From: Methylophilaceae bacterium
GTDB lineage: Bacteria; Pseudomonadota; Gammaproteobacteria; Burkholderiales; Methylophilaceae
Direction: 5' to 3'
DNA length: 55,213 nt
NCBI GenBank assembly: GCA_947451235.1
Contig: CANFZA010000005.1
Coordinates: 1-55,213, forward strand
The translations under genes and the position numbers were made by a program. A model generated the notes under the pieces. The model saw only the letters and a program-made list of their open reading frames with translations. It was not told the origin of the DNA and did no database searches. Positions 1-55,213 of the stretch are shown here, one piece after another. Within the stretch, counting starts at the first letter, position 1. Each line of letters starts with the position of its first letter.

Positions 1-76
1 AATAACTTGCAATATGTTTATAAAATAGCTATTATTATGGGCTTCGTATTTTGAATAGCTCTTAGGAAAATCACAG

Positions 77-340
77 ATGGCAAATACCGCACAAGCAAGA
101 AAACGTGCTCGTCAAGCAGTTAAGCAACGCGCACACAATGCAAGTTTGCGTTCTACTTTGCGTACAGCGATTAAAAAAATTATTAAAGCAGTAGAAGCTG
201 GCGATAAAGCAGCTGCTACAGTAGCTTACAGCGAAAACGTGAGTGTGATTGACCGTATTGCGGACAAACAAATCATTCATAAAAATAAAGCTTCACGTCA
301 TAAAAGCCGCTTAAATGCTGCAATTAAGGCTATGGCTTAA
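77..340 (+). CDS. rpsT: 30S ribosomal protein S20
   Basis: 87 aa, [43 protein letters not shown] is a typical S20 sequence. Confidence 0.97.
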
Positions 341-406
341 CGCTAAGTTTTAATCGCAATACTTTAAATAGAAGACTTAAACACAAGTCTTCTAAAAAAG
401 TAGTTA

Positions 407-440
407 ATAAAAAAGCCGAATTTATATTCGGCTTTTTTAT
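407..440. terminator. Bidirectional intrinsic terminator between rpsT and purK
   Basis: Perfect 15-bp stem ATAAAAAAGCCGAAT/ATTCGGCTTTTTTAT with A- and T-tracts; a second perfect 10-bp hairpin TAGAAGACTT..AAGTCTTCTA lies at 369-394. Confidence 0.85.
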
Positions 441-479
441 TATTCAAATTTCACTTAAGTGCTAAGTTAACTTATCTAT

Positions 480-539
480 TTACTGGGTGGGTTACTGGGT
501 TATTTACCAGACTATTTACCAGACTATTTACCAAACCAG
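480..539. repeat. 12-bp tandem repeat, 5 imperfect units
   Basis: ttactgggtggg/ttactgggttat/ttaccagactat/ttaccagactat/ttaccaaaccag, directly abutting the purK stop codon. Confidence 0.8.
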
Positions 540-542
540 CAA

Positions 543-1721
543 TCACTTGCCGATATTTAAATCTGCACGCACTTGCATCGCTTGCTTAAGCGCTTCGTCT
601 CGACTGGCGTTAATCACTGTAAAGTGACCCATCTTACGGCCTGTGCGCGCTTGCTGCTTGCCGTACAAATGCATTTTAAGTTGACCATTGCTAAATGCCT
701 GCTGCCAAGCTGGTTCAACTTGCGCTTGAGTTTCGGCATCTACTGGCCAAATATCACCGAGTATATTGACCATCACCGCAGGACTATGCTGACGGCTATT
801 ACCTAATGGCAGACCAGTCAAAACGCGCACTTGCTGTTCAAACTGGTTGGTAACGCAGGCATCAATCGTGTAATGACCAGAGTTATGCGGACGTGGCGCC
901 ATCTCATTGACTAATAACTCGCCATTACACACAAAAAACTCCACGCCCATCACACCGGTGTAATCCAGCTTTTCTGCGACCAGAATCGCTAACTTTTGCG
1001 CTTGATGATTAATGGCATCGCTACCACGAGCCGGCACAATAGAAACATCCAAGATGCCGTTCAGGTGACTATTTTCTGAGGTTGGAAAGGTAGCTACGTT
1101 CCCTTGAACATCTCTAGCCAATACAACTGACACCTCGTAATCTAGCTTAAGCATTTTCTCTAACACACATTCTTCACGCTCAAATTGCTGAAAGGCTACT
1201 TGCGCTTCATGTTGATTAACAACTCTAGCCTGACCTTTGCCATCGTAGCCAAAACGCGCTACTTTTAATATCGCTGGATAAATATCGCTATCATCGCTGG
1301 GTAAATCTTCAACCTGATTAATCACTTCATAAGGCGCAACCGGCAATCCTGCTTGCTTCAGAAAGTTTTTCTCACTCACTCTATGTTGCGCAATCGCAAC
1401 GCTATACGCACTTGGTCGAACCACGGTTGATTCAGCCAAAAATGACAAGGAATCAGCCGGTACATTTTCAAACTCAGTGGTAATTGCAGCACAGTTTTGG
1501 GCCAAATCAGCTAATGCGGCCTTATCATCAAAAGCAGCACATATATGTAAATCAGCAATTTTACCTGCAGGGCTATTCGCATCAGGGTCTAGCACCGTAA
1601 CTTGGTAACCCATTTCATGGGCTGCGATTACAAAAAATCGGCCAAGCTGACCACCACCCAGCATACCCAACATGGCTGGCGGCAAAATTACTGGATGATT
1701 TTCACTGAAACTATTATTCAT
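543..1721 (-). CDS. purK: 5-(carboxyamino)imidazole ribonucleotide synthase
   Basis: 392 aa; ATP-grasp protein, PAMLGMLGGGQLGRFFVIAAHEMGY; adjacent purE. Confidence 0.95.
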   Translation of the reverse strand: MNNSFSENHPVILPPAMLGMLGGGQLGRFFVIAAHEMGYQVTVLDPDANSPAGKIADLHICAAFDDKAALADLAQNCAAITTEFENVPADSLSFLAESTVVRPSAYSVAIAQHRVSEKNFLKQAGLPVAPYEVINQVEDLPSDDSDIYPAILKVARFGYDGKGQARVVNQHEAQVAFQQFEREECVLEKMLKLDYEVSVVLARDVQGNVATFPTSENSHLNGILDVSIVPARGSDAINHQAQKLAILVAEKLDYTGVMGVEFFVCNGELLVNEMAPRPHNSGHYTIDACVTNQFEQQVRVLTGLPLGNSRQHSPAVMVNILGDIWPVDAETQAQVEPAWQQAFSNGQLKMHLYGKQQARTGRKMGHFTVINASRDEALKQAMQVRADLNIGK

Positions 1722-1768
1722 ATCGTTTTAAAATTAACTTTAAAAATTTTGGATTGGCTGAAAAGTGC

Positions 1769-1801
1769 GATAACTGCTTGATAACTTGCTGATAAATATA
1801 G
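1769..1801. repeat. 11-bp tandem repeat, 3 imperfect units
   Basis: gataactgctt/gataacttgct/gataaatatag between purK and the 3' end of purE. Confidence 0.6.
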
Positions 1802-1805
1802 CCTA

Positions 1806-2303
1806 TTAAGGCTTATCAGCCAACACCATTAACTGCACCTTATCCGCTTGTTTAGCGCGAAACTCAGTGAGTTTTTGCGCTAATTCCGCATTATTCAACG
1901 CCAATATAGAAGCCGCAAACAAACCGGCGTTAGCCGCGCCTGCCTCACCAATAGCAAAAGTAGCCACAGGTATGCCTTTTGGCATTTGTACAATAGAAAG
2001 TAGAGAGTCTTGGCCTTGCAAATGCTTAGATGGCACGGGCACACCTAACACCGGCAAGATTGTTTTTGCCGCAACCATACCAGGTAAATGCGCAGCACCA
2101 CCGGCACCAGCAATAATCACTTGGTAACCTTTAGTTGCGGCAGTTTCTGCAAAGCTAAACATTAAATCTGGTGTACGGTGTGCTGAAACAACTTCTGCAC
2201 TATACGCAATACCAAAATCAGCAAGCATTTGCGCTGCTGCTTTCATAATTGGCCAATCGCTATCTGAGCCCATAATAATGGCGACTAATGGTTGTTTTTC
2301 CAT
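1806..2303 (-). CDS. purE: 5-(carboxyamino)imidazole ribonucleotide mutase
   Basis: 165 aa; [33 protein letters not shown] motifs. Confidence 0.96.
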
Positions 2304-2337
2304 TTACATTCCCTGTAATTTTTTATCTGGCAAAACT

Positions 2338-3456
2338 TTACAATAAGACTAAATTGTCTCTATGGATGAGTTCAGACTCTTCTACATAGCCTAATATTTT
2401 TTCAATCTGAGCACTTGGTTTACGCATAATACGCTGCGCTTCGGCAGCTGAATAATTCACCAATCCACGAGCCAGCTCTACGCCATCAGCATCACAACAA
2501 GCCACTACTTCACCACGCTCAAAGTTACCTTCAACCGCGATGACGCCGATAGGCAACAAACTTTTGCCATCTTGTTTAATTACCTTAACCGCACCAGCAT
2601 CCAGCGTTAATTTTCCGCGAAGTTGCAGGTGATCAGCCAACCATTGCTTGCGTGCAGCGGTTTTCATTTCCGTGGTTTTTAGATGCGTACCAATAACCTC
2701 ACCAGCCGCTAAACGCACCAAAACATCATGCTCACGCCCTGAAGCAATAACAGTATTGGCGCCACTCCTTGCAGCACGCTTAGCCGCTAATATTTTAGTA
2801 AGCATGCCACCTGTACCAACATCGCTACCAGCGCCGCCCGCCATTTGCTCTAAGCTTGCATCGCCAGCAGTGGCATGTTGAATAAATTTGGCATCCTTAT
2901 CTTTACGCGGATCAGCTGAATATAAACCTTGCTGATCGGTCAAAATAACTAAGGTATCCGCTTCAATCAAATTAGCCACTAATGAACCCAAAGTATCATT
3001 ATCGCCAAAGCGAATTTCATCGGTCACAACCGTGTCATTCTCGTTAATGATGGGAATCACTTTTAAATCTAACAAAGTACGCAAGGTACTGCGGGCGTTC
3101 AAATAGCGTTTTCTATCAGCTAAATCATCATGCGTAAGTAGCACTTGTGCAGTGTGTAATTGATGTTGGCTGAAGCAACTTTCATACATTTGCACTAGGC
3201 CCATTTGACCGACTGCGGCTGCGGCTTGCAGTTCATTCACAGCCGTCGGACGTTTTTTCCAGCCTAATCGTTGCATGCCTTCAGCCACCGCACCGCTTGA
3301 AACTAACACAATCTGCTTACCCTGCTGCACTAATAGTGAAATTTGCGCAGCCCATTGAGCAATAGCGGCTTGATCTAAACCATTGCCGTTATTGGTCACA
3401 AGGCTTGAGCCTACTTTAACAACGATCACTTTCGCATCAAGAAGTAAAGATTTCAT
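2338..3456 (-). CDS. proB: Glutamate 5-kinase
   Basis: 372 aa; [10 protein letters not shown], amino-acid kinase fold, C-terminal PUA region. Confidence 0.95.
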
Positions 3457-3477
3457 GTTGGCGCTTAAATTAAACCA

Positions 3478-4683
<1,206 letters not shown>

Positions 4684-4693
4684 TTACCAAATA

Positions 4694-4723
4694 AAAAAGC
4701 CCCATCAAAACGATGAGGCTTTA
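4694..4723 (-). terminator. Intrinsic terminator downstream of rpmA
   Basis: On the minus strand, AAAGCCTCATC-GTTTT-GATGGGGCTTTTTT (one mismatch) followed by a T-tract. Confidence 0.75.
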
Positions 4724-4739
4724 ATAAAGTCAAATTAAC

Positions 4740-5000
4740 TTAAGCTGTAACAATAATGCTTACAGTATGGCGTCTTAACGCACCTTTAATTGCAAAAGAC
4801 ACTTTACCGTGTGCTTTAGCATATAAAGTGTGGTCTTTACCCATACCAACATTTTCACCAGCGTGCATTTTTGTACCGCGCTGACGCACGATAATGCTAC
4901 CAGCGTTTACAACTGTTTCACCAAATGCTTTAACACCTAGTCGTTGTGCGTGTGAATCGCGGCCGTTACGTGAACTACCGCCTGCTTTTTTGTGTGCCAT
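4740..5000 (-). CDS. rpmA: 50S ribosomal protein L27
   Basis: 86 aa, [24 protein letters not shown]. Confidence 0.98.
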
Positions 5001-5048
5001 TTTTCTCTAATCCTTAAACTTGAGTAACTGTTAATTAGCGCTAGCTAA

Positions 5049-5360
5049 TTAAGCAGCGATTGTTTCAATTTTAATTTCAGTAAAACTTTGGCGATGGCCT
5101 TGTGTTTTACGGTAATGTTTACGACGACGGAATTTGAAAATCATTACTTTATCGCCACGACCATGTGAAAGCACAGTAGCTTTAACAATTGCGCCTTTAA
5201 TGATTGGTGAGCCGATTGTTGTTTTTTCACCGTCAGAAACCATTAGAATTTGATCTAGCGTAACAGTACCGCCAACTTCAACTTCAAGTTTCTCAACTTT
5301 TAATCTTTCGCCTGCAATGACGCGATATTGCTTACCACCAGTTTTGATTACTGCATACAT
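5049..5360 (-). CDS. rplU: 50S ribosomal protein L21
   Basis: 103 aa, [25 protein letters not shown]. Confidence 0.98.
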
Positions 5361-5489
5361 GATTGAGCCTTAAATTACGCTTTCTAAAGAACTCGGCATT
5401 ATACGCACTTAATCTCGCAAAGCAAACCATAATTGCAAGCTGATTAAAATAAGCTTGCGGCCACGGCTAATAAAGTGATTATCTCACTA

Positions 5490-5528
5490 AATATAATACT
5501 TAAATATAGCACTCGAATATAGCGCTCA
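5490..5528. repeat. 13-bp tandem repeat, 3 imperfect units
   Basis: aatataatactta/aatatagcactcg/aatatagcgctca in the divergent rplU/ispB intergenic region. Confidence 0.6.
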
Positions 5529-5597
5529 AACTAATGAGATTGAATGCGCTAAATTAGGCTGTGTTAAAATAATCGCTACTCTTAAAGGTTTAATCAC

Positions 5598-6596
5598 GTG
5601 ACGGCCAGCAACATGCAATCTAGCACATCCCAAATCGAGGCAATTCAAGCATGCATTGCCAACGATATTGAAGCTGTAAATACAGTTATCCTGCACTCCT
5701 TGCACTCAGAAGTGACCTTAGTAAACCAAGTCGCGCATTACATCATTAATAGCGGCGGCAAGCGTTTACGGCCTATATTAGTGCTACTTTCTGCAGGCTT
5801 ATTTGGTGCAATAAAAGCTGAGCATCACCAATTAGCTGCTGTAGTTGAATTTATTCACACAGCGACTTTATTACATGACGACGTGGTGGATGAATCATCA
5901 AAACGCCGCGGAAAAAGTACCGCCAACGCCCTGTTTGGCAATGCTGCGAGCGTGCTTGTGGGTGATTTTGTTTATTCGCGCGCTTTTCAAATGATGGTGG
6001 CTGTACAAAACATGCGCGTGATGGAAGTGTTAAGCAATGCAACCAATGTCATTGCAGAAGGTGAAGTATTGCAATTATTGAACGTACATAACGCTGAGAT
6101 TACTGATGAAGCTTATTTACAAGTTATTCATTATAAAACGGCTAAGCTTTTTGAAGCGGCAACGCGCCTAGGGGCAATTATCAGCCAAGCTAATCCAGAA
6201 GATGAGCAGGCTCTAAGCCAATACGGCATGCATATCGGCACCGCTTTTCAGCTGATTGATGATGTATTGGATTTAAGCGGTAACGCCGCTGAAATTGGTA
6301 AAAACTTAGGGGATGATTTAGCCGAAGGTAAACCTACATTACCTTTGCTTTACGCAATGCGTAACGGCAACACAGAAGAAGAAGCAGCCATAAGACACGC
6401 CATTGAGCACGGCGGGCTAGATGACTTACCTGCCGTTCTTAGCGCTGTAGAGCGAACCGGAGCGCTGCAGCACGTGCGCAAAATAGCTGAAAAAGAATGT
6501 GAGGCTGCTAGCAGAGCAATCGCGCATTTTGCAGACTCGCCTTACAAGCAAGCAATGCTTACTTTGGCGCAATTTTCAGTAACTAGAAGCTTCTAA
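5598..6596 (+). CDS. ispB: Octaprenyl/polyprenyl diphosphate synthase
   Basis: 332 aa; GGKRLRP, LLHDDVVDESSKRRGK and QLIDDVLD Asp-rich motifs; GTG start. Confidence 0.93.
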   Translation: MTASNMQSSTSQIEAIQACIANDIEAVNTVILHSLHSEVTLVNQVAHYIINSGGKRLRPILVLLSAGLFGAIKAEHHQLAAVVEFIHTATLLHDDVVDESSKRRGKSTANALFGNAASVLVGDFVYSRAFQMMVAVQNMRVMEVLSNATNVIAEGEVLQLLNVHNAEITDEAYLQVIHYKTAKLFEAATRLGAIISQANPEDEQALSQYGMHIGTAFQLIDDVLDLSGNAAEIGKNLGDDLAEGKPTLPLLYAMRNGNTEEEAAIRHAIEHGGLDDLPAVLSAVERTGALQHVRKIAEKECEAASRAIAHFADSPYKQAMLTLAQFSVTRSF

Positions 6597-6647
6597 AAAA
6601 GCATAGAAATATAATTAGGTTAATTTATAGCATTAAGACTTAAAGAC

Positions 6648-7019
6648 TTAGTTAAGCACTATCTTCTCACCGCTATCTGCGTGGTAATAGGTCAAATGTG
6701 CGCAATCACTAGTACCTGCAGTTAGCGAGCCATCAAAAAGAGACTTGCCTTCAACATCTACAAGTGCGTAGCCATTGTGATACAAAGTTACCTCGGCAAG
6801 TTTTGAATCCAGTTTAGAGCCTTGGCGCATGGCGAAGCTGATGCAGCTTTCTTCTTCAGCTTCAGAATAAACTTCCCAATCTCGACCGCCAGCCAGTTGC
6901 GTCAGCCATGCAGGAAGATCAACCTCAACACGGCAAATGATAGGCTCATCCCACTCAGGATGATTAAGCTCAGTGCGACTTAGCTCAAATGTGTTTTGCT
7001 GGTTAATGGTGATTGTCAT
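6648..7019 (-). CDS. Conserved hypothetical protein
   Basis: 123-aa ORF with normal composition and no strong overlap; family not recognised. Confidence 0.6.
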   Translation of the reverse strand: MTITINQQNTFELSRTELNHPEWDEPIICRVEVDLPAWLTQLAGGRDWEVYSEAEEESCISFAMRQGSKLDSKLAEVTLYHNGYALVDVEGKSLFDGSLTAGTSDCAHLTYYHADSGEKIVLN

Positions 7020-7265
7020 GTGTTTTCCTTCTTGCGATGTGTTGTTATTATAATGTTGATTACAATATTTCCTTTAATGTTTGTGGCGGCATATCTACAT
7101 TTCAAGTGATTGAATTTAAGTTTTCAGAAAACCGGCTTAATTTGAGTGTATTAACCCCACAAAGATTCCATCGGTTGCTACAAGTTATTAACGGTGCGAT
7201 GATGCATAAAGTTTACAAAAAACAGACTAACGAGCACAAAATAAGTTAAATTTTAAGGACCAAGC

Positions 7266-8156
7266 ATGCTTAGTGGATTTACTGATATTTCAAATATCTT
7301 GCAGCAAAATGGCGCTACTTTCATTACATTTTCAGTTATTCTAGGCTTAATGGTTGGTAGCTTTTTGAATGTAGTCATTCATCGCCTGCCTAAAATGATG
7401 GAGCTGGAATGGCAGAACAACTGCCATGAGTTGCAGGGAAAAGAATCTCCAGAAACCACTAAATACACATTAGCAAGCCCGCGCTCAGCCTGCCCAAACT
7501 GCGGCCATAAAATTAGCGCGCAAGAAAATATTCCTATCGTTAGTTACCTTGCATTGAGAGGCAAATGCAGCGGCTGTAAAGCCCCTATTAGCATGCGCTA
7601 CCCTATGATAGAAGCACTGACTGGCCTTGCGATTGGCTTGGTTAGCTGGAAATTTGGTTATACCAGCACCACTTTTTTCGCTTGGATCTTTGTTTTCGCG
7701 CTTATCGCATTGACCTTTATTGATTTCGACACACAACTATTGCCTGATGATATTACCTTGCCGCTGCTATGGCTGGGGCTCATATTTAACTTAAATACCG
7801 GCTTTACCGATATTAAATCAGCCGTTATTGGCGCCATCGCTGGCTACCTTGTTTTATGGTCTATCTACTGGCTATTTAAGCTAATCACCGGCAAAGAGGG
7901 CATGGGCTATGGTGATTTCAAATTACTAGCTGCAATCGGCGCATGGTTCGGCTGGCAAATGCTACCTACTGTCATTCTGTTATCGTCAATATTGGGGACG
8001 ATCATTGGCACAAGTTTAATCTTATTGGCAAATCGTGGCCGTGAAGAACCAATGCCGTTCGGACCATTTTTAGCAATTGCAGGCATTGCAGCATTATTTT
8101 CTGGACCGCAAGTCGCCAACACTATTGGTGACTTGATTTTCAAGCTATTTATTTAA
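7266..8156 (+). CDS. pilD: Prepilin peptidase / N-methyltransferase
   Basis: 296 aa; CPNCGHKISAQENIPIVSYLALRGKCSGCKAPI and GMGYGDFKLLAAIGAWFGWQ motifs. Confidence 0.95.
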   Translation: MLSGFTDISNILQQNGATFITFSVILGLMVGSFLNVVIHRLPKMMELEWQNNCHELQGKESPETTKYTLASPRSACPNCGHKISAQENIPIVSYLALRGKCSGCKAPISMRYPMIEALTGLAIGLVSWKFGYTSTTFFAWIFVFALIALTFIDFDTQLLPDDITLPLLWLGLIFNLNTGFTDIKSAVIGAIAGYLVLWSIYWLFKLITGKEGMGYGDFKLLAAIGAWFGWQMLPTVILLSSILGTIIGTSLILLANRGREEPMPFGPFLAIAGIAALFSGPQVANTIGDLIFKLFI

Positions 8157-8177
8157 CTTATCTTTCAAACATTCAGA

Positions 8178-8795
8178 ATGCTAATTATTGGATTAACAGG
8201 TGGCATAGGTTCAGGCAAAAGTGAAGCTGCTAAACAGTTTGCATTGCTAGGCGTTCCTATCGTAGATGCCGATGTGATTTCACATGAACTAACCGCCAGC
8301 GGCCAACCTATATTGGCTGAGATCCGTCGCATTTTTGGTAAAGATTTTATTACCGCTGACGGCACGCTCAATCGCCCTAAGCTTCGCGCGCATGTATTTG
8401 AAAACACCAATGAAAGACTCAAGCTAGAGGCTCTACTACACCCGGCGATACACGACCTAGCGTTGCAGCGTCTTTCTGAAAATGAAGCTAAATTACATCC
8501 CGCCTACCAGCTACTAGTGATGCCGTTATTGTTTGAAAACAATCGCTACGACGGTGTTACGCATAAAACATTAGTGATTGATTGTGATGAAGATATACAA
8601 ATCAAACGCGCGATGGCTCGCAGCAATATGACTGAAGAAGAAGTAAAAGCGATGATGGCGGCACAGGTTTCAAGAGCAACACGTCTTAAACGCGCTGATG
8701 AAGTGATTGAAAACAACGGTACGCTCACTGATTTAACTGAAAAAATTGCGGAGATTCATAAAAAGTTCATTAAAACTTGCATAGTTAGTCAATAA
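8178..8795 (+). CDS. coaE: Dephospho-CoA kinase
   Basis: 205 aa; IIGLTGGIGSGKSEAAKQFALLGVPIVDADVISHEL. Confidence 0.96.
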   Translation: MLIIGLTGGIGSGKSEAAKQFALLGVPIVDADVISHELTASGQPILAEIRRIFGKDFITADGTLNRPKLRAHVFENTNERLKLEALLHPAIHDLALQRLSENEAKLHPAYQLLVMPLLFENNRYDGVTHKTLVIDCDEDIQIKRAMARSNMTEEEVKAMMAAQVSRATRLKRADEVIENNGTLTDLTEKIAEIHKKFIKTCIVSQ

Positions 8796-8872
8796 CTTTG
8801 ATAATTCACCTCAACTTTAATTCGCACTCTAACAAATGATAAATACCGTGCTTTTAGGCTAACAATCAAATC

Positions 8873-9631
8873 ATGCCTAGCTACGACTATCCATTAAACG
8901 AACGCATACGCACATTATTGCGCGTTGAGGATTTGTTTGCCAAAGTTTTGTATCACGTAGAAGCTGGCCACGAATACAGTCACCACAGTGCGCTACTCAC
9001 ATTGCTGCAAATTTTAGATGTTGTTGACCGCGCAGAATTAAAATTAGACTTGTTGCAAGAATTAGATCGTCAAAGATCGGTAATGATCATGCTAAGAGGC
9101 AATCCTGGCATCGCAGAAATCACGCTAGAAACTATTATCAATGAAATTGATGTCACCTCTGATGCATTACGTGCCGAAACCAATAAATTTGGCCAAACAT
9201 TACGTGCAAATGAATGGCTGATGAGCATTAGACAACGTGCAGGCATTCCGGGAGGCGTATGTGAATTTGATGTGCCGTCATATCATTATTGGCTTGGACT
9301 TAGCGAAGTGAGACGTAGGCAAGATTTTGCTACGTGGCTAAAACCTCTACTGCCCATGCAACATGCGGTTGTGATTATTTTACGCATTTTACGTGGCAGC
9401 GGTGCTACCACTAAGTTACTTGCTATTAACGGTGATTTTCAACAGATGCTTGGTGGTGCAAAGCCTGCTCAAATGTTGAGAATCGAAGTCGCCGAGGATG
9501 TGGTCTGCTTTCCTGAAGTAAGCGCGAATAAATATGCAATTAACATCCGCTTCAACGTACTTGAATCCGCACAAAAACCACAAAAATATGAAGACAACGT
9601 CAACTTCACACTAACACTCTGCAACTTGTAA
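8873..9631 (+). CDS. zapD: Cell division protein ZapD
   Basis: 252 aa; YDYPLNERIRTLLRVEDLF; pilD-coaE-zapD-yacG context. Confidence 0.93.
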   Translation: MPSYDYPLNERIRTLLRVEDLFAKVLYHVEAGHEYSHHSALLTLLQILDVVDRAELKLDLLQELDRQRSVMIMLRGNPGIAEITLETIINEIDVTSDALRAETNKFGQTLRANEWLMSIRQRAGIPGGVCEFDVPSYHYWLGLSEVRRRQDFATWLKPLLPMQHAVVIILRILRGSGATTKLLAINGDFQQMLGGAKPAQMLRIEVAEDVVCFPEVSANKYAINIRFNVLESAQKPQKYEDNVNFTLTLCNL

Positions 9632-9726
9632 TCATTTACACACTCAAAAAATTTAAATTACGTGTCTGGGCTGCATCAGCCTATATTACTTCAACAATCA
9701 TTTAACATTAGCTTCAATATACAACT

Positions 9727-9933
9727 ATGGTTACCACTAAAAAACGTTTAGTTCCTTGCCCTAACTGCAATAAACTATCTGAGTTTGCACCTAGCAATGC
9801 TTTTAGACCTTTTTGTAGCGAACGTTGCAAACTTATAGACTTAGGCTTGTGGGCAAGTGAGCAATACGCCATTCCAGAAACGGCTAAACCAGATGAATTT
9901 TCTGATCCATTTCCAGACCAATTGCATAATTAA
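9727..9933 (+). CDS. yacG: DNA gyrase inhibitor YacG
   Basis: 68 aa; [12 protein letters not shown]...[25 protein letters not shown] zinc finger. Confidence 0.95.
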
Positions 9934-9980
9934 TAGTGCGCCTAACGTAATAAGCAGAACGCATTAAAAGTGATTAAAAT

Positions 9981-10040
9981 AACCTGAATTAACGTAACCT
10001 GAATTAACGTAACATTGATTAACGTAACTTGGATTAACAT
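9981..10040. repeat. 15-bp tandem repeat, 4 units
   Basis: aacctgaattaacgt/aacctgaattaacgt/aacattgattaacgt/aacttggattaacat. Confidence 0.9.
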
Positions 10041-10050
10041 TAAAAAAATC

Positions 10051-10554
10051 ATGCAAAACTTTTTACAGCAAAAATTGTTCCGCGCTACTTTAGCGCTCCT
10101 GCTCACTATTGGCTACGTATTAACGATGCCGGCAAGCGCGGCAAGTGCCGAAAATCTAGTGTCCATAAAAGATGCTTGGGTACGCGCTACGAATCCGGGA
10201 CAAGAAGTCGGTGCAGCTTATATGACTTTTTTAAGCGCTAAAAATACTACGCTGATAAGTGTTGAGAGTGACGCAACCAAAAGTGTTGAAATACACAATA
10301 TGAGCATGGAAAATGGCGTGATGAAAATGCGCATGATGGAGTCACTACCACTAGTGGCGAACAAGCCTTATAAGCTAGCGCCGGGCGGTTTCCATTTGAT
10401 GTTATTTGACTTAAAAAAACCACTGAATATTGGCGAGCCAGTGAATTTTACGCTTACCTTTAAAAACAAAAATAAGCATCAATTCAAACAAACCATCAAA
10501 GTAATGGTGCAATCTTCCGATGAAGACTCTGCTGCCTCAAAATTACATAAGTAG
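10051..10554 (+). CDS. Copper chaperone PCu(A)C family periplasmic protein
   Basis: Signal peptide, then IKDAWVRATNPGQEVGAAYMTF...VEIHNMSMENGVMKMRMM...LAPGGFHLMLFDLKKPL. Start set at ATG 10051; the upstream TTG at 10015 is repeat-encoded. Confidence 0.88.
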   Translation: MQNFLQQKLFRATLALLLTIGYVLTMPASAASAENLVSIKDAWVRATNPGQEVGAAYMTFLSAKNTTLISVESDATKSVEIHNMSMENGVMKMRMMESLPLVANKPYKLAPGGFHLMLFDLKKPLNIGEPVNFTLTFKNKNKHQFKQTIKVMVQSSDEDSAASKLHK

Positions 10555-10558
10555 CAAT

Positions 10559-10611
10559 AATCTAAGACTTTGAATCTAAGACTTTAATCTAAGACTTTAA
10601 ATTAAAGCCCT
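10559..10611. repeat. 13/14-bp tandem repeat, 3 good units plus 1 degenerate
   Basis: aatctaagactttg/aatctaagacttt/aatctaagacttt/aaattaaagccct between convergent genes, reaching the stop codon of the 10611-11708 gene. Confidence 0.85.
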
Positions 10612-11708
10612 TAAATCCAAGCACCGCGTTGCATAGCAATACCGTGCGCGCCATGTGATCTGGCTCTATCTATATCAGTAGTTTTCATGCCGCCAAGCGC
10701 ATAAACCGGCAAAGCATAATCTATGATTAAATCGCTAAATGCCTCCCAGCCTAAGTGTTCAGCGCCAGCATGGCTCAAGGTCGCTTGCACTGGCGACAGC
10801 ATGACATAATCCAAACCAAGCGCTACCGCATGGGCTAGCTCTTCACGATTATGACAAGAAGCGCCGCATAACAAACCTGCTGGCTTTAATTGCAATTGCA
10901 TTAAATCTCGCGAAGTTAAATGCAGTCCGGCTGACTTTAGATTTCCAAGAAAGTTAAAATCAGCAAAGTTGAAATCAGCAAGGTCTGAAACATCTGTAAG
11001 GCCGGATAAACAAGATGCTGAATTGATTAGCACTTTAGCGCCGTAGGGTGTTGCCATTGCAATCACGCGCTCAGCCAATGAAATTAGCGCTGCGTTTGAT
11101 AGCTGTTTTTCACGAATCTGAATCATCTTTAAACCGCCATCTAAAGCAACTTTTAGGCGCTCAAAAAATACAGTCTCACCTAATTCACTCACATTGCTAA
11201 TGGCATATATTTTGCCCAAATTAAGCGCATTAAAGATAGGCGAGTTGGCAGGCAACATAGGTCCAACCTGAATGCTTTCAGGATTCTGCCAACTAAGCGC
11301 TTGGCTTTCTAAGCCAGACGGCTCGCCTACCCACTCAGTGACGATGAAAAAATGTAGTTTAACGGTTTTGGCGACCGACTCTAATTTTCCAGTCGCATCA
11401 AACTTCGCCGCATAATCGAAAGAGCGCGTAAGCCAGCGGTAGCATGATATTACGCTAATACCCAACTCTTCTTGCAACTCACGGTTTAGCGCGTACTCAG
11501 GCGTTTCGCCCTCTTCTATCTTACCGCCAGGAAACTCCCAATAACCGGCCCAAGGCTTACCTACTGGTCGTTCACCCAGCAAAACAAAGCCGTCAGCACG
11601 CTGAATAACGCCAACTGCGGCATGTGTTACTTTGATTAACGGCAAATCTACGACTGAATTAGGATCTATAATCTGCATTAATTTTGACGTAATCGTAAGA
11701 GAAATCAC
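10611..11708 (-). CDS. Fused Nudix (MutT-like) hydrolase / thiamine-phosphate-synthase-like protein
   Basis: Nudix box [24 protein letters not shown], then a ThiE-like TIM barrel ([10 protein letters not shown]...VLINS...GLHLTSRDL...[10 protein letters not shown]...[11 protein letters not shown]). ATG at 11678 is an alternative start that reduces overlap with argJ. Confidence 0.88.
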
Positions 11709-12885
11709 AAGTCCAAACGGTGCAACTTGCGTTACCTCTGGCCAAGTCTACACGTACTAAAATTTCCGGTTCTTTCATCACCGCAGAACCTTGCTCTTCT
11801 AAATAAGCCGCCGCTCTGCCGCCATTTTCAGCGACTAATACATCGCCTAAATATAGTTTAAGTGCGTTCACATCTAATTGTTCAACACCGGCATACCCGA
11901 TCGCCGCCAAAATTCGGCCTAAATTTGGATCTGAGGCAAAAAAAGCAGTTTTAATTAAGGGTGAATGTCCAATCGCATAAGCCACTTTGCGGCACTCAGC
12001 TTCATCACGACCGCCTTCTATGCGTACCGTCATAAATTTCGTTGCGCCTTCGCCATCACGCACTATCGCTTGTGCCAATTCCACAGCCACGTCTGTCATG
12101 GCATCGCGTAACAATACAAAGTCAGCGCTTGTTTCTGATATTTCAACGTTGCCAGCTTGATTGCTTGCCATCAAAATCAAGCTGTCATTAGTCGAGGTAT
12201 CGCCATCCACAGTGATGCAATTAAATGACTGATTCACCGCATAATGAATAATGCTTTCTAGCGCAGTTTTAGTGATATTGGCATCGGTAGCAATGTAACC
12301 CAGCATGGTTGCCATGTTGGGGTGAATCATGCCAGAACCTTTGCTGATACCGGTAATGGTGACGGTTTTTCCGCTTAATTGCAGCTGGCGCGAAGTGCCT
12401 TTGGCGACAATGTCGGTCGTCATAATGGCTTCTGCAGCATTCAGCCAATTGTCTTCTTTTAAATTAGCAATAGCGGCTGGTAAGCCTGCAATCACTTTAT
12501 CTTCAGGCAAAGGCTCTAAAATAACGCCAGTCGAAAATGGTAGCACTTGGCTGGCTTGAATGTTAAGCAACTCGCCTAATGCTACACAAGTTAAGTTTGC
12601 GCGGTGCAGACCGTCTTCGCCCGTGCCGGCATTGGCACAACCAGTATTCACCAGCAAGGCGCGGATAGGTTCAACGGCAGCTAAATGGGTTTTACACAGC
12701 AGCACTGGCGCCGCACAAAATTGATTTAGGGTAAATACGCCAGCCACATGACTACCTTCGGCGAGCGTGATCACAAGCACATCTTTACGGTTAGGTTTGC
12801 GAATATGCGCCTCAGCAAAACCTAGCTTAACGCCGCTGATGGGTAAAAGCGTATTGGCGGCTGGTGCGGTTAAATTAACGGGCAT
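11659..12885 (-). CDS. argJ: Bifunctional ornithine acetyltransferase / N-acetylglutamate synthase
   Basis: 408 aa; [24 protein letters not shown] autocleavage region. Confidence 0.96.
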
Positions 12886-12932
12886 ACGATTAATCCTTGT
12901 TTCATTTAGTTAAGTTTTTTTTGATGGTGACC

Positions 12933-14357
12933 TTAAGCGCGACGCCAAGTAGTGCCTTGCGGCGAATCTTCCAAAATAATACCAGCCTCAGCCAATAACT
13001 TGCGAATACGGTCGGCCTCAGCAAAATTTTTGCTTTGCTTCGCCTCGTTACGCTGAATAATTAATTGGTCTACATTAAGCGCTTCATCAGCGTTACTGTT
13101 TACGCTGGCTAGCCCCTGAAGATATTCATCTGGGTCACGTTGCAACAAACCTATTAGACCCGCCAAAGATTTCAGCAATGCGGCACTGGCTAACGATTTT
13201 GTTTTATTCACTTCATTGGCTAAATCAAACAATACGGCTAGCGCCTCTGGAGTATTAAAGTCGTCATCCATCGCCGCTTTAAAACTTGCTGCTTGGCTTT
13301 GTCGCCAATCAATGTCGGCCACCTCCACGACAAGTCCGCGCAAAGCGGTATACAAGCGGTTAAGCGCAGCTTTGGCATCATCTAAATGTTGGTCTGAATA
13401 GTTAAGAGGACTGCGATAATGCGCGCGTAAAATAAAGAATCGCACCACTTCTGCATCATATTGTTCTAGTACGGTACGAATGGTAAAAAAGTTACCTAAA
13501 GATTTAGACATTTTTTCATCATCAACCCGCACAAAGCCATTGTGCATCCAATAATTCACCATTTGGCAAGATTGGCCGTCATGGGTATGCGTAGACGCTA
13601 GGCTGTTGGCAGCTTCGCTTTGCGCGATTTCATTTTCATGGTGCGGAAACTGTAAATCTTGTCCGCCACCGTGAATATCAAAATGATTGCCTAATAACTG
13701 CGAGCTCATGGCCGAACATTCGATGTGCCAACCGGGGCGGCCTTTACCGTTATTAGGCCCGCCAAAAGGAGAATCCCAGCTGGGCTCATTTGGTTTTACA
13801 GACTTCCACAACACAAAATCCATAGGATCTTTTTTGTGCGTATCGACTTCTACCCGTTCGCCAGCGCGTAAATCTTCTAGAGATTTACCAGATAATTTAC
13901 CGTAACCTTCAAAGTTATTCACCGAGTAAAAAACATCGCCGTTATCGGCAACATAGGCAAACCCTTTGTCGATCAAAGCTGAAATCATGCTTATCATGCC
14001 ATCCACAAACTCAGTCGCTTTTGGCTCTAAAGTAGGTCGTATCACGCCTAATTTAGCTGAATCTTCATCCATCGCATCAATAAAACGCTGGGTTAATTGT
14101 GCAATTGTTTCGCCATTTTCATTCGCGCGTTTAATGATTTTGTCGTCAATATCGGTAATATTACGCACATAAGTCACCTCATAATCTGAAGCTCTTAGCC
14201 AGCGACTGACCATATCAAAAACCACCATTACGCGCGCATGGCCTAAGTGACAAAAGTCATAAACCGTCATACCGCACACATACATCCCGACTTTGCCGGG
14301 CACAATTGGCGTAAATACTTGCTTTTCTCGCGCTAAGGTATTGTAAATTTTCAACAT
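12933..14357 (-). CDS. cysS: Cysteinyl-tRNA synthetase
   Basis: 474 aa; [41 protein letters not shown]. Confidence 0.97.
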
Positions 14358-14543
14358 AATCTGATCAGTATTTGAGGTGCAACAAGTGACAAAGGCTAAA
14401 TGTTACCTAAATAGACTTGTACTTGGGGAGTTATTGCTAAATAAAGTAGATTAAAGTGGATTAAAGCTAAATGAGCTATTGGATGTTAGCTAGGCTATTG
14501 ATAGAATTGCGATTCAGCAAATCTACTTAAAAAGTATATCATA

Positions 14544-15590
14544 ATGAATAATTTTATAGCCGTGTCCACCAGTACTATTGTTAAGTTTTACATGGCTTTG
14601 CCAGCCGCCATCTTGTCAGCAAGTTTGCTTGCTTTACCAGCACAAGCCGACGAGCTTAAAGACATTTCACAAATGGCAGACCAAGGTCAAACAGTGGCAG
14701 CTATTGATAGAGTCAATACTTTCATTACAGCCAACCCAAAAAATGCACAAGCGCTGTTCATGAAGGGTGTTTTGCTGGCTGAACAAGGTCGCCGTGATGA
14801 AGCGATTAGAACTTTTACTGATGTGACAGAAAAGTTTCCAAATTTGCCTGAGCCATACAATAACTTAGCCGTACTTTACGCAGACCAAGGTCAGTTTGAT
14901 AAAGCCAGAAAAGCCCTGGAAACGGCAATAAAAACACATCCAAGCTATGCAACTGCACATGAAAACTTAGGCGATATTTATGCCCGCATGGCTTCTGAAG
15001 CTTATGACAAGGCGCTTCAACTTGATACCAGCAATTCACGCGCACAAACAAAACTTTCTTTAATCAAAGATTTGTTTGGCACAGGCAACAAAATAAACGT
15101 TGCCTCGAAAGATGCAGCTAAAGCAGAACCAGCCAAGGCCGCAACACCAGCTAAGCCTGTTGAAATTAAAAAACCAGATACAGTTAAAATTGAAGTAGCT
15201 AAAACAGAAAAAGCGCCAGAAAAAACAATCGCAGAAACACCGAAAAACAACGACGATGCTTTAACGTCTGCGGTCAACGATTGGGCGCAGGCTTGGTCGT
15301 CAAAAAATATGGATAAATACTTTGCAAGTTACGGTGCAAGTTTTGAACCCGCAAAAGGTGAAAGTCGCAAAGCATGGGAAGCACAACGTCGCGAGCGCAT
15401 TACTAGACCATCAAAAATTAGTGTAGATATTTCTAACATTAAAATTACTGCGGTAGATAGCAATAATGCAAAAGTACGATTCAAACAATCTTATCGTGCC
15501 GATGGCAAACCAATTAGCACTTCTAAAACATTGATGATGAAAAAAGATGGTAGCAACTGGTTTATTCAGCAGGAAATTGCTAGCAATTAA
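14544..15590 (+). CDS. TPR-repeat periplasmic protein with C-terminal NTF2-like domain
   Basis: Signal peptide, TPRs (ALFMKGVLLAEQGRRDEAIRTFTDV, AYNNLAVLYADQGQFDKARKALETAI-like), Ala/Lys/Pro linker, C-terminal WAQAWSSKNMDKYFASY domain. Confidence 0.85.
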   Translation: MNNFIAVSTSTIVKFYMALPAAILSASLLALPAQADELKDISQMADQGQTVAAIDRVNTFITANPKNAQALFMKGVLLAEQGRRDEAIRTFTDVTEKFPNLPEPYNNLAVLYADQGQFDKARKALETAIKTHPSYATAHENLGDIYARMASEAYDKALQLDTSNSRAQTKLSLIKDLFGTGNKINVASKDAAKAEPAKAATPAKPVEIKKPDTVKIEVAKTEKAPEKTIAETPKNNDDALTSAVNDWAQAWSSKNMDKYFASYGASFEPAKGESRKAWEAQRRERITRPSKISVDISNIKITAVDSNNAKVRFKQSYRADGKPISTSKTLMMKKDGSNWFIQQEIASN

Positions 15591-15719
15591 TCAATCTGCA
15601 ACTTATAAAGTAGCAACTTGAAAATTGAAGTAAAGCAGTTAGACCCATCCAGTACACTATTTAAACACTGTGTGTTGTAAGTTAATTTTAGGTGTATTTT
15701 TAGTTAGGATATTAATTTA

Positions 15720-16949
15720 GTGACGGCAGTGAACAAAGGATTAACCTATCTACTTTTAGCGGCAATGACGCTGTTGCCTTGGAATGCAACGGCTGTCAAC
15801 AAGTATAGTTTTAGCAATTTACTTTCAAAACCAAATATAAAAAGTGTTAAAGACTTAGCTGAAACGCTTTTAGTAAAAAGCTTGCTTGAAATTACTCAAG
15901 GTAAAAACAAGCAGGCACTGGCGACTATTGATCAACTTTTATTAAGTAAACCCAACTTTAAATTGGCTAACTTAGTGCGTGGTGATTTGTTAATGGCACA
16001 GGGTCAGCATTTACAAGCATTTGGTAGTGCGAACATTACCCCAAACGCCGCCGTGAACGATCTTCAAGACGAAGCTCGCGTGCGCATTGAGCGTTATTTA
16101 TCTAAGCAACAATTAGACAAGCTGCCTAACCTTTTACTGGCTCCTAACGATCAGCAAACACATGTGATGGTGGTGGACACTGACAAATCTCGCCTGTATT
16201 TATATAAAAATGAACATGGTACTTTAAGTTACATGGCCGACTATTACATTACGGTAGGTAAGAACGGTGTAGAGAAGCAATCTGAAGGCGACAAGCGTAC
16301 GCCAATTGGCGTTTATTTTGCAGGGCAGAAGCTAACTCAGCCGCTAGCAGATATTTATGGCGATGCAGCCTTCCCTCTCAACTATCCAAATGAATGGGAT
16401 AGGCAGCATGGTAAAAAAGGCTCAGGCATTTGGCTGCATGGTACACCTAGCAACACTTATAGCCGTCCACCACGCGCCAGTGATGGTTGCGTGGTTCTTA
16501 CTAATGAAGATATAAAAACACTCAGCCCCATTTTGCAGTCGGGTAAAACACCGGTGATTATCGCCAACAATCTTAAATGGCTTGATGCAGACAACTCATC
16601 CAACGAAAAGTTAGCTTTAAAAGAAGCAATAGATCGCTGGTTAAGTGATTGGAAATCTCAAGATACGGACAAATATCTTTCACATTATTCGCATGATTTT
16701 TCGAGTAATGGCATTGATTATAAGCAATGGGCTGACCACAAGATTAGCGTACAAGCATCAAAACCTAATGTCCAAATATCGCTTTCCGGCTTAAGTATGT
16801 TTGCTTACCCAGATACCGATAAGAAGTTAGTTATGGTTGATTTTATACAAGATTTCAAAAGCCCCAACTTAAGTAATAAAATGCAGAAGCGCCAATACTG
16901 GATTCAAGAAAATAATATGTGGAAAATTATTTACGAAGGCTCTGCGTAA
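15720..16949 (+). CDS. L,D-transpeptidase (YkuD/ErfK type) with TPR-like N-terminus and C-terminal NTF2-like domain
   Basis: 409 aa; IWLHGTPSNTYSRPPRASDGCVVLTNEDI matches the YkuD catalytic HXX..SxGC motif. Confidence 0.9.
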   Translation: MTAVNKGLTYLLLAAMTLLPWNATAVNKYSFSNLLSKPNIKSVKDLAETLLVKSLLEITQGKNKQALATIDQLLLSKPNFKLANLVRGDLLMAQGQHLQAFGSANITPNAAVNDLQDEARVRIERYLSKQQLDKLPNLLLAPNDQQTHVMVVDTDKSRLYLYKNEHGTLSYMADYYITVGKNGVEKQSEGDKRTPIGVYFAGQKLTQPLADIYGDAAFPLNYPNEWDRQHGKKGSGIWLHGTPSNTYSRPPRASDGCVVLTNEDIKTLSPILQSGKTPVIIANNLKWLDADNSSNEKLALKEAIDRWLSDWKSQDTDKYLSHYSHDFSSNGIDYKQWADHKISVQASKPNVQISLSGLSMFAYPDTDKKLVMVDFIQDFKSPNLSNKMQKRQYWIQENNMWKIIYEGSA

Positions 16950-16994
16950 GCAGACTTTCAATACAATCAGTTTGCTAACTTACAAAGGAATATT

Positions 16995-17582
16995 ATGCGT
17001 AAACTTTATACTTTATTAACAATCGCTCTGCTGAGCACGTCTGCACTTATTAGCAATAACGCTTTTGCAGCTAACCCGCAAGTTTCTTTTGAAACAAACC
17101 GTGGCGACTTTATTGTAGAACTTTACCCAGAAAAAGCGCCCAAAACCGTGGCCAATTTCTTGCAATACGTTAATTCTGGTTTCTATAAAGAGACTATTTT
17201 TCACAGAGTTATCAGTCGCTTTATGATACAAGGTGGCGGTTTCACCGCAGATATGTCAGAAAAACAAACGCGCGCCCCTATCATTAACGAAGCGGGCAAT
17301 GGCTTATTGAATGAAATAGGTACGCTGGCGATGGCAAGAACTGGTGATCCTGATTCTGCAACAGCACAGTTTTTCATCAATCTTGAGAATAACCAGTTTC
17401 TAAATTACCAAAGCCCTAGCCCAGAACTCATTGGCTATTGCGTATTTGGCCGCGTACTTAAAGGTATGGATGTAGTGCGTGAGATTGCCTCAACGCCAAC
17501 GGGCAATGCTGGTCCATATAGCGATGTGCCAAAATCACCGATTAAAATTATTCAGGTTAAATTACTGACTAAAGCTTTGTAA
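16995..17582 (+). CDS. ppiA: Peptidyl-prolyl cis-trans isomerase, periplasmic cyclophilin
   Basis: 195 aa; signal peptide, then VSFETNRGDFIVELYPEKAPKTVANFLQYVNSGFY..FHRVI..MIQGGGF. Confidence 0.93.
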   Translation: MRKLYTLLTIALLSTSALISNNAFAANPQVSFETNRGDFIVELYPEKAPKTVANFLQYVNSGFYKETIFHRVISRFMIQGGGFTADMSEKQTRAPIINEAGNGLLNEIGTLAMARTGDPDSATAQFFINLENNQFLNYQSPSPELIGYCVFGRVLKGMDVVREIASTPTGNAGPYSDVPKSPIKIIQVKLLTKAL

Positions 17583-17676
17583 TTTGCACTGGCCTGCTTA
17601 AGTGCTTGCGCTTAAGCAATTGGCTAATTTATTTGTGTTACCAGATTTCATTTTCATTATTTATTAAGGATTTTTT

Positions 17677-18168
17677 GTGGTTAAACTACTTACAAACTTT
17701 GGCGAGATTACTTTAGAACTAGATGCTGAAAAAGCACCGATTACTACGGCTAACTTTTTACAATACGTTGATAACGGGGCTTATAACGGCACCATTTTTC
17801 ACCGTGTGATTGATGGCTTTATGATTCAAGGCGGTGGTTTTGATGCTACGATGACGCAAAAAGATTCTGCGGCTGAAATTACTAATGAAGCTGATAATGG
17901 TTTGAAAAACAACAAATACACGATTGCAATGGCACGTACTTCAGCGCCTCATTCTGCTAGCAACCAGTTTTTCATCAATGCTGGTGATAACGACTTCTTA
18001 AACCACACGGCACCAACAAGCAGCGGCTGGGGCTACTGTGTTTTTGGTAAAGTAGTCGCGGGGATGGATGTTGTTGATAAAATTAGACAAGTGGCTACAG
18101 GTAACCGTAAAGGTCACCAAGATGTGCCTGTTGATAATGTTGTTATTGAAAGTGCAACGCGCGCTTAA
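17677..18168 (+). CDS. ppiB: Peptidyl-prolyl cis-trans isomerase, cytoplasmic cyclophilin
   Basis: 163 aa; [34 protein letters not shown]; no signal peptide. Confidence 0.94.
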
Positions 18169-18237
18169 TTGCGTCATGCGATGCAGATTTATTTAACGGC
18201 AATATTAATATAGCCTAATGAATAACTTCTGCTTACT

Positions 18238-19032
18238 ATGAAAAAGGTCAGGGATAATTTAGCCTCAAGCCCAGTTAGCCCTGACGCCTTTAGTCATGTA
18301 TTATTTATTTCTGATTTACACCTGTGCGCCAGTCGGCCACACATCACCAACGCGTTTCTAGACTTTATTAAAAACACCGCAAGCAAGGCAAGTGCGCTTT
18401 ATATTTTAGGCGATTTGTTCGAGTATTGGGCTGGCGATGATGACGTAGATGCTCATCACCAAGTGATCATTACAGCCTTCAGTACACTAGCCGATAGCGG
18501 CGTAAAAATCTATTTTATGCATGGCAATCGAGATTTTTTAATCGCTGAAAAATTTTGCCACTCTGCACAAATCACTTTATTACCCGACCCGACATTAATC
18601 GATCTTTATGGCAAAAAAACGCTATTAAGTCATGGTGATGCGCTATGTACCGACGATCTAGCGTACCAAAGCTTTCGCCTGCAAGTAAGAAATACATCAT
18701 GGCAAGCTCAATTTTTAAGCCAACCACTGCAATCAAGAAAACAGCAAATAGAAGCCATCAGGCTACGCAGTGAGCAAGAGAAGTCACAAAAATCAATGTT
18801 GATTATGGATGTTAACCAAGAAGCTGTTGAGGCTTTAATAGCGGCTTATGATTATCCAGCGCTATTCATTCATGGCCATACGCATAGGCCAAATGAACAT
18901 CATACAAAAGTTAGCGGACACGATATTACGCGCTGGGTTTTAGGTGATTGGTACGAGCAAGGTAGCTATTTGATATGTAGCGAGAATGGCTGTAAGGCGA
19001 TACGTTTGCCAGAGGTTCAGGCTGGTAATTAG
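18238..19032 (+). CDS. lpxH: UDP-2,3-diacylglucosamine diphosphatase
   Basis: 264 aa; LFISDLHL, ILGDLFEYWAGDDD, MHGNRDFLI, HGHTHRP metallophosphatase motifs. Confidence 0.94.
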   Translation: MKKVRDNLASSPVSPDAFSHVLFISDLHLCASRPHITNAFLDFIKNTASKASALYILGDLFEYWAGDDDVDAHHQVIITAFSTLADSGVKIYFMHGNRDFLIAEKFCHSAQITLLPDPTLIDLYGKKTLLSHGDALCTDDLAYQSFRLQVRNTSWQAQFLSQPLQSRKQQIEAIRLRSEQEKSQKSMLIMDVNQEAVEALIAAYDYPALFIHGHTHRPNEHHTKVSGHDITRWVLGDWYEQGSYLICSENGCKAIRLPEVQAGN

Positions 19033-19139
19033 ATCATCTGCCTCATAAATTGTATAGAATATTCAACCCTGGCTTACTAATAGAACATCCGCTCAACTTA
19101 CACTATCAAACCATACAAAAAAATAATAAAGTTTAATTG

Positions 19140-19163
19140 CAGCATCATTGCTATGCTGTTTTT
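19140..19163 (+). terminator. Intrinsic terminator downstream of lpxH
   Basis: CAGCAT-CATTGCT-ATGCTG followed by TTTTT. Confidence 0.6.
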
Positions 19164-19189
19164 CAGTCTAAATTGAGCTTAGCGTTCAC

Positions 19190-19819
19190 TTAACTTCTTA
19201 TATTTTTAACTTCGTTGCTACGTACATCAGCAGCCAGTTTATCTAGTACACCGTTGATATATTTATGACCATCGGTACCGCCATAAAGCTTGGCAAGTTC
19301 AACGCCTTCGTTAATCACAACGCGATACGGAATACTCATATCAAACATTAGTTCACAGCCTGAAATACGTAAAATAGCATGTTCTACCGGGCTTAATTCT
19401 GAAATTTTGCGATCAATAAAATGGGTTAATTTAGCATCAAGCTCTTCAGCACGCGTTGTAACCGCCTCTAGCAAGTGCTTAAAGTAAGCCTCATCAGCTT
19501 TACTATATTCAGGATCCTCAGTCATATCGCGCAGGATAGGGCCTAATTCAGACTGATTTAACATGCCACGATAAACCGCTTTTACTGCAAGTTCACGAGA
19601 TTTTCTACGATTTTGACCGCCATTACGTTTAGCGAAGTCTCTTTTGCTCGCCGCTTTTTTGACTACGCTTTGATTACCGGCGCTTGGATTCACGTTCATT
19701 GATGCATCAGCCTTAATCTCGCCTGCTACCAAACTAGTAAGGCCTTCGCTAGGCAGTTGCTTACCAGCCTCTTCACTGGCTAAACCATTTTCAGCTTCTG
19801 GCTGAGTCGGATCTATCAT
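19190..19819 (-). CDS. nusB: Transcription antitermination factor NusB with N-terminal extension
   Basis: 209 aa; [19 protein letters not shown]...[55 protein letters not shown]. Confidence 0.93.
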
Positions 19820-20265
19820 AGCGATCTAACCAAATTTGCCATTTCAATCGCAACTTGCGCTGCTTCAGCACCTTTGATGTGCATGCGTGCAAGTGCCTGA
19901 TCATCATCTTCAGTCGTCAACACTGCATTGGCCACTGGCACACCAGTGTTAAATTGCACTTCAGAAATTCCGCGTGCAGATTCGTTAGAAACCACTTCAA
20001 AATGGTAAGTTTCACCACGGATAATTGCGCCCAAAGCAATCAGCGCATCAAACTTTTCGCTCAATGCCATGTGTTGCAAAATCAAAGGTGTTTCTAGCGC
20101 ACCAGGCACTGTAACGATAGTGATGTCATCACTAGCAACACCTAATTTAAGCAACTCACTTTTACATGCACTTAATAAGCCATCACCAATATCGCTATTA
20201 AATCTTGAAAGGACAACGCCGATTTGCATGCCATTTCCGTCTAAATTCTTTTCTATTTCTCTCAC
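19816..20265 (-). CDS. ribH: 6,7-dimethyl-8-ribityllumazine synthase
   Basis: 149 aa; [36 protein letters not shown]; overlaps the nusB start by 4 bp. Confidence 0.95.
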
Positions 20266-20344
20266 GTTACGTCCTTAATCACTATTGCAAATACATAAAA
20301 GCGTATTTTACCGCATAACGCGCGCATGATTTAGTAAAAATAGT

Positions 20345-22021
20345 TTATACGAATAATCCCCATGCTTTTTGTACTGTGCTCCATATACCATAACTGATTG
20401 GAATAAGCACTAAAGCCCAAGCCAGTACCACCAGCACTGGTTTAGTGGCTGTTGTAAAATCGCTACTTGTAGCACTAGAAGCGCTATTATTTGCAGCTGT
20501 TTTTTCATGCGCTAGCTGGCGCTCAGCGGCAAGTTCTGCATCTGTCATGTAAAACTTTTCTGCGACCGGCTTAACCAGTAGATTTGCAACAAAACCAACC
20601 ACTAACAAACCTGCCAACACCAAGAAAATAGGCGCATAAATTTGATCGTAAGGGACTTTAGCTTCAAAGCGCGTATCGTGCAGATAATTGACCACGACCG
20701 GCCCGACGATACCTGCTGTAGACCAAGCAGTAAGTAAGCGCCCGTGAATCGCACCGACGAATTGCGTACCGAACATATCAGCTAAATAGGCCGGAATTGT
20801 GGCGAAACCTCCGCCATACATGGAAGCAATCACACAGAAAGCACCCACAAATAGGGCTAGAGATTTTAATCCAGCGGCGTAAGTGGCTGCGCAATACATG
20901 ATGGCACCCAAAATAAAGAAAATATAATAAGTACGTTTGCGGCCTAATTTATCAGACGAGGTTGCCCATGCGAAACGACCAAAAATATTAAATAGTGAGA
21001 TTAGCCCAACAAAACCAGCACCGACGGCAGCCACTGTTTTAGTTAAGGCTTCATCTTGTTTGATTGCAGCAAAACCAACATCAGCTTGGCCAATTAACGC
21101 ACCACCAAAGGTTTCTTGCAACATCGGTGCAGCCGCACCAATAATGCCAATGCCGGCAGATACATTCATACATAAGACTAGCCACAATAACCAAAATTGT
21201 GGTGTTTTATGGGCGTTTTTAAGATGCACATGCTTAGATGAAATCATGGCATTATTTTGCGTGGCTGGTTGCGTCCAATTTTCAGGCTTCCAACCTGTAG
21301 GCGGCACGCGGTAGCTTAAAGAGCCCCACAGCATGAACACGAAGTAAATTGCGGCTAAGACGACAAATGTTTGCCATACACCCACTTGAGTCGGCGTAGC
21401 AAAATAGCCCATTAATTTAGTCGCTAATGGTGAACCTATCATCGCTCCACCACCAAACCCCATAATCGCCATACCTGTTGCCATGCCGCGGCGGTCTGGA
21501 AACCACTTAATCAGTGTAGAAACCGGTGAAATGTAACCTAAACCCAAACCAATACCGCCTATAACACCGCTACCTAGCCACATTAACCATAGCTGATGCG
21601 CGTACACGCCATAAGCAGAAATAAGTAATCCGCCGCACCACAACAGCATAGAAACAAAACCTGCCTTGCGTGGCCCTTCTCTTTCTAACCAACCACCCCA
21701 AACAGCCGCTGAACAGCCTAACAAGACAAAAAATAAAGTAAACATCCAACCCAAATCAAATTGCGTCCAATTGCAATCGGTGGCAAATAAAGCTTTAGCT
21801 GTGCCCGCTAATTTTTCAGATAAATTACTCGCGCCAGCAGCACAAGTCGCTAGCGCTTTACCATCGGCACCCGTTAACGCATTTCCTAGCGGTTTCCAAA
21901 AAACACTGAAGCCATAAGCCATACCAATAGACAAATGCACGGCCAAAGCAGCTGGCGGTACTAACCAACGATTAAATCCAGCATTAGCGATGGTGTTTTC
22001 TTTAGATAAAAAGCTTGCCAT
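20345..22021 (-). CDS. MFS transporter, OFA (oxalate/formate antiporter-like) family
   Basis: 558 aa, about 12 TM segments; LAVHLSIGMAYGFSVFWKPLG, FNIFGRFAWATSSDKLGRK. Confidence 0.85.
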   Translation of the reverse strand: MASFLSKENTIANAGFNRWLVPPAALAVHLSIGMAYGFSVFWKPLGNALTGADGKALATCAAGASNLSEKLAGTAKALFATDCNWTQFDLGWMFTLFFVLLGCSAAVWGGWLEREGPRKAGFVSMLLWCGGLLISAYGVYAHQLWLMWLGSGVIGGIGLGLGYISPVSTLIKWFPDRRGMATGMAIMGFGGGAMIGSPLATKLMGYFATPTQVGVWQTFVVLAAIYFVFMLWGSLSYRVPPTGWKPENWTQPATQNNAMISSKHVHLKNAHKTPQFWLLWLVLCMNVSAGIGIIGAAAPMLQETFGGALIGQADVGFAAIKQDEALTKTVAAVGAGFVGLISLFNIFGRFAWATSSDKLGRKRTYYIFFILGAIMYCAATYAAGLKSLALFVGAFCVIASMYGGGFATIPAYLADMFGTQFVGAIHGRLLTAWSTAGIVGPVVVNYLHDTRFEAKVPYDQIYAPIFLVLAGLLVVGFVANLLVKPVAEKFYMTDAELAAERQLAHEKTAANNSASSATSSDFTTATKPVLVVLAWALVLIPISYGIWSTVQKAWGLFV

Positions 22022-22133
22022 ACAAGGCCTTTCAAGTAATTATTAAATAAGATTTTTACAATTAATTTGTATAATGTAACAAATCGTAACAAATGGCAAT
22101 TTACTTATTGACTCGTTTAGAATTTGTCATGAA

Positions 22134-22162
22134 TATGTCATATTAAGGTCATAAACTAAATC
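22134..22162 (+). promoter_or_regulatory. Candidate PhoB box upstream of phoB
   Basis: TTGTCAT-gaat-ATGTCAT-atta-AGGTCAT: three heptamers phased at 11 bp, matching the CTGTCAT-N4 Pho-box layout. Confidence 0.7.
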
Positions 22163-22239
22163 CGGTCAAAAATCATGTTTAACCTAAAATTCATAAAAAT
22201 TTCAAAGGTTTAGCATCCAGCTTAACAAGGATAAAAAAT

Positions 22240-22932
22240 ATGCCTGCTAATATATTAGTTGTTGAAGATGAACCAGCAATACAAGAGCTACTTGCACTCA
22301 ATATCACTCAAGCTGGGCACAATGCTATGCGTGCCTTAAGCGTAGAGATTGCAATGGATTTAATGCGCGAAACGATTCCTGATCTTATTTTATTAGATTG
22401 GATGTTGCCTGGAATGAATGGCTTAGAGTTTGCACGTAAATTAAAATCAGACTCACTCACTAAAACTATTCCTATTATCATGCTGACTGCTCGTGGCGAT
22501 GAATACGACAAAGTGCGCGGTTTAGAAGTAGGTGCAGATGACTATGTAACCAAACCGTTTAGCCCACGCGAACTCAATGCCCGCATCAAGGCTGTGTTAC
22601 GTCGCAGAGCGCCACAAATGACTGACGACCCGATTGAAGTCAATGGCTTACGCCTAGACCCCACCACACATCGCGTAACGGGTAATCAAAAAACCATAGA
22701 TTTAGGCCCGACCGAGTTCAGACTACTACATTTCTTTATGACCAATGCTGAACGTGTGCATACCCGTAGCCAGTTGTTAGACAAAGTGTGGGGTGATCGT
22801 GTGTTTGTTGAGGATCGTACGGTAGATGTGCATATTCGTCGATTACGCAACGCCCTTTCGGCTTCTGGACATGAAGATCTTATTCAAACTGTGCGTGGTG
22901 CAGGTTACCGCCTGTCATCCCAAACCAATTAA
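22240..22932 (+). CDS. phoB: Phosphate regulon response regulator PhoB
   Basis: 230 aa OmpR/PhoB-type; PANILVVEDEPAIQELLALNITQAGH...DLGPTEFRLLHFFMTNAERVHTRSQLLDKVWG. Confidence 0.95.
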   Translation: MPANILVVEDEPAIQELLALNITQAGHNAMRALSVEIAMDLMRETIPDLILLDWMLPGMNGLEFARKLKSDSLTKTIPIIMLTARGDEYDKVRGLEVGADDYVTKPFSPRELNARIKAVLRRRAPQMTDDPIEVNGLRLDPTTHRVTGNQKTIDLGPTEFRLLHFFMTNAERVHTRSQLLDKVWGDRVFVEDRTVDVHIRRLRNALSASGHEDLIQTVRGAGYRLSSQTN

Positions 22933-23015
22933 AATTAAAATATGCGTGGTTCTAGCAATAAAAATGGATTGTATTCGCTATAATTAACTACGCAAAATTA
23001 TAGAAAATACAATCT

Positions 23016-24365
23016 GTGCTAGATATTCGTTTAAAAGCTGGTTTACTTGTTGCTGCTCTAAGCATAATTTGTGTGTTCTTATGGCTTATCAGCAGCGCCA
23101 TGACAGCATTACTTGTATTCACTTCAATCCTTATACTCTACCTCTTTAGCCATATTTTTTGGCTACACAAACTACTTTTCTGGTTCAAAAAACCTACTCT
23201 CAAAGAAATTCCAGAAGGCTCAGGAATATGGGAAGATGTTTTTGATGCGCTATTAAAATATGAGCGTAATAATAATCTAAATCAAATAAAACTAAACTCA
23301 GCTCTTGAACGCTTCAATCTCACGGCTAATGCTGTTCCTGATGGCTTGGTCATTTTAGGTAATGTAAACCAGATTGAGTGGTGTACGGCTAATGCTGAAA
23401 ATCAGCTAGGGCTTAATTTAGACACAGATAAAAACTTGCCTATCGTCAACTTAATTAGGGACAGCCATTTTATTGCTTATCTTTACAGCGAAGTTTATAC
23501 CGAGCCCCTGAAACTTAAACACTGCAGAAACTCTGATGCTACGCTTGAGATTCAAGTGATACCCCTAGCATCTAAACAAAAACTATTAATTAGTCGAGAC
23601 ATGACGCAGTTGGAAAAAGTGGATGTGATGCGTCGAGATTTTATTGCCAACGTGTCGCATGAGCTTAGAACGCCATTAACTGTAGTAGGCGGATTTTTAG
23701 AAACACTAACTGATATGGACGGCGCAGTTCCAGATAATTTAAAAAATTATTTTGGTTTGATGCAAGAGCAAACGGGGCGTATGCGTCGCATTATTGAAGA
23801 TTTACTCACACTATCCACCATAGAAAGCAGTACTGGCAACCCAAATAACAATGAAATTGATATGCATGGCTTGTTAAAATCCATACAAAAAGATGCCATT
23901 AATTTCAGCCAAGGCCTACATCAAAATGTAAAACGCGCTAAACATCATATCCGCTTAGAAGCCGACGCTAATCTCAACTTACGCGGATCACTTGAGGAGT
24001 TGCGTAGCGCCTTCACCAACTTAGTTAGCAATGCTATTCGTTATACACCTACGAGTGATGCAAACAATAGCGGTGAAATACTTATCAGCTGGTATTTACA
24101 AGATGACCAAGCCGTTTTTTCAGTGCGTGACACCGGCATAGGTATAGAAGAAAAACATATAGACAGACTTACCGAGCGCTTCTATCGAGTTGATCGCAGT
24201 AGAAGCCGTGAAACCGGCGGCACCGGTCTAGGACTATCTATTGTTAAACATATTTTAATTCGCCATCAAGCTAAACTGGAAATTACCAGTATATTAGGCA
24301 CCGGTAGCGCATTCAGTATTAAGTTTCCAAAAGCAAGAGTAGTAAAAAAACAGGTGGGCGTTTAA
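23016..24365 (+). CDS. phoR: Phosphate regulon sensor histidine kinase PhoR
   Basis: 449 aa; two N-terminal TMs, PAS, VSHELRTPLTVVGGFLETL, HATPase N/G boxes. Confidence 0.94.
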   Translation: MLDIRLKAGLLVAALSIICVFLWLISSAMTALLVFTSILILYLFSHIFWLHKLLFWFKKPTLKEIPEGSGIWEDVFDALLKYERNNNLNQIKLNSALERFNLTANAVPDGLVILGNVNQIEWCTANAENQLGLNLDTDKNLPIVNLIRDSHFIAYLYSEVYTEPLKLKHCRNSDATLEIQVIPLASKQKLLISRDMTQLEKVDVMRRDFIANVSHELRTPLTVVGGFLETLTDMDGAVPDNLKNYFGLMQEQTGRMRRIIEDLLTLSTIESSTGNPNNNEIDMHGLLKSIQKDAINFSQGLHQNVKRAKHHIRLEADANLNLRGSLEELRSAFTNLVSNAIRYTPTSDANNSGEILISWYLQDDQAVFSVRDTGIGIEEKHIDRLTERFYRVDRSRSRETGGTGLGLSIVKHILIRHQAKLEITSILGTGSAFSIKFPKARVVKKQVGV

Positions 24366-25109
24366 GTGGCGTACGCTCTTAAAAGCTCGGTTAGTTTTTT
24401 CTTGCTTTTAACACTGTCATCGTGTGCAAGCACAAACCTTACTACAGTTGATTCAAACGCAAAAAAACCAGTCCCTGCACGTCAGGATCGTAGCTCGATG
24501 GGGCAACTGGTGAAGACAGATTTTGACCGACTGGCCGACGTAGAAATACGTGAAAATACAGAAAGTTTACGCGCACTAATGCTTAAACTTTACAAACGTA
24601 ACCCGCGCGAATTACAAAAAAGCACCCCAGATAGTCCTGAAAAAATGGTGGCATGGGTAATAGATGGCGAATCACAGCATCATTACAAATTCAGCGAAAT
24701 TAATAACCTACAAGGGACTGAAGCTATTTTCTTAGCCTTTAAAAGCGACTATAAAGGCGACCGCGTTTTGCCTTTTATTGTTGGCATTCAAACCATGTTG
24801 ATAAAGGCGCATGGCGGAAAATCGGACTTTTACTTTACCGATAACATAGACCCACAATCTATGTATAACGTCGCTAGAAATATTGAAATAGCAGCATGGA
24901 AACTATCGAACGCTAGAGACGAGCTTGGTGTACTTTATCTACTGACTAATGAAAGCAATGACAAAGATAAGAACTTATCATTTGAGCGTGAGTTTGGAAA
25001 AATGATAGGACGCACAGATTTGTACGCCATTGGTTTAGCAGAAAAATCGCAGCGATTCATTTCACGCGTGATGCAAAACATCACAACTGCGCTATTTTTA
25101 CCTTTTTAG
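24366..25109 (+). CDS. Hypothetical lipoprotein in the phoBR operon
   Basis: 247 aa, GTG start directly after the phoR stop; lipobox LLTLSSCAS. Confidence 0.75.
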   Translation: MAYALKSSVSFFLLLTLSSCASTNLTTVDSNAKKPVPARQDRSSMGQLVKTDFDRLADVEIRENTESLRALMLKLYKRNPRELQKSTPDSPEKMVAWVIDGESQHHYKFSEINNLQGTEAIFLAFKSDYKGDRVLPFIVGIQTMLIKAHGGKSDFYFTDNIDPQSMYNVARNIEIAAWKLSNARDELGVLYLLTNESNDKDKNLSFEREFGKMIGRTDLYAIGLAEKSQRFISRVMQNITTALFLPF

Positions 25110-25193
25110 ATTTACCTTTTAGGCTTGCCCTTGCATCAGAAGCTATTTTAATAGCCTCTAATACAAGTTCAGCATCTACATTGTGTAAAAAAA

Positions 25194-28100
25194 CTACAAC
25201 AACACCTTCTCAATACCACCATTATTGACACGTTCTACATATTCTTGCATCCAGTTATCGCCAAGAATATGCTTCGCCATTTCAACCACAATATAATCCG
25301 CCTCTATGCCAGTATCTTCACCATAGCGCGCTAATCCTTGCAGACAACTTGGACATGAAGTCAAAATTTTCACTTTTTCTTCAGGCGCACCAACTGTTAA
25401 TCCCATTTTACCCATGCCTTTTTCTAACTCTTCTTGCTTACGCATTTTTACTTGCGTAGCAATATCAGGCCTAGCAACGGCAAAAGTACCGCTTTCACCA
25501 CAACAACGGTCATTCAGTTGCACATCCTGCCCCATCAACTTATTCGTCACTTCCATAGGCTTATAGGTTTTCATTGGGCTGTGGCAAGGGTCGTGATACA
25601 TATATTTCGTACCAGTAATGCCTTTCAACTTCATGTCTTTTTCCATTAGATATTCGTGAATATCTAACAGACGGCAGCCTGGGAATATCTTTTCAAACTC
25701 GTATTTCTGCAGCTGATCCATACACGTGCCGCAAGACACAATGACGGTTTTAATATCCAAGTAATTAAGCGTATTTGCCACACGATGAAATAACACGCGA
25801 TTATCAGTGGTAATTTCTTGGCCTTTATCGTGATTCCCACTAGCTGTTTGCGGATAACCACAACACAAATAACCAGGCGGCAATACGGTAATCGCACCGA
25901 CTTCATACAACATAGCTTGCGTGGCTAAACCAACGTTTGAAAATAAACGCTCTGAGCCACAACCTGGGAAGTAAAACACCGCTTCTGAATCTTCAGTCAC
26001 TTTTTGCGGATTACGAATGACAGGAATCATGCTGCTATCTTCTATGCCCAACAAGGCGCGTGAAGTTTTAGTCGGCATTTTTTTCGGCATAGGGCGATTA
26101 ATAAAATGGACGATTTGCGCTTTGATTTCAGGCTTACCAACCGTCGCTGGCGGCCTGATTTTATCTTTTAACAAACCAAATTTTTTAGCCAAGGCATGCG
26201 CAAAATTTTGTGCTTTATAGCCAAAACCTATCATCACTGTACGCAATAATTTAATCGTCGCCGGATCTTTAGCATTTAAGAACGCCATACCCGCAGCCGT
26301 ACCAGGATTAAACTTCTTCTTGCCCTGCTCACGTAAAAAGTTACGCATCGCCACTGAAACTTCACCAAAATCAATGTCTACCGGGCATGGATTTAAACAT
26401 TTATGGCAAACCGTACAATGGTCAGCCACATCGTTAAACTCGTCAAAATGCTTAATGGAAATGCCTCGGCGTGTTTTTTCTTCGTACAAAAACGCTTCAA
26501 TAAGCAGCGAAGTGCCTAAAATTTTATTACGCGGGCTATACAGTAAATTAGCGCGTGGCACATGCGTGGTACACACTGGTTTACATTTACCGCAACGTAA
26601 ACAATCACTAATAGAATCGGCGATCTCGCCAATGGCAGACTGCTCCATAATGATAGATTCTTGCTCAAGTAGGCCAAAGCTTGGCGTATAAGCATTTTTG
26701 AGGCCAGAACCGGCTAGTAATTTACCTTTGTTAAAGTGCCCATTTGGGTCCACTTTGTTTTTGTATTTGGTAAAAGCTTCTATGGTCTCTTTTTCCAAAA
26801 ACTCCATTTTGGTAATACCAATACCATGTTCGCCAGAAATAACGCCATCTAAACCTTTAGCCAACGCCATGACGCGGGCAACCGCTTCATGCGCTGCACC
26901 CATCATCTGGTAATCATCAGAATTCACCGGAATATTAGTGTGTACGTTGCCGTCACCAGCATGCATGTGCAAGGCAATGAATACCCGACCTTTAAGTACC
27001 GCTTTATGAATTTCATCCGCACGGTTTAAGATTTTTTGGTATTCACGACCGGCAAAAATTTCTGCCATTGGGCGTTTAAGCTCACGCTTCCAAGAGATGC
27101 GTAAATCGTAAGATTGCACAGCGCGGAATACGTTTTCATATTGGCTCAAGCTACTTGCAACTTCACCCAAGATTGACACTGGCGCATCAAGATTATTTAA
27201 AATCAAGCTCCAACGCGCACGCAGTTCGCCAATTAATTGCAACGCCATGCCCTGCTTGCTTTTCACCATTTCAGCGTCGGCATTGCCATCTTCATCGGCT
27301 TGCAAGGGTAAATCGCCTTGCATAAATTCTTGCATGGCATCTAGCAAATTAAGCTTATTCTTAATTGAAAGTTCAATGTTAATGCGCTCGATGCCGTCAG
27401 AATAATCACCCAAACGTGGCAATGGAATCACCACATCCTCGTTGATTTTAAAGGCGTTCGTATGTTTTGCAATGGCAGCCGTACGGGCGCGATCTAACCA
27501 GAATTTTTTACGCGCTTCAGCAGAAACGGCAATAAAACCTTCGCCATTACGTGCATTACATAGGCGCACAATATGTGAGGCGGCCTCGCCTACGGCGTTT
27601 TCATCATCAGAAGCAATATCTGCAATCAATACCATTTTTGGGCGTTGCTGGCGTGCCGCTTTAGTGGCGTAACCAACCGCTTTAATGTAACGCTCGTCCA
27701 TGTGCTCTAGACCAGCCATCAGCACTAGCGGATCTTTTTTAGCAGTAGCATCAAGATAATCTTTAATCTCAACAATCGCTGGCACCGCATGCGATACATT
27801 GCCAAAGAACTCCAAAGCAACAGTACGCACATGCTTAGGCATGCGATGCAAAATGAAAGTGGCGCTAGTAATTAAACCATCGCAACCTTCTTTTTGTATG
27901 CCGGGTAAACCTGATAAAAATTTATCAGTCACGTCTTTACCTAAACCCACTTTACGGAAACTAGGGCCGGCGATTTCTAAAATCTCAGGTTCAGCCAACA
28001 AAGTTTTCATGTCTTCCGCATAGCGGCTAACTTTAAACCGCGCCATTGCGATATCGTGTATTTTGCCTAAATTATGATCCAAACGCTCGACTTCTAGCCA

Positions 28101-29063
28101 TTCAGCGTCTGGCGTCACCATGCGCCATGAGGCTAGGTTATCTAAAGCGGTACCCCAAAGCACTGCTTTTTTGCCGCCGGCATTCATAGAAACATTACCG
28201 CCAATACAGCTCGCATCGGCACTGGTTGGATCGCAAGCGAATTCTAATCCGGCATCGCTAGCGGCTTCCATTGCACGACGGGTAACCACACCAGCGCCAC
28301 ATTCAATAGTGGCTACTTGGCGCGAAACACCCGGCAAAGTGCGCATCTGCACGCCAGTATGTTGATCTAATTTCTCAGTGTTAATTACCGCTGACATTGG
28401 CGTTAGCGGAATTGCACCACCGGTATAACCAGTACCGCCGCCCCTAGGAATGACAGTAAGCCCTAACTCAATACAGGCGCGTACTAAAGCTGCGATTTCT
28501 TTTTCTGTATCAGGCGTTAGCACGACAAACGGATATTCAACACGCCAGTCAGTCGCATCTGTGACGTGAGAAACACGTGCTAAACCATCAAACTGCACGT
28601 TATCTTTACGGGTAATTTTGGTTAATTTGGCTAAAGCTTTTTTGCGTAGATTAGCGGTTTTCTTAAAATCTTCTTCAAACTGCAATACCGCTTGACGACC
28701 AGCTACCACCAATTTCAAAACTTTGGCATTAGCCGCGCTACGTTCTTCAATGGCAGCAATACGGTGCTGTAGAGCATCGACCAAGGCCTTGCGGCGTTTA
28801 GGATTTTCAAGCAAGTCATCTTGCAAGTATGGGTTACGCGTCACGACCCACAAATCACCCAGCACTTCAAACAGCATGCGCGCAGAGCGACCTGTTTTAC
28901 GTTCGCCACGTAATTCATTTAATACATCCCAAATCTCTTCACCAAGAAACCTAATGACGATTTCGCGGTCAGAGAATGACGTGTAGTTATAAGGGATTTC
29001 GCGCAAGCGCGAAGCTGGCTGAGGCTCAGCATTTAGAATATTGCTAGGTAGGGGTGCGTTCAT
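25194..29063 (-). CDS. FAD-linked oxidase / 4Fe-4S / CCG-domain dehydrogenase (D-lactate/glycolate dehydrogenase-like)
   Basis: 1289 aa; FAD-binding [35 protein letters not shown] and [14 protein letters not shown] 4Fe-4S motifs, C-terminal CCG domains. Confidence 0.88.
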
Positions 29064-29271
29064 TTAATTGTGATAATAGCTTAGCTATAAAGTTCGATTA
29101 TAACATGCTGAAGTCTTGCAAATAAGCGTAAGCGTTTCATGGTTATTTAACGCTCATCAGCATATTAAGTGGCTTTTAATTTTAACGGCTAAAATCGCAT
29201 TCATAAGCACTTTTTAGTCACTCTGAAAGTATTTTCTTGGTCTAATCAAATGAAAACTATAAACTAGCGAT

Positions 29272-29787
29272 ATGAATAATTTATTAAAAAAATCCTTATT
29301 GCCAGCCATCATTATTGTTTTGCTCGCTTTTTTAGGATTTAAATTAAGCAATAAATCTGCCGCGCCTGATGTGACATTTACCACTATAGAAGGCCGAAAA
29401 ATAGCGATGGCCGATTTAAAAGGCAAAGTCGTTTTAGTCAACTTTTGGGCAACCGATTGCCCGGGATGTGTAAAAGAAATGCCTGACTTAGTAAACGCTT
29501 ACAATCAACATCATAAAAATGGCTTTGAAGTGATTGCTGTGGCCATGCCTTATGATCCACCTGCGCAAGTGCTTAATTATACAAAACAAAAAGCATTGCC
29601 GTTTCCTGTCATGCATGATGGATTATCAGAAGTCACCGAAAAATTTGGCGGCATTAACCTTACCCCGACCACTTATATTTTTGATAAAAACGGCCATTTA
29701 TTACGCCGCACTATCGGTAATATAGATTTCAATGATTTAAATTTAATACTCAATAAAGAATTAAATAACAAAAAGGTAGATTTATAA
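29272..29787 (+). CDS. TlpA/ResA-like thioredoxin-family protein
   Basis: 171 aa; N-terminal TM, VVLVNFWATDCPGCVKEMPDL. Confidence 0.9.
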   Translation: MNNLLKKSLLPAIIIVLLAFLGFKLSNKSAAPDVTFTTIEGRKIAMADLKGKVVLVNFWATDCPGCVKEMPDLVNAYNQHHKNGFEVIAVAMPYDPPAQVLNYTKQKALPFPVMHDGLSEVTEKFGGINLTPTTYIFDKNGHLLRRTIGNIDFNDLNLILNKELNNKKVDL

Positions 29788-29788
29788 A

Positions 29789-30199
29789 ATGTTGTGGATA
29801 AAAGCGTTTCATATTATTTTTGTAACCAGTTGGTTTGCCGGCCTGTTTTATTTGCCAAGACTGTTTGTTAATCATGCAATGGTGTCCGATAGCGCAACTT
29901 CAGATCGCCTAAAACTAATGGAGCTGAAGTTATTCAGATTTATGCTTCCACTGGCATTTTTAGCCATAGGCTTTGGTTTTTGGCTGTGGTTGGGTTATGG
30001 CGTTGCTGGCCACTGGATGCACGCAAAATTAACGCTGGTTGCCATTTTGGTCGCGTATCACTTTTATTGCGGAAAACTGCTGAATGATTTCAAACAGGAT
30101 AAAAACAAACACAGCCACGTGTGGTACCGCTGGTTTAATGAACTGCCAGTCATCGTGCTTTGCTTGATAGTCATACTGGTTGAAGTACAACCGTTTTAA
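29789..30199 (+). CDS. CopD/HemJ-like membrane protein (protoporphyrinogen oxidase HemJ family)
   Basis: 136 aa; LWIKAFHIIFVTSWFAGLFYLPRLFVNHA, W..RWFNELPV. Confidence 0.85.
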   Translation: MLWIKAFHIIFVTSWFAGLFYLPRLFVNHAMVSDSATSDRLKLMELKLFRFMLPLAFLAIGFGFWLWLGYGVAGHWMHAKLTLVAILVAYHFYCGKLLNDFKQDKNKHSHVWYRWFNELPVIVLCLIVILVEVQPF

Positions 30200-30228
30200 A
30201 TTTTAGATTGGGCTAAATAGTTTTAATA

Positions 30229-31002
30229 ATGGATATTTTCAATTCTCAATGGCTGCTTAATATGCTGACCAAATCTAGCAAAACGCCTGAAGGACGGATA
30301 CTAAGTTTATTTGACATTTTAGGCGACTGGCTAGAAGCGCCAAATGTGCTGCTAGATATTAACAAAGACATCAACCCTAGCCAGCAACTGGTCACTTTTT
30401 TCACCGCACAAGCCAAAGCCTGCGGGGCTGAAAATCCATCAATGTTAGCTGAGCACGTTGTACTGATCGCCAAAAATGCTACGCAACAAGAAATTAATCA
30501 GCCCGGCTGCAATAGCTTGATACATGCAAAAAAAGCAGCCCATGCGCTGATATTGGCGCAAACACAAAAAGAATGGTTCTTTTCTGGCATTACAATATCT
30601 AAACGCGTTAGTTACTCAATCGCCGCCAGCATTTTTGTAGTCACAATTGCCGCTGCAATATTGCTGCCGAACCTGCTTAAAAATAGCCGATTACAAACAA
30701 CTATCGCCGGCAAAAATATCGTGAAAGATAAAGCAACATTAGCGCTTGCGCCACAACAAGCAAATACAAGCATTACAGCGCGTGACGCAGCCGCCATGTA
30801 TGCAAAATTCGAACAAATGCGCAATGGCACATGTCAGTTTCCTGAAGTTATTCAAATCCCGGATAAAGACAAAGCGGTTTACCTAGTCAATGTTGTGGGC
30901 GGAAAGCTACCAACTGATCTGCATGATTTAGCCATTGCGAATAGCTATTTAGAAAAAGTACGTTGCAACTTCACGCCCATGCTCATGGCGCATTCAAAAT
31001 AA
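30229..31002 (+). CDS. Membrane-anchored protein with a TetR C-terminal-like cytosolic domain and no HTH
   Basis: 257 aa; TPEGRILSLFDILGDWLEAPN...FFTAQAKACGAENPSMLAEHVVLIAKNATQQEINQPGCNSLIHAKKAAHALIL, one TM (VSYSIAASIFVVTIAAAILLPNLL), extracytoplasmic tail. Confidence 0.6.
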   Translation: MDIFNSQWLLNMLTKSSKTPEGRILSLFDILGDWLEAPNVLLDINKDINPSQQLVTFFTAQAKACGAENPSMLAEHVVLIAKNATQQEINQPGCNSLIHAKKAAHALILAQTQKEWFFSGITISKRVSYSIAASIFVVTIAAAILLPNLLKNSRLQTTIAGKNIVKDKATLALAPQQANTSITARDAAAMYAKFEQMRNGTCQFPEVIQIPDKDKAVYLVNVVGGKLPTDLHDLAIANSYLEKVRCNFTPMLMAHSK

Positions 31003-31036
31003 TCTAAACACTTATTAAAATCTCTAATCCATAAAA

Positions 31037-31064
31037 AATGCCCACAATAAATATTGTGGGCATT
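31037..31064. terminator. Bidirectional terminator between convergent genes
   Basis: Perfect 13-bp stem AATGCCCACAATA-AA-TATTGTGGGCATT. Confidence 0.75.
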
Positions 31065-31157
31065 CATTAAAATAGTAGCTTGTGCATAAATTCAGCCAAA
31101 CGCAATATTTAAGCGCTGGCTAAATACTTTATTCAGCATCACTACTTAATCAAGAGA

Positions 31158-31661
31158 TTACTCTGATATTTTTTTCAAGTTACTTAAACCGCCATCATAA
31201 ACACCGCCAATAGTATCTGACGCTGTTTTTTCATCAGCAGGTGCTTTTGGCAAAAAGCTACCTTCCCAAACAACTACAGATTTATCTGCACCGTTGCTGT
31301 ACACATGCAATGTTGAAGCGTAAGCCGTTACTGGTAAAACACTATCAGTAATGATGTAACTCATCGTTTTATTGTTTGCATTATAAGCCGTTAACTGTTC
31401 ATTAATCTTGCCGCCATCTTGTAGCGTCAATGAGCGTTTAGCGCCTTTTTTACCATCTTTACCAGCAGTAATTTCAGTTTTAGCAACGGCTGGGTGCCAG
31501 GCACCCAAGTCTGAAAATTTAGAAATCTTATCCCATACTTTTGCCGCAGGTGCGTTTATGTTCACTGATTTAATGACATAAAGTGAGGCTGACTCGGCGG
31601 CATTTGCTTCAGCAGCAAAACCAAAAGCTAATAAAGACAATGCAACTAACAATTTACTCAT
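31158..31661 (-). CDS. SRPBCC (polyketide cyclase/dehydrase-like) periplasmic protein
   Basis: 167 aa; signal peptide, VKSVNINAPAAKVWDKISKFSDLGAWHPAV. Confidence 0.85.
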   Translation of the reverse strand: MSKLLVALSLLAFGFAAEANAAESASLYVIKSVNINAPAAKVWDKISKFSDLGAWHPAVAKTEITAGKDGKKGAKRSLTLQDGGKINEQLTAYNANNKTMSYIITDSVLPVTAYASTLHVYSNGADKSVVVWEGSFLPKAPADEKTASDTIGGVYDGGLSNLKKISE

Positions 31662-31792
31662 TATAAATCTCCTAAAATAGACAATTCAGTATATATAAAT
31701 AACAACATAGTATTGCTGCAAAAAAACCAATAATCCTCTTTACATTCAACAAACAAGAATTATTTATTTGCAACATTTGAATAATGTTAACG

Positions 31793-31816
31793 TATATATA
31801 CAGGTCTGTATATATA
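31793..31816. promoter_or_regulatory. Candidate TetR-family operator
   Basis: 11-bp inverted arms TATATATACAG-GT-CTGTATATATA between divergent SRPBCC and tetR genes. Confidence 0.65.
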
Positions 31817-31857
31817 TTTTTTTTAAAATTTAGTATAGAATCAAATCAAGTGTTAAA

Positions 31858-32436
31858 TTGGTAAGAATTGTTATGTCCACGTTAAAAAGTAAAATATTGG
31901 TGGTAGCAACAGACTTGTTCCAAACAAGAGGCATCAACTCGACTGGCGTTGACACGATTGTTGCGGTAGCAGGCACCACTAAAATGACGCTTTATAAGTA
32001 TTTCACTAGCAAAGAAAATTTAATTCTTGAAGTTCTCAAAAAAGGTCATGAAGACTTTCAAAGCTGGCTAAGCGAAAAATTAAATACCAACGCAAAAAAA
32101 CCTAGCGAAAAATTACTTAAACTATTTGAGTTTATTGAAGAGTGGGTAACGTCCCCCAACTTTCGCGGCATGGGCTTTATCAAAGCTTCAGCAGAATTCC
32201 CTAATGAAGAAAGTCCTGTTCATCAACTCTCTTCAGAACAATCTCGGGAATTTAAGCAATATATTTGTAGCCTAGCTACTGAAGCAAACATTAAAGATGC
32301 TGAAGGCTTAGCTTTGCAACTTTCATTATTATTTGAAGGTGCCGTGCAAGCAGAGCAAATGAAGCGTGGCTCTGGCGCCATGAAGTATGCAAAAAAAGCC
32401 TCAAAAATATTAATTGATGGCGCACTGGCAGATTAA
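31858..32436 (+). CDS. TetR/AcrR family transcriptional regulator
   Basis: 192 aa; KILVVATDLFQTRGINSTGVDTIVAVAGTTKMTLYKYFTSKENLILEVL. Confidence 0.93.
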   Translation: MVRIVMSTLKSKILVVATDLFQTRGINSTGVDTIVAVAGTTKMTLYKYFTSKENLILEVLKKGHEDFQSWLSEKLNTNAKKPSEKLLKLFEFIEEWVTSPNFRGMGFIKASAEFPNEESPVHQLSSEQSREFKQYICSLATEANIKDAEGLALQLSLLFEGAVQAEQMKRGSGAMKYAKKASKILIDGALAD

Positions 32437-32546
32437 CTCTAAATTCCAGAATGTTTTAGGCGCAAAAAATGTAAGCACATATTAAGTTGCTTGCTTGTAG
32501 TAGGCATTAAATAAGATAATGTTTTTTTAAAATTATCTTACTTATC

Positions 32547-33503
32547 ATGAATACACTCATCTGCGGTTCACTCGCCTTCGACACCATTATGGTGTTTCAA
32601 GACCAATTCAAAAATCACATTTTGCCAGACAAGATTCACGCACTTAGCGTGGCGTTTTACGTGCCAGAAATGCGCCGTGAATTTGGCGGTACCGCCGGCA
32701 ACATTGCTTATAATTTGCAATTGCTCGATGGCAATCCACTCATTATGGCAACAGTAGGTGATGACTTCTCTACTTATACGCAGTGGTTAAATAGCCATAA
32801 ACTTAACACCTCGCATATTAAAACGATTCCTAACAGCTTTACCGCACAAGCGTTTATCACCACAGATATGGATGATAATCAAATTACGGCGTTTCATCCG
32901 GGTGCGATGATAGAGTCTCACCAAAATAGCGTAAATGACGCGCAAGATGTAACGTTGGCGATCATTGCGCCTGATGGTCGCGACGGCATGTTCCAGCACG
33001 CACGTGAATGCTTTGAAGCCGGCATTCCATTTTTATTCGATCCAGGCCAAGGCTTGCCAATGTTTAATGGCGAAGAGCTTTTACAATTCATTGAAATGGC
33101 AGATTACTTAGCTGTAAACGATTATGAATCGCAAATTATTCAGGATAAAACAGGCTTATCTTTAGATGAGTTGGCGCTGAAAGTAAAAGCGCTTATCGTG
33201 ACGCTAGGTGGTGCCGGCTCAAACATCTATGCAGATGGTCAACGTTTTGATATTCCGTGCGTTAAGGCCATGAGCATTGTTGATCCTACGGGTTGCGGCG
33301 ATGCATATCGTGCTGGCTTAATGTATGGCATGGCAAAAGGTTGGGATTGGCCAACCTGCGGTAGATTGGCATCAACTATGGGCGCGATTAAAATTGAAAG
33401 TCGCGGCGGGCAAAACCACAAGCCAACACGTGCGGAAATTGAAGCGATTTACGCCCAAGCATTAGTGAATGAAACCGCTATTGCTGAACAAGGTCTTAGT
33501 TAG
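32547..33503 (+). CDS. PfkB-family carbohydrate/adenosine kinase
   Basis: 318 aa; FGGTAGNIAYNLQLLDGNP, VTLGGAGSNIYADG, DPTGCGDAYRAGLMYG. Confidence 0.9.
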   Translation: MNTLICGSLAFDTIMVFQDQFKNHILPDKIHALSVAFYVPEMRREFGGTAGNIAYNLQLLDGNPLIMATVGDDFSTYTQWLNSHKLNTSHIKTIPNSFTAQAFITTDMDDNQITAFHPGAMIESHQNSVNDAQDVTLAIIAPDGRDGMFQHARECFEAGIPFLFDPGQGLPMFNGEELLQFIEMADYLAVNDYESQIIQDKTGLSLDELALKVKALIVTLGGAGSNIYADGQRFDIPCVKAMSIVDPTGCGDAYRAGLMYGMAKGWDWPTCGRLASTMGAIKIESRGGQNHKPTRAEIEAIYAQALVNETAIAEQGLS

Positions 33504-33576
33504 CATAGGCAAAGCAAAAGCCATATTTGAATCTATTTAAACAGATTTTTAAGTATTTAATTTAAGGGAGTGCTGT

Positions 33577-34029
33577 ATGAAAAAAACACAATTATTAGCC
33601 ATTGGCCTATTAAGTTTAATGTTAGGCGCATGCGCAAGCTCAAACTCCGGTGCCGTTTACAGTCGTGATGATGCACGTAAAGTGCAAACTGTTAGAACGG
33701 GTGTTGTTGAAAGCGTGCGTCAAGTAAAATTAGAAGGCACTAAATCACCTATTGGCACCATCGCAGGCGGTGCTATTGGTGGCGTTGCTGGCGGTTCTAT
33801 TGGACATGGCGGCGGCAGTACAATCGGTGCAATCATCGGTGCGGTAGCAGGCGGCCTTGCTGGCTCGGCCATAGAAGAAGGCGTTACGCGTAAAGATGCT
33901 TTAGAAATTACCGTAAAAATAGACGGCGGCGCTTTAGTGGCCATTGTTCAAGAAGCTGACGAGCAGTTTAGAGCTGGTGACAAAGTACGCCTGATTGAGA
34001 ATGGCGGAACAACGCGAGTTTCTCATTAG
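33577..34029 (+). CDS. Glycine-zipper outer membrane lipoprotein (SlyB/Pcp-like)
   Basis: 150 aa; lipobox LMLGACAS, AGGAIGGVAGGSIGHGGGSTIGAIIGAVAGGLAGSAIEE. Confidence 0.88.
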   Translation: MKKTQLLAIGLLSLMLGACASSNSGAVYSRDDARKVQTVRTGVVESVRQVKLEGTKSPIGTIAGGAIGGVAGGSIGHGGGSTIGAIIGAVAGGLAGSAIEEGVTRKDALEITVKIDGGALVAIVQEADEQFRAGDKVRLIENGGTTRVSH

Positions 34030-34080
34030 CGATAGAAGTTTACAAAAACCATCATCAACCTTCATTTGGTTGATAAAACC

Positions 34081-34122
34081 AAGCTGGAATCACACGATTA
34101 CCTTGTGTGATTCCAGCTTTTC
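34081..34122 (+). terminator. Intrinsic terminator downstream of the SlyB-like gene
   Basis: Perfect 15-bp stem AAGCTGGAATCACAC-GATTACCTT-GTGTGATTCCAGCTT plus short T-tract. Confidence 0.75.
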
Positions 34123-34134
34123 AAATTGATGTGA

Positions 34135-34174
34135 CTGTAAAAAAATAGTCACATTACTGTCATCATTTGTTAAC
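34135..34174 (+). promoter_or_regulatory. Candidate PhoB box upstream of olsB
   Basis: CTGTAAA-aaaa-TAGTCAC-atta-CTGTCAT-catt-TGTTAAC: four heptamers at exact 11-bp period, one a perfect CTGTCAT. Confidence 0.65.
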
Positions 34175-34216
34175 CTCAATTAATTAAAGTCTCCTTAATC
34201 TTAAAGGAGAAATTTC

Positions 34217-35005
34217 ATGGTTGGTAAAGATTTCACTGTACTTGAAAATACAAATGAACAGAGCCGTAAGCAAATTGAGTTGCAACAATCTCTGCAAAGA
34301 AGACTTTGCATTAGCCTTGCACGCACTCAGGCAGAAATTGAAGAAGCACAACGCTTGCGTTACAAAGTGTTCGCAGAAGAAATGGGCGCACAAGTATCTG
34401 GTACTGATGGCCTAGATGTTGACGGTTTTGATCAATTTTGTGACCATTTGATTGTACGTGATAGTGAAACTAACCAAGTAATCGGTACTTACCGTATTCT
34501 AAGCCCAGAAAAAGCCAATGAAGCTGGTGGTTATTATTCTGCTGGCGAATTTGATTTAAGCCGCTTAGCACATTTATTTGATCGCACCGTAGAGGTTGGT
34601 CGTGCCTGTGTACACCAAAACTATCGCAACGGCGGCACTATCACTATGCTATGGGCTGGCCTTGCTAAATACATGAAACTTAACAATTACGAGTACATGA
34701 TAGGCTGCGGTAGCCTGAGTATGTCTGACGGTGGACACGCTGCAGCTAGCTTGTATCAAAAACTACAAGACGATTACTTATCACCGATTGAATATCGCGT
34801 ATTTGCGCGTAATCCATTGCCAATCAAATCATTACGCACTGACATGCAAGTGGCTTGCCCACCATTAATTAAAGGCTATTTACGCCTTGGTGCTTATATT
34901 TGTGGTGAACCAGCATGGGATCCCTATTTCAACACAGCCGATATGCTGGTAATGTTACCTTTATCTAGAATCAACCCAAGATATGCTGCACACTTTTTAA
35001 AATAA
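34217..35005 (+). CDS. olsB: GNAT-type N-acyltransferase, ornithine acyl-ACP acyltransferase OlsB-like
   Basis: 262 aa; RLRYKVFAEEMGAQ...FDQFCDHLIVRD...TYRILSPEKA...VEVGRACVHQNYRNG; followed by an OlsA-like acyltransferase. Confidence 0.82.
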   Translation: MVGKDFTVLENTNEQSRKQIELQQSLQRRLCISLARTQAEIEEAQRLRYKVFAEEMGAQVSGTDGLDVDGFDQFCDHLIVRDSETNQVIGTYRILSPEKANEAGGYYSAGEFDLSRLAHLFDRTVEVGRACVHQNYRNGGTITMLWAGLAKYMKLNNYEYMIGCGSLSMSDGGHAAASLYQKLQDDYLSPIEYRVFARNPLPIKSLRTDMQVACPPLIKGYLRLGAYICGEPAWDPYFNTADMLVMLPLSRINPRYAAHFLK

Positions 35006-35033
35006 GAGGCTTGCGACTCATCGCTCAATTACT

Positions 35034-35879
35034 TTGCAATCATTAAATATAAACGACATTAATACTGACTTAATTCTTACCGGTAAAATTACACGTTATT
35101 TTAGAATTGGTCGGGTAGCATCACACACACTAGCAGGGGTAATTATTGCATCCACAATATTACCTCTGGCTAGCAAACCACTAAAAAGATGCATCATCAA
35201 ATGGTGGAGTACGCGCTTATTAGCGGCATTCAATATTCGAGTTATTTCTCATGGCCATATTCCACAAGCAAAAGACCGATTAAAAACCACAATGTTTGTG
35301 GCTAATCATATCTCTTGGACCGACGTGCATGCGCTTAATAGCTTAATCGCGTTAAGATTTGTAGCAAAGTCTGAAATAAGAAGTTGGCCAGTGATTGGCT
35401 TTTTAACGTATAAAGCCAACGCCCTTTTTATAGATCGCGCCAAGCGTCAAGATGCTGGACGCATTGTGAATACGGCTGCGCATAGCTTGAAATCTGGTGA
35501 TAATTTATGCTTTTTCCCAGAAGGCACCACCACAGATGGCACCGAAATAAAGCGTTTTAAGAGTAGCCTAATTCAAGCTGCCATAGAAACAAATGCCACG
35601 ATTAGACCGGTTGCAATTCGCTACCCAATGCCTAATGGTAGCGCCAACATTAGGCTTGCATATGCCGGAGAAACAACCATGCTGGAATCAATGCGGCAAA
35701 TATTGTCGCAAAAAAATCCAGTGGTTGAACTGTTCTTTTTAGCACCGATTATTGTTGAAGAACTAGCAGAACAAGATAAAGATCGTAGATCTCTTACACA
35801 TAGCGTTGAATATTTGATTCGGCACACATTGGACCTACATTTTCAGCCTATTATAGACAGCACCGTTAAAGCCAATTAA
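35034..35879 (+). CDS. Lysophospholipid acyltransferase, OlsA/PlsC-like
   Basis: 281 aa; NHISWTDV (HX4D) and FFPEGTTTDG motifs; TTG start. Confidence 0.88.
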   Translation: MQSLNINDINTDLILTGKITRYFRIGRVASHTLAGVIIASTILPLASKPLKRCIIKWWSTRLLAAFNIRVISHGHIPQAKDRLKTTMFVANHISWTDVHALNSLIALRFVAKSEIRSWPVIGFLTYKANALFIDRAKRQDAGRIVNTAAHSLKSGDNLCFFPEGTTTDGTEIKRFKSSLIQAAIETNATIRPVAIRYPMPNGSANIRLAYAGETTMLESMRQILSQKNPVVELFFLAPIIVEELAEQDKDRRSLTHSVEYLIRHTLDLHFQPIIDSTVKAN

Positions 35880-35890
35880 ATTGTTAAAAT

Positions 35891-36712
35891 TTATCTGCTA
35901 GGTTTATCCAGTGGATTAAAAGCGACTTGCGTAATTTCTTTGGTATGAATGTTCATCGCAGTTAACTGCCCGCCCCATAGGCAACCGGTATCTAAAGAAT
36001 ACACATTATTTCGGTGCTGTAATCCCAACGCAGACCAATGACCAAAGATGACTTCCGAAGTTTGCGTCGCTCTAGTTGGCACATCAAACCAAGGCATATA
36101 TCCGCTAGGAATATCTTGCAACTCGCCTTTAAAAGAAAACTCCATTTCACCTTGCTCGGTACACACGCGTAACCGAGTCATGGCGTTAGTGATTAAACGT
36201 AACCTATCGAAACCGGCTAGGTGCTCAGACCACAGGCTGGGCTGATTACCGTACATTTGAGATAAAAACTCTAGATACTTATCACCTTGCAGTGCAACTT
36301 CAACCTCAGAAGCACAAGCCATCGCTTGCTCAGCCGTCCATTGCGGTAACAAACCAGCATGTACCATTAAAAAGTTATCTTGCTGCACTATTAAACGCTG
36401 ATGACGCAACCAATCAAGCAAAACACCTCTATCTTCCGCCGCCAGCAAAGCGTCCAAAGTATCGCCCCTGTGCGCTTTAACAAAGCCATGCGCCACAATC
36501 AAAGCATGCAAATCGTGATTACCCAGCACAACTTGCAGGCTAGATTGATGCTGATAACACCAACGCAATACCTCTAAGGAGCCGCTTCCACGGTTAATTA
36601 AATCGCCCACTAACCAAAGCTGATCTAATTCTGGATCAAACTGAATACGCGTTAACAATGCCTGAAAAGCATGATAACAACCTTGAATATCACCAATCGC
36701 GTAAATTGCCAT
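35891..36712 (-). CDS. apaH: Diadenosine tetraphosphatase (symmetrical)
   Basis: 273 aa; MAIYAIGDIQGCYHAFQALL, WLVGDLINRGSGSLEVLRW, VLGNHDLHALIVAHG. Confidence 0.95.
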   Translation of the reverse strand: MAIYAIGDIQGCYHAFQALLTRIQFDPELDQLWLVGDLINRGSGSLEVLRWCYQHQSSLQVVLGNHDLHALIVAHGFVKAHRGDTLDALLAAEDRGVLLDWLRHQRLIVQQDNFLMVHAGLLPQWTAEQAMACASEVEVALQGDKYLEFLSQMYGNQPSLWSEHLAGFDRLRLITNAMTRLRVCTEQGEMEFSFKGELQDIPSGYMPWFDVPTRATQTSEVIFGHWSALGLQHRNNVYSLDTGCLWGGQLTAMNIHTKEITQVAFNPLDKPSR

Positions 36713-36727
36713 TTAATCCTTATCCAT

Positions 36728-36759
36728 AAAAAAAGCCACTTAATGCTAAGCGGCTTTTT
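36728..36759 (-). terminator. Intrinsic terminator downstream of the cytochrome c gene
   Basis: AAAAGCC-a-CTTA-atgc-TAAG-c-GGCTTTTT. Confidence 0.6.
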
Positions 36760-36853
36760 CATTTTATTAAGTTGTTTAAAGTCTAGCGTACAACTTAAAT
36801 GCTAATCAAAAAACGTCACTAACCTTCATTACCATTACATAATTAAAGCTAGA

Positions 36854-37348
36854 TTAAGTTTTTGGCTTAAAGCTTGCACCACCTGCATTAGCCATTTCAG
36901 CTACAGCATTAGCAATCTCGCCATCTGTTAAAGCAGGATTACCACCTTTAGCAGGCATGCTACGAATACCGTTAATCGCATGACTAATCAAAGTGTCGTA
37001 ACCTTGCGCAATACGTGGCTTCCAAGCGTCTTTATCGCCGATTTTTGGCGCATTCATTAAGCCTGCAGCGTGACACATAGCACACACGGCCTGAACTACT
37101 TCAGCACCACTTTTATCTGCGTGAGGCCCAGCATCAGCAACAGCAACTTCAACAGTAGCTACTGGTTTAATATTGGCTTCAACTTGCGCAACGGCAGCAG
37201 CAGGCTCAGCCACTGCAGGTGCGCCTATCACACCGAAAGTCTTTGCTATTAACGCAATAACTAAGGTAAACGCTAAAATACTACCTGGAATAACAAGAAT
37301 TAATTGCCAAAATGTCGAGCCTTTGTATTCATTATCTTTAATACTCAT
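36854..37348 (-). CDS. Class I cytochrome c (c5-like), membrane-anchored
   Basis: N-terminal TM, CAMCH heme motif, GIRSMPAKGGNPALTDGEIANAVAEM; start set at MSIKDNE (ORF track begins at 37402). Confidence 0.9.
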   Translation of the reverse strand: MSIKDNEYKGSTFWQLILVIPGSILAFTLVIALIAKTFGVIGAPAVAEPAAAVAQVEANIKPVATVEVAVADAGPHADKSGAEVVQAVCAMCHAAGLMNAPKIGDKDAWKPRIAQGYDTLISHAINGIRSMPAKGGNPALTDGEIANAVAEMANAGGASFKPKT

Positions 37349-37474
37349 TACAGTAAATCCCCATAAACAGTTTGATATAAATCTATTATACCTATACTTC
37401 AAGTTAAGGCAAAAATCTTAGATACAGGTATAAAGGCATTAGATGCAACACTTTGCTATAATGCACCGGTTATT

Positions 37475-37551
37475 GCGCTCGTAGCTCAGCTGGATAGAGT
37501 GTCGGCTTCCGAAGCCGAAGGTCACAGGTTCGACTCCTGTCGGGCGCACCA
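37475..37551 (+). tRNA. tRNA-Arg (anticodon CCG)
   Basis: 77 nt with encoded CCA: GCGCTCG...AGCTCAGCTGGATAGAG..TCGGC-TTCCGAA-GCCGA..AGGTTCGACTCCT..CGGGCGCACCA; acceptor stem pairs with one G-T. Confidence 0.95.
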
Positions 37552-37598
37552 ATAGATATTGCCTTCCGGCGATAGTACTTACTAACCAACTTCCTCAT

Positions 37599-37642
37599 GG
37601 CCCATATTTGGCCCATTCTCAGCCCAAATTTGGCCCATAAAA
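37599..37642. repeat. Four 11-bp phased GGCCCA repeats
   Basis: GGCCCATATTT/GGCCCATTCTC/AGCCCAAATTT/GGCCCATAAAA; a further GGCCCAT at 37687 is in phase (+55 bp). Confidence 0.7.
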
Positions 37643-37726
37643 CTAAATTCTTTCCTAATTTAATTGCCAATGACTTTTAGTCTACTGGCCCATCTTTAAA
37701 AAACACTTCTCAGACTTCACGACCAA

Positions 37727-37939
37727 TCAATCTTTTAATACTCCTACCAGTTCGTCTGGCACGTACTCAATGAGGTGCTCTACCTTGCAGTCAAAATACT
37801 TACACAATTTATCTAGATTGTCGGTTACGGTGCTATAGCCTCGATGATTTAACATTCTTGACAATGTAATTCTATTAATCCCACTTAAGCATATAAACCC
37901 CTTAATACGATGTGAATATAACTTTAGGTTAAGTAATAA
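37727..37939 (-). pseudogene. Degenerate XRE/Cro-family HTH regulator remnant
   Basis: Minus-strand frame with no usable upstream ATG: LLLNLKLYSHRIKGFICLSGINRITLSRMLNHRGYSTVTDNLDKLCKYFDCKVEHLIEYVPDELVGVLKD*; the HTH and C-terminal part resemble small Cro-like proteins (G-[IV]-S-R-x-T-L-S...LDKLCxFFxCxVxDLxEYVPD). Confidence 0.65.
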
Positions 37940-38131
37940 TTATATCCAAGAACAGGATTACTTCGAACAAACATGAAGTCCAATAATCATTGCATTAGAT
38001 ACTGTTAATTTAATTCAGTACGATGATTTTTTTGAATTCAAGCCGCTAAGCGGACGCTCTGTCCTCTAACTAAATGAAGTAATAGTGTGAATTTATTTTA
38101 TTTGCGTAGACTTAAAAGTTTAGCACCTTGC

Positions 38132-39064
38132 CTAAGTGGCTATTTGAGGTGTTTTAAACATTGAATTTAGTATCCCCTCGCCTTTGTTAACGATGAACTG
38201 ACGGAAAGCTTCTGTCGCTTGCGTTGCATCACGATTTTTCGGTAAAACTATGAACCAAGTGCGAATGATGGGCGTGTTTTCAATATCAAGCACTACAATT
38301 TGCTTGTTAGCAAGCTCATTACCGATTGTATGCAAAGAAACCAAGGACACTCCCAAGTCGGCCACCACAGCTTGCTTGATAGTCTCGTTCCCAGACATTT
38401 CCATGCTCATTTTCAAGGTGAGGCCTTGCTCTGCGATATATTTTTCCATGATGTAGCGGGTTCCGGAGCCCATTTCTCTGCAAATTAAATCTATCTGAGT
38501 TAATGTATCTGGAGGCAAGTTGGGCTTGCCTGCCAACCTATGCAATGGGCTAGCAATAAATACGTGAGGGTGACTGGCAAAAGCTTCTGTGTCTACATTG
38601 ATACGCTTGGGAGGTTTACCCATAATGGCAATATCAATCTCACCTTCACGCAACAACTCGATAAGTGCTTCTCTGTTTTTGACAACCACCTTAATTTGAA
38701 CGTTAGGGTATTCTTTTTTAAATTGAACCAGCATTTCCGGTAAAAAATATCTAGTTGTACTTACAAGACCAATTTTAAGTATCCCTATTTCCGTTCCTCG
38801 TAAATTTTCCATCACAGATCTGGCTTCATTCAAAGTATTAATAACTCTGTTGGCATAAAGTAAAAAGTGCTCGCCCGCTGAAGATAGAACTATTTTTTTA
38901 TTTTCACGATTGAAAAGGCTGACGCCTATATCGCCTTCCATTTCTTTAATTTGCAAAGAAACAGCAGAGCCGGTGATATTTAATTCTGCTGCCGCTTTAG
39001 AAAAACTCTGACATTTAGCGGCGCTGAGAAATATTCTGATTTGTCGAAGTGTGAGATTTCGCAT
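38132..39064 (-). CDS. LysR-family regulator, CbbR-like
   Basis: 310 aa; TLRQIRIFLSAAKCQSFSKAAAELNITGSAVSLQIKEME...; divergent from fbp-fba, as cbbR usually is. Confidence 0.85.
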   Translation of the reverse strand: MRNLTLRQIRIFLSAAKCQSFSKAAAELNITGSAVSLQIKEMEGDIGVSLFNRENKKIVLSSAGEHFLLYANRVINTLNEARSVMENLRGTEIGILKIGLVSTTRYFLPEMLVQFKKEYPNVQIKVVVKNREALIELLREGEIDIAIMGKPPKRINVDTEAFASHPHVFIASPLHRLAGKPNLPPDTLTQIDLICREMGSGTRYIMEKYIAEQGLTLKMSMEMSGNETIKQAVVADLGVSLVSLHTIGNELANKQIVVLDIENTPIIRTWFIVLPKNRDATQATEAFRQFIVNKGEGILNSMFKTPQIAT

Positions 39065-39195
39065 AAGTAAAACTTAAGGTATACCAAAGAATTAGTCAAT
39101 TTACTTAAATCGATGCCTATTCTATATTAGCCATCAGGTGCTTAGTTTGTTTTTTAAACTATTCCAGATCAATTATCTATAGAAGGTGTAGCTTG

Positions 39196-40293
39196 ATGAA
39201 GTCATTGATTAGCAATTCAGCCCAGATTAAAACAACATTAACTCAATATTTAACTCTGGTATCTGGTGACTACTTATACGGTGAATCTATTACCAGCCTA
39301 TTGTTAACTATTGCTGAATGCACTAAAAAAATTGCAGCCCTAGCCTCTAAAGGTAATTTAGATACAGCAGTTGGTAATTTTGGGGCTACTAACGTACAAG
39401 GTGAAGTTCAGATAAATTTAGATGTGGTGAGCAACGAGACATTTATTACAAGCTTAGAAAAAACTGGCTTGGTGAGCGGTTTGGTTTCCGAAGAACTGGA
39501 TGATCCATATTTGATAAAAGTAGCTGGTGATGGTGGTGAATTTTTAGTTGTTTTTGATCCCTTGGACGGCTCTTCTAATGTTGATGTAAATGTATCGGTA
39601 GGCTCAATTTTTTCAATCTATAAAGATAATAAAGATAATAAAGATGATTCAGCATCTTTAAATTTCCTACAATCTGGCAATGCTCAACTGGCTGCCGGTT
39701 ATGCCTTATATGGCCCTTGTACGATGCTGGTCATCACCATCGGCAGTGGTGTTCAAGGGTTTACCTTAGATACTGAAACACAGGAGTTTGTATTAAGCCA
39801 CGCCGACATTAGGATTCCTGAAACCACATCTGATTTTTCCATCAACGCAAGCAATGAGCGCCATTGGGAGGCTCCAATACAAAGGTATGTTGATGGCTGT
39901 AAGGCAGGTCGCACTGGTTGCAGAGGGCAGGATTTCAATATGCGTTGGGTAGCTAGCATGGTGGCTGATGTGCATCGAGTTCTAATGCGCGGCGGCGTTT
40001 ACTTATATCCGCATGACAACAAACTGCCTGCCAGAGCCGGTCGCCTCCGTTTGCTTTATGAAGCAAATCCTATGAGTTTTATTGTAGAGCAAGCTGGCGG
40101 CAAAAGCACAACAGGCCGCAAGAGGGTTTTAGACATTAAGCCTGATGAAATTCATCAACGTGTGCCAGTCATTATGGGGTCGCGTCTTGAAGTGAATTTA
40201 ATAGAGTCATATCACACTGAATTTGATGCAACGCATGCAGAAGTAAAAAATTCATCCTCATTAGATCAAACCCAACTTACTCAGAGCAGTTAA
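39196..40293 (+). CDS. fbp: Fructose-1,6-bisphosphatase class I
   Basis: ATG 39196; VSEELDDPYLI, VVFDPLDGSSNVDVNVSVGSIFSIY, AAGYALYGPCTMLVITIG. Confidence 0.95.
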   Translation: MKSLISNSAQIKTTLTQYLTLVSGDYLYGESITSLLLTIAECTKKIAALASKGNLDTAVGNFGATNVQGEVQINLDVVSNETFITSLEKTGLVSGLVSEELDDPYLIKVAGDGGEFLVVFDPLDGSSNVDVNVSVGSIFSIYKDNKDNKDDSASLNFLQSGNAQLAAGYALYGPCTMLVITIGSGVQGFTLDTETQEFVLSHADIRIPETTSDFSINASNERHWEAPIQRYVDGCKAGRTGCRGQDFNMRWVASMVADVHRVLMRGGVYLYPHDNKLPARAGRLRLLYEANPMSFIVEQAGGKSTTGRKRVLDIKPDEIHQRVPVIMGSRLEVNLIESYHTEFDATHAEVKNSSSLDQTQLTQSS

Positions 40294-40305
40294 CTAAGGA
40301 ACAAT

Positions 40306-41370
40306 ATGGCGCTTATTTCTTTAAGGCAATTATTAGATCATGCGGCTGAATATAGCTACGGACTGCCAGCCTTTAACATTAACAACATGGAACAAATACA
40401 CGCCATTCTTCAGGCTGCTGATGAAGCTGATAGCCCAGTAATTTTACAGGCTTCAGCAGGGGCAAGAGAGTATGCAGGCGAAGCATTTTTACGAAAAATG
40501 ATTGAAGCCGCTATTGAGCAGTATCCGCATATACCAATATGCATGCATCAGGATCATGGGGCATCACCTGCAATTTGCCAGAATGCAATAAGTAGTGGAT
40601 TCTCAAGCGTGATGATGGACGGGTCTTTGCAGGCGGACGCAAAAACGCCGGCATCTAATACTTATAACATTGATGTCACAAGGCGCGTTGTAGAAATGGC
40701 TCACGCAGTGGGTGTTTCTGTAGAAGGTGAGTTGGGTTGCTTAGGGTCGTTGGAAACTGGTCAGGCTGGGGATGAAGATGGCAGTGGTGCAGCAGGGATG
40801 TTAAACGAATCGCAAATGCTAACAGACCCAAATGAGGCTGCTGAATTTGTCAAAGCAACACAAGTTGATGCCCTTGCTATTGCAATTGGGACGAGTCATG
40901 GTGCCTATAAATTCAGCCGCCCACCCACGGGAGACATCTTGGCAATTGATAGAATTAAATCTATCCACCAACGCATACCCAACACCCATCTCGTGCTACA
41001 TGGTTCGTCTAGCGTATCGCAAGAGGCTTTAGAGATGATTAGAAACCATGGTGGAAAGATTAAAGAGACTTACGGGGTACCAGTTTCAGAGATTATTGAA
41101 GGCATTAAAAACGGGGTGCGAAAAGTGAATATTGATACTGATATTCGCCTGGCAATGACAGCCGCTATAAGAAAAAAAATGTTTGAGAATCCTGAAGAAT
41201 TTGATCCTCGGGTATTTTTAAAGATGGCTATTTCGGCAGCACAGCAAGTTTGTAAAGAGCGTTTTGATGCTTTTGGCAGCGCGGGTCGTGCTAGCAAAAT
41301 AAAACCTATCGCTTTGAATACTATGGCATTTAGATACAGCAACGGTGAGTTAAATTCTGTTGTTTATTAA
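40306..41370 (+). CDS. fba: Fructose-bisphosphate aldolase class II, Calvin-cycle subtype
   Basis: 354 aa; [57 protein letters not shown]. Confidence 0.95.
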
Positions 41371-41394
41371 CTGTAAAATAAAGGATATCAATTA

Positions 41395-42162
41395 ATGCGA
41401 CGTAAGCTAGTTGTAGGCAACTGGAAGTTAAATGGCAGCCTAAGCGAAAATAAACTGCTGATAGCCAGCTTGCTAGTGCGTTTAAATAATATACGCACAG
41501 CTGACTTTGCAATATGCGTTCCATATACATACCTCTTTCAAGCTCAGGCATTGCTGACTGGCACCAATATTTTTTGGGGAGCGCAAAATGTTAGTCAGTT
41601 TAAAGATGGTGCTTACACTTCTTCAATTTCAGCAAACATGATTGCTGATTTCGACTGTAATTTTGCAATTATTGGGCATTCTGAGCGCAGGGCATTAAGT
41701 AATGAAAGTAATCAAAAGGCAGCGAAAAGATTTGCAAGAGTAGTTAATGCAGGCATTACACCTATTTATTGTGTCGGCGAAACCTCTCAAGAACGAGCAG
41801 AAGGCCTAGCAGAAAATGTGGTGAAGAACCAAATTCTGGCAATTACATATGGCCTAGATGATTCAACATTCGAACGTGCAAAGCAAGTCGACATGGTAAT
41901 TGCCTATGAACCGGTATGGGCTATTGGCAATGGCCAAACCGCCAGTCCAGAACAGGCGCAAGATATGCATGCCTTTATTCGCGATTTAATTGCAAAAATA
42001 GATGCTGACTTTTCCAAAAGAGTGAGAATTATTTATGGGGGTAGCGTTACCCAAGAGAATGCTTTGGCATTATTTTCAATGCCAGATATTGATGGTGGCT
42101 TAATCGGTCGCGGCTCATTAATAGCGGAAGAATTTAGTCAAATATGCCTTCTTGCAAGTTAG
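41395..42162 (+). CDS. tpiA: Triosephosphate isomerase
   Basis: 255 aa; RRKLVVGNWKLNGS, IIGHSERRA, VIAYEPVWAIGNG, YGGSV. Confidence 0.96.
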   Translation: MRRKLVVGNWKLNGSLSENKLLIASLLVRLNNIRTADFAICVPYTYLFQAQALLTGTNIFWGAQNVSQFKDGAYTSSISANMIADFDCNFAIIGHSERRALSNESNQKAAKRFARVVNAGITPIYCVGETSQERAEGLAENVVKNQILAITYGLDDSTFERAKQVDMVIAYEPVWAIGNGQTASPEQAQDMHAFIRDLIAKIDADFSKRVRIIYGGSVTQENALALFSMPDIDGGLIGRGSLIAEEFSQICLLAS

Positions 42163-42186
42163 CCGCCTTATTTATCGCACAGGCTA

Positions 42187-42960
42187 TTGAAACAATTGGT
42201 GAGTGGTTTGGAACTTGAAAACAAGATGACTTCGGTAAATAATTTCAACCACAATAGCATTGCAGATGCTTTAACGCAGAATGGCTTTGTATTGGTAGAT
42301 CCGGAAATGTTTTCAGAAGTAGTGGACTCAAGCCTACATGAACTCAACCAACTTAAGATGTATTGGCATCATTTACCATTAGATCCATATCTAAAAGATA
42401 GAGGTAATTATCGCCACCGGCGACATGCTAGCTACACCATCAGTAATAATAAAATCACAACTGCCCCCTACCGCGCTCATTGGCAGTCATTAGAGAACAA
42501 CCAGCTAAATGGGGGTATTCAACGGTGGTATGATTCCCCCGAACCCAACCTTACAGTTCGCACATCTTGGCAAAATATTTTATTAGGAATAACTAAGCTA
42601 TTGAATTTAGTAAACCCTGCTACGGCCAAATGGTTTGTGGAGGCCCATCAATTTCGCATTAACACACTTAGCGGAACTGGGCTTCCTACCCCTGAAGGTG
42701 TGCATCGAGATGGGGCTGATTTTGTGGGTATTATTTTAGTAGACCGAGAACAAATTCAAGGGGGAGAATCCAGAATTCTTTATGCAGATGGATCGATGTG
42801 CCTAGCTAAAACACTAACCAGCTCTTGGACTTTATTGATGATTGATGACACGCGCATGCTGCATGAAACCACTGCAATCACATCAAATTCTTCAAGTGGT
42901 TACAGGGATACACTAGTACTGACTTTCCATAAGAGTGGATTTCAAGAGCCAAAATATTAA
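42187..42960 (+). CDS. 2-oxoglutarate/Fe(II)-dependent dioxygenase family protein (PF10014-like)
   Basis: HRDGADFVGIILV (H-x-D), distal LHET and YRDTLVLTF; the TTG 42187 start is uncertain, ATG 42226 is an alternative. Confidence 0.75.
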   Translation: MKQLVSGLELENKMTSVNNFNHNSIADALTQNGFVLVDPEMFSEVVDSSLHELNQLKMYWHHLPLDPYLKDRGNYRHRRHASYTISNNKITTAPYRAHWQSLENNQLNGGIQRWYDSPEPNLTVRTSWQNILLGITKLLNLVNPATAKWFVEAHQFRINTLSGTGLPTPEGVHRDGADFVGIILVDREQIQGGESRILYADGSMCLAKTLTSSWTLLMIDDTRMLHETTAITSNSSSGYRDTLVLTFHKSGFQEPKY

Positions 42961-43031
42961 TGGCTCAATTTATAAGGAATTGGCGTTCACACATTAAAAT
43001 TTTTACAACAGCAGCCTAATTCTAAATAACT

Positions 43032-43057
43032 TTAGTTTGACCTTCACGTCAAACTAA
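43032..43057. terminator. Inverted repeat between convergent genes, likely terminator
   Basis: TTAGTTTGAC-CTTCAC-GTCAAACTAA, perfect 10-bp stem. Confidence 0.55.
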
Positions 43058-43063
43058 GCATTT

Positions 43064-45697
43064 CTAAGCAATTCTAAGCGCAGCTTCAAACTCATCAATT
43101 GGCATGGGTTTACCAAACAAATATCCTTGGTAATGCAGGCAACCATTATTTAAAAGTAGCTGCTGTTGCTCAATCGTTTCTACGCCTTCAGCAATAACAT
43201 CTAAGTGCAGAGACTGAGCCATAGCAATAATGGTGTATACAATGGCTTGATCATTGTTATCAGTTCCAATATCTCTCACAAATGATTGGTCTATTTTCAG
43301 CTGAGTCAGCGGCAAGCTTTTAAGATATTGCAATGATGAATAGCCTGTTCCAAAATCATCTAAAGAGAAATGTATTCCTATATTTTTCAAGGCATTCATT
43401 GTGGCAATGGTGTCTTCTATATTGTTCAGCAGCATACTTTCAGTGAGTTCAAACTTAAGCATCATTGGGGCTATCGCATGGCGTAGCACCGCAGCCTGCA
43501 CTAGCGCCACAAAATTAGATTGATAGAATTGTTTAGCACTAACGTTGATTGATATTGTGAGATCACGAGTGAGCGGGTCTTGTTCCCATTGTTTAAGCTG
43601 AGCGCAGGCGGTCTCTAGCACCCACAGTCCAATGGGTAGAATAAGGCATGTATCTTCGGCCAACGGGATAAAATGAACAGGGGGAATTAAGCCGCGCTCT
43701 GGGTGTACCCAGCGAATCAAAGCCTCGGCGCCTAATGGACGCTCGGAAATACCGACCTGAACTTGGTAATACAGATGAAATTGCTGCTGATCAAGCGCTT
43801 TACGTAGCTCACGCTCTAGGTCTACCCGGGCATCAATGGTTTGTTGCATGTTTGGGTCGAAGAATCGCAGCATATTCCGGCCTGCTTTTTTAGCCTGATA
43901 CATGGCGATATCTGCATGCTTAAGCAAATCTTCTTTAGACTGCTCATGACTACTAAAGAGGGTGACACCGATGCTAGGTGTGCTGTGGTATTCGTGTGTA
44001 GCCAACTTATAAGGCTGATTAAGTGCTGCGAGAATTTTTTCACCAATCACTTCTGCCTGTGCAGCGGCCTCATGCGCTGATTCACTCAGATCTTCTAGCA
44101 TGATAACGTATTCATCACCACCTAAGCGTGCCACTGTATCGCCCTCACGGACTACATTAGTTAAGCGTTCAGCCACTTGCTGCAACAACAGATCCCCAAC
44201 ATCATGGCCTAGGCTGTCGTTTAGCGTTTTAAAATGATCAAGATCAAGGAAGAGTATCGCGCCATCTCTGCCACTACGGGTACTAGAGGCTAAAGCTTGA
44301 TTCAATCTGTCTATTAATAGCCGTCGATTAGGCAAACTAGTGAGAGTGTCGTAAAAAGCTAACTGTTGAATTTCATCGCCAGCTTGCTTGCGTTCTGTAA
44401 TATCGTGCGCAATGCCCAGCACGCCTAGCAGGTTTCCTTCTTTATCCCGCAGTGAGGTTTTAGTCGTTTCAAATAAGCCGCGATAACCATTGTCAGCGAA
44501 AGTTAGCCACTCTTCATTGAAGTTAGGTTTTTGTGTGAGCATCGCCATTCTGTCGTTCTCTCTAAAAGAATCGGCCAGCGTTTTGTCGACAAAATCGTAA
44601 TCCGTTTTGCCGATCACATTTTGCTCTGTTGTACCACAAAATCGTTCGAACATATGGTTACAAGACATGTAAACGCCTTCTGCATCTTTTAGCCAGATGA
44701 GGTCAGGAATAGCATTTACCAATGAGATCAGTTGAGTTTCACTCTTTTGCAGCCTAAGCGCATTTTGTTTAACTTCTTCAACATAAGTGGTCATTGCCAT
44801 GCCCACTGTTGATATGATTAGCATGTAAGACCAGTAATTAAATAGTTCAGCTCTGGCAATGTCGTGCGAAAAAAATCCGACCCCATGATATGCGCCAAAT
44901 AGCCCTTGTATTGCGATCATCAGCACCACCAATGTGACCCATTGAGCTTTTAAGCGTATCGCAATCCAGGCAACAAAAAGAAACATAACGTAACCTTTTG
45001 GTGTGTCACTAAAATATTGGTGGAACCAGTCTAGAAAAACAATTTGACCAAATATAAAGGTTGCGACTACCAGTAACGCCCCTTCCAATATCCGTATATT
45101 CGAAAATCGCTTCTGATGCATTTTCTGCGGGGATTTAACTTGGTGCCACGCTAAGATTAATGTAGTGATTATTACGACACCTAATGTATCGCCCATCCAC
45201 CAATGCAGTACGTTCTGTAAATAATTCTCAGGGGTGATGAACCCAGAAAGCAATAAAGATAACGGCCCAACAATGCCTCCGAATAAGCTTGCAACGCCAC
45301 CACCCAGTACAATTAAGTGTAAATAATTTGGTAGTGAATCTAAATATGAGGTTGATTTTTTGTCACGGGTGAGTAGCCAAAACCCTAAAAGAGGCTCTAC
45401 GACATTCACCAGAGTGATTCCACCAATGGCCCATAGAGAGTCATCTAACAATACGTTAAGAATCAGAGAGCCGAGGAATATTCCCCAAATGTAACGCTTT
45501 CCGCCAATCAGGAGTGCTGCAAGCGCTAACCCACTTGGTGGCCAAATAATACTTACGATTCCGTTGCCACTGAATGTGAGTTGAAATATCATCCCCAATA
45601 ACAGGTAGAGCGTGGCGACAACTAGCTGCTTGAACAATGCACTAAAAGTGCTCGAAAAACTAAAGTTCACTGCAGGAAAAAGTGTGGTGGCGTTCAT
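43064..45697 (-). CDS. MASE1-PAS-GGDEF-EAL c-di-GMP signalling protein
   Basis: 877 aa; MASE1-like TM region, PAS, DTLTSLPNRRLLIDRL...RLGGDEYVIML, EALIRWVHPERGLI, DDFGTGYSSLQYLKSLP. Confidence 0.92.
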   Translation of the reverse strand: MNATTLFPAVNFSFSSTFSALFKQLVVATLYLLLGMIFQLTFSGNGIVSIIWPPSGLALAALLIGGKRYIWGIFLGSLILNVLLDDSLWAIGGITLVNVVEPLLGFWLLTRDKKSTSYLDSLPNYLHLIVLGGGVASLFGGIVGPLSLLLSGFITPENYLQNVLHWWMGDTLGVVIITTLILAWHQVKSPQKMHQKRFSNIRILEGALLVVATFIFGQIVFLDWFHQYFSDTPKGYVMFLFVAWIAIRLKAQWVTLVVLMIAIQGLFGAYHGVGFFSHDIARAELFNYWSYMLIISTVGMAMTTYVEEVKQNALRLQKSETQLISLVNAIPDLIWLKDAEGVYMSCNHMFERFCGTTEQNVIGKTDYDFVDKTLADSFRENDRMAMLTQKPNFNEEWLTFADNGYRGLFETTKTSLRDKEGNLLGVLGIAHDITERKQAGDEIQQLAFYDTLTSLPNRRLLIDRLNQALASSTRSGRDGAILFLDLDHFKTLNDSLGHDVGDLLLQQVAERLTNVVREGDTVARLGGDEYVIMLEDLSESAHEAAAQAEVIGEKILAALNQPYKLATHEYHSTPSIGVTLFSSHEQSKEDLLKHADIAMYQAKKAGRNMLRFFDPNMQQTIDARVDLERELRKALDQQQFHLYYQVQVGISERPLGAEALIRWVHPERGLIPPVHFIPLAEDTCLILPIGLWVLETACAQLKQWEQDPLTRDLTISINVSAKQFYQSNFVALVQAAVLRHAIAPMMLKFELTESMLLNNIEDTIATMNALKNIGIHFSLDDFGTGYSSLQYLKSLPLTQLKIDQSFVRDIGTDNNDQAIVYTIIAMAQSLHLDVIAEGVETIEQQQLLLNNGCLHYQGYLFGKPMPIDEFEAALRIA

Positions 45698-45846
45698 ATT
45701 TACTAGCTTGACTAAAAAACGCTGGCTGAGCGACTCTCAACTATCGGTTGATTTGAATATACACCTAAATCCTAGTCGCTATTATTTATTTCGTTGCATC
45801 TCGTCAAATGAATGTTATCAACATCGTCGTATTGATGTGATTTTTC

Positions 45847-47406
45847 TTAAACAGCATTGATATGATTAAGTAAGTATTGAGCGCGTGCTTGCACCTCAAC
45901 TTTATCAGCCTCACTAAATCGATCTACATTCTTAGTCATCAATGCGGTACGTGGGTTACGGCTAAACGTGTCGTAATGCTTAATTAAAAAATGCCAGTAA
46001 AGCGTGGTCGTTGGGCAGGCAGTGTCACCTGTTTTCAGTTCTGGCTTGTATTTGCAATCACTGCAATAGTTACTCATGCGTTTAATATACGCACCACTAG
46101 CCACATAAGGTTTACTGGTAAAGCGCCCGCCATTGGCATACAAAGCCATACCAGCAACATTGGGTAGCTCTACCCACTCTACGGCATCTACATACACAGC
46201 TAAATACCAAGCTTCAACTTCACGTGGATTTAGCTCAGCCAAAACGCCAAACATACCTGTAACCATCAGGCGTTGAATATGGTGAGCATAACCTTGCTGC
46301 ATGGTGTCATTAATCGTTTGCTTCATGCAGTTCATATCAGTCTCGCCAGTCCAATACCAACTTGGCAATGCTCGCATATGGTTGTAATGATTGGCCTCGC
46401 CCAACTGTGGCATATCAAGCCAATATACACCGCGTATAAACTCGCGCCAGCCTAGTATTTGCCGAATAAACCCTTCTACACTAGCAAGCGGCAATTGATG
46501 TTGATGATAGGCTGCAACCGCTGCCGCAATGACTTCTCGCGGATTTAACAGCTTTAAATTAAGCGAAGTAGAAAGCAAAGAATGCCACAAATATGGGCTT
46601 TGGCGACTATCGGCTGATTGCCACATGGCGTCTTGATGATCGCCAAAACCGATCAACTTGTGCTCGATAAAGTCAGCCAAAAACTTAAGTGCAGCGGCGC
46701 GCGTAACTGGCCAAATAAAGTTGCTTAAATTGCCGGGGTGATTTTTAAAATGTTTCTCAACAGTATCGATAACCGCTTGGGTAAGTTTATCAATACTCAC
46801 TTGTGGCGCTGAGGGTGAATTTTGCGGCCCAGCTTTGCCAAAGGTTTTGCGGTTCTCAGCATCATAATTCCAAGCACCGCCTACTGGCTCATTACCCTGC
46901 ATCAACACGTCATATTTCTGGCGCATTTTTCGGTAAAAAAACTCCATGCGTAATTGCTTGCTTGCTTTTGCCCAATGTATAAAATCGGCTTTTGAACACA
47001 TAAAATGTGTGTCATCTCGCACCACTAACTGCGTATTAAATTCTTTACATAGCGCAATTAAATCTTGCTCTAACTGATATTCACCGGGCTCGCAAATAAT
47101 GACTTTTTGCGGCTTTAAGATGGAGATTTGTTCTGCCCAAGCGGCTTTAAGTGTTTCAAAACCATGTTCGCCTAACTTTAAATAACTACCCTTTAAGCCG
47201 TTTGAATATTGGCTGGAAAACACATCGTAGAAATGACGCATGGCAGATAAAAAAAGCACAATACGCGCTTTATGGCTCCAAACCTTTGTTGCTTCATGAC
47301 TCACTTCCGCCATAAAAATAGCATCTTGCGCAGCGTCAAAACCATCTAATGCTGGGTTATCGAGATTTAATTGGTCGCCCAAAATTAAAATAAGATTTCT
47401 TGTCAT
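45847..47406 (-). CDS. Cryptochrome/photolyase family protein, FeS-BCP ((6-4) photolyase) type
   Basis: 519 aa; RNLILILGDQLNLDNPALDGFD, ILGWREFIRGVYW, YCSDCKYKPELKTGDTACPTTTLYWHFL with Fe-S cysteines. Confidence 0.9.
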   Translation of the reverse strand: MTRNLILILGDQLNLDNPALDGFDAAQDAIFMAEVSHEATKVWSHKARIVLFLSAMRHFYDVFSSQYSNGLKGSYLKLGEHGFETLKAAWAEQISILKPQKVIICEPGEYQLEQDLIALCKEFNTQLVVRDDTHFMCSKADFIHWAKASKQLRMEFFYRKMRQKYDVLMQGNEPVGGAWNYDAENRKTFGKAGPQNSPSAPQVSIDKLTQAVIDTVEKHFKNHPGNLSNFIWPVTRAAALKFLADFIEHKLIGFGDHQDAMWQSADSRQSPYLWHSLLSTSLNLKLLNPREVIAAAVAAYHQHQLPLASVEGFIRQILGWREFIRGVYWLDMPQLGEANHYNHMRALPSWYWTGETDMNCMKQTINDTMQQGYAHHIQRLMVTGMFGVLAELNPREVEAWYLAVYVDAVEWVELPNVAGMALYANGGRFTSKPYVASGAYIKRMSNYCSDCKYKPELKTGDTACPTTTLYWHFLIKHYDTFSRNPRTALMTKNVDRFSEADKVEVQARAQYLLNHINAV

Positions 47407-47519
47407 GCGTCAGTGTTGGCTTAGTTATAAACGTGAGATTATTTGAGGGTTTTGGGTCATTTGGCAGCTTTGCGACATGGCTCTGACCAGGATTCTATTG
47501 CATCCTAAAATTCACTGAC

Positions 47520-47996
47520 TTACTCAGCAACCACTTGGCCGCCTTTGTAAATGGTGGTTGATTTTACACTGCCATCTTTAGCCCAAGCAGACTCAACGCC
47601 ATCTTTCTTACCAAGTATAAAGTGAGCTTCTACCCTTTTTTGGCCGCTTTCGTACCACTGTATAAATACGCCATGTTCTTGCCCTGCTTGGTAATGCGCT
47701 TCTAACTTAAGCTGACCGTTTTCATACCATTGATTCCAAACGCCATCCTCTTTATCATTGACATAATTAGTTTGAATCTGCTTGTTACCGCGGGGGTAAT
47801 AAAAAATTTCCAGCCCTTCTTTTTTGCCTTTTTTGATGTTTACTTCGTATTTTGTTTTGCCATCAGAAAACTTCTCTTCGTATTTTCCCGTAAAAGCTTT
47901 ATCAAAAAAAGTTTGCGCACTAACCATGTTACTCATTGCCAGGTAGTTGATTGCAAATAACATGATTACAAATAATTTTAAAATGAGTTTTTTCAT
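47520..47996 (-). CDS. MORN/YwqK-like repeat secreted protein
   Basis: Signal peptide MKKLILKLFVIMLFAINYLAMSNMVSAQ, then WYENGQLKLEAHYQAGQEHGVFIQWYESGQKRVEAHF repeats; start set at ATG 47996. Confidence 0.8.
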   Translation of the reverse strand: MKKLILKLFVIMLFAINYLAMSNMVSAQTFFDKAFTGKYEEKFSDGKTKYEVNIKKGKKEGLEIFYYPRGNKQIQTNYVNDKEDGVWNQWYENGQLKLEAHYQAGQEHGVFIQWYESGQKRVEAHFILGKKDGVESAWAKDGSVKSTTIYKGGQVVAE

Positions 47997-48144
47997 AATA
48001 TTAAGTACTAAATTGAACATGTCTGATATCAAACAATGTTGAAATGTTCCCGTCAATACTGAATATAGTCTGGTAAACAGTACTTAATACTATTTTTATA
48101 GCATGTCTGCAGACCGTAAGATCTGGCTTTCGTTACCCATTACT

Positions 48145-50697
48145 TCATGCTAATTGTTTCTGCTCATTCACTGATTCAAATGGGTTACTTAGCATATTGA
48201 GTAGATATTTAATATCTATCGATTGAATTAGAAGCTTGCCATTATTGGCTTTAATTATTTGTTTGATCAACACACCATCACTAGTAACGGCAAGCGGCGT
48301 CATCGTCACTTGGCTCAAACCAAACTGTGCCACAGAATGCAACGCCCCTACGAGCAGGCCTATTTTGTGGTGACCATATTCGATAACAATGACTTGGCTA
48401 TTGCTATCCACTACAGAAACCTCACCACTCAATAAAAAGCCAAGATCAAACACCCAAGCATAGTTCTTATTATCGGTTTCATGTTGTATTGCCAATATAC
48501 CAACGCGCTCAGAACGGCTACCGATGGAAACTGAAGAAATTTCTGATGCTGATAGTGCTTCCAGCACATACTCAGCCTCGATTGCAAACAATCCTCCATC
48601 AATAAAAAAGGTAGCGAATTCAGGATCACCTGATTTAATCGGTGCGGCTTCAATAATTGAGGCCGAGTTATTACCTGAACTTGCCCGCTCTCTAACCTCG
48701 CCAAAAGAATCGTAGACCACTGCGATAATATCTTCCTTGTATCCATCGTTAACTTTGAATTCTCGATAACCGTAAGAAGCGCTGCACCCAAGTATTGAAT
48801 AATGCCCATCATGTATCACAATTCTAGAGGCACTTTTACCACTGGGTAACGCAAGTAAATCTGCACCAATATCCAATGAAGTGCCTACTGGACGGGTTGG
48901 GTCTGTGCTAGCAATAATATGGCCTTGCCTGTCGATATATAAGGCTTGAATAGATTCTTTTTCGGCTATGCCGCCCTGCAGCATAGCCAATAATTCAGAC
49001 GCTGAATCGAAGACAATGCCAATACCACCAACCACAGCATCACTACCTGGCGCCATAATGGCCGCATGGTAAATGTAGGTTGGCGCATTGTCATACAGAG
49101 CATCGACCTCAAACGGAGACACATAATATTGCTGCTCGGTTCGTAAAGACAGCACTCGCGCTAATGTCGTTTCGTCTATTTTTGTACCAACGATAGAATC
49201 GTCGCCATTCATTGAATTGGTACTGGCAATGATGCAGCCAGATTTGTCATAGACAAAAATACGGGTATAAACCGTATAAAGCTCATTGATATACGCCAGA
49301 ATCTCGGTAATCTTGGCAACAGTTGTGCTGTCAATAATCTGAGAAGCAAGCGCTACTCTTAATTCAGGCGTCACCGCCCACCAACGACAATCGTCAGAGC
49401 GTTCGTATAGATTACGGTCTAGTAAATCTACTAATAGATGTGATAAAAATTCGGAATCTTGTAATCTCGAGGCCAGTACGGTTTCATAGAGATCATTAAT
49501 GGATTGCGCGAATAACTCATTGCTTCGAGTGCCAGTCTCGCTAATCTGATCTAAAATAGTTTTTAGTTTCAACAATTCACCACTTTGCCCAGCAGTCATC
49601 ACTTGGCCATTCCAAACCACTCGTCTGATGGTGGATGCCGCAGTCATCACTTCAAAAAGTGGTGGGCAAAAAGATTGAGCATGTGACAGCAAGCCTTCTG
49701 CTACCGTTGAGTCTAAAGATTTTAATGCATTGCTTTCTTTGCCAGTAAAAGCGATTTCCACTGGAATCATCACTTGGCCTTGCCAGCCCAAAGGTCCCAG
49801 ATAACCTTGGTAACCATCTGCAATAAACGTACGGATTAAATACTCACGTCCACCGTACATTTTCAAATTTGATTGACCATCGCAATTTACCGGCACTGTT
49901 GCGCCTACTGGAACCCAACGTAAATCGCTAGTCTCGATGACGCGGTTGTTACCATCTAACAAAAGCATGACAGAACGTCCAGAAGAGTCACCATGCGACT
50001 TAAATATACCGGCCATTTCCTCAACAAAATTGAAGCACAGGCACAACACGCCAATCACTTCGCCAGTGTCCTGATGCAACATACGTTTTGAATAAATCAG
50101 CGCCTTATCTTTACTCGGCCGTAGATCTGAAGCTCGATAAGTTTCTACATATTGATCAGAGGCTAAGGTTTCAGCAATAAGAGGGTCTAAGCTTCCTTCA
50201 ATCGGGGTTTCTTCATTAATTTGCACCAAAACGTTGCCATCTACGTCTAGTAAAATAATTTCATCGTATACCGTATATTTTCTTCTGTAGGCGTGCAAAC
50301 GTGCTCGAATACTATCTTCGCTGCCGGATAAGCCTGCAACAAAGGCACATAACTCTTTATCGGTAGCTAAAAAACCTACGTCAGCGGTACGCTCATAAAG
50401 ATTACGCACTAAAATATCGATTACATACTGCGCTTTAGTGCCTATTTCATTCAATACGGTGGCTACTTTTTCTTGCACTAAACTCAGTACAAGCTCTTTT
50501 TCTAGCCGATTAAAGCCTTCTCGTGTTGCGGCCATCGTAGGTAGAATGCTTTTAGCTTCAACAGGACAATTCATCTTGGCAGAGGATTCAATAATGCGCC
50601 ACATCAGGTTGAGTTCATGCAAAGATTGCTCGCATCGAATAACATCTCTCATGTAAGGGAGAAAATTATCAATCTGAACTGAAGTTATTTGACTCAT
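48145..50697 (-). CDS. Large sensor protein with duplicated Cache/PAS-like module and C-terminal CheW domain
   Basis: About 850 aa from MSQITSV; modules NLYERTADVGFLATDKEL...YTVYDEIILLDVDGNVLVQINEE and NLYERSDDCRWWAVTPEL...YTVYTRIFVYDKSGCIIASTN; C-terminal CheW-like FATFFIDGGLFAIEAEYVLEAL...VGILAIQHE...IVIEYGHHKIGLLV. Confidence 0.8.
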   Translation of the reverse strand: MSQITSVQIDNFLPYMRDVIRCEQSLHELNLMWRIIESSAKMNCPVEAKSILPTMAATREGFNRLEKELVLSLVQEKVATVLNEIGTKAQYVIDILVRNLYERTADVGFLATDKELCAFVAGLSGSEDSIRARLHAYRRKYTVYDEIILLDVDGNVLVQINEETPIEGSLDPLIAETLASDQYVETYRASDLRPSKDKALIYSKRMLHQDTGEVIGVLCLCFNFVEEMAGIFKSHGDSSGRSVMLLLDGNNRVIETSDLRWVPVGATVPVNCDGQSNLKMYGGREYLIRTFIADGYQGYLGPLGWQGQVMIPVEIAFTGKESNALKSLDSTVAEGLLSHAQSFCPPLFEVMTAASTIRRVVWNGQVMTAGQSGELLKLKTILDQISETGTRSNELFAQSINDLYETVLASRLQDSEFLSHLLVDLLDRNLYERSDDCRWWAVTPELRVALASQIIDSTTVAKITEILAYINELYTVYTRIFVYDKSGCIIASTNSMNGDDSIVGTKIDETTLARVLSLRTEQQYYVSPFEVDALYDNAPTYIYHAAIMAPGSDAVVGGIGIVFDSASELLAMLQGGIAEKESIQALYIDRQGHIIASTDPTRPVGTSLDIGADLLALPSGKSASRIVIHDGHYSILGCSASYGYREFKVNDGYKEDIIAVVYDSFGEVRERASSGNNSASIIEAAPIKSGDPEFATFFIDGGLFAIEAEYVLEALSASEISSVSIGSRSERVGILAIQHETDNKNYAWVFDLGFLLSGEVSVVDSNSQVIVIEYGHHKIGLLVGALHSVAQFGLSQVTMTPLAVTSDGVLIKQIIKANNGKLLIQSIDIKYLLNMLSNPFESVNEQKQLA

Positions 50698-50962
50698 ACA
50701 TTTATCCGTTAAATTATTATCATCGTCAATAATGACCGACCTTATAAATTTATAGGTAAGCAAAATGTAAGCCATCTTAAAAATAACGTTAATGAAAGTA
50801 ATGAGTGGCGGTTTACTCATCAATCGAATGCATTAGCGGCTTATTTTTGGTGCATTCGCGCTTACGAGCACTTTAAAAGTGCATCACACAAAACGGCTTA
50901 CTTTACCATTGCATGGGCTTACTTTAGCAGCAAATATTAATAGCTAAAAGTTACGGTAATGA

Positions 50963-51030
50963 GCCTTAATTAATCCAGTCACCTTAATTGAGATGCCCAC
51001 TTAATTGAGATATTCACCTAATTCCACCCA
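50963..51030. repeat. About 17/18-bp tandem repeat, 4 imperfect units
   Basis: gccttaattaatccagtca/ccttaattgagatgccca/cttaattgagatattca/cctaattccaccca. Confidence 0.6.
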
Positions 51031-51065
51031 ATAATGACAACATCTCCATGGTGACTTTTAAATAA

Positions 51066-52052
51066 CTAACTTCCGCCAAGCGTAGCTTTTTTTCGGCTGG
51101 CTTTTAAGCTTAATAATATGCTGATGCCCAGTATTGAAATCACGACGCCAAGTGACACCGCAACAGGAATTTTAAACCATTCTACAATCAACATTTTTGT
51201 GCCGACAAACATGAGGACAACCGCTAAACCATATTTAAGTAAATGAAAGCGGTCAGCCATATCTGCTAACAAAAAGTATAATGCGCGCAAACCTAGAATT
51301 GCGAAGATGTTTGAAGTAAACACGATGAATGGGTCGCTAGTGATAGCAAAAATAGCGGGAATGCTATCCATGGCAAAAATTACGTCTGAGAACTCGACCA
51401 GCACTAACACTAAAAACATGGGTGTAAACCAGCGCACGCCATTCTTAACTATCCAAAATTTATCGCCGTGATAAGTCTCTGTGATGCGTACATGAGCGCG
51501 CAACCAACGTAGCAAAGGATTCTGAGTTAAATCTGGCTCATGGTCAGCAAATACAAACATCTTGATGCCCGTAATAAGTAAAAATGCGCCGAAAACATAG
51601 AGTACCCAGTGAAACTCTGCAATCAACCATGCACCAAGTAATATCATTAATGCACGTAATACAATTGCACCTAATACGCCATATACCAGCACACGTTTTT
51701 GATATTCAATCGGCACTGCGAAGTAAGAAAAAAGCATCACGAAGACAAATATATTATCAATTGCCAAGGTTTTTTCTAGTAAATATCCCGTGAAATACTC
51801 CATAGCCTTAGTATCGGCTATGGCACGTCCAGCGGTGTGATCTAACCAACCCCACAAAGCGCCGCCAAAGAGGATCGCCAAAAAAAACCACACTAGCGAC
51901 CAGCTTAATGCTTCGCGCGCGCCCACTTTTTGTGCGCCATGGCGGCCTAATAAAAACATGTCAATCGCGAGCATGGCTAAAACAAACAAGCCAAAGCCTA
52001 ACCACATCCACCACGTAGCAATTGATTGCATTTCACCCATATTTATTTCCAA
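51066..52052 (-). CDS. TerC/Alx family membrane protein
   Basis: 328 aa; LSWSLVWFFLAILFGGALW, LEKTLAIDNIFVFVMLF, LVLVEFSDVIFAMDSIPAIFAI. Confidence 0.93.
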   Translation of the reverse strand: MEINMGEMQSIATWWMWLGFGLFVLAMLAIDMFLLGRHGAQKVGAREALSWSLVWFFLAILFGGALWGWLDHTAGRAIADTKAMEYFTGYLLEKTLAIDNIFVFVMLFSYFAVPIEYQKRVLVYGVLGAIVLRALMILLGAWLIAEFHWVLYVFGAFLLITGIKMFVFADHEPDLTQNPLLRWLRAHVRITETYHGDKFWIVKNGVRWFTPMFLVLVLVEFSDVIFAMDSIPAIFAITSDPFIVFTSNIFAILGLRALYFLLADMADRFHLLKYGLAVVLMFVGTKMLIVEWFKIPVAVSLGVVISILGISILLSLKASRKKATLGGS

Positions 52053-52164
52053 TCATTTTTTTAAATCATCGCTTAATGTTAATTCACATTTTGTGTGCTT
52101 GAAGCATGGTTAGTCTTAATCTAATTGTAAGTGCATTCCACTGACTTATATCTCACGTCATTAG

Positions 52165-52698
52165 TCACTTAGATTTGGCGCCATGATTTCCACTAGCAAT
52201 ACGGTCCATCAACGCAAACATCACACCTGAAAACACCAGCGTTAAATGAATGCCCACTAGCCAAGCAAGTTGAGTATTACCGTTGGGCTCTGCCAAAACT
52301 TCTTTTACATTGATAAAGTATTTAAGAAGTTCGATTCCAGAAATAGCAACGATGGAGCCAATGAGTTTAATTTTTAAATCAGAAAATCCAACATGGCCCA
52401 TCCATTCCGGACGGTCTTCATTGTCTCCCGTATCAATTTTTGAGACGAAGTTTTCATAGCCGGCAAAAATGATAATCAGCAATAAATTTGCAACCAGCGT
52501 AATGTCTACAAGCGTAAGAATTCCCAGCAAGGCAGCACCAGCATCATCAGAAAATACGGTAGGGATTAATGCAAAAAATGCTTTGCCAAACTTAACCAAT
52601 AACAGAGCAATACCTGCAATCAGGCCTATGTAAAAAGGGACTAACAGCCAGCGGCTGTTAAACATAAAGTGCTCTAAAAATAATTCAATGCGTTTCAT
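52165..52698 (-). CDS. TIGR00645/YqhA (UPF0114) family membrane protein
   Basis: 177 aa; LFLEHFMFNSRWLLVPFYIGL, VTLVANLLLIIIFAGYENFVSK. Confidence 0.9.
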   Translation of the reverse strand: MKRIELFLEHFMFNSRWLLVPFYIGLIAGIALLLVKFGKAFFALIPTVFSDDAGAALLGILTLVDITLVANLLLIIIFAGYENFVSKIDTGDNEDRPEWMGHVGFSDLKIKLIGSIVAISGIELLKYFINVKEVLAEPNGNTQLAWLVGIHLTLVFSGVMFALMDRIASGNHGAKSK

Positions 52699-52713
52699 TT
52701 TTTATCTCAATAT

Positions 52714-53592
52714 TTATGAATTACTGCGTAATGCCGCAATGCGCTCTTCTAAACTCGGGTGCGTGGTAAATAGTTTTTTTAAGCCACTCGCCCCACCTCC
52801 AGAAATACCAGAAGCCGCCATTTGTTTGGGTAAAACTGAAGGTTCATGCTCAGCTTGCAAACGCTCCAATGCCGCAATCATCTTTTTACTACTCGACAAT
52901 TTTGCCGCGCCTGCATCTGCACGAAATTCTCGTTGGCGTGAGAACCACATCACGATGATAGAGGCTAAGACTCCCAACATCAATTCAGCGATAATCATGG
53001 TGATAAAAAATGCTGGACCTGTGCCTTTTTCAGTTTTAAAAATAAGCTTATCGACCGCATAACCAATCACACGTGAGAGGAACATGACAAAGGTATTCAC
53101 TACGCCTTGAATCAGCGTGAGCGTGACCATGTCGCCATTAGCAATATGTGACACCTCATGCGCCAATACCGCTTCGGCTTCATCTTTACTCATTTTATTG
53201 AGCAAACCAGTAGATACCGCTACTAGTGAGCTGTTTTTAGTCATGCCAGTTGCAAAGGCATTAACTTCAGGGGAATCAAAAATTGCCACTTCTGGCATTT
53301 TAATGCCGACCATATCCGCCTGAATACGTACTGTTTTAATCAGCCAAATTTCTGTTGGCGTCTTAGCTTCTACAATGACTACCGCCCCGGACATGCGTTT
53401 GGCCGACCACTTTGAAATCGCTAATGAAATAAATGCACCACCAAAACCCATAATGGCAGCAAAGGCGAGTAGGTTTTTAAGGTCTAGCCCGTTAGCATTC
53501 AAATAAGGCTCTACGCCTAATAAGCGCATGGTGACTGAAAGCACCAGCATAATGGCAATGTTGGTGGCTAAAAAATAAAAAATGCGTTTCAT
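52714..53592 (-). CDS. htpX: Membrane zinc metalloprotease HtpX
   Basis: 292 aa; VLAHEVSHIANGDMVTLTLIQG, FSRQREFRADAGAAKL. Confidence 0.96.
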   Translation of the reverse strand: MKRIFYFLATNIAIMLVLSVTMRLLGVEPYLNANGLDLKNLLAFAAIMGFGGAFISLAISKWSAKRMSGAVVIVEAKTPTEIWLIKTVRIQADMVGIKMPEVAIFDSPEVNAFATGMTKNSSLVAVSTGLLNKMSKDEAEAVLAHEVSHIANGDMVTLTLIQGVVNTFVMFLSRVIGYAVDKLIFKTEKGTGPAFFITMIIAELMLGVLASIIVMWFSRQREFRADAGAAKLSSSKKMIAALERLQAEHEPSVLPKQMAASGISGGGASGLKKLFTTHPSLEERIAALRSNS

Positions 53593-53852
53593 ATAATTTC
53601 CTTAAAAATTTCCAGAGCGTTCTAATCTTATCCTAGTGAACATGTCACTGTCGACGAATAAGGGTACGTCATTGAATGAGGCTGGTTCATGGCTAATACA
53701 GTATTAAACACCGCTTCAAAGAATAGTTAATTACAAGTATTGAGATCAATAAAGAATTGATGGTTTTACTCTTAAATTTTTACATTAGTAGTATTAGCCG
53801 TCAATTTATGTTTAATCTTGCTCATCTCAAAAACTTGCAGTGCTATTTTTAT

Positions 53853-53888
53853 GGCTAGTTGTACGGTGAGTCTTACGGCTAGTCTTCT
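53853..53888. repeat. 12-bp tandem repeat, 3 imperfect units, overlapping the hpf stop codon
   Basis: ggctagttgtac/ggtgagtcttac/ggctagtcttct; stop codon at 53879-53881 lies in unit 3. Confidence 0.6.
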
Positions 53889-54223
53889 GCTACTGGCAAT
53901 ATCACTGTTTCATGCGAAAACTCGCGCGCCCGTTCTAAACGCCTGATTAAAGTACGCGCGCAACGGTCACTTGCACGGTCAATCGCCACATAAAGGTCAG
54001 TTTCAGTATCTTCAATCACAATATCGTTGTGGCCCGCCAAACTTAAGTCAATTTGGCAACGCTTGTCTACGCCACCTCGAGGACCATTAATGTCTGCTAA
54101 CCGCACTTGAACCCGTGTGATGGATTGGTCATTTCTGTTAAGCGCAAACTCCATTCGGCGTTTTGTGTAATCGCGTATGCCATCAGTGAGTGAAAAACCA
54201 TTGGTTTGAATATCAAGTTGCAT
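53879..54223 (-). CDS. hpf: Ribosome hibernation-promoting factor / RaiA family
   Basis: MQLDIQTNGFSLTDGIRDYTKRRMEFALNRN...; start set at ATG 54223. Confidence 0.85.
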   Translation of the reverse strand: MQLDIQTNGFSLTDGIRDYTKRRMEFALNRNDQSITRVQVRLADINGPRGGVDKRCQIDLSLAGHNDIVIEDTETDLYVAIDRASDRCARTLIRRLERAREFSHETVILPVAED

Positions 54224-54270
54224 CTTTTTCTCCTTGCTGTTGAATATGTGATCAACTTTACGCTTAGAAT

Positions 54271-54325
54271 ATACATCTAACAATTAGATAAATATTGACT
54301 AATACATCTAATTTTTAGATGTATT
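54271..54325. promoter_or_regulatory. Two related palindromes between divergent hpf and nhaR-like gene
   Basis: ATACATCTAACAATTAGATAAAT and AATACATCTA-ATTTT-TAGATGTATT (perfect 10-bp arms), centres about 31 bp apart. Confidence 0.6.
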
Positions 54326-54345
54326 TTATATAGGAGAGGCGTTTG

Positions 54346-55213
54346 ATGAACTTAAATTCAAATAACTTAAATTCACATCGCTTAAATTCAAAGAATTTAA
54401 ATTTTAAGCACTTGCGATATTTTTGGATGGTGGGCAAGACTGGAAGTATTGTCCGCGCGAGTGAGCAACTGCATTTATCTCCGCAATCGATCAGCGTTCA
54501 ATTAGGTGATTTAGAGAACAGTCTTGGCGTGCAGCTTTTTCGCAAAGTTGGTCGTGGCCTTGAACTGACTGATATGGGGCGTAGAGTTTTTAGCTATGCG
54601 GATGAGATATTCTCAATTGGCAATGAATTGCTGGAGCTTACACAACATCAGCAAGGCAGAAAAAGTATTCCGTTTCGCATCGGTATCACCGATTCCGTAC
54701 CAAAATCAGTCGCCTATCGAGTAATAGAGCCTGTGTTATTCATGGATGAATCCATTCGATTAATATGCAGAGAGGGCAAATTGGCAGATTTATTGTCAGA
54801 AATGTCGGTTAATCAACTTGATTTGGTTATTGCTGATCGCCCTATGCCCAGCAATTTAAATGTCCGCGCCTATAATCATTTATTGGGTGAAAGTAAATTG
54901 GCGATTTTTGCCGCTAAAAGCTTAATTGAAAAGTATGCGGATAAATCTTTCCCAAAAATTTTGCACAATGCACCATTTCTAATGCCAGGTGAAGACTTTT
55001 CTTTTCAGAAAAAACTACTTACATGGATGGAATCCAAGCAAATTTACCCAAATATCGTTGGTGAGTTTGATGACAGCGCATTACTTAAGTCTTTTGGTCA
55101 GGCTGGGGCAGGATTTTTCGCAGGATCAGATGCCATTACAGCCTATGTATGTCAACAATATCAAGTTGAAAAAATAGGGCTAATAGATAGTATTAGTGAG
55201 CAACTTTATGCGA
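54346..55213 (+). CDS. nhaR: LysR-family regulator, NhaR-like (runs off window end)
   Basis: Not in ORF track because it has no stop in the window; MNLNSNNLNSHRLNSKNLNFKHLRYFWMVGKTGSIVRASEQLHLSPQSISVQLGDLENSLGVQLFRKVGRGLELTDMGRRVFSYADEIFSIG. Confidence 0.85.
   Translation, partial: MNLNSNNLNSHRLNSKNLNFKHLRYFWMVGKTGSIVRASEQLHLSPQSISVQLGDLENSLGVQLFRKVGRGLELTDMGRRVFSYADEIFSIGNELLELTQHQQGRKSIPFRIGITDSVPKSVAYRVIEPVLFMDESIRLICREGKLADLLSEMSVNQLDLVIADRPMPSNLNVRAYNHLLGESKLAIFAAKSLIEKYADKSFPKILHNAPFLMPGEDFSFQKKLLTWMESKQIYPNIVGEFDDSALLKSFGQAGAGFFAGSDAITAYVCQQYQVEKIGLIDSISEQLYA
54349..54408 (+). repeat. In-frame 15-bp tandem repeat, 4 units
   Basis: aacttaaattcaaat/aacttaaattcacat/cgcttaaattcaaag/aatttaaattttaag encoding NLNSN/NLNSH/RLNSK/NLNFK. 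Confidence 0.9.

Follow-up and report, generated by a model that had tools for sequence, protein, structure and literature searches.

Introduction

Repressors of the TetR family, which are very common in bacteria, are regarded as soluble one-component switches responding to cytoplasmic ligands only. The DNA analysed here, a stretch of 55,213 nucleotides from a Methylophilaceae bacterium (the window), encodes, upstream of a complete TetR gene, a protein that resembles the regulatory half of such a repressor, lacks the DNA-binding half and is predicted to be anchored in the membrane. This raises the question of what a membrane-bound relative of TetR might do beside a full-length TetR, and whether the arrangement extends to other loci and genomes. 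The window protein and its homologues are referred to below as members.

Results

A TetR C-domain without the HTH

The reading frame at 30229..31002 is unbroken on the + strand and encodes 257 amino acids, comprising an HTH-less TetR_C-like domain, a transmembrane helix and a two-cysteine periplasmic domain. The TetR regulatory/dimerisation-like domain, predicted to be cytoplasmic, covers residues 1-114 (30229..30570, +) according to AlphaFold, Foldseek and hhalign. TetR_N HTH matches were absent from the window protein, and an HTH cannot be hidden on its 5' side, because hemJ stops at 30199, 30 bp away, and the MDIFNS start is conserved among members. Since the HTH is absent, sequence-specific DNA binding by a member homodimer is unexpected; the window protein, having the TetR C-domain and lacking the TetR_N HTH, does not count as a true TetR regulator. 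Neither the protein nor its halves gave a match above cut-off in Pfam, NCBIfam or PHROGs, which is in line with the original prediction, where no described family with this layout was recognised, and sub-threshold matches to TetR_C_31 or TetR_C_6 appeared in three members other than the window protein.

The original prediction had aligned the N-terminal ~110 residues with the C-terminal half of TetR regulators, including the adjoining one, and this alignment was borne out. In BLASTP the first ~110 residues match residues 70-186 of the adjoining TetR (28 identities in 117 positions, E 1e-8), and the match recurs at the same place, in both search directions, in several dozen pairs of orthologues from the genus. 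Comparison of the N-domain with a TetR alignment by hhalign gave E 1.3e-9 with genus sequences and E 2.8e-17 with family-wide sequences, and a search of all PDB sequences with the family profile returned a TetR protein as the sole significant match (3jsj, residues 77-164, E 1.1e-4). In other families of the order and class the family profiles gave weak hits at 26 loci, and at 25 of these an ORF fits the TetR model. A fold comparison of residues 1-115 had been proposed as the check, with a non-TetR fold as the adverse outcome; the AlphaFold model of residues 1-114 (pLDDT 89.8, pTM 0.84) has five helices (7-16, 20-36, 52-65, 70-90 and 96-112), and its best 50 Foldseek matches in the PDB are all TetR-family or TetR-like by description, with a best TM-score of 0.71 on the query and every E-value above 0.001. 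These matches include SlmA and 'NO factor' entries, which are TetR-like, and 3on2, deposited as 'unknown function'.

Because pairwise, profile, PDB and fold evidence agree, the TetR C-domain identity is secure for the members of the window's type (A) and for C-type members, two of four distinguishable types (A, B, C and D). The N-domains of B-type members alone match TetR weakly (E 6e-6, probability 85), and B- and D-type members are tied to TetR mainly through the A-type. The domain had been called 'ligand-binding-like', a description that holds as regards its homology to the TetR_C regulatory/dimerisation region and fits less well in that the part corresponding to the TetR ligand-binding region lacks ~16 residues at its centre. 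Best kept is the last helix, which is 47% identical to that of the cognate TetR; in nine-helix TetRs the dimer interface is formed by the final helix and the helix before it. Cognate member/TetR pairs were no more similar at aligned positions than non-cognate pairs, so we make no claim of residue-level coevolution.

Membrane helix and periplasmic two-cysteine domain

A lone hydrophobic stretch (residues about 126-150; 30604..30678, +) follows soon after the last TetR-like helix, and the full-length AlphaFold model also places a helix at 126-150. Hydropathy, K/R bias and cysteine number were determined for 93 members of all four types. In 61 A-type members the mean number of K/R per 15 residues is 2.8 before the helix and 1.0 after it, and members are thus predicted to be oriented N-in by the positive-inside rule. 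Hence the layout expected from the original prediction, no HTH and then one transmembrane helix with an extracytoplasmic tail, was recovered.

The predicted periplasmic domain comprises residues 151-257 (30679..30999, +) in the alignments, and conservation within the member is highest over the last ~75 residues, which hold GTCQFPEA...YLEKVRCNFTPMLMA in the A-type. Exactly two cysteines follow the transmembrane helix in 92/93 members, across all four types; in the window protein these are Cys202 (codon 30832..30834, +) and Cys246 (codon 30964..30966, +), both in invariant alignment columns. From this conservation we infer that the pair may form a periplasmic disulfide or a redox pair. The full-length AlphaFold model has low confidence in the periplasmic half, and we therefore claim no fold for this part. 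Protein A constructs, the sole PDB profile matches of this domain, were rejected as a repeat artefact, since no stretch passes alone.

Distribution in Methylophilaceae

A survey for the TetR_C-transmembrane layout, as had been suggested, found members in 128/187 Methylophilaceae genomes (129 if G184 is counted, whose match is a 40-aa remnant) and in 21/24 genera, often with two to three copies per genome. Samples of 300 and 399 genomes of the order and 369 of the class outside Methylophilaceae contained no full-length members, only TetRs, and no member was present in 72,556 plasmid records; the family is apparently restricted to Methylophilaceae. The Methylotenera-like genome of the window also carries a B-type member, cut by the contig end (L092:4036-4736, contig C120).

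Type-for-type pairing with TetR genes

The cognate TetR of the window member, TetR-A, lies at 31873..32436 (+) and has an HTH (TetR_N, E 4e-13). It had been placed 900 bp from the member as an ORF at 31858-32436; the adjoining position and the end at 32436 stand, while the gap between the listed ORFs is 855 bp and the start is probably the ATG at 31873, where orthologues begin, and not the TTG at 31858. Among 108 distinct members, 100 have a TetR gene within 1.3 kb downstream, 98 on the same strand and two convergent. Since the genomes checked (ten) carry just 4-12 TetRs each, chance would not be expected to produce this adjacency. For the remaining eight members, one TetR lies 4.2 kb downstream, five members run into the end of a contig or locus and two stand apart from their TetR, so that at most three are real exceptions. 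The two separated Methylophilaceae members are found in G021 and G201 C1, and each of these genomes encodes such a TetR on another contig. In G021 the usual place of the TetR, immediately 3' of the A-type member, is taken by a gene for a Crp-family regulator (L164:5089-5823), and the TetR sits with pfkB on another contig. In G201 the member has no TetR beside it (L197:3896-4714), and a related TetR stands unpaired on a different contig (L222:3816-4379).

Member types match TetR types one to one in 93 pairs (61/27/3/2), with no cross-pairing. The pairwise distances of members and TetRs are correlated (0.89, 93 pairs), and the matching of types is the stronger point, because shared ancestry feeds the correlation. 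Mean identity within the A and B types is 0.41-0.44 for the member vs 0.74-0.76 for the TetR; the member diverges faster, so that the sequences give no evidence of a tight interface in which each residue is conserved. Moreover, in nearly all genomes listed, members and A/B-like TetRs are either both present or both absent. In G184 (L193) the 40-aa A-type remnant lies between intact hemJ and pfkB, the tetR gene is gone and the order tlpA-hemJ-pfkB is kept, a deletion in which member and TetR were lost jointly.

Gene neighbourhood and operator-like palindromes

In the window the A-type gene follows a TlpA/ResA-like thioredoxin gene, its conserved upstream neighbour (29272..29787, +), and a HemJ/UPF0093 gene (29789..30199, +), and a pfkB kinase gene lies past the TetR. 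The order tlpA, hemJ, member, tetR, pfkB is kept in more than 50 of the 61 A loci. Adjoining the A module in 59/61 loci is a gene for a 1289-aa fusion of FAD-linked oxidase, Fe-S and CCG domains with DUF3683/DUF3400 (25194-29063, -, in the window). Farther on, at 34217-35879, a GNAT gene (Acetyltransf_5, weak autoinducer synthase similarity) is followed by a PlsC-type acyltransferase gene, a layout like that of the ornithine-lipid OlsB/OlsA genes.

Between member and tetR, and divergent from the latter, the window encodes a START/Polyketide_cyc2-like protein (31158..31661, -), which is present in 20/61 A loci and is a likely target of TetR-A. The interval between this gene and tetR holds a perfect 24-bp palindrome, TATATATACAGGTCTGTATATATA (31793..31816), a putative TetR-A operator. 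Its core, ATACAGNNCTGTAT, has no other exact copy in the genome; this core recurs in 12 of the 23 A loci where a gene separates member and tetR (shuffles 0), and an operator-like site is found in 2 of the 38 A loci without such a gene. Upstream of the A-type gene itself no palindrome was consistent, and a sigma-70 promoter scan gave no excess.

At 24/27 B loci GACAG(R)(Y)CTGT precedes the member (shuffles 0), and the operator-like palindromes of A and B loci have an ACAG..CTGT core. The B-type member and its tetR stand in one apparent operon behind this site. B-type modules are divergent from a cluster resembling the mxaRS methanol-dehydrogenase accessory genes, with a GACAGGTCTGT palindrome in between. 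The divergent genes upstream include a MoxR ATPase gene in 22/27 loci, a DUF58 gene also in 21/27 and a vWA gene in 16/27, and a conserved CAGACAGGTCTGTTCA site is found at B-type loci (L046-L055, L063 and others) that are divergent from the MoxR-DUF58-vWA genes. In their domains and order these genes appear to resemble the mxaRSACKL accessory genes, which occur in multiple copies in Methylophilaceae (PMC4109929). D-type modules adjoin PQQ alcohol/methanol dehydrogenase (XoxF-like) genes (L167:1942-3819 and L169:2268-4163); here a palindrome lies 5' of the member, and the TetR gene is convergent, touching or overlapping the end of the member gene. The original prediction had mentioned neither the paralogous modules nor the two conserved cysteines of the periplasmic domain, and the operator-like sites and the connection with methanol oxidation genes are likewise additions to it.

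Discussion

A proposed membrane-bound partner for TetR

The homology, the transmembrane topology, the cysteine pair, the type-for-type pairing and the operator-like palindromes described above lead us to lean, with slightly more confidence than doubt, towards a reading of the member as a membrane anti-TetR, which would form a heterodimer with the neighbouring TetR and through which a periplasmic cue would set the amount of free TetR dimer on the operators. The formation of heterodimers, the sequestration of TetR and the kind of signal are the parts that we infer. The member may have originated from a TetR through loss of the DNA-binding domain and acquisition of both the transmembrane helix and the periplasmic two-cysteine domain. 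Its retained last helices would pair in the cytoplasm with their counterparts in the neighbouring TetR, giving a DNA-binding-defective heterodimer held at the membrane; titration of the adjoining TetR, one of the roles offered in the original prediction, is plausible, and it is strengthened by the type-for-type pairing in four paralogous lineages and by the joint loss in G184. A periplasmic cue, possibly a small molecule, a metal or the thiol/disulfide state of the cysteine pair, would alter the pairing and, by tethering or release, determine how much free TetR dimer is available to the palindromic operators.

The resemblance to TetR_C could in principle be a convergent similarity of short helices with an incidental neighbourhood, as the Foldseek E-values and the empty Pfam and NCBIfam scans would allow; this reading is largely refuted and we regard it as very improbable, given profile E-values down to 1e-17, TetR as the sole significant match among all PDB sequences, a family profile that retrieves full-length TetRs from other families and a TetR that remains adjoining across genera. 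More weight is due to the idea that the member is a membrane-bound homodimeric sensor, in which the TetR_C-like domain would bind a small molecule or serve as a dimeric scaffold, and which would make no contact with TetR and be linked to it only as its regulatory target. The TetR_C fold serves ligand binding, and the shared apparent operon of B-type member and tetR behind an operator-like site would suit such a target. However, the shortened part of the domain is precisely the ligand region, autoregulation alone leaves the partner's own derivation from TetR unexplained, and the type-matched pairing persists where the TetR gene is inverted (D type); in A loci, moreover, the member lies 5' of the operator-like site and may escape its regulation. 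We consider this reading unlikely.

Somewhat less probable again appears a role of the member as a co-factor which would help TetR, by recruiting it to the membrane for a lipid-like or periplasmic ligand or by stabilising it, and would not antagonise it. Such a role would be in line with the full ligand domain that TetR retains, and a START/Polyketide_cyc2-like target in A loci would suit a lipid-like ligand; sequence evidence does not tell help from antagonism, but a protein that has lost its HTH is more likely to act as a dominant negative.

Comparison with known systems

The closest relatives in sequence are TetR/AcrR regulators with a TetR_C_13 / LmrA-YxaF-like C-domain (3jsj SAV143; E. 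coli YjdC/DicD), with which the member shares the fold and sequence of the C-domain, the last helix being best conserved; in contrast to these regulators it has no HTH, its ligand region is shortened, and a membrane helix and a periplasmic domain have been added. RseA/RskA-type anti-sigma factors have a cytoplasmic regulator-binding domain, one transmembrane helix and a periplasmic sensing domain and are encoded beside their regulator. The member has the same arrangement, with the topology being predicted: cytoplasmic N-domain, single transmembrane helix, periplasmic C-domain and an adjoining regulator gene. The likeness is one of layout, with no sequence relation claimed, since anti-sigma factors bind a sigma factor and are not derived from the regulator's own family. 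In SinI/SinR of Bacillus subtilis a paralogous dimerisation domain disrupts the repressor, and in Mlc/EIICB-Glc of E. coli the repressor is drawn to the membrane; neither system unites both features, and neither involves TetR proteins.

Among LuxR-family regulators, the HTH-less paralogues TrlR and CerN block TraR and antagonise CerM, respectively, TrlR acting through inactive heterodimers; identity to the partner is 88% for TrlR and 31% for CerN (PMC11655674). Like them, the member is a paralogue without a DNA-binding domain that occurs alongside a full-length regulator, the control of which is proposed here by analogy. They differ in belonging to another regulator family, and PMC11655674 describes neither a membrane anchor nor a periplasmic domain in TrlR or CerN. 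In this sense a membrane anti-TetR is, by analogy, a variant on HTH-less antagonistic paralogues and on membrane anti-regulators. No described membrane-bound TetR-derived partner was found in a literature search that had subscription journals and preprints largely outside its scope.

Significance for Methylophilaceae

The near-constant pairing of a TetR with a membrane-fixed, HTH-less relative suggests an undescribed route by which an outside signal could reach an internal repressor. Taken further, this would amount to a TetR-based transmembrane two-protein system, a repressor with an anchored HTH-less paralogue that reads the periplasm through its cysteine pair, duplicated in Methylophilaceae and controlling methanol dehydrogenase accessory clusters among others; we put forward this wider proposal tentatively and with more doubt than confidence. 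If true, a family-wide duplicated module would give TetRs transmembrane input by the loss of an HTH rather than by the gain of a kinase, and would offer synthetic biology a naturally occurring model for TetR switches gated at the membrane. In Methylophilaceae the member-TetR module is a candidate regulator located next to mxaRS-like accessory clusters and to a PQQ alcohol dehydrogenase gene, and it could, if the proposal is true, have a part in how this family regulates methanol oxidation, which is poorly understood.
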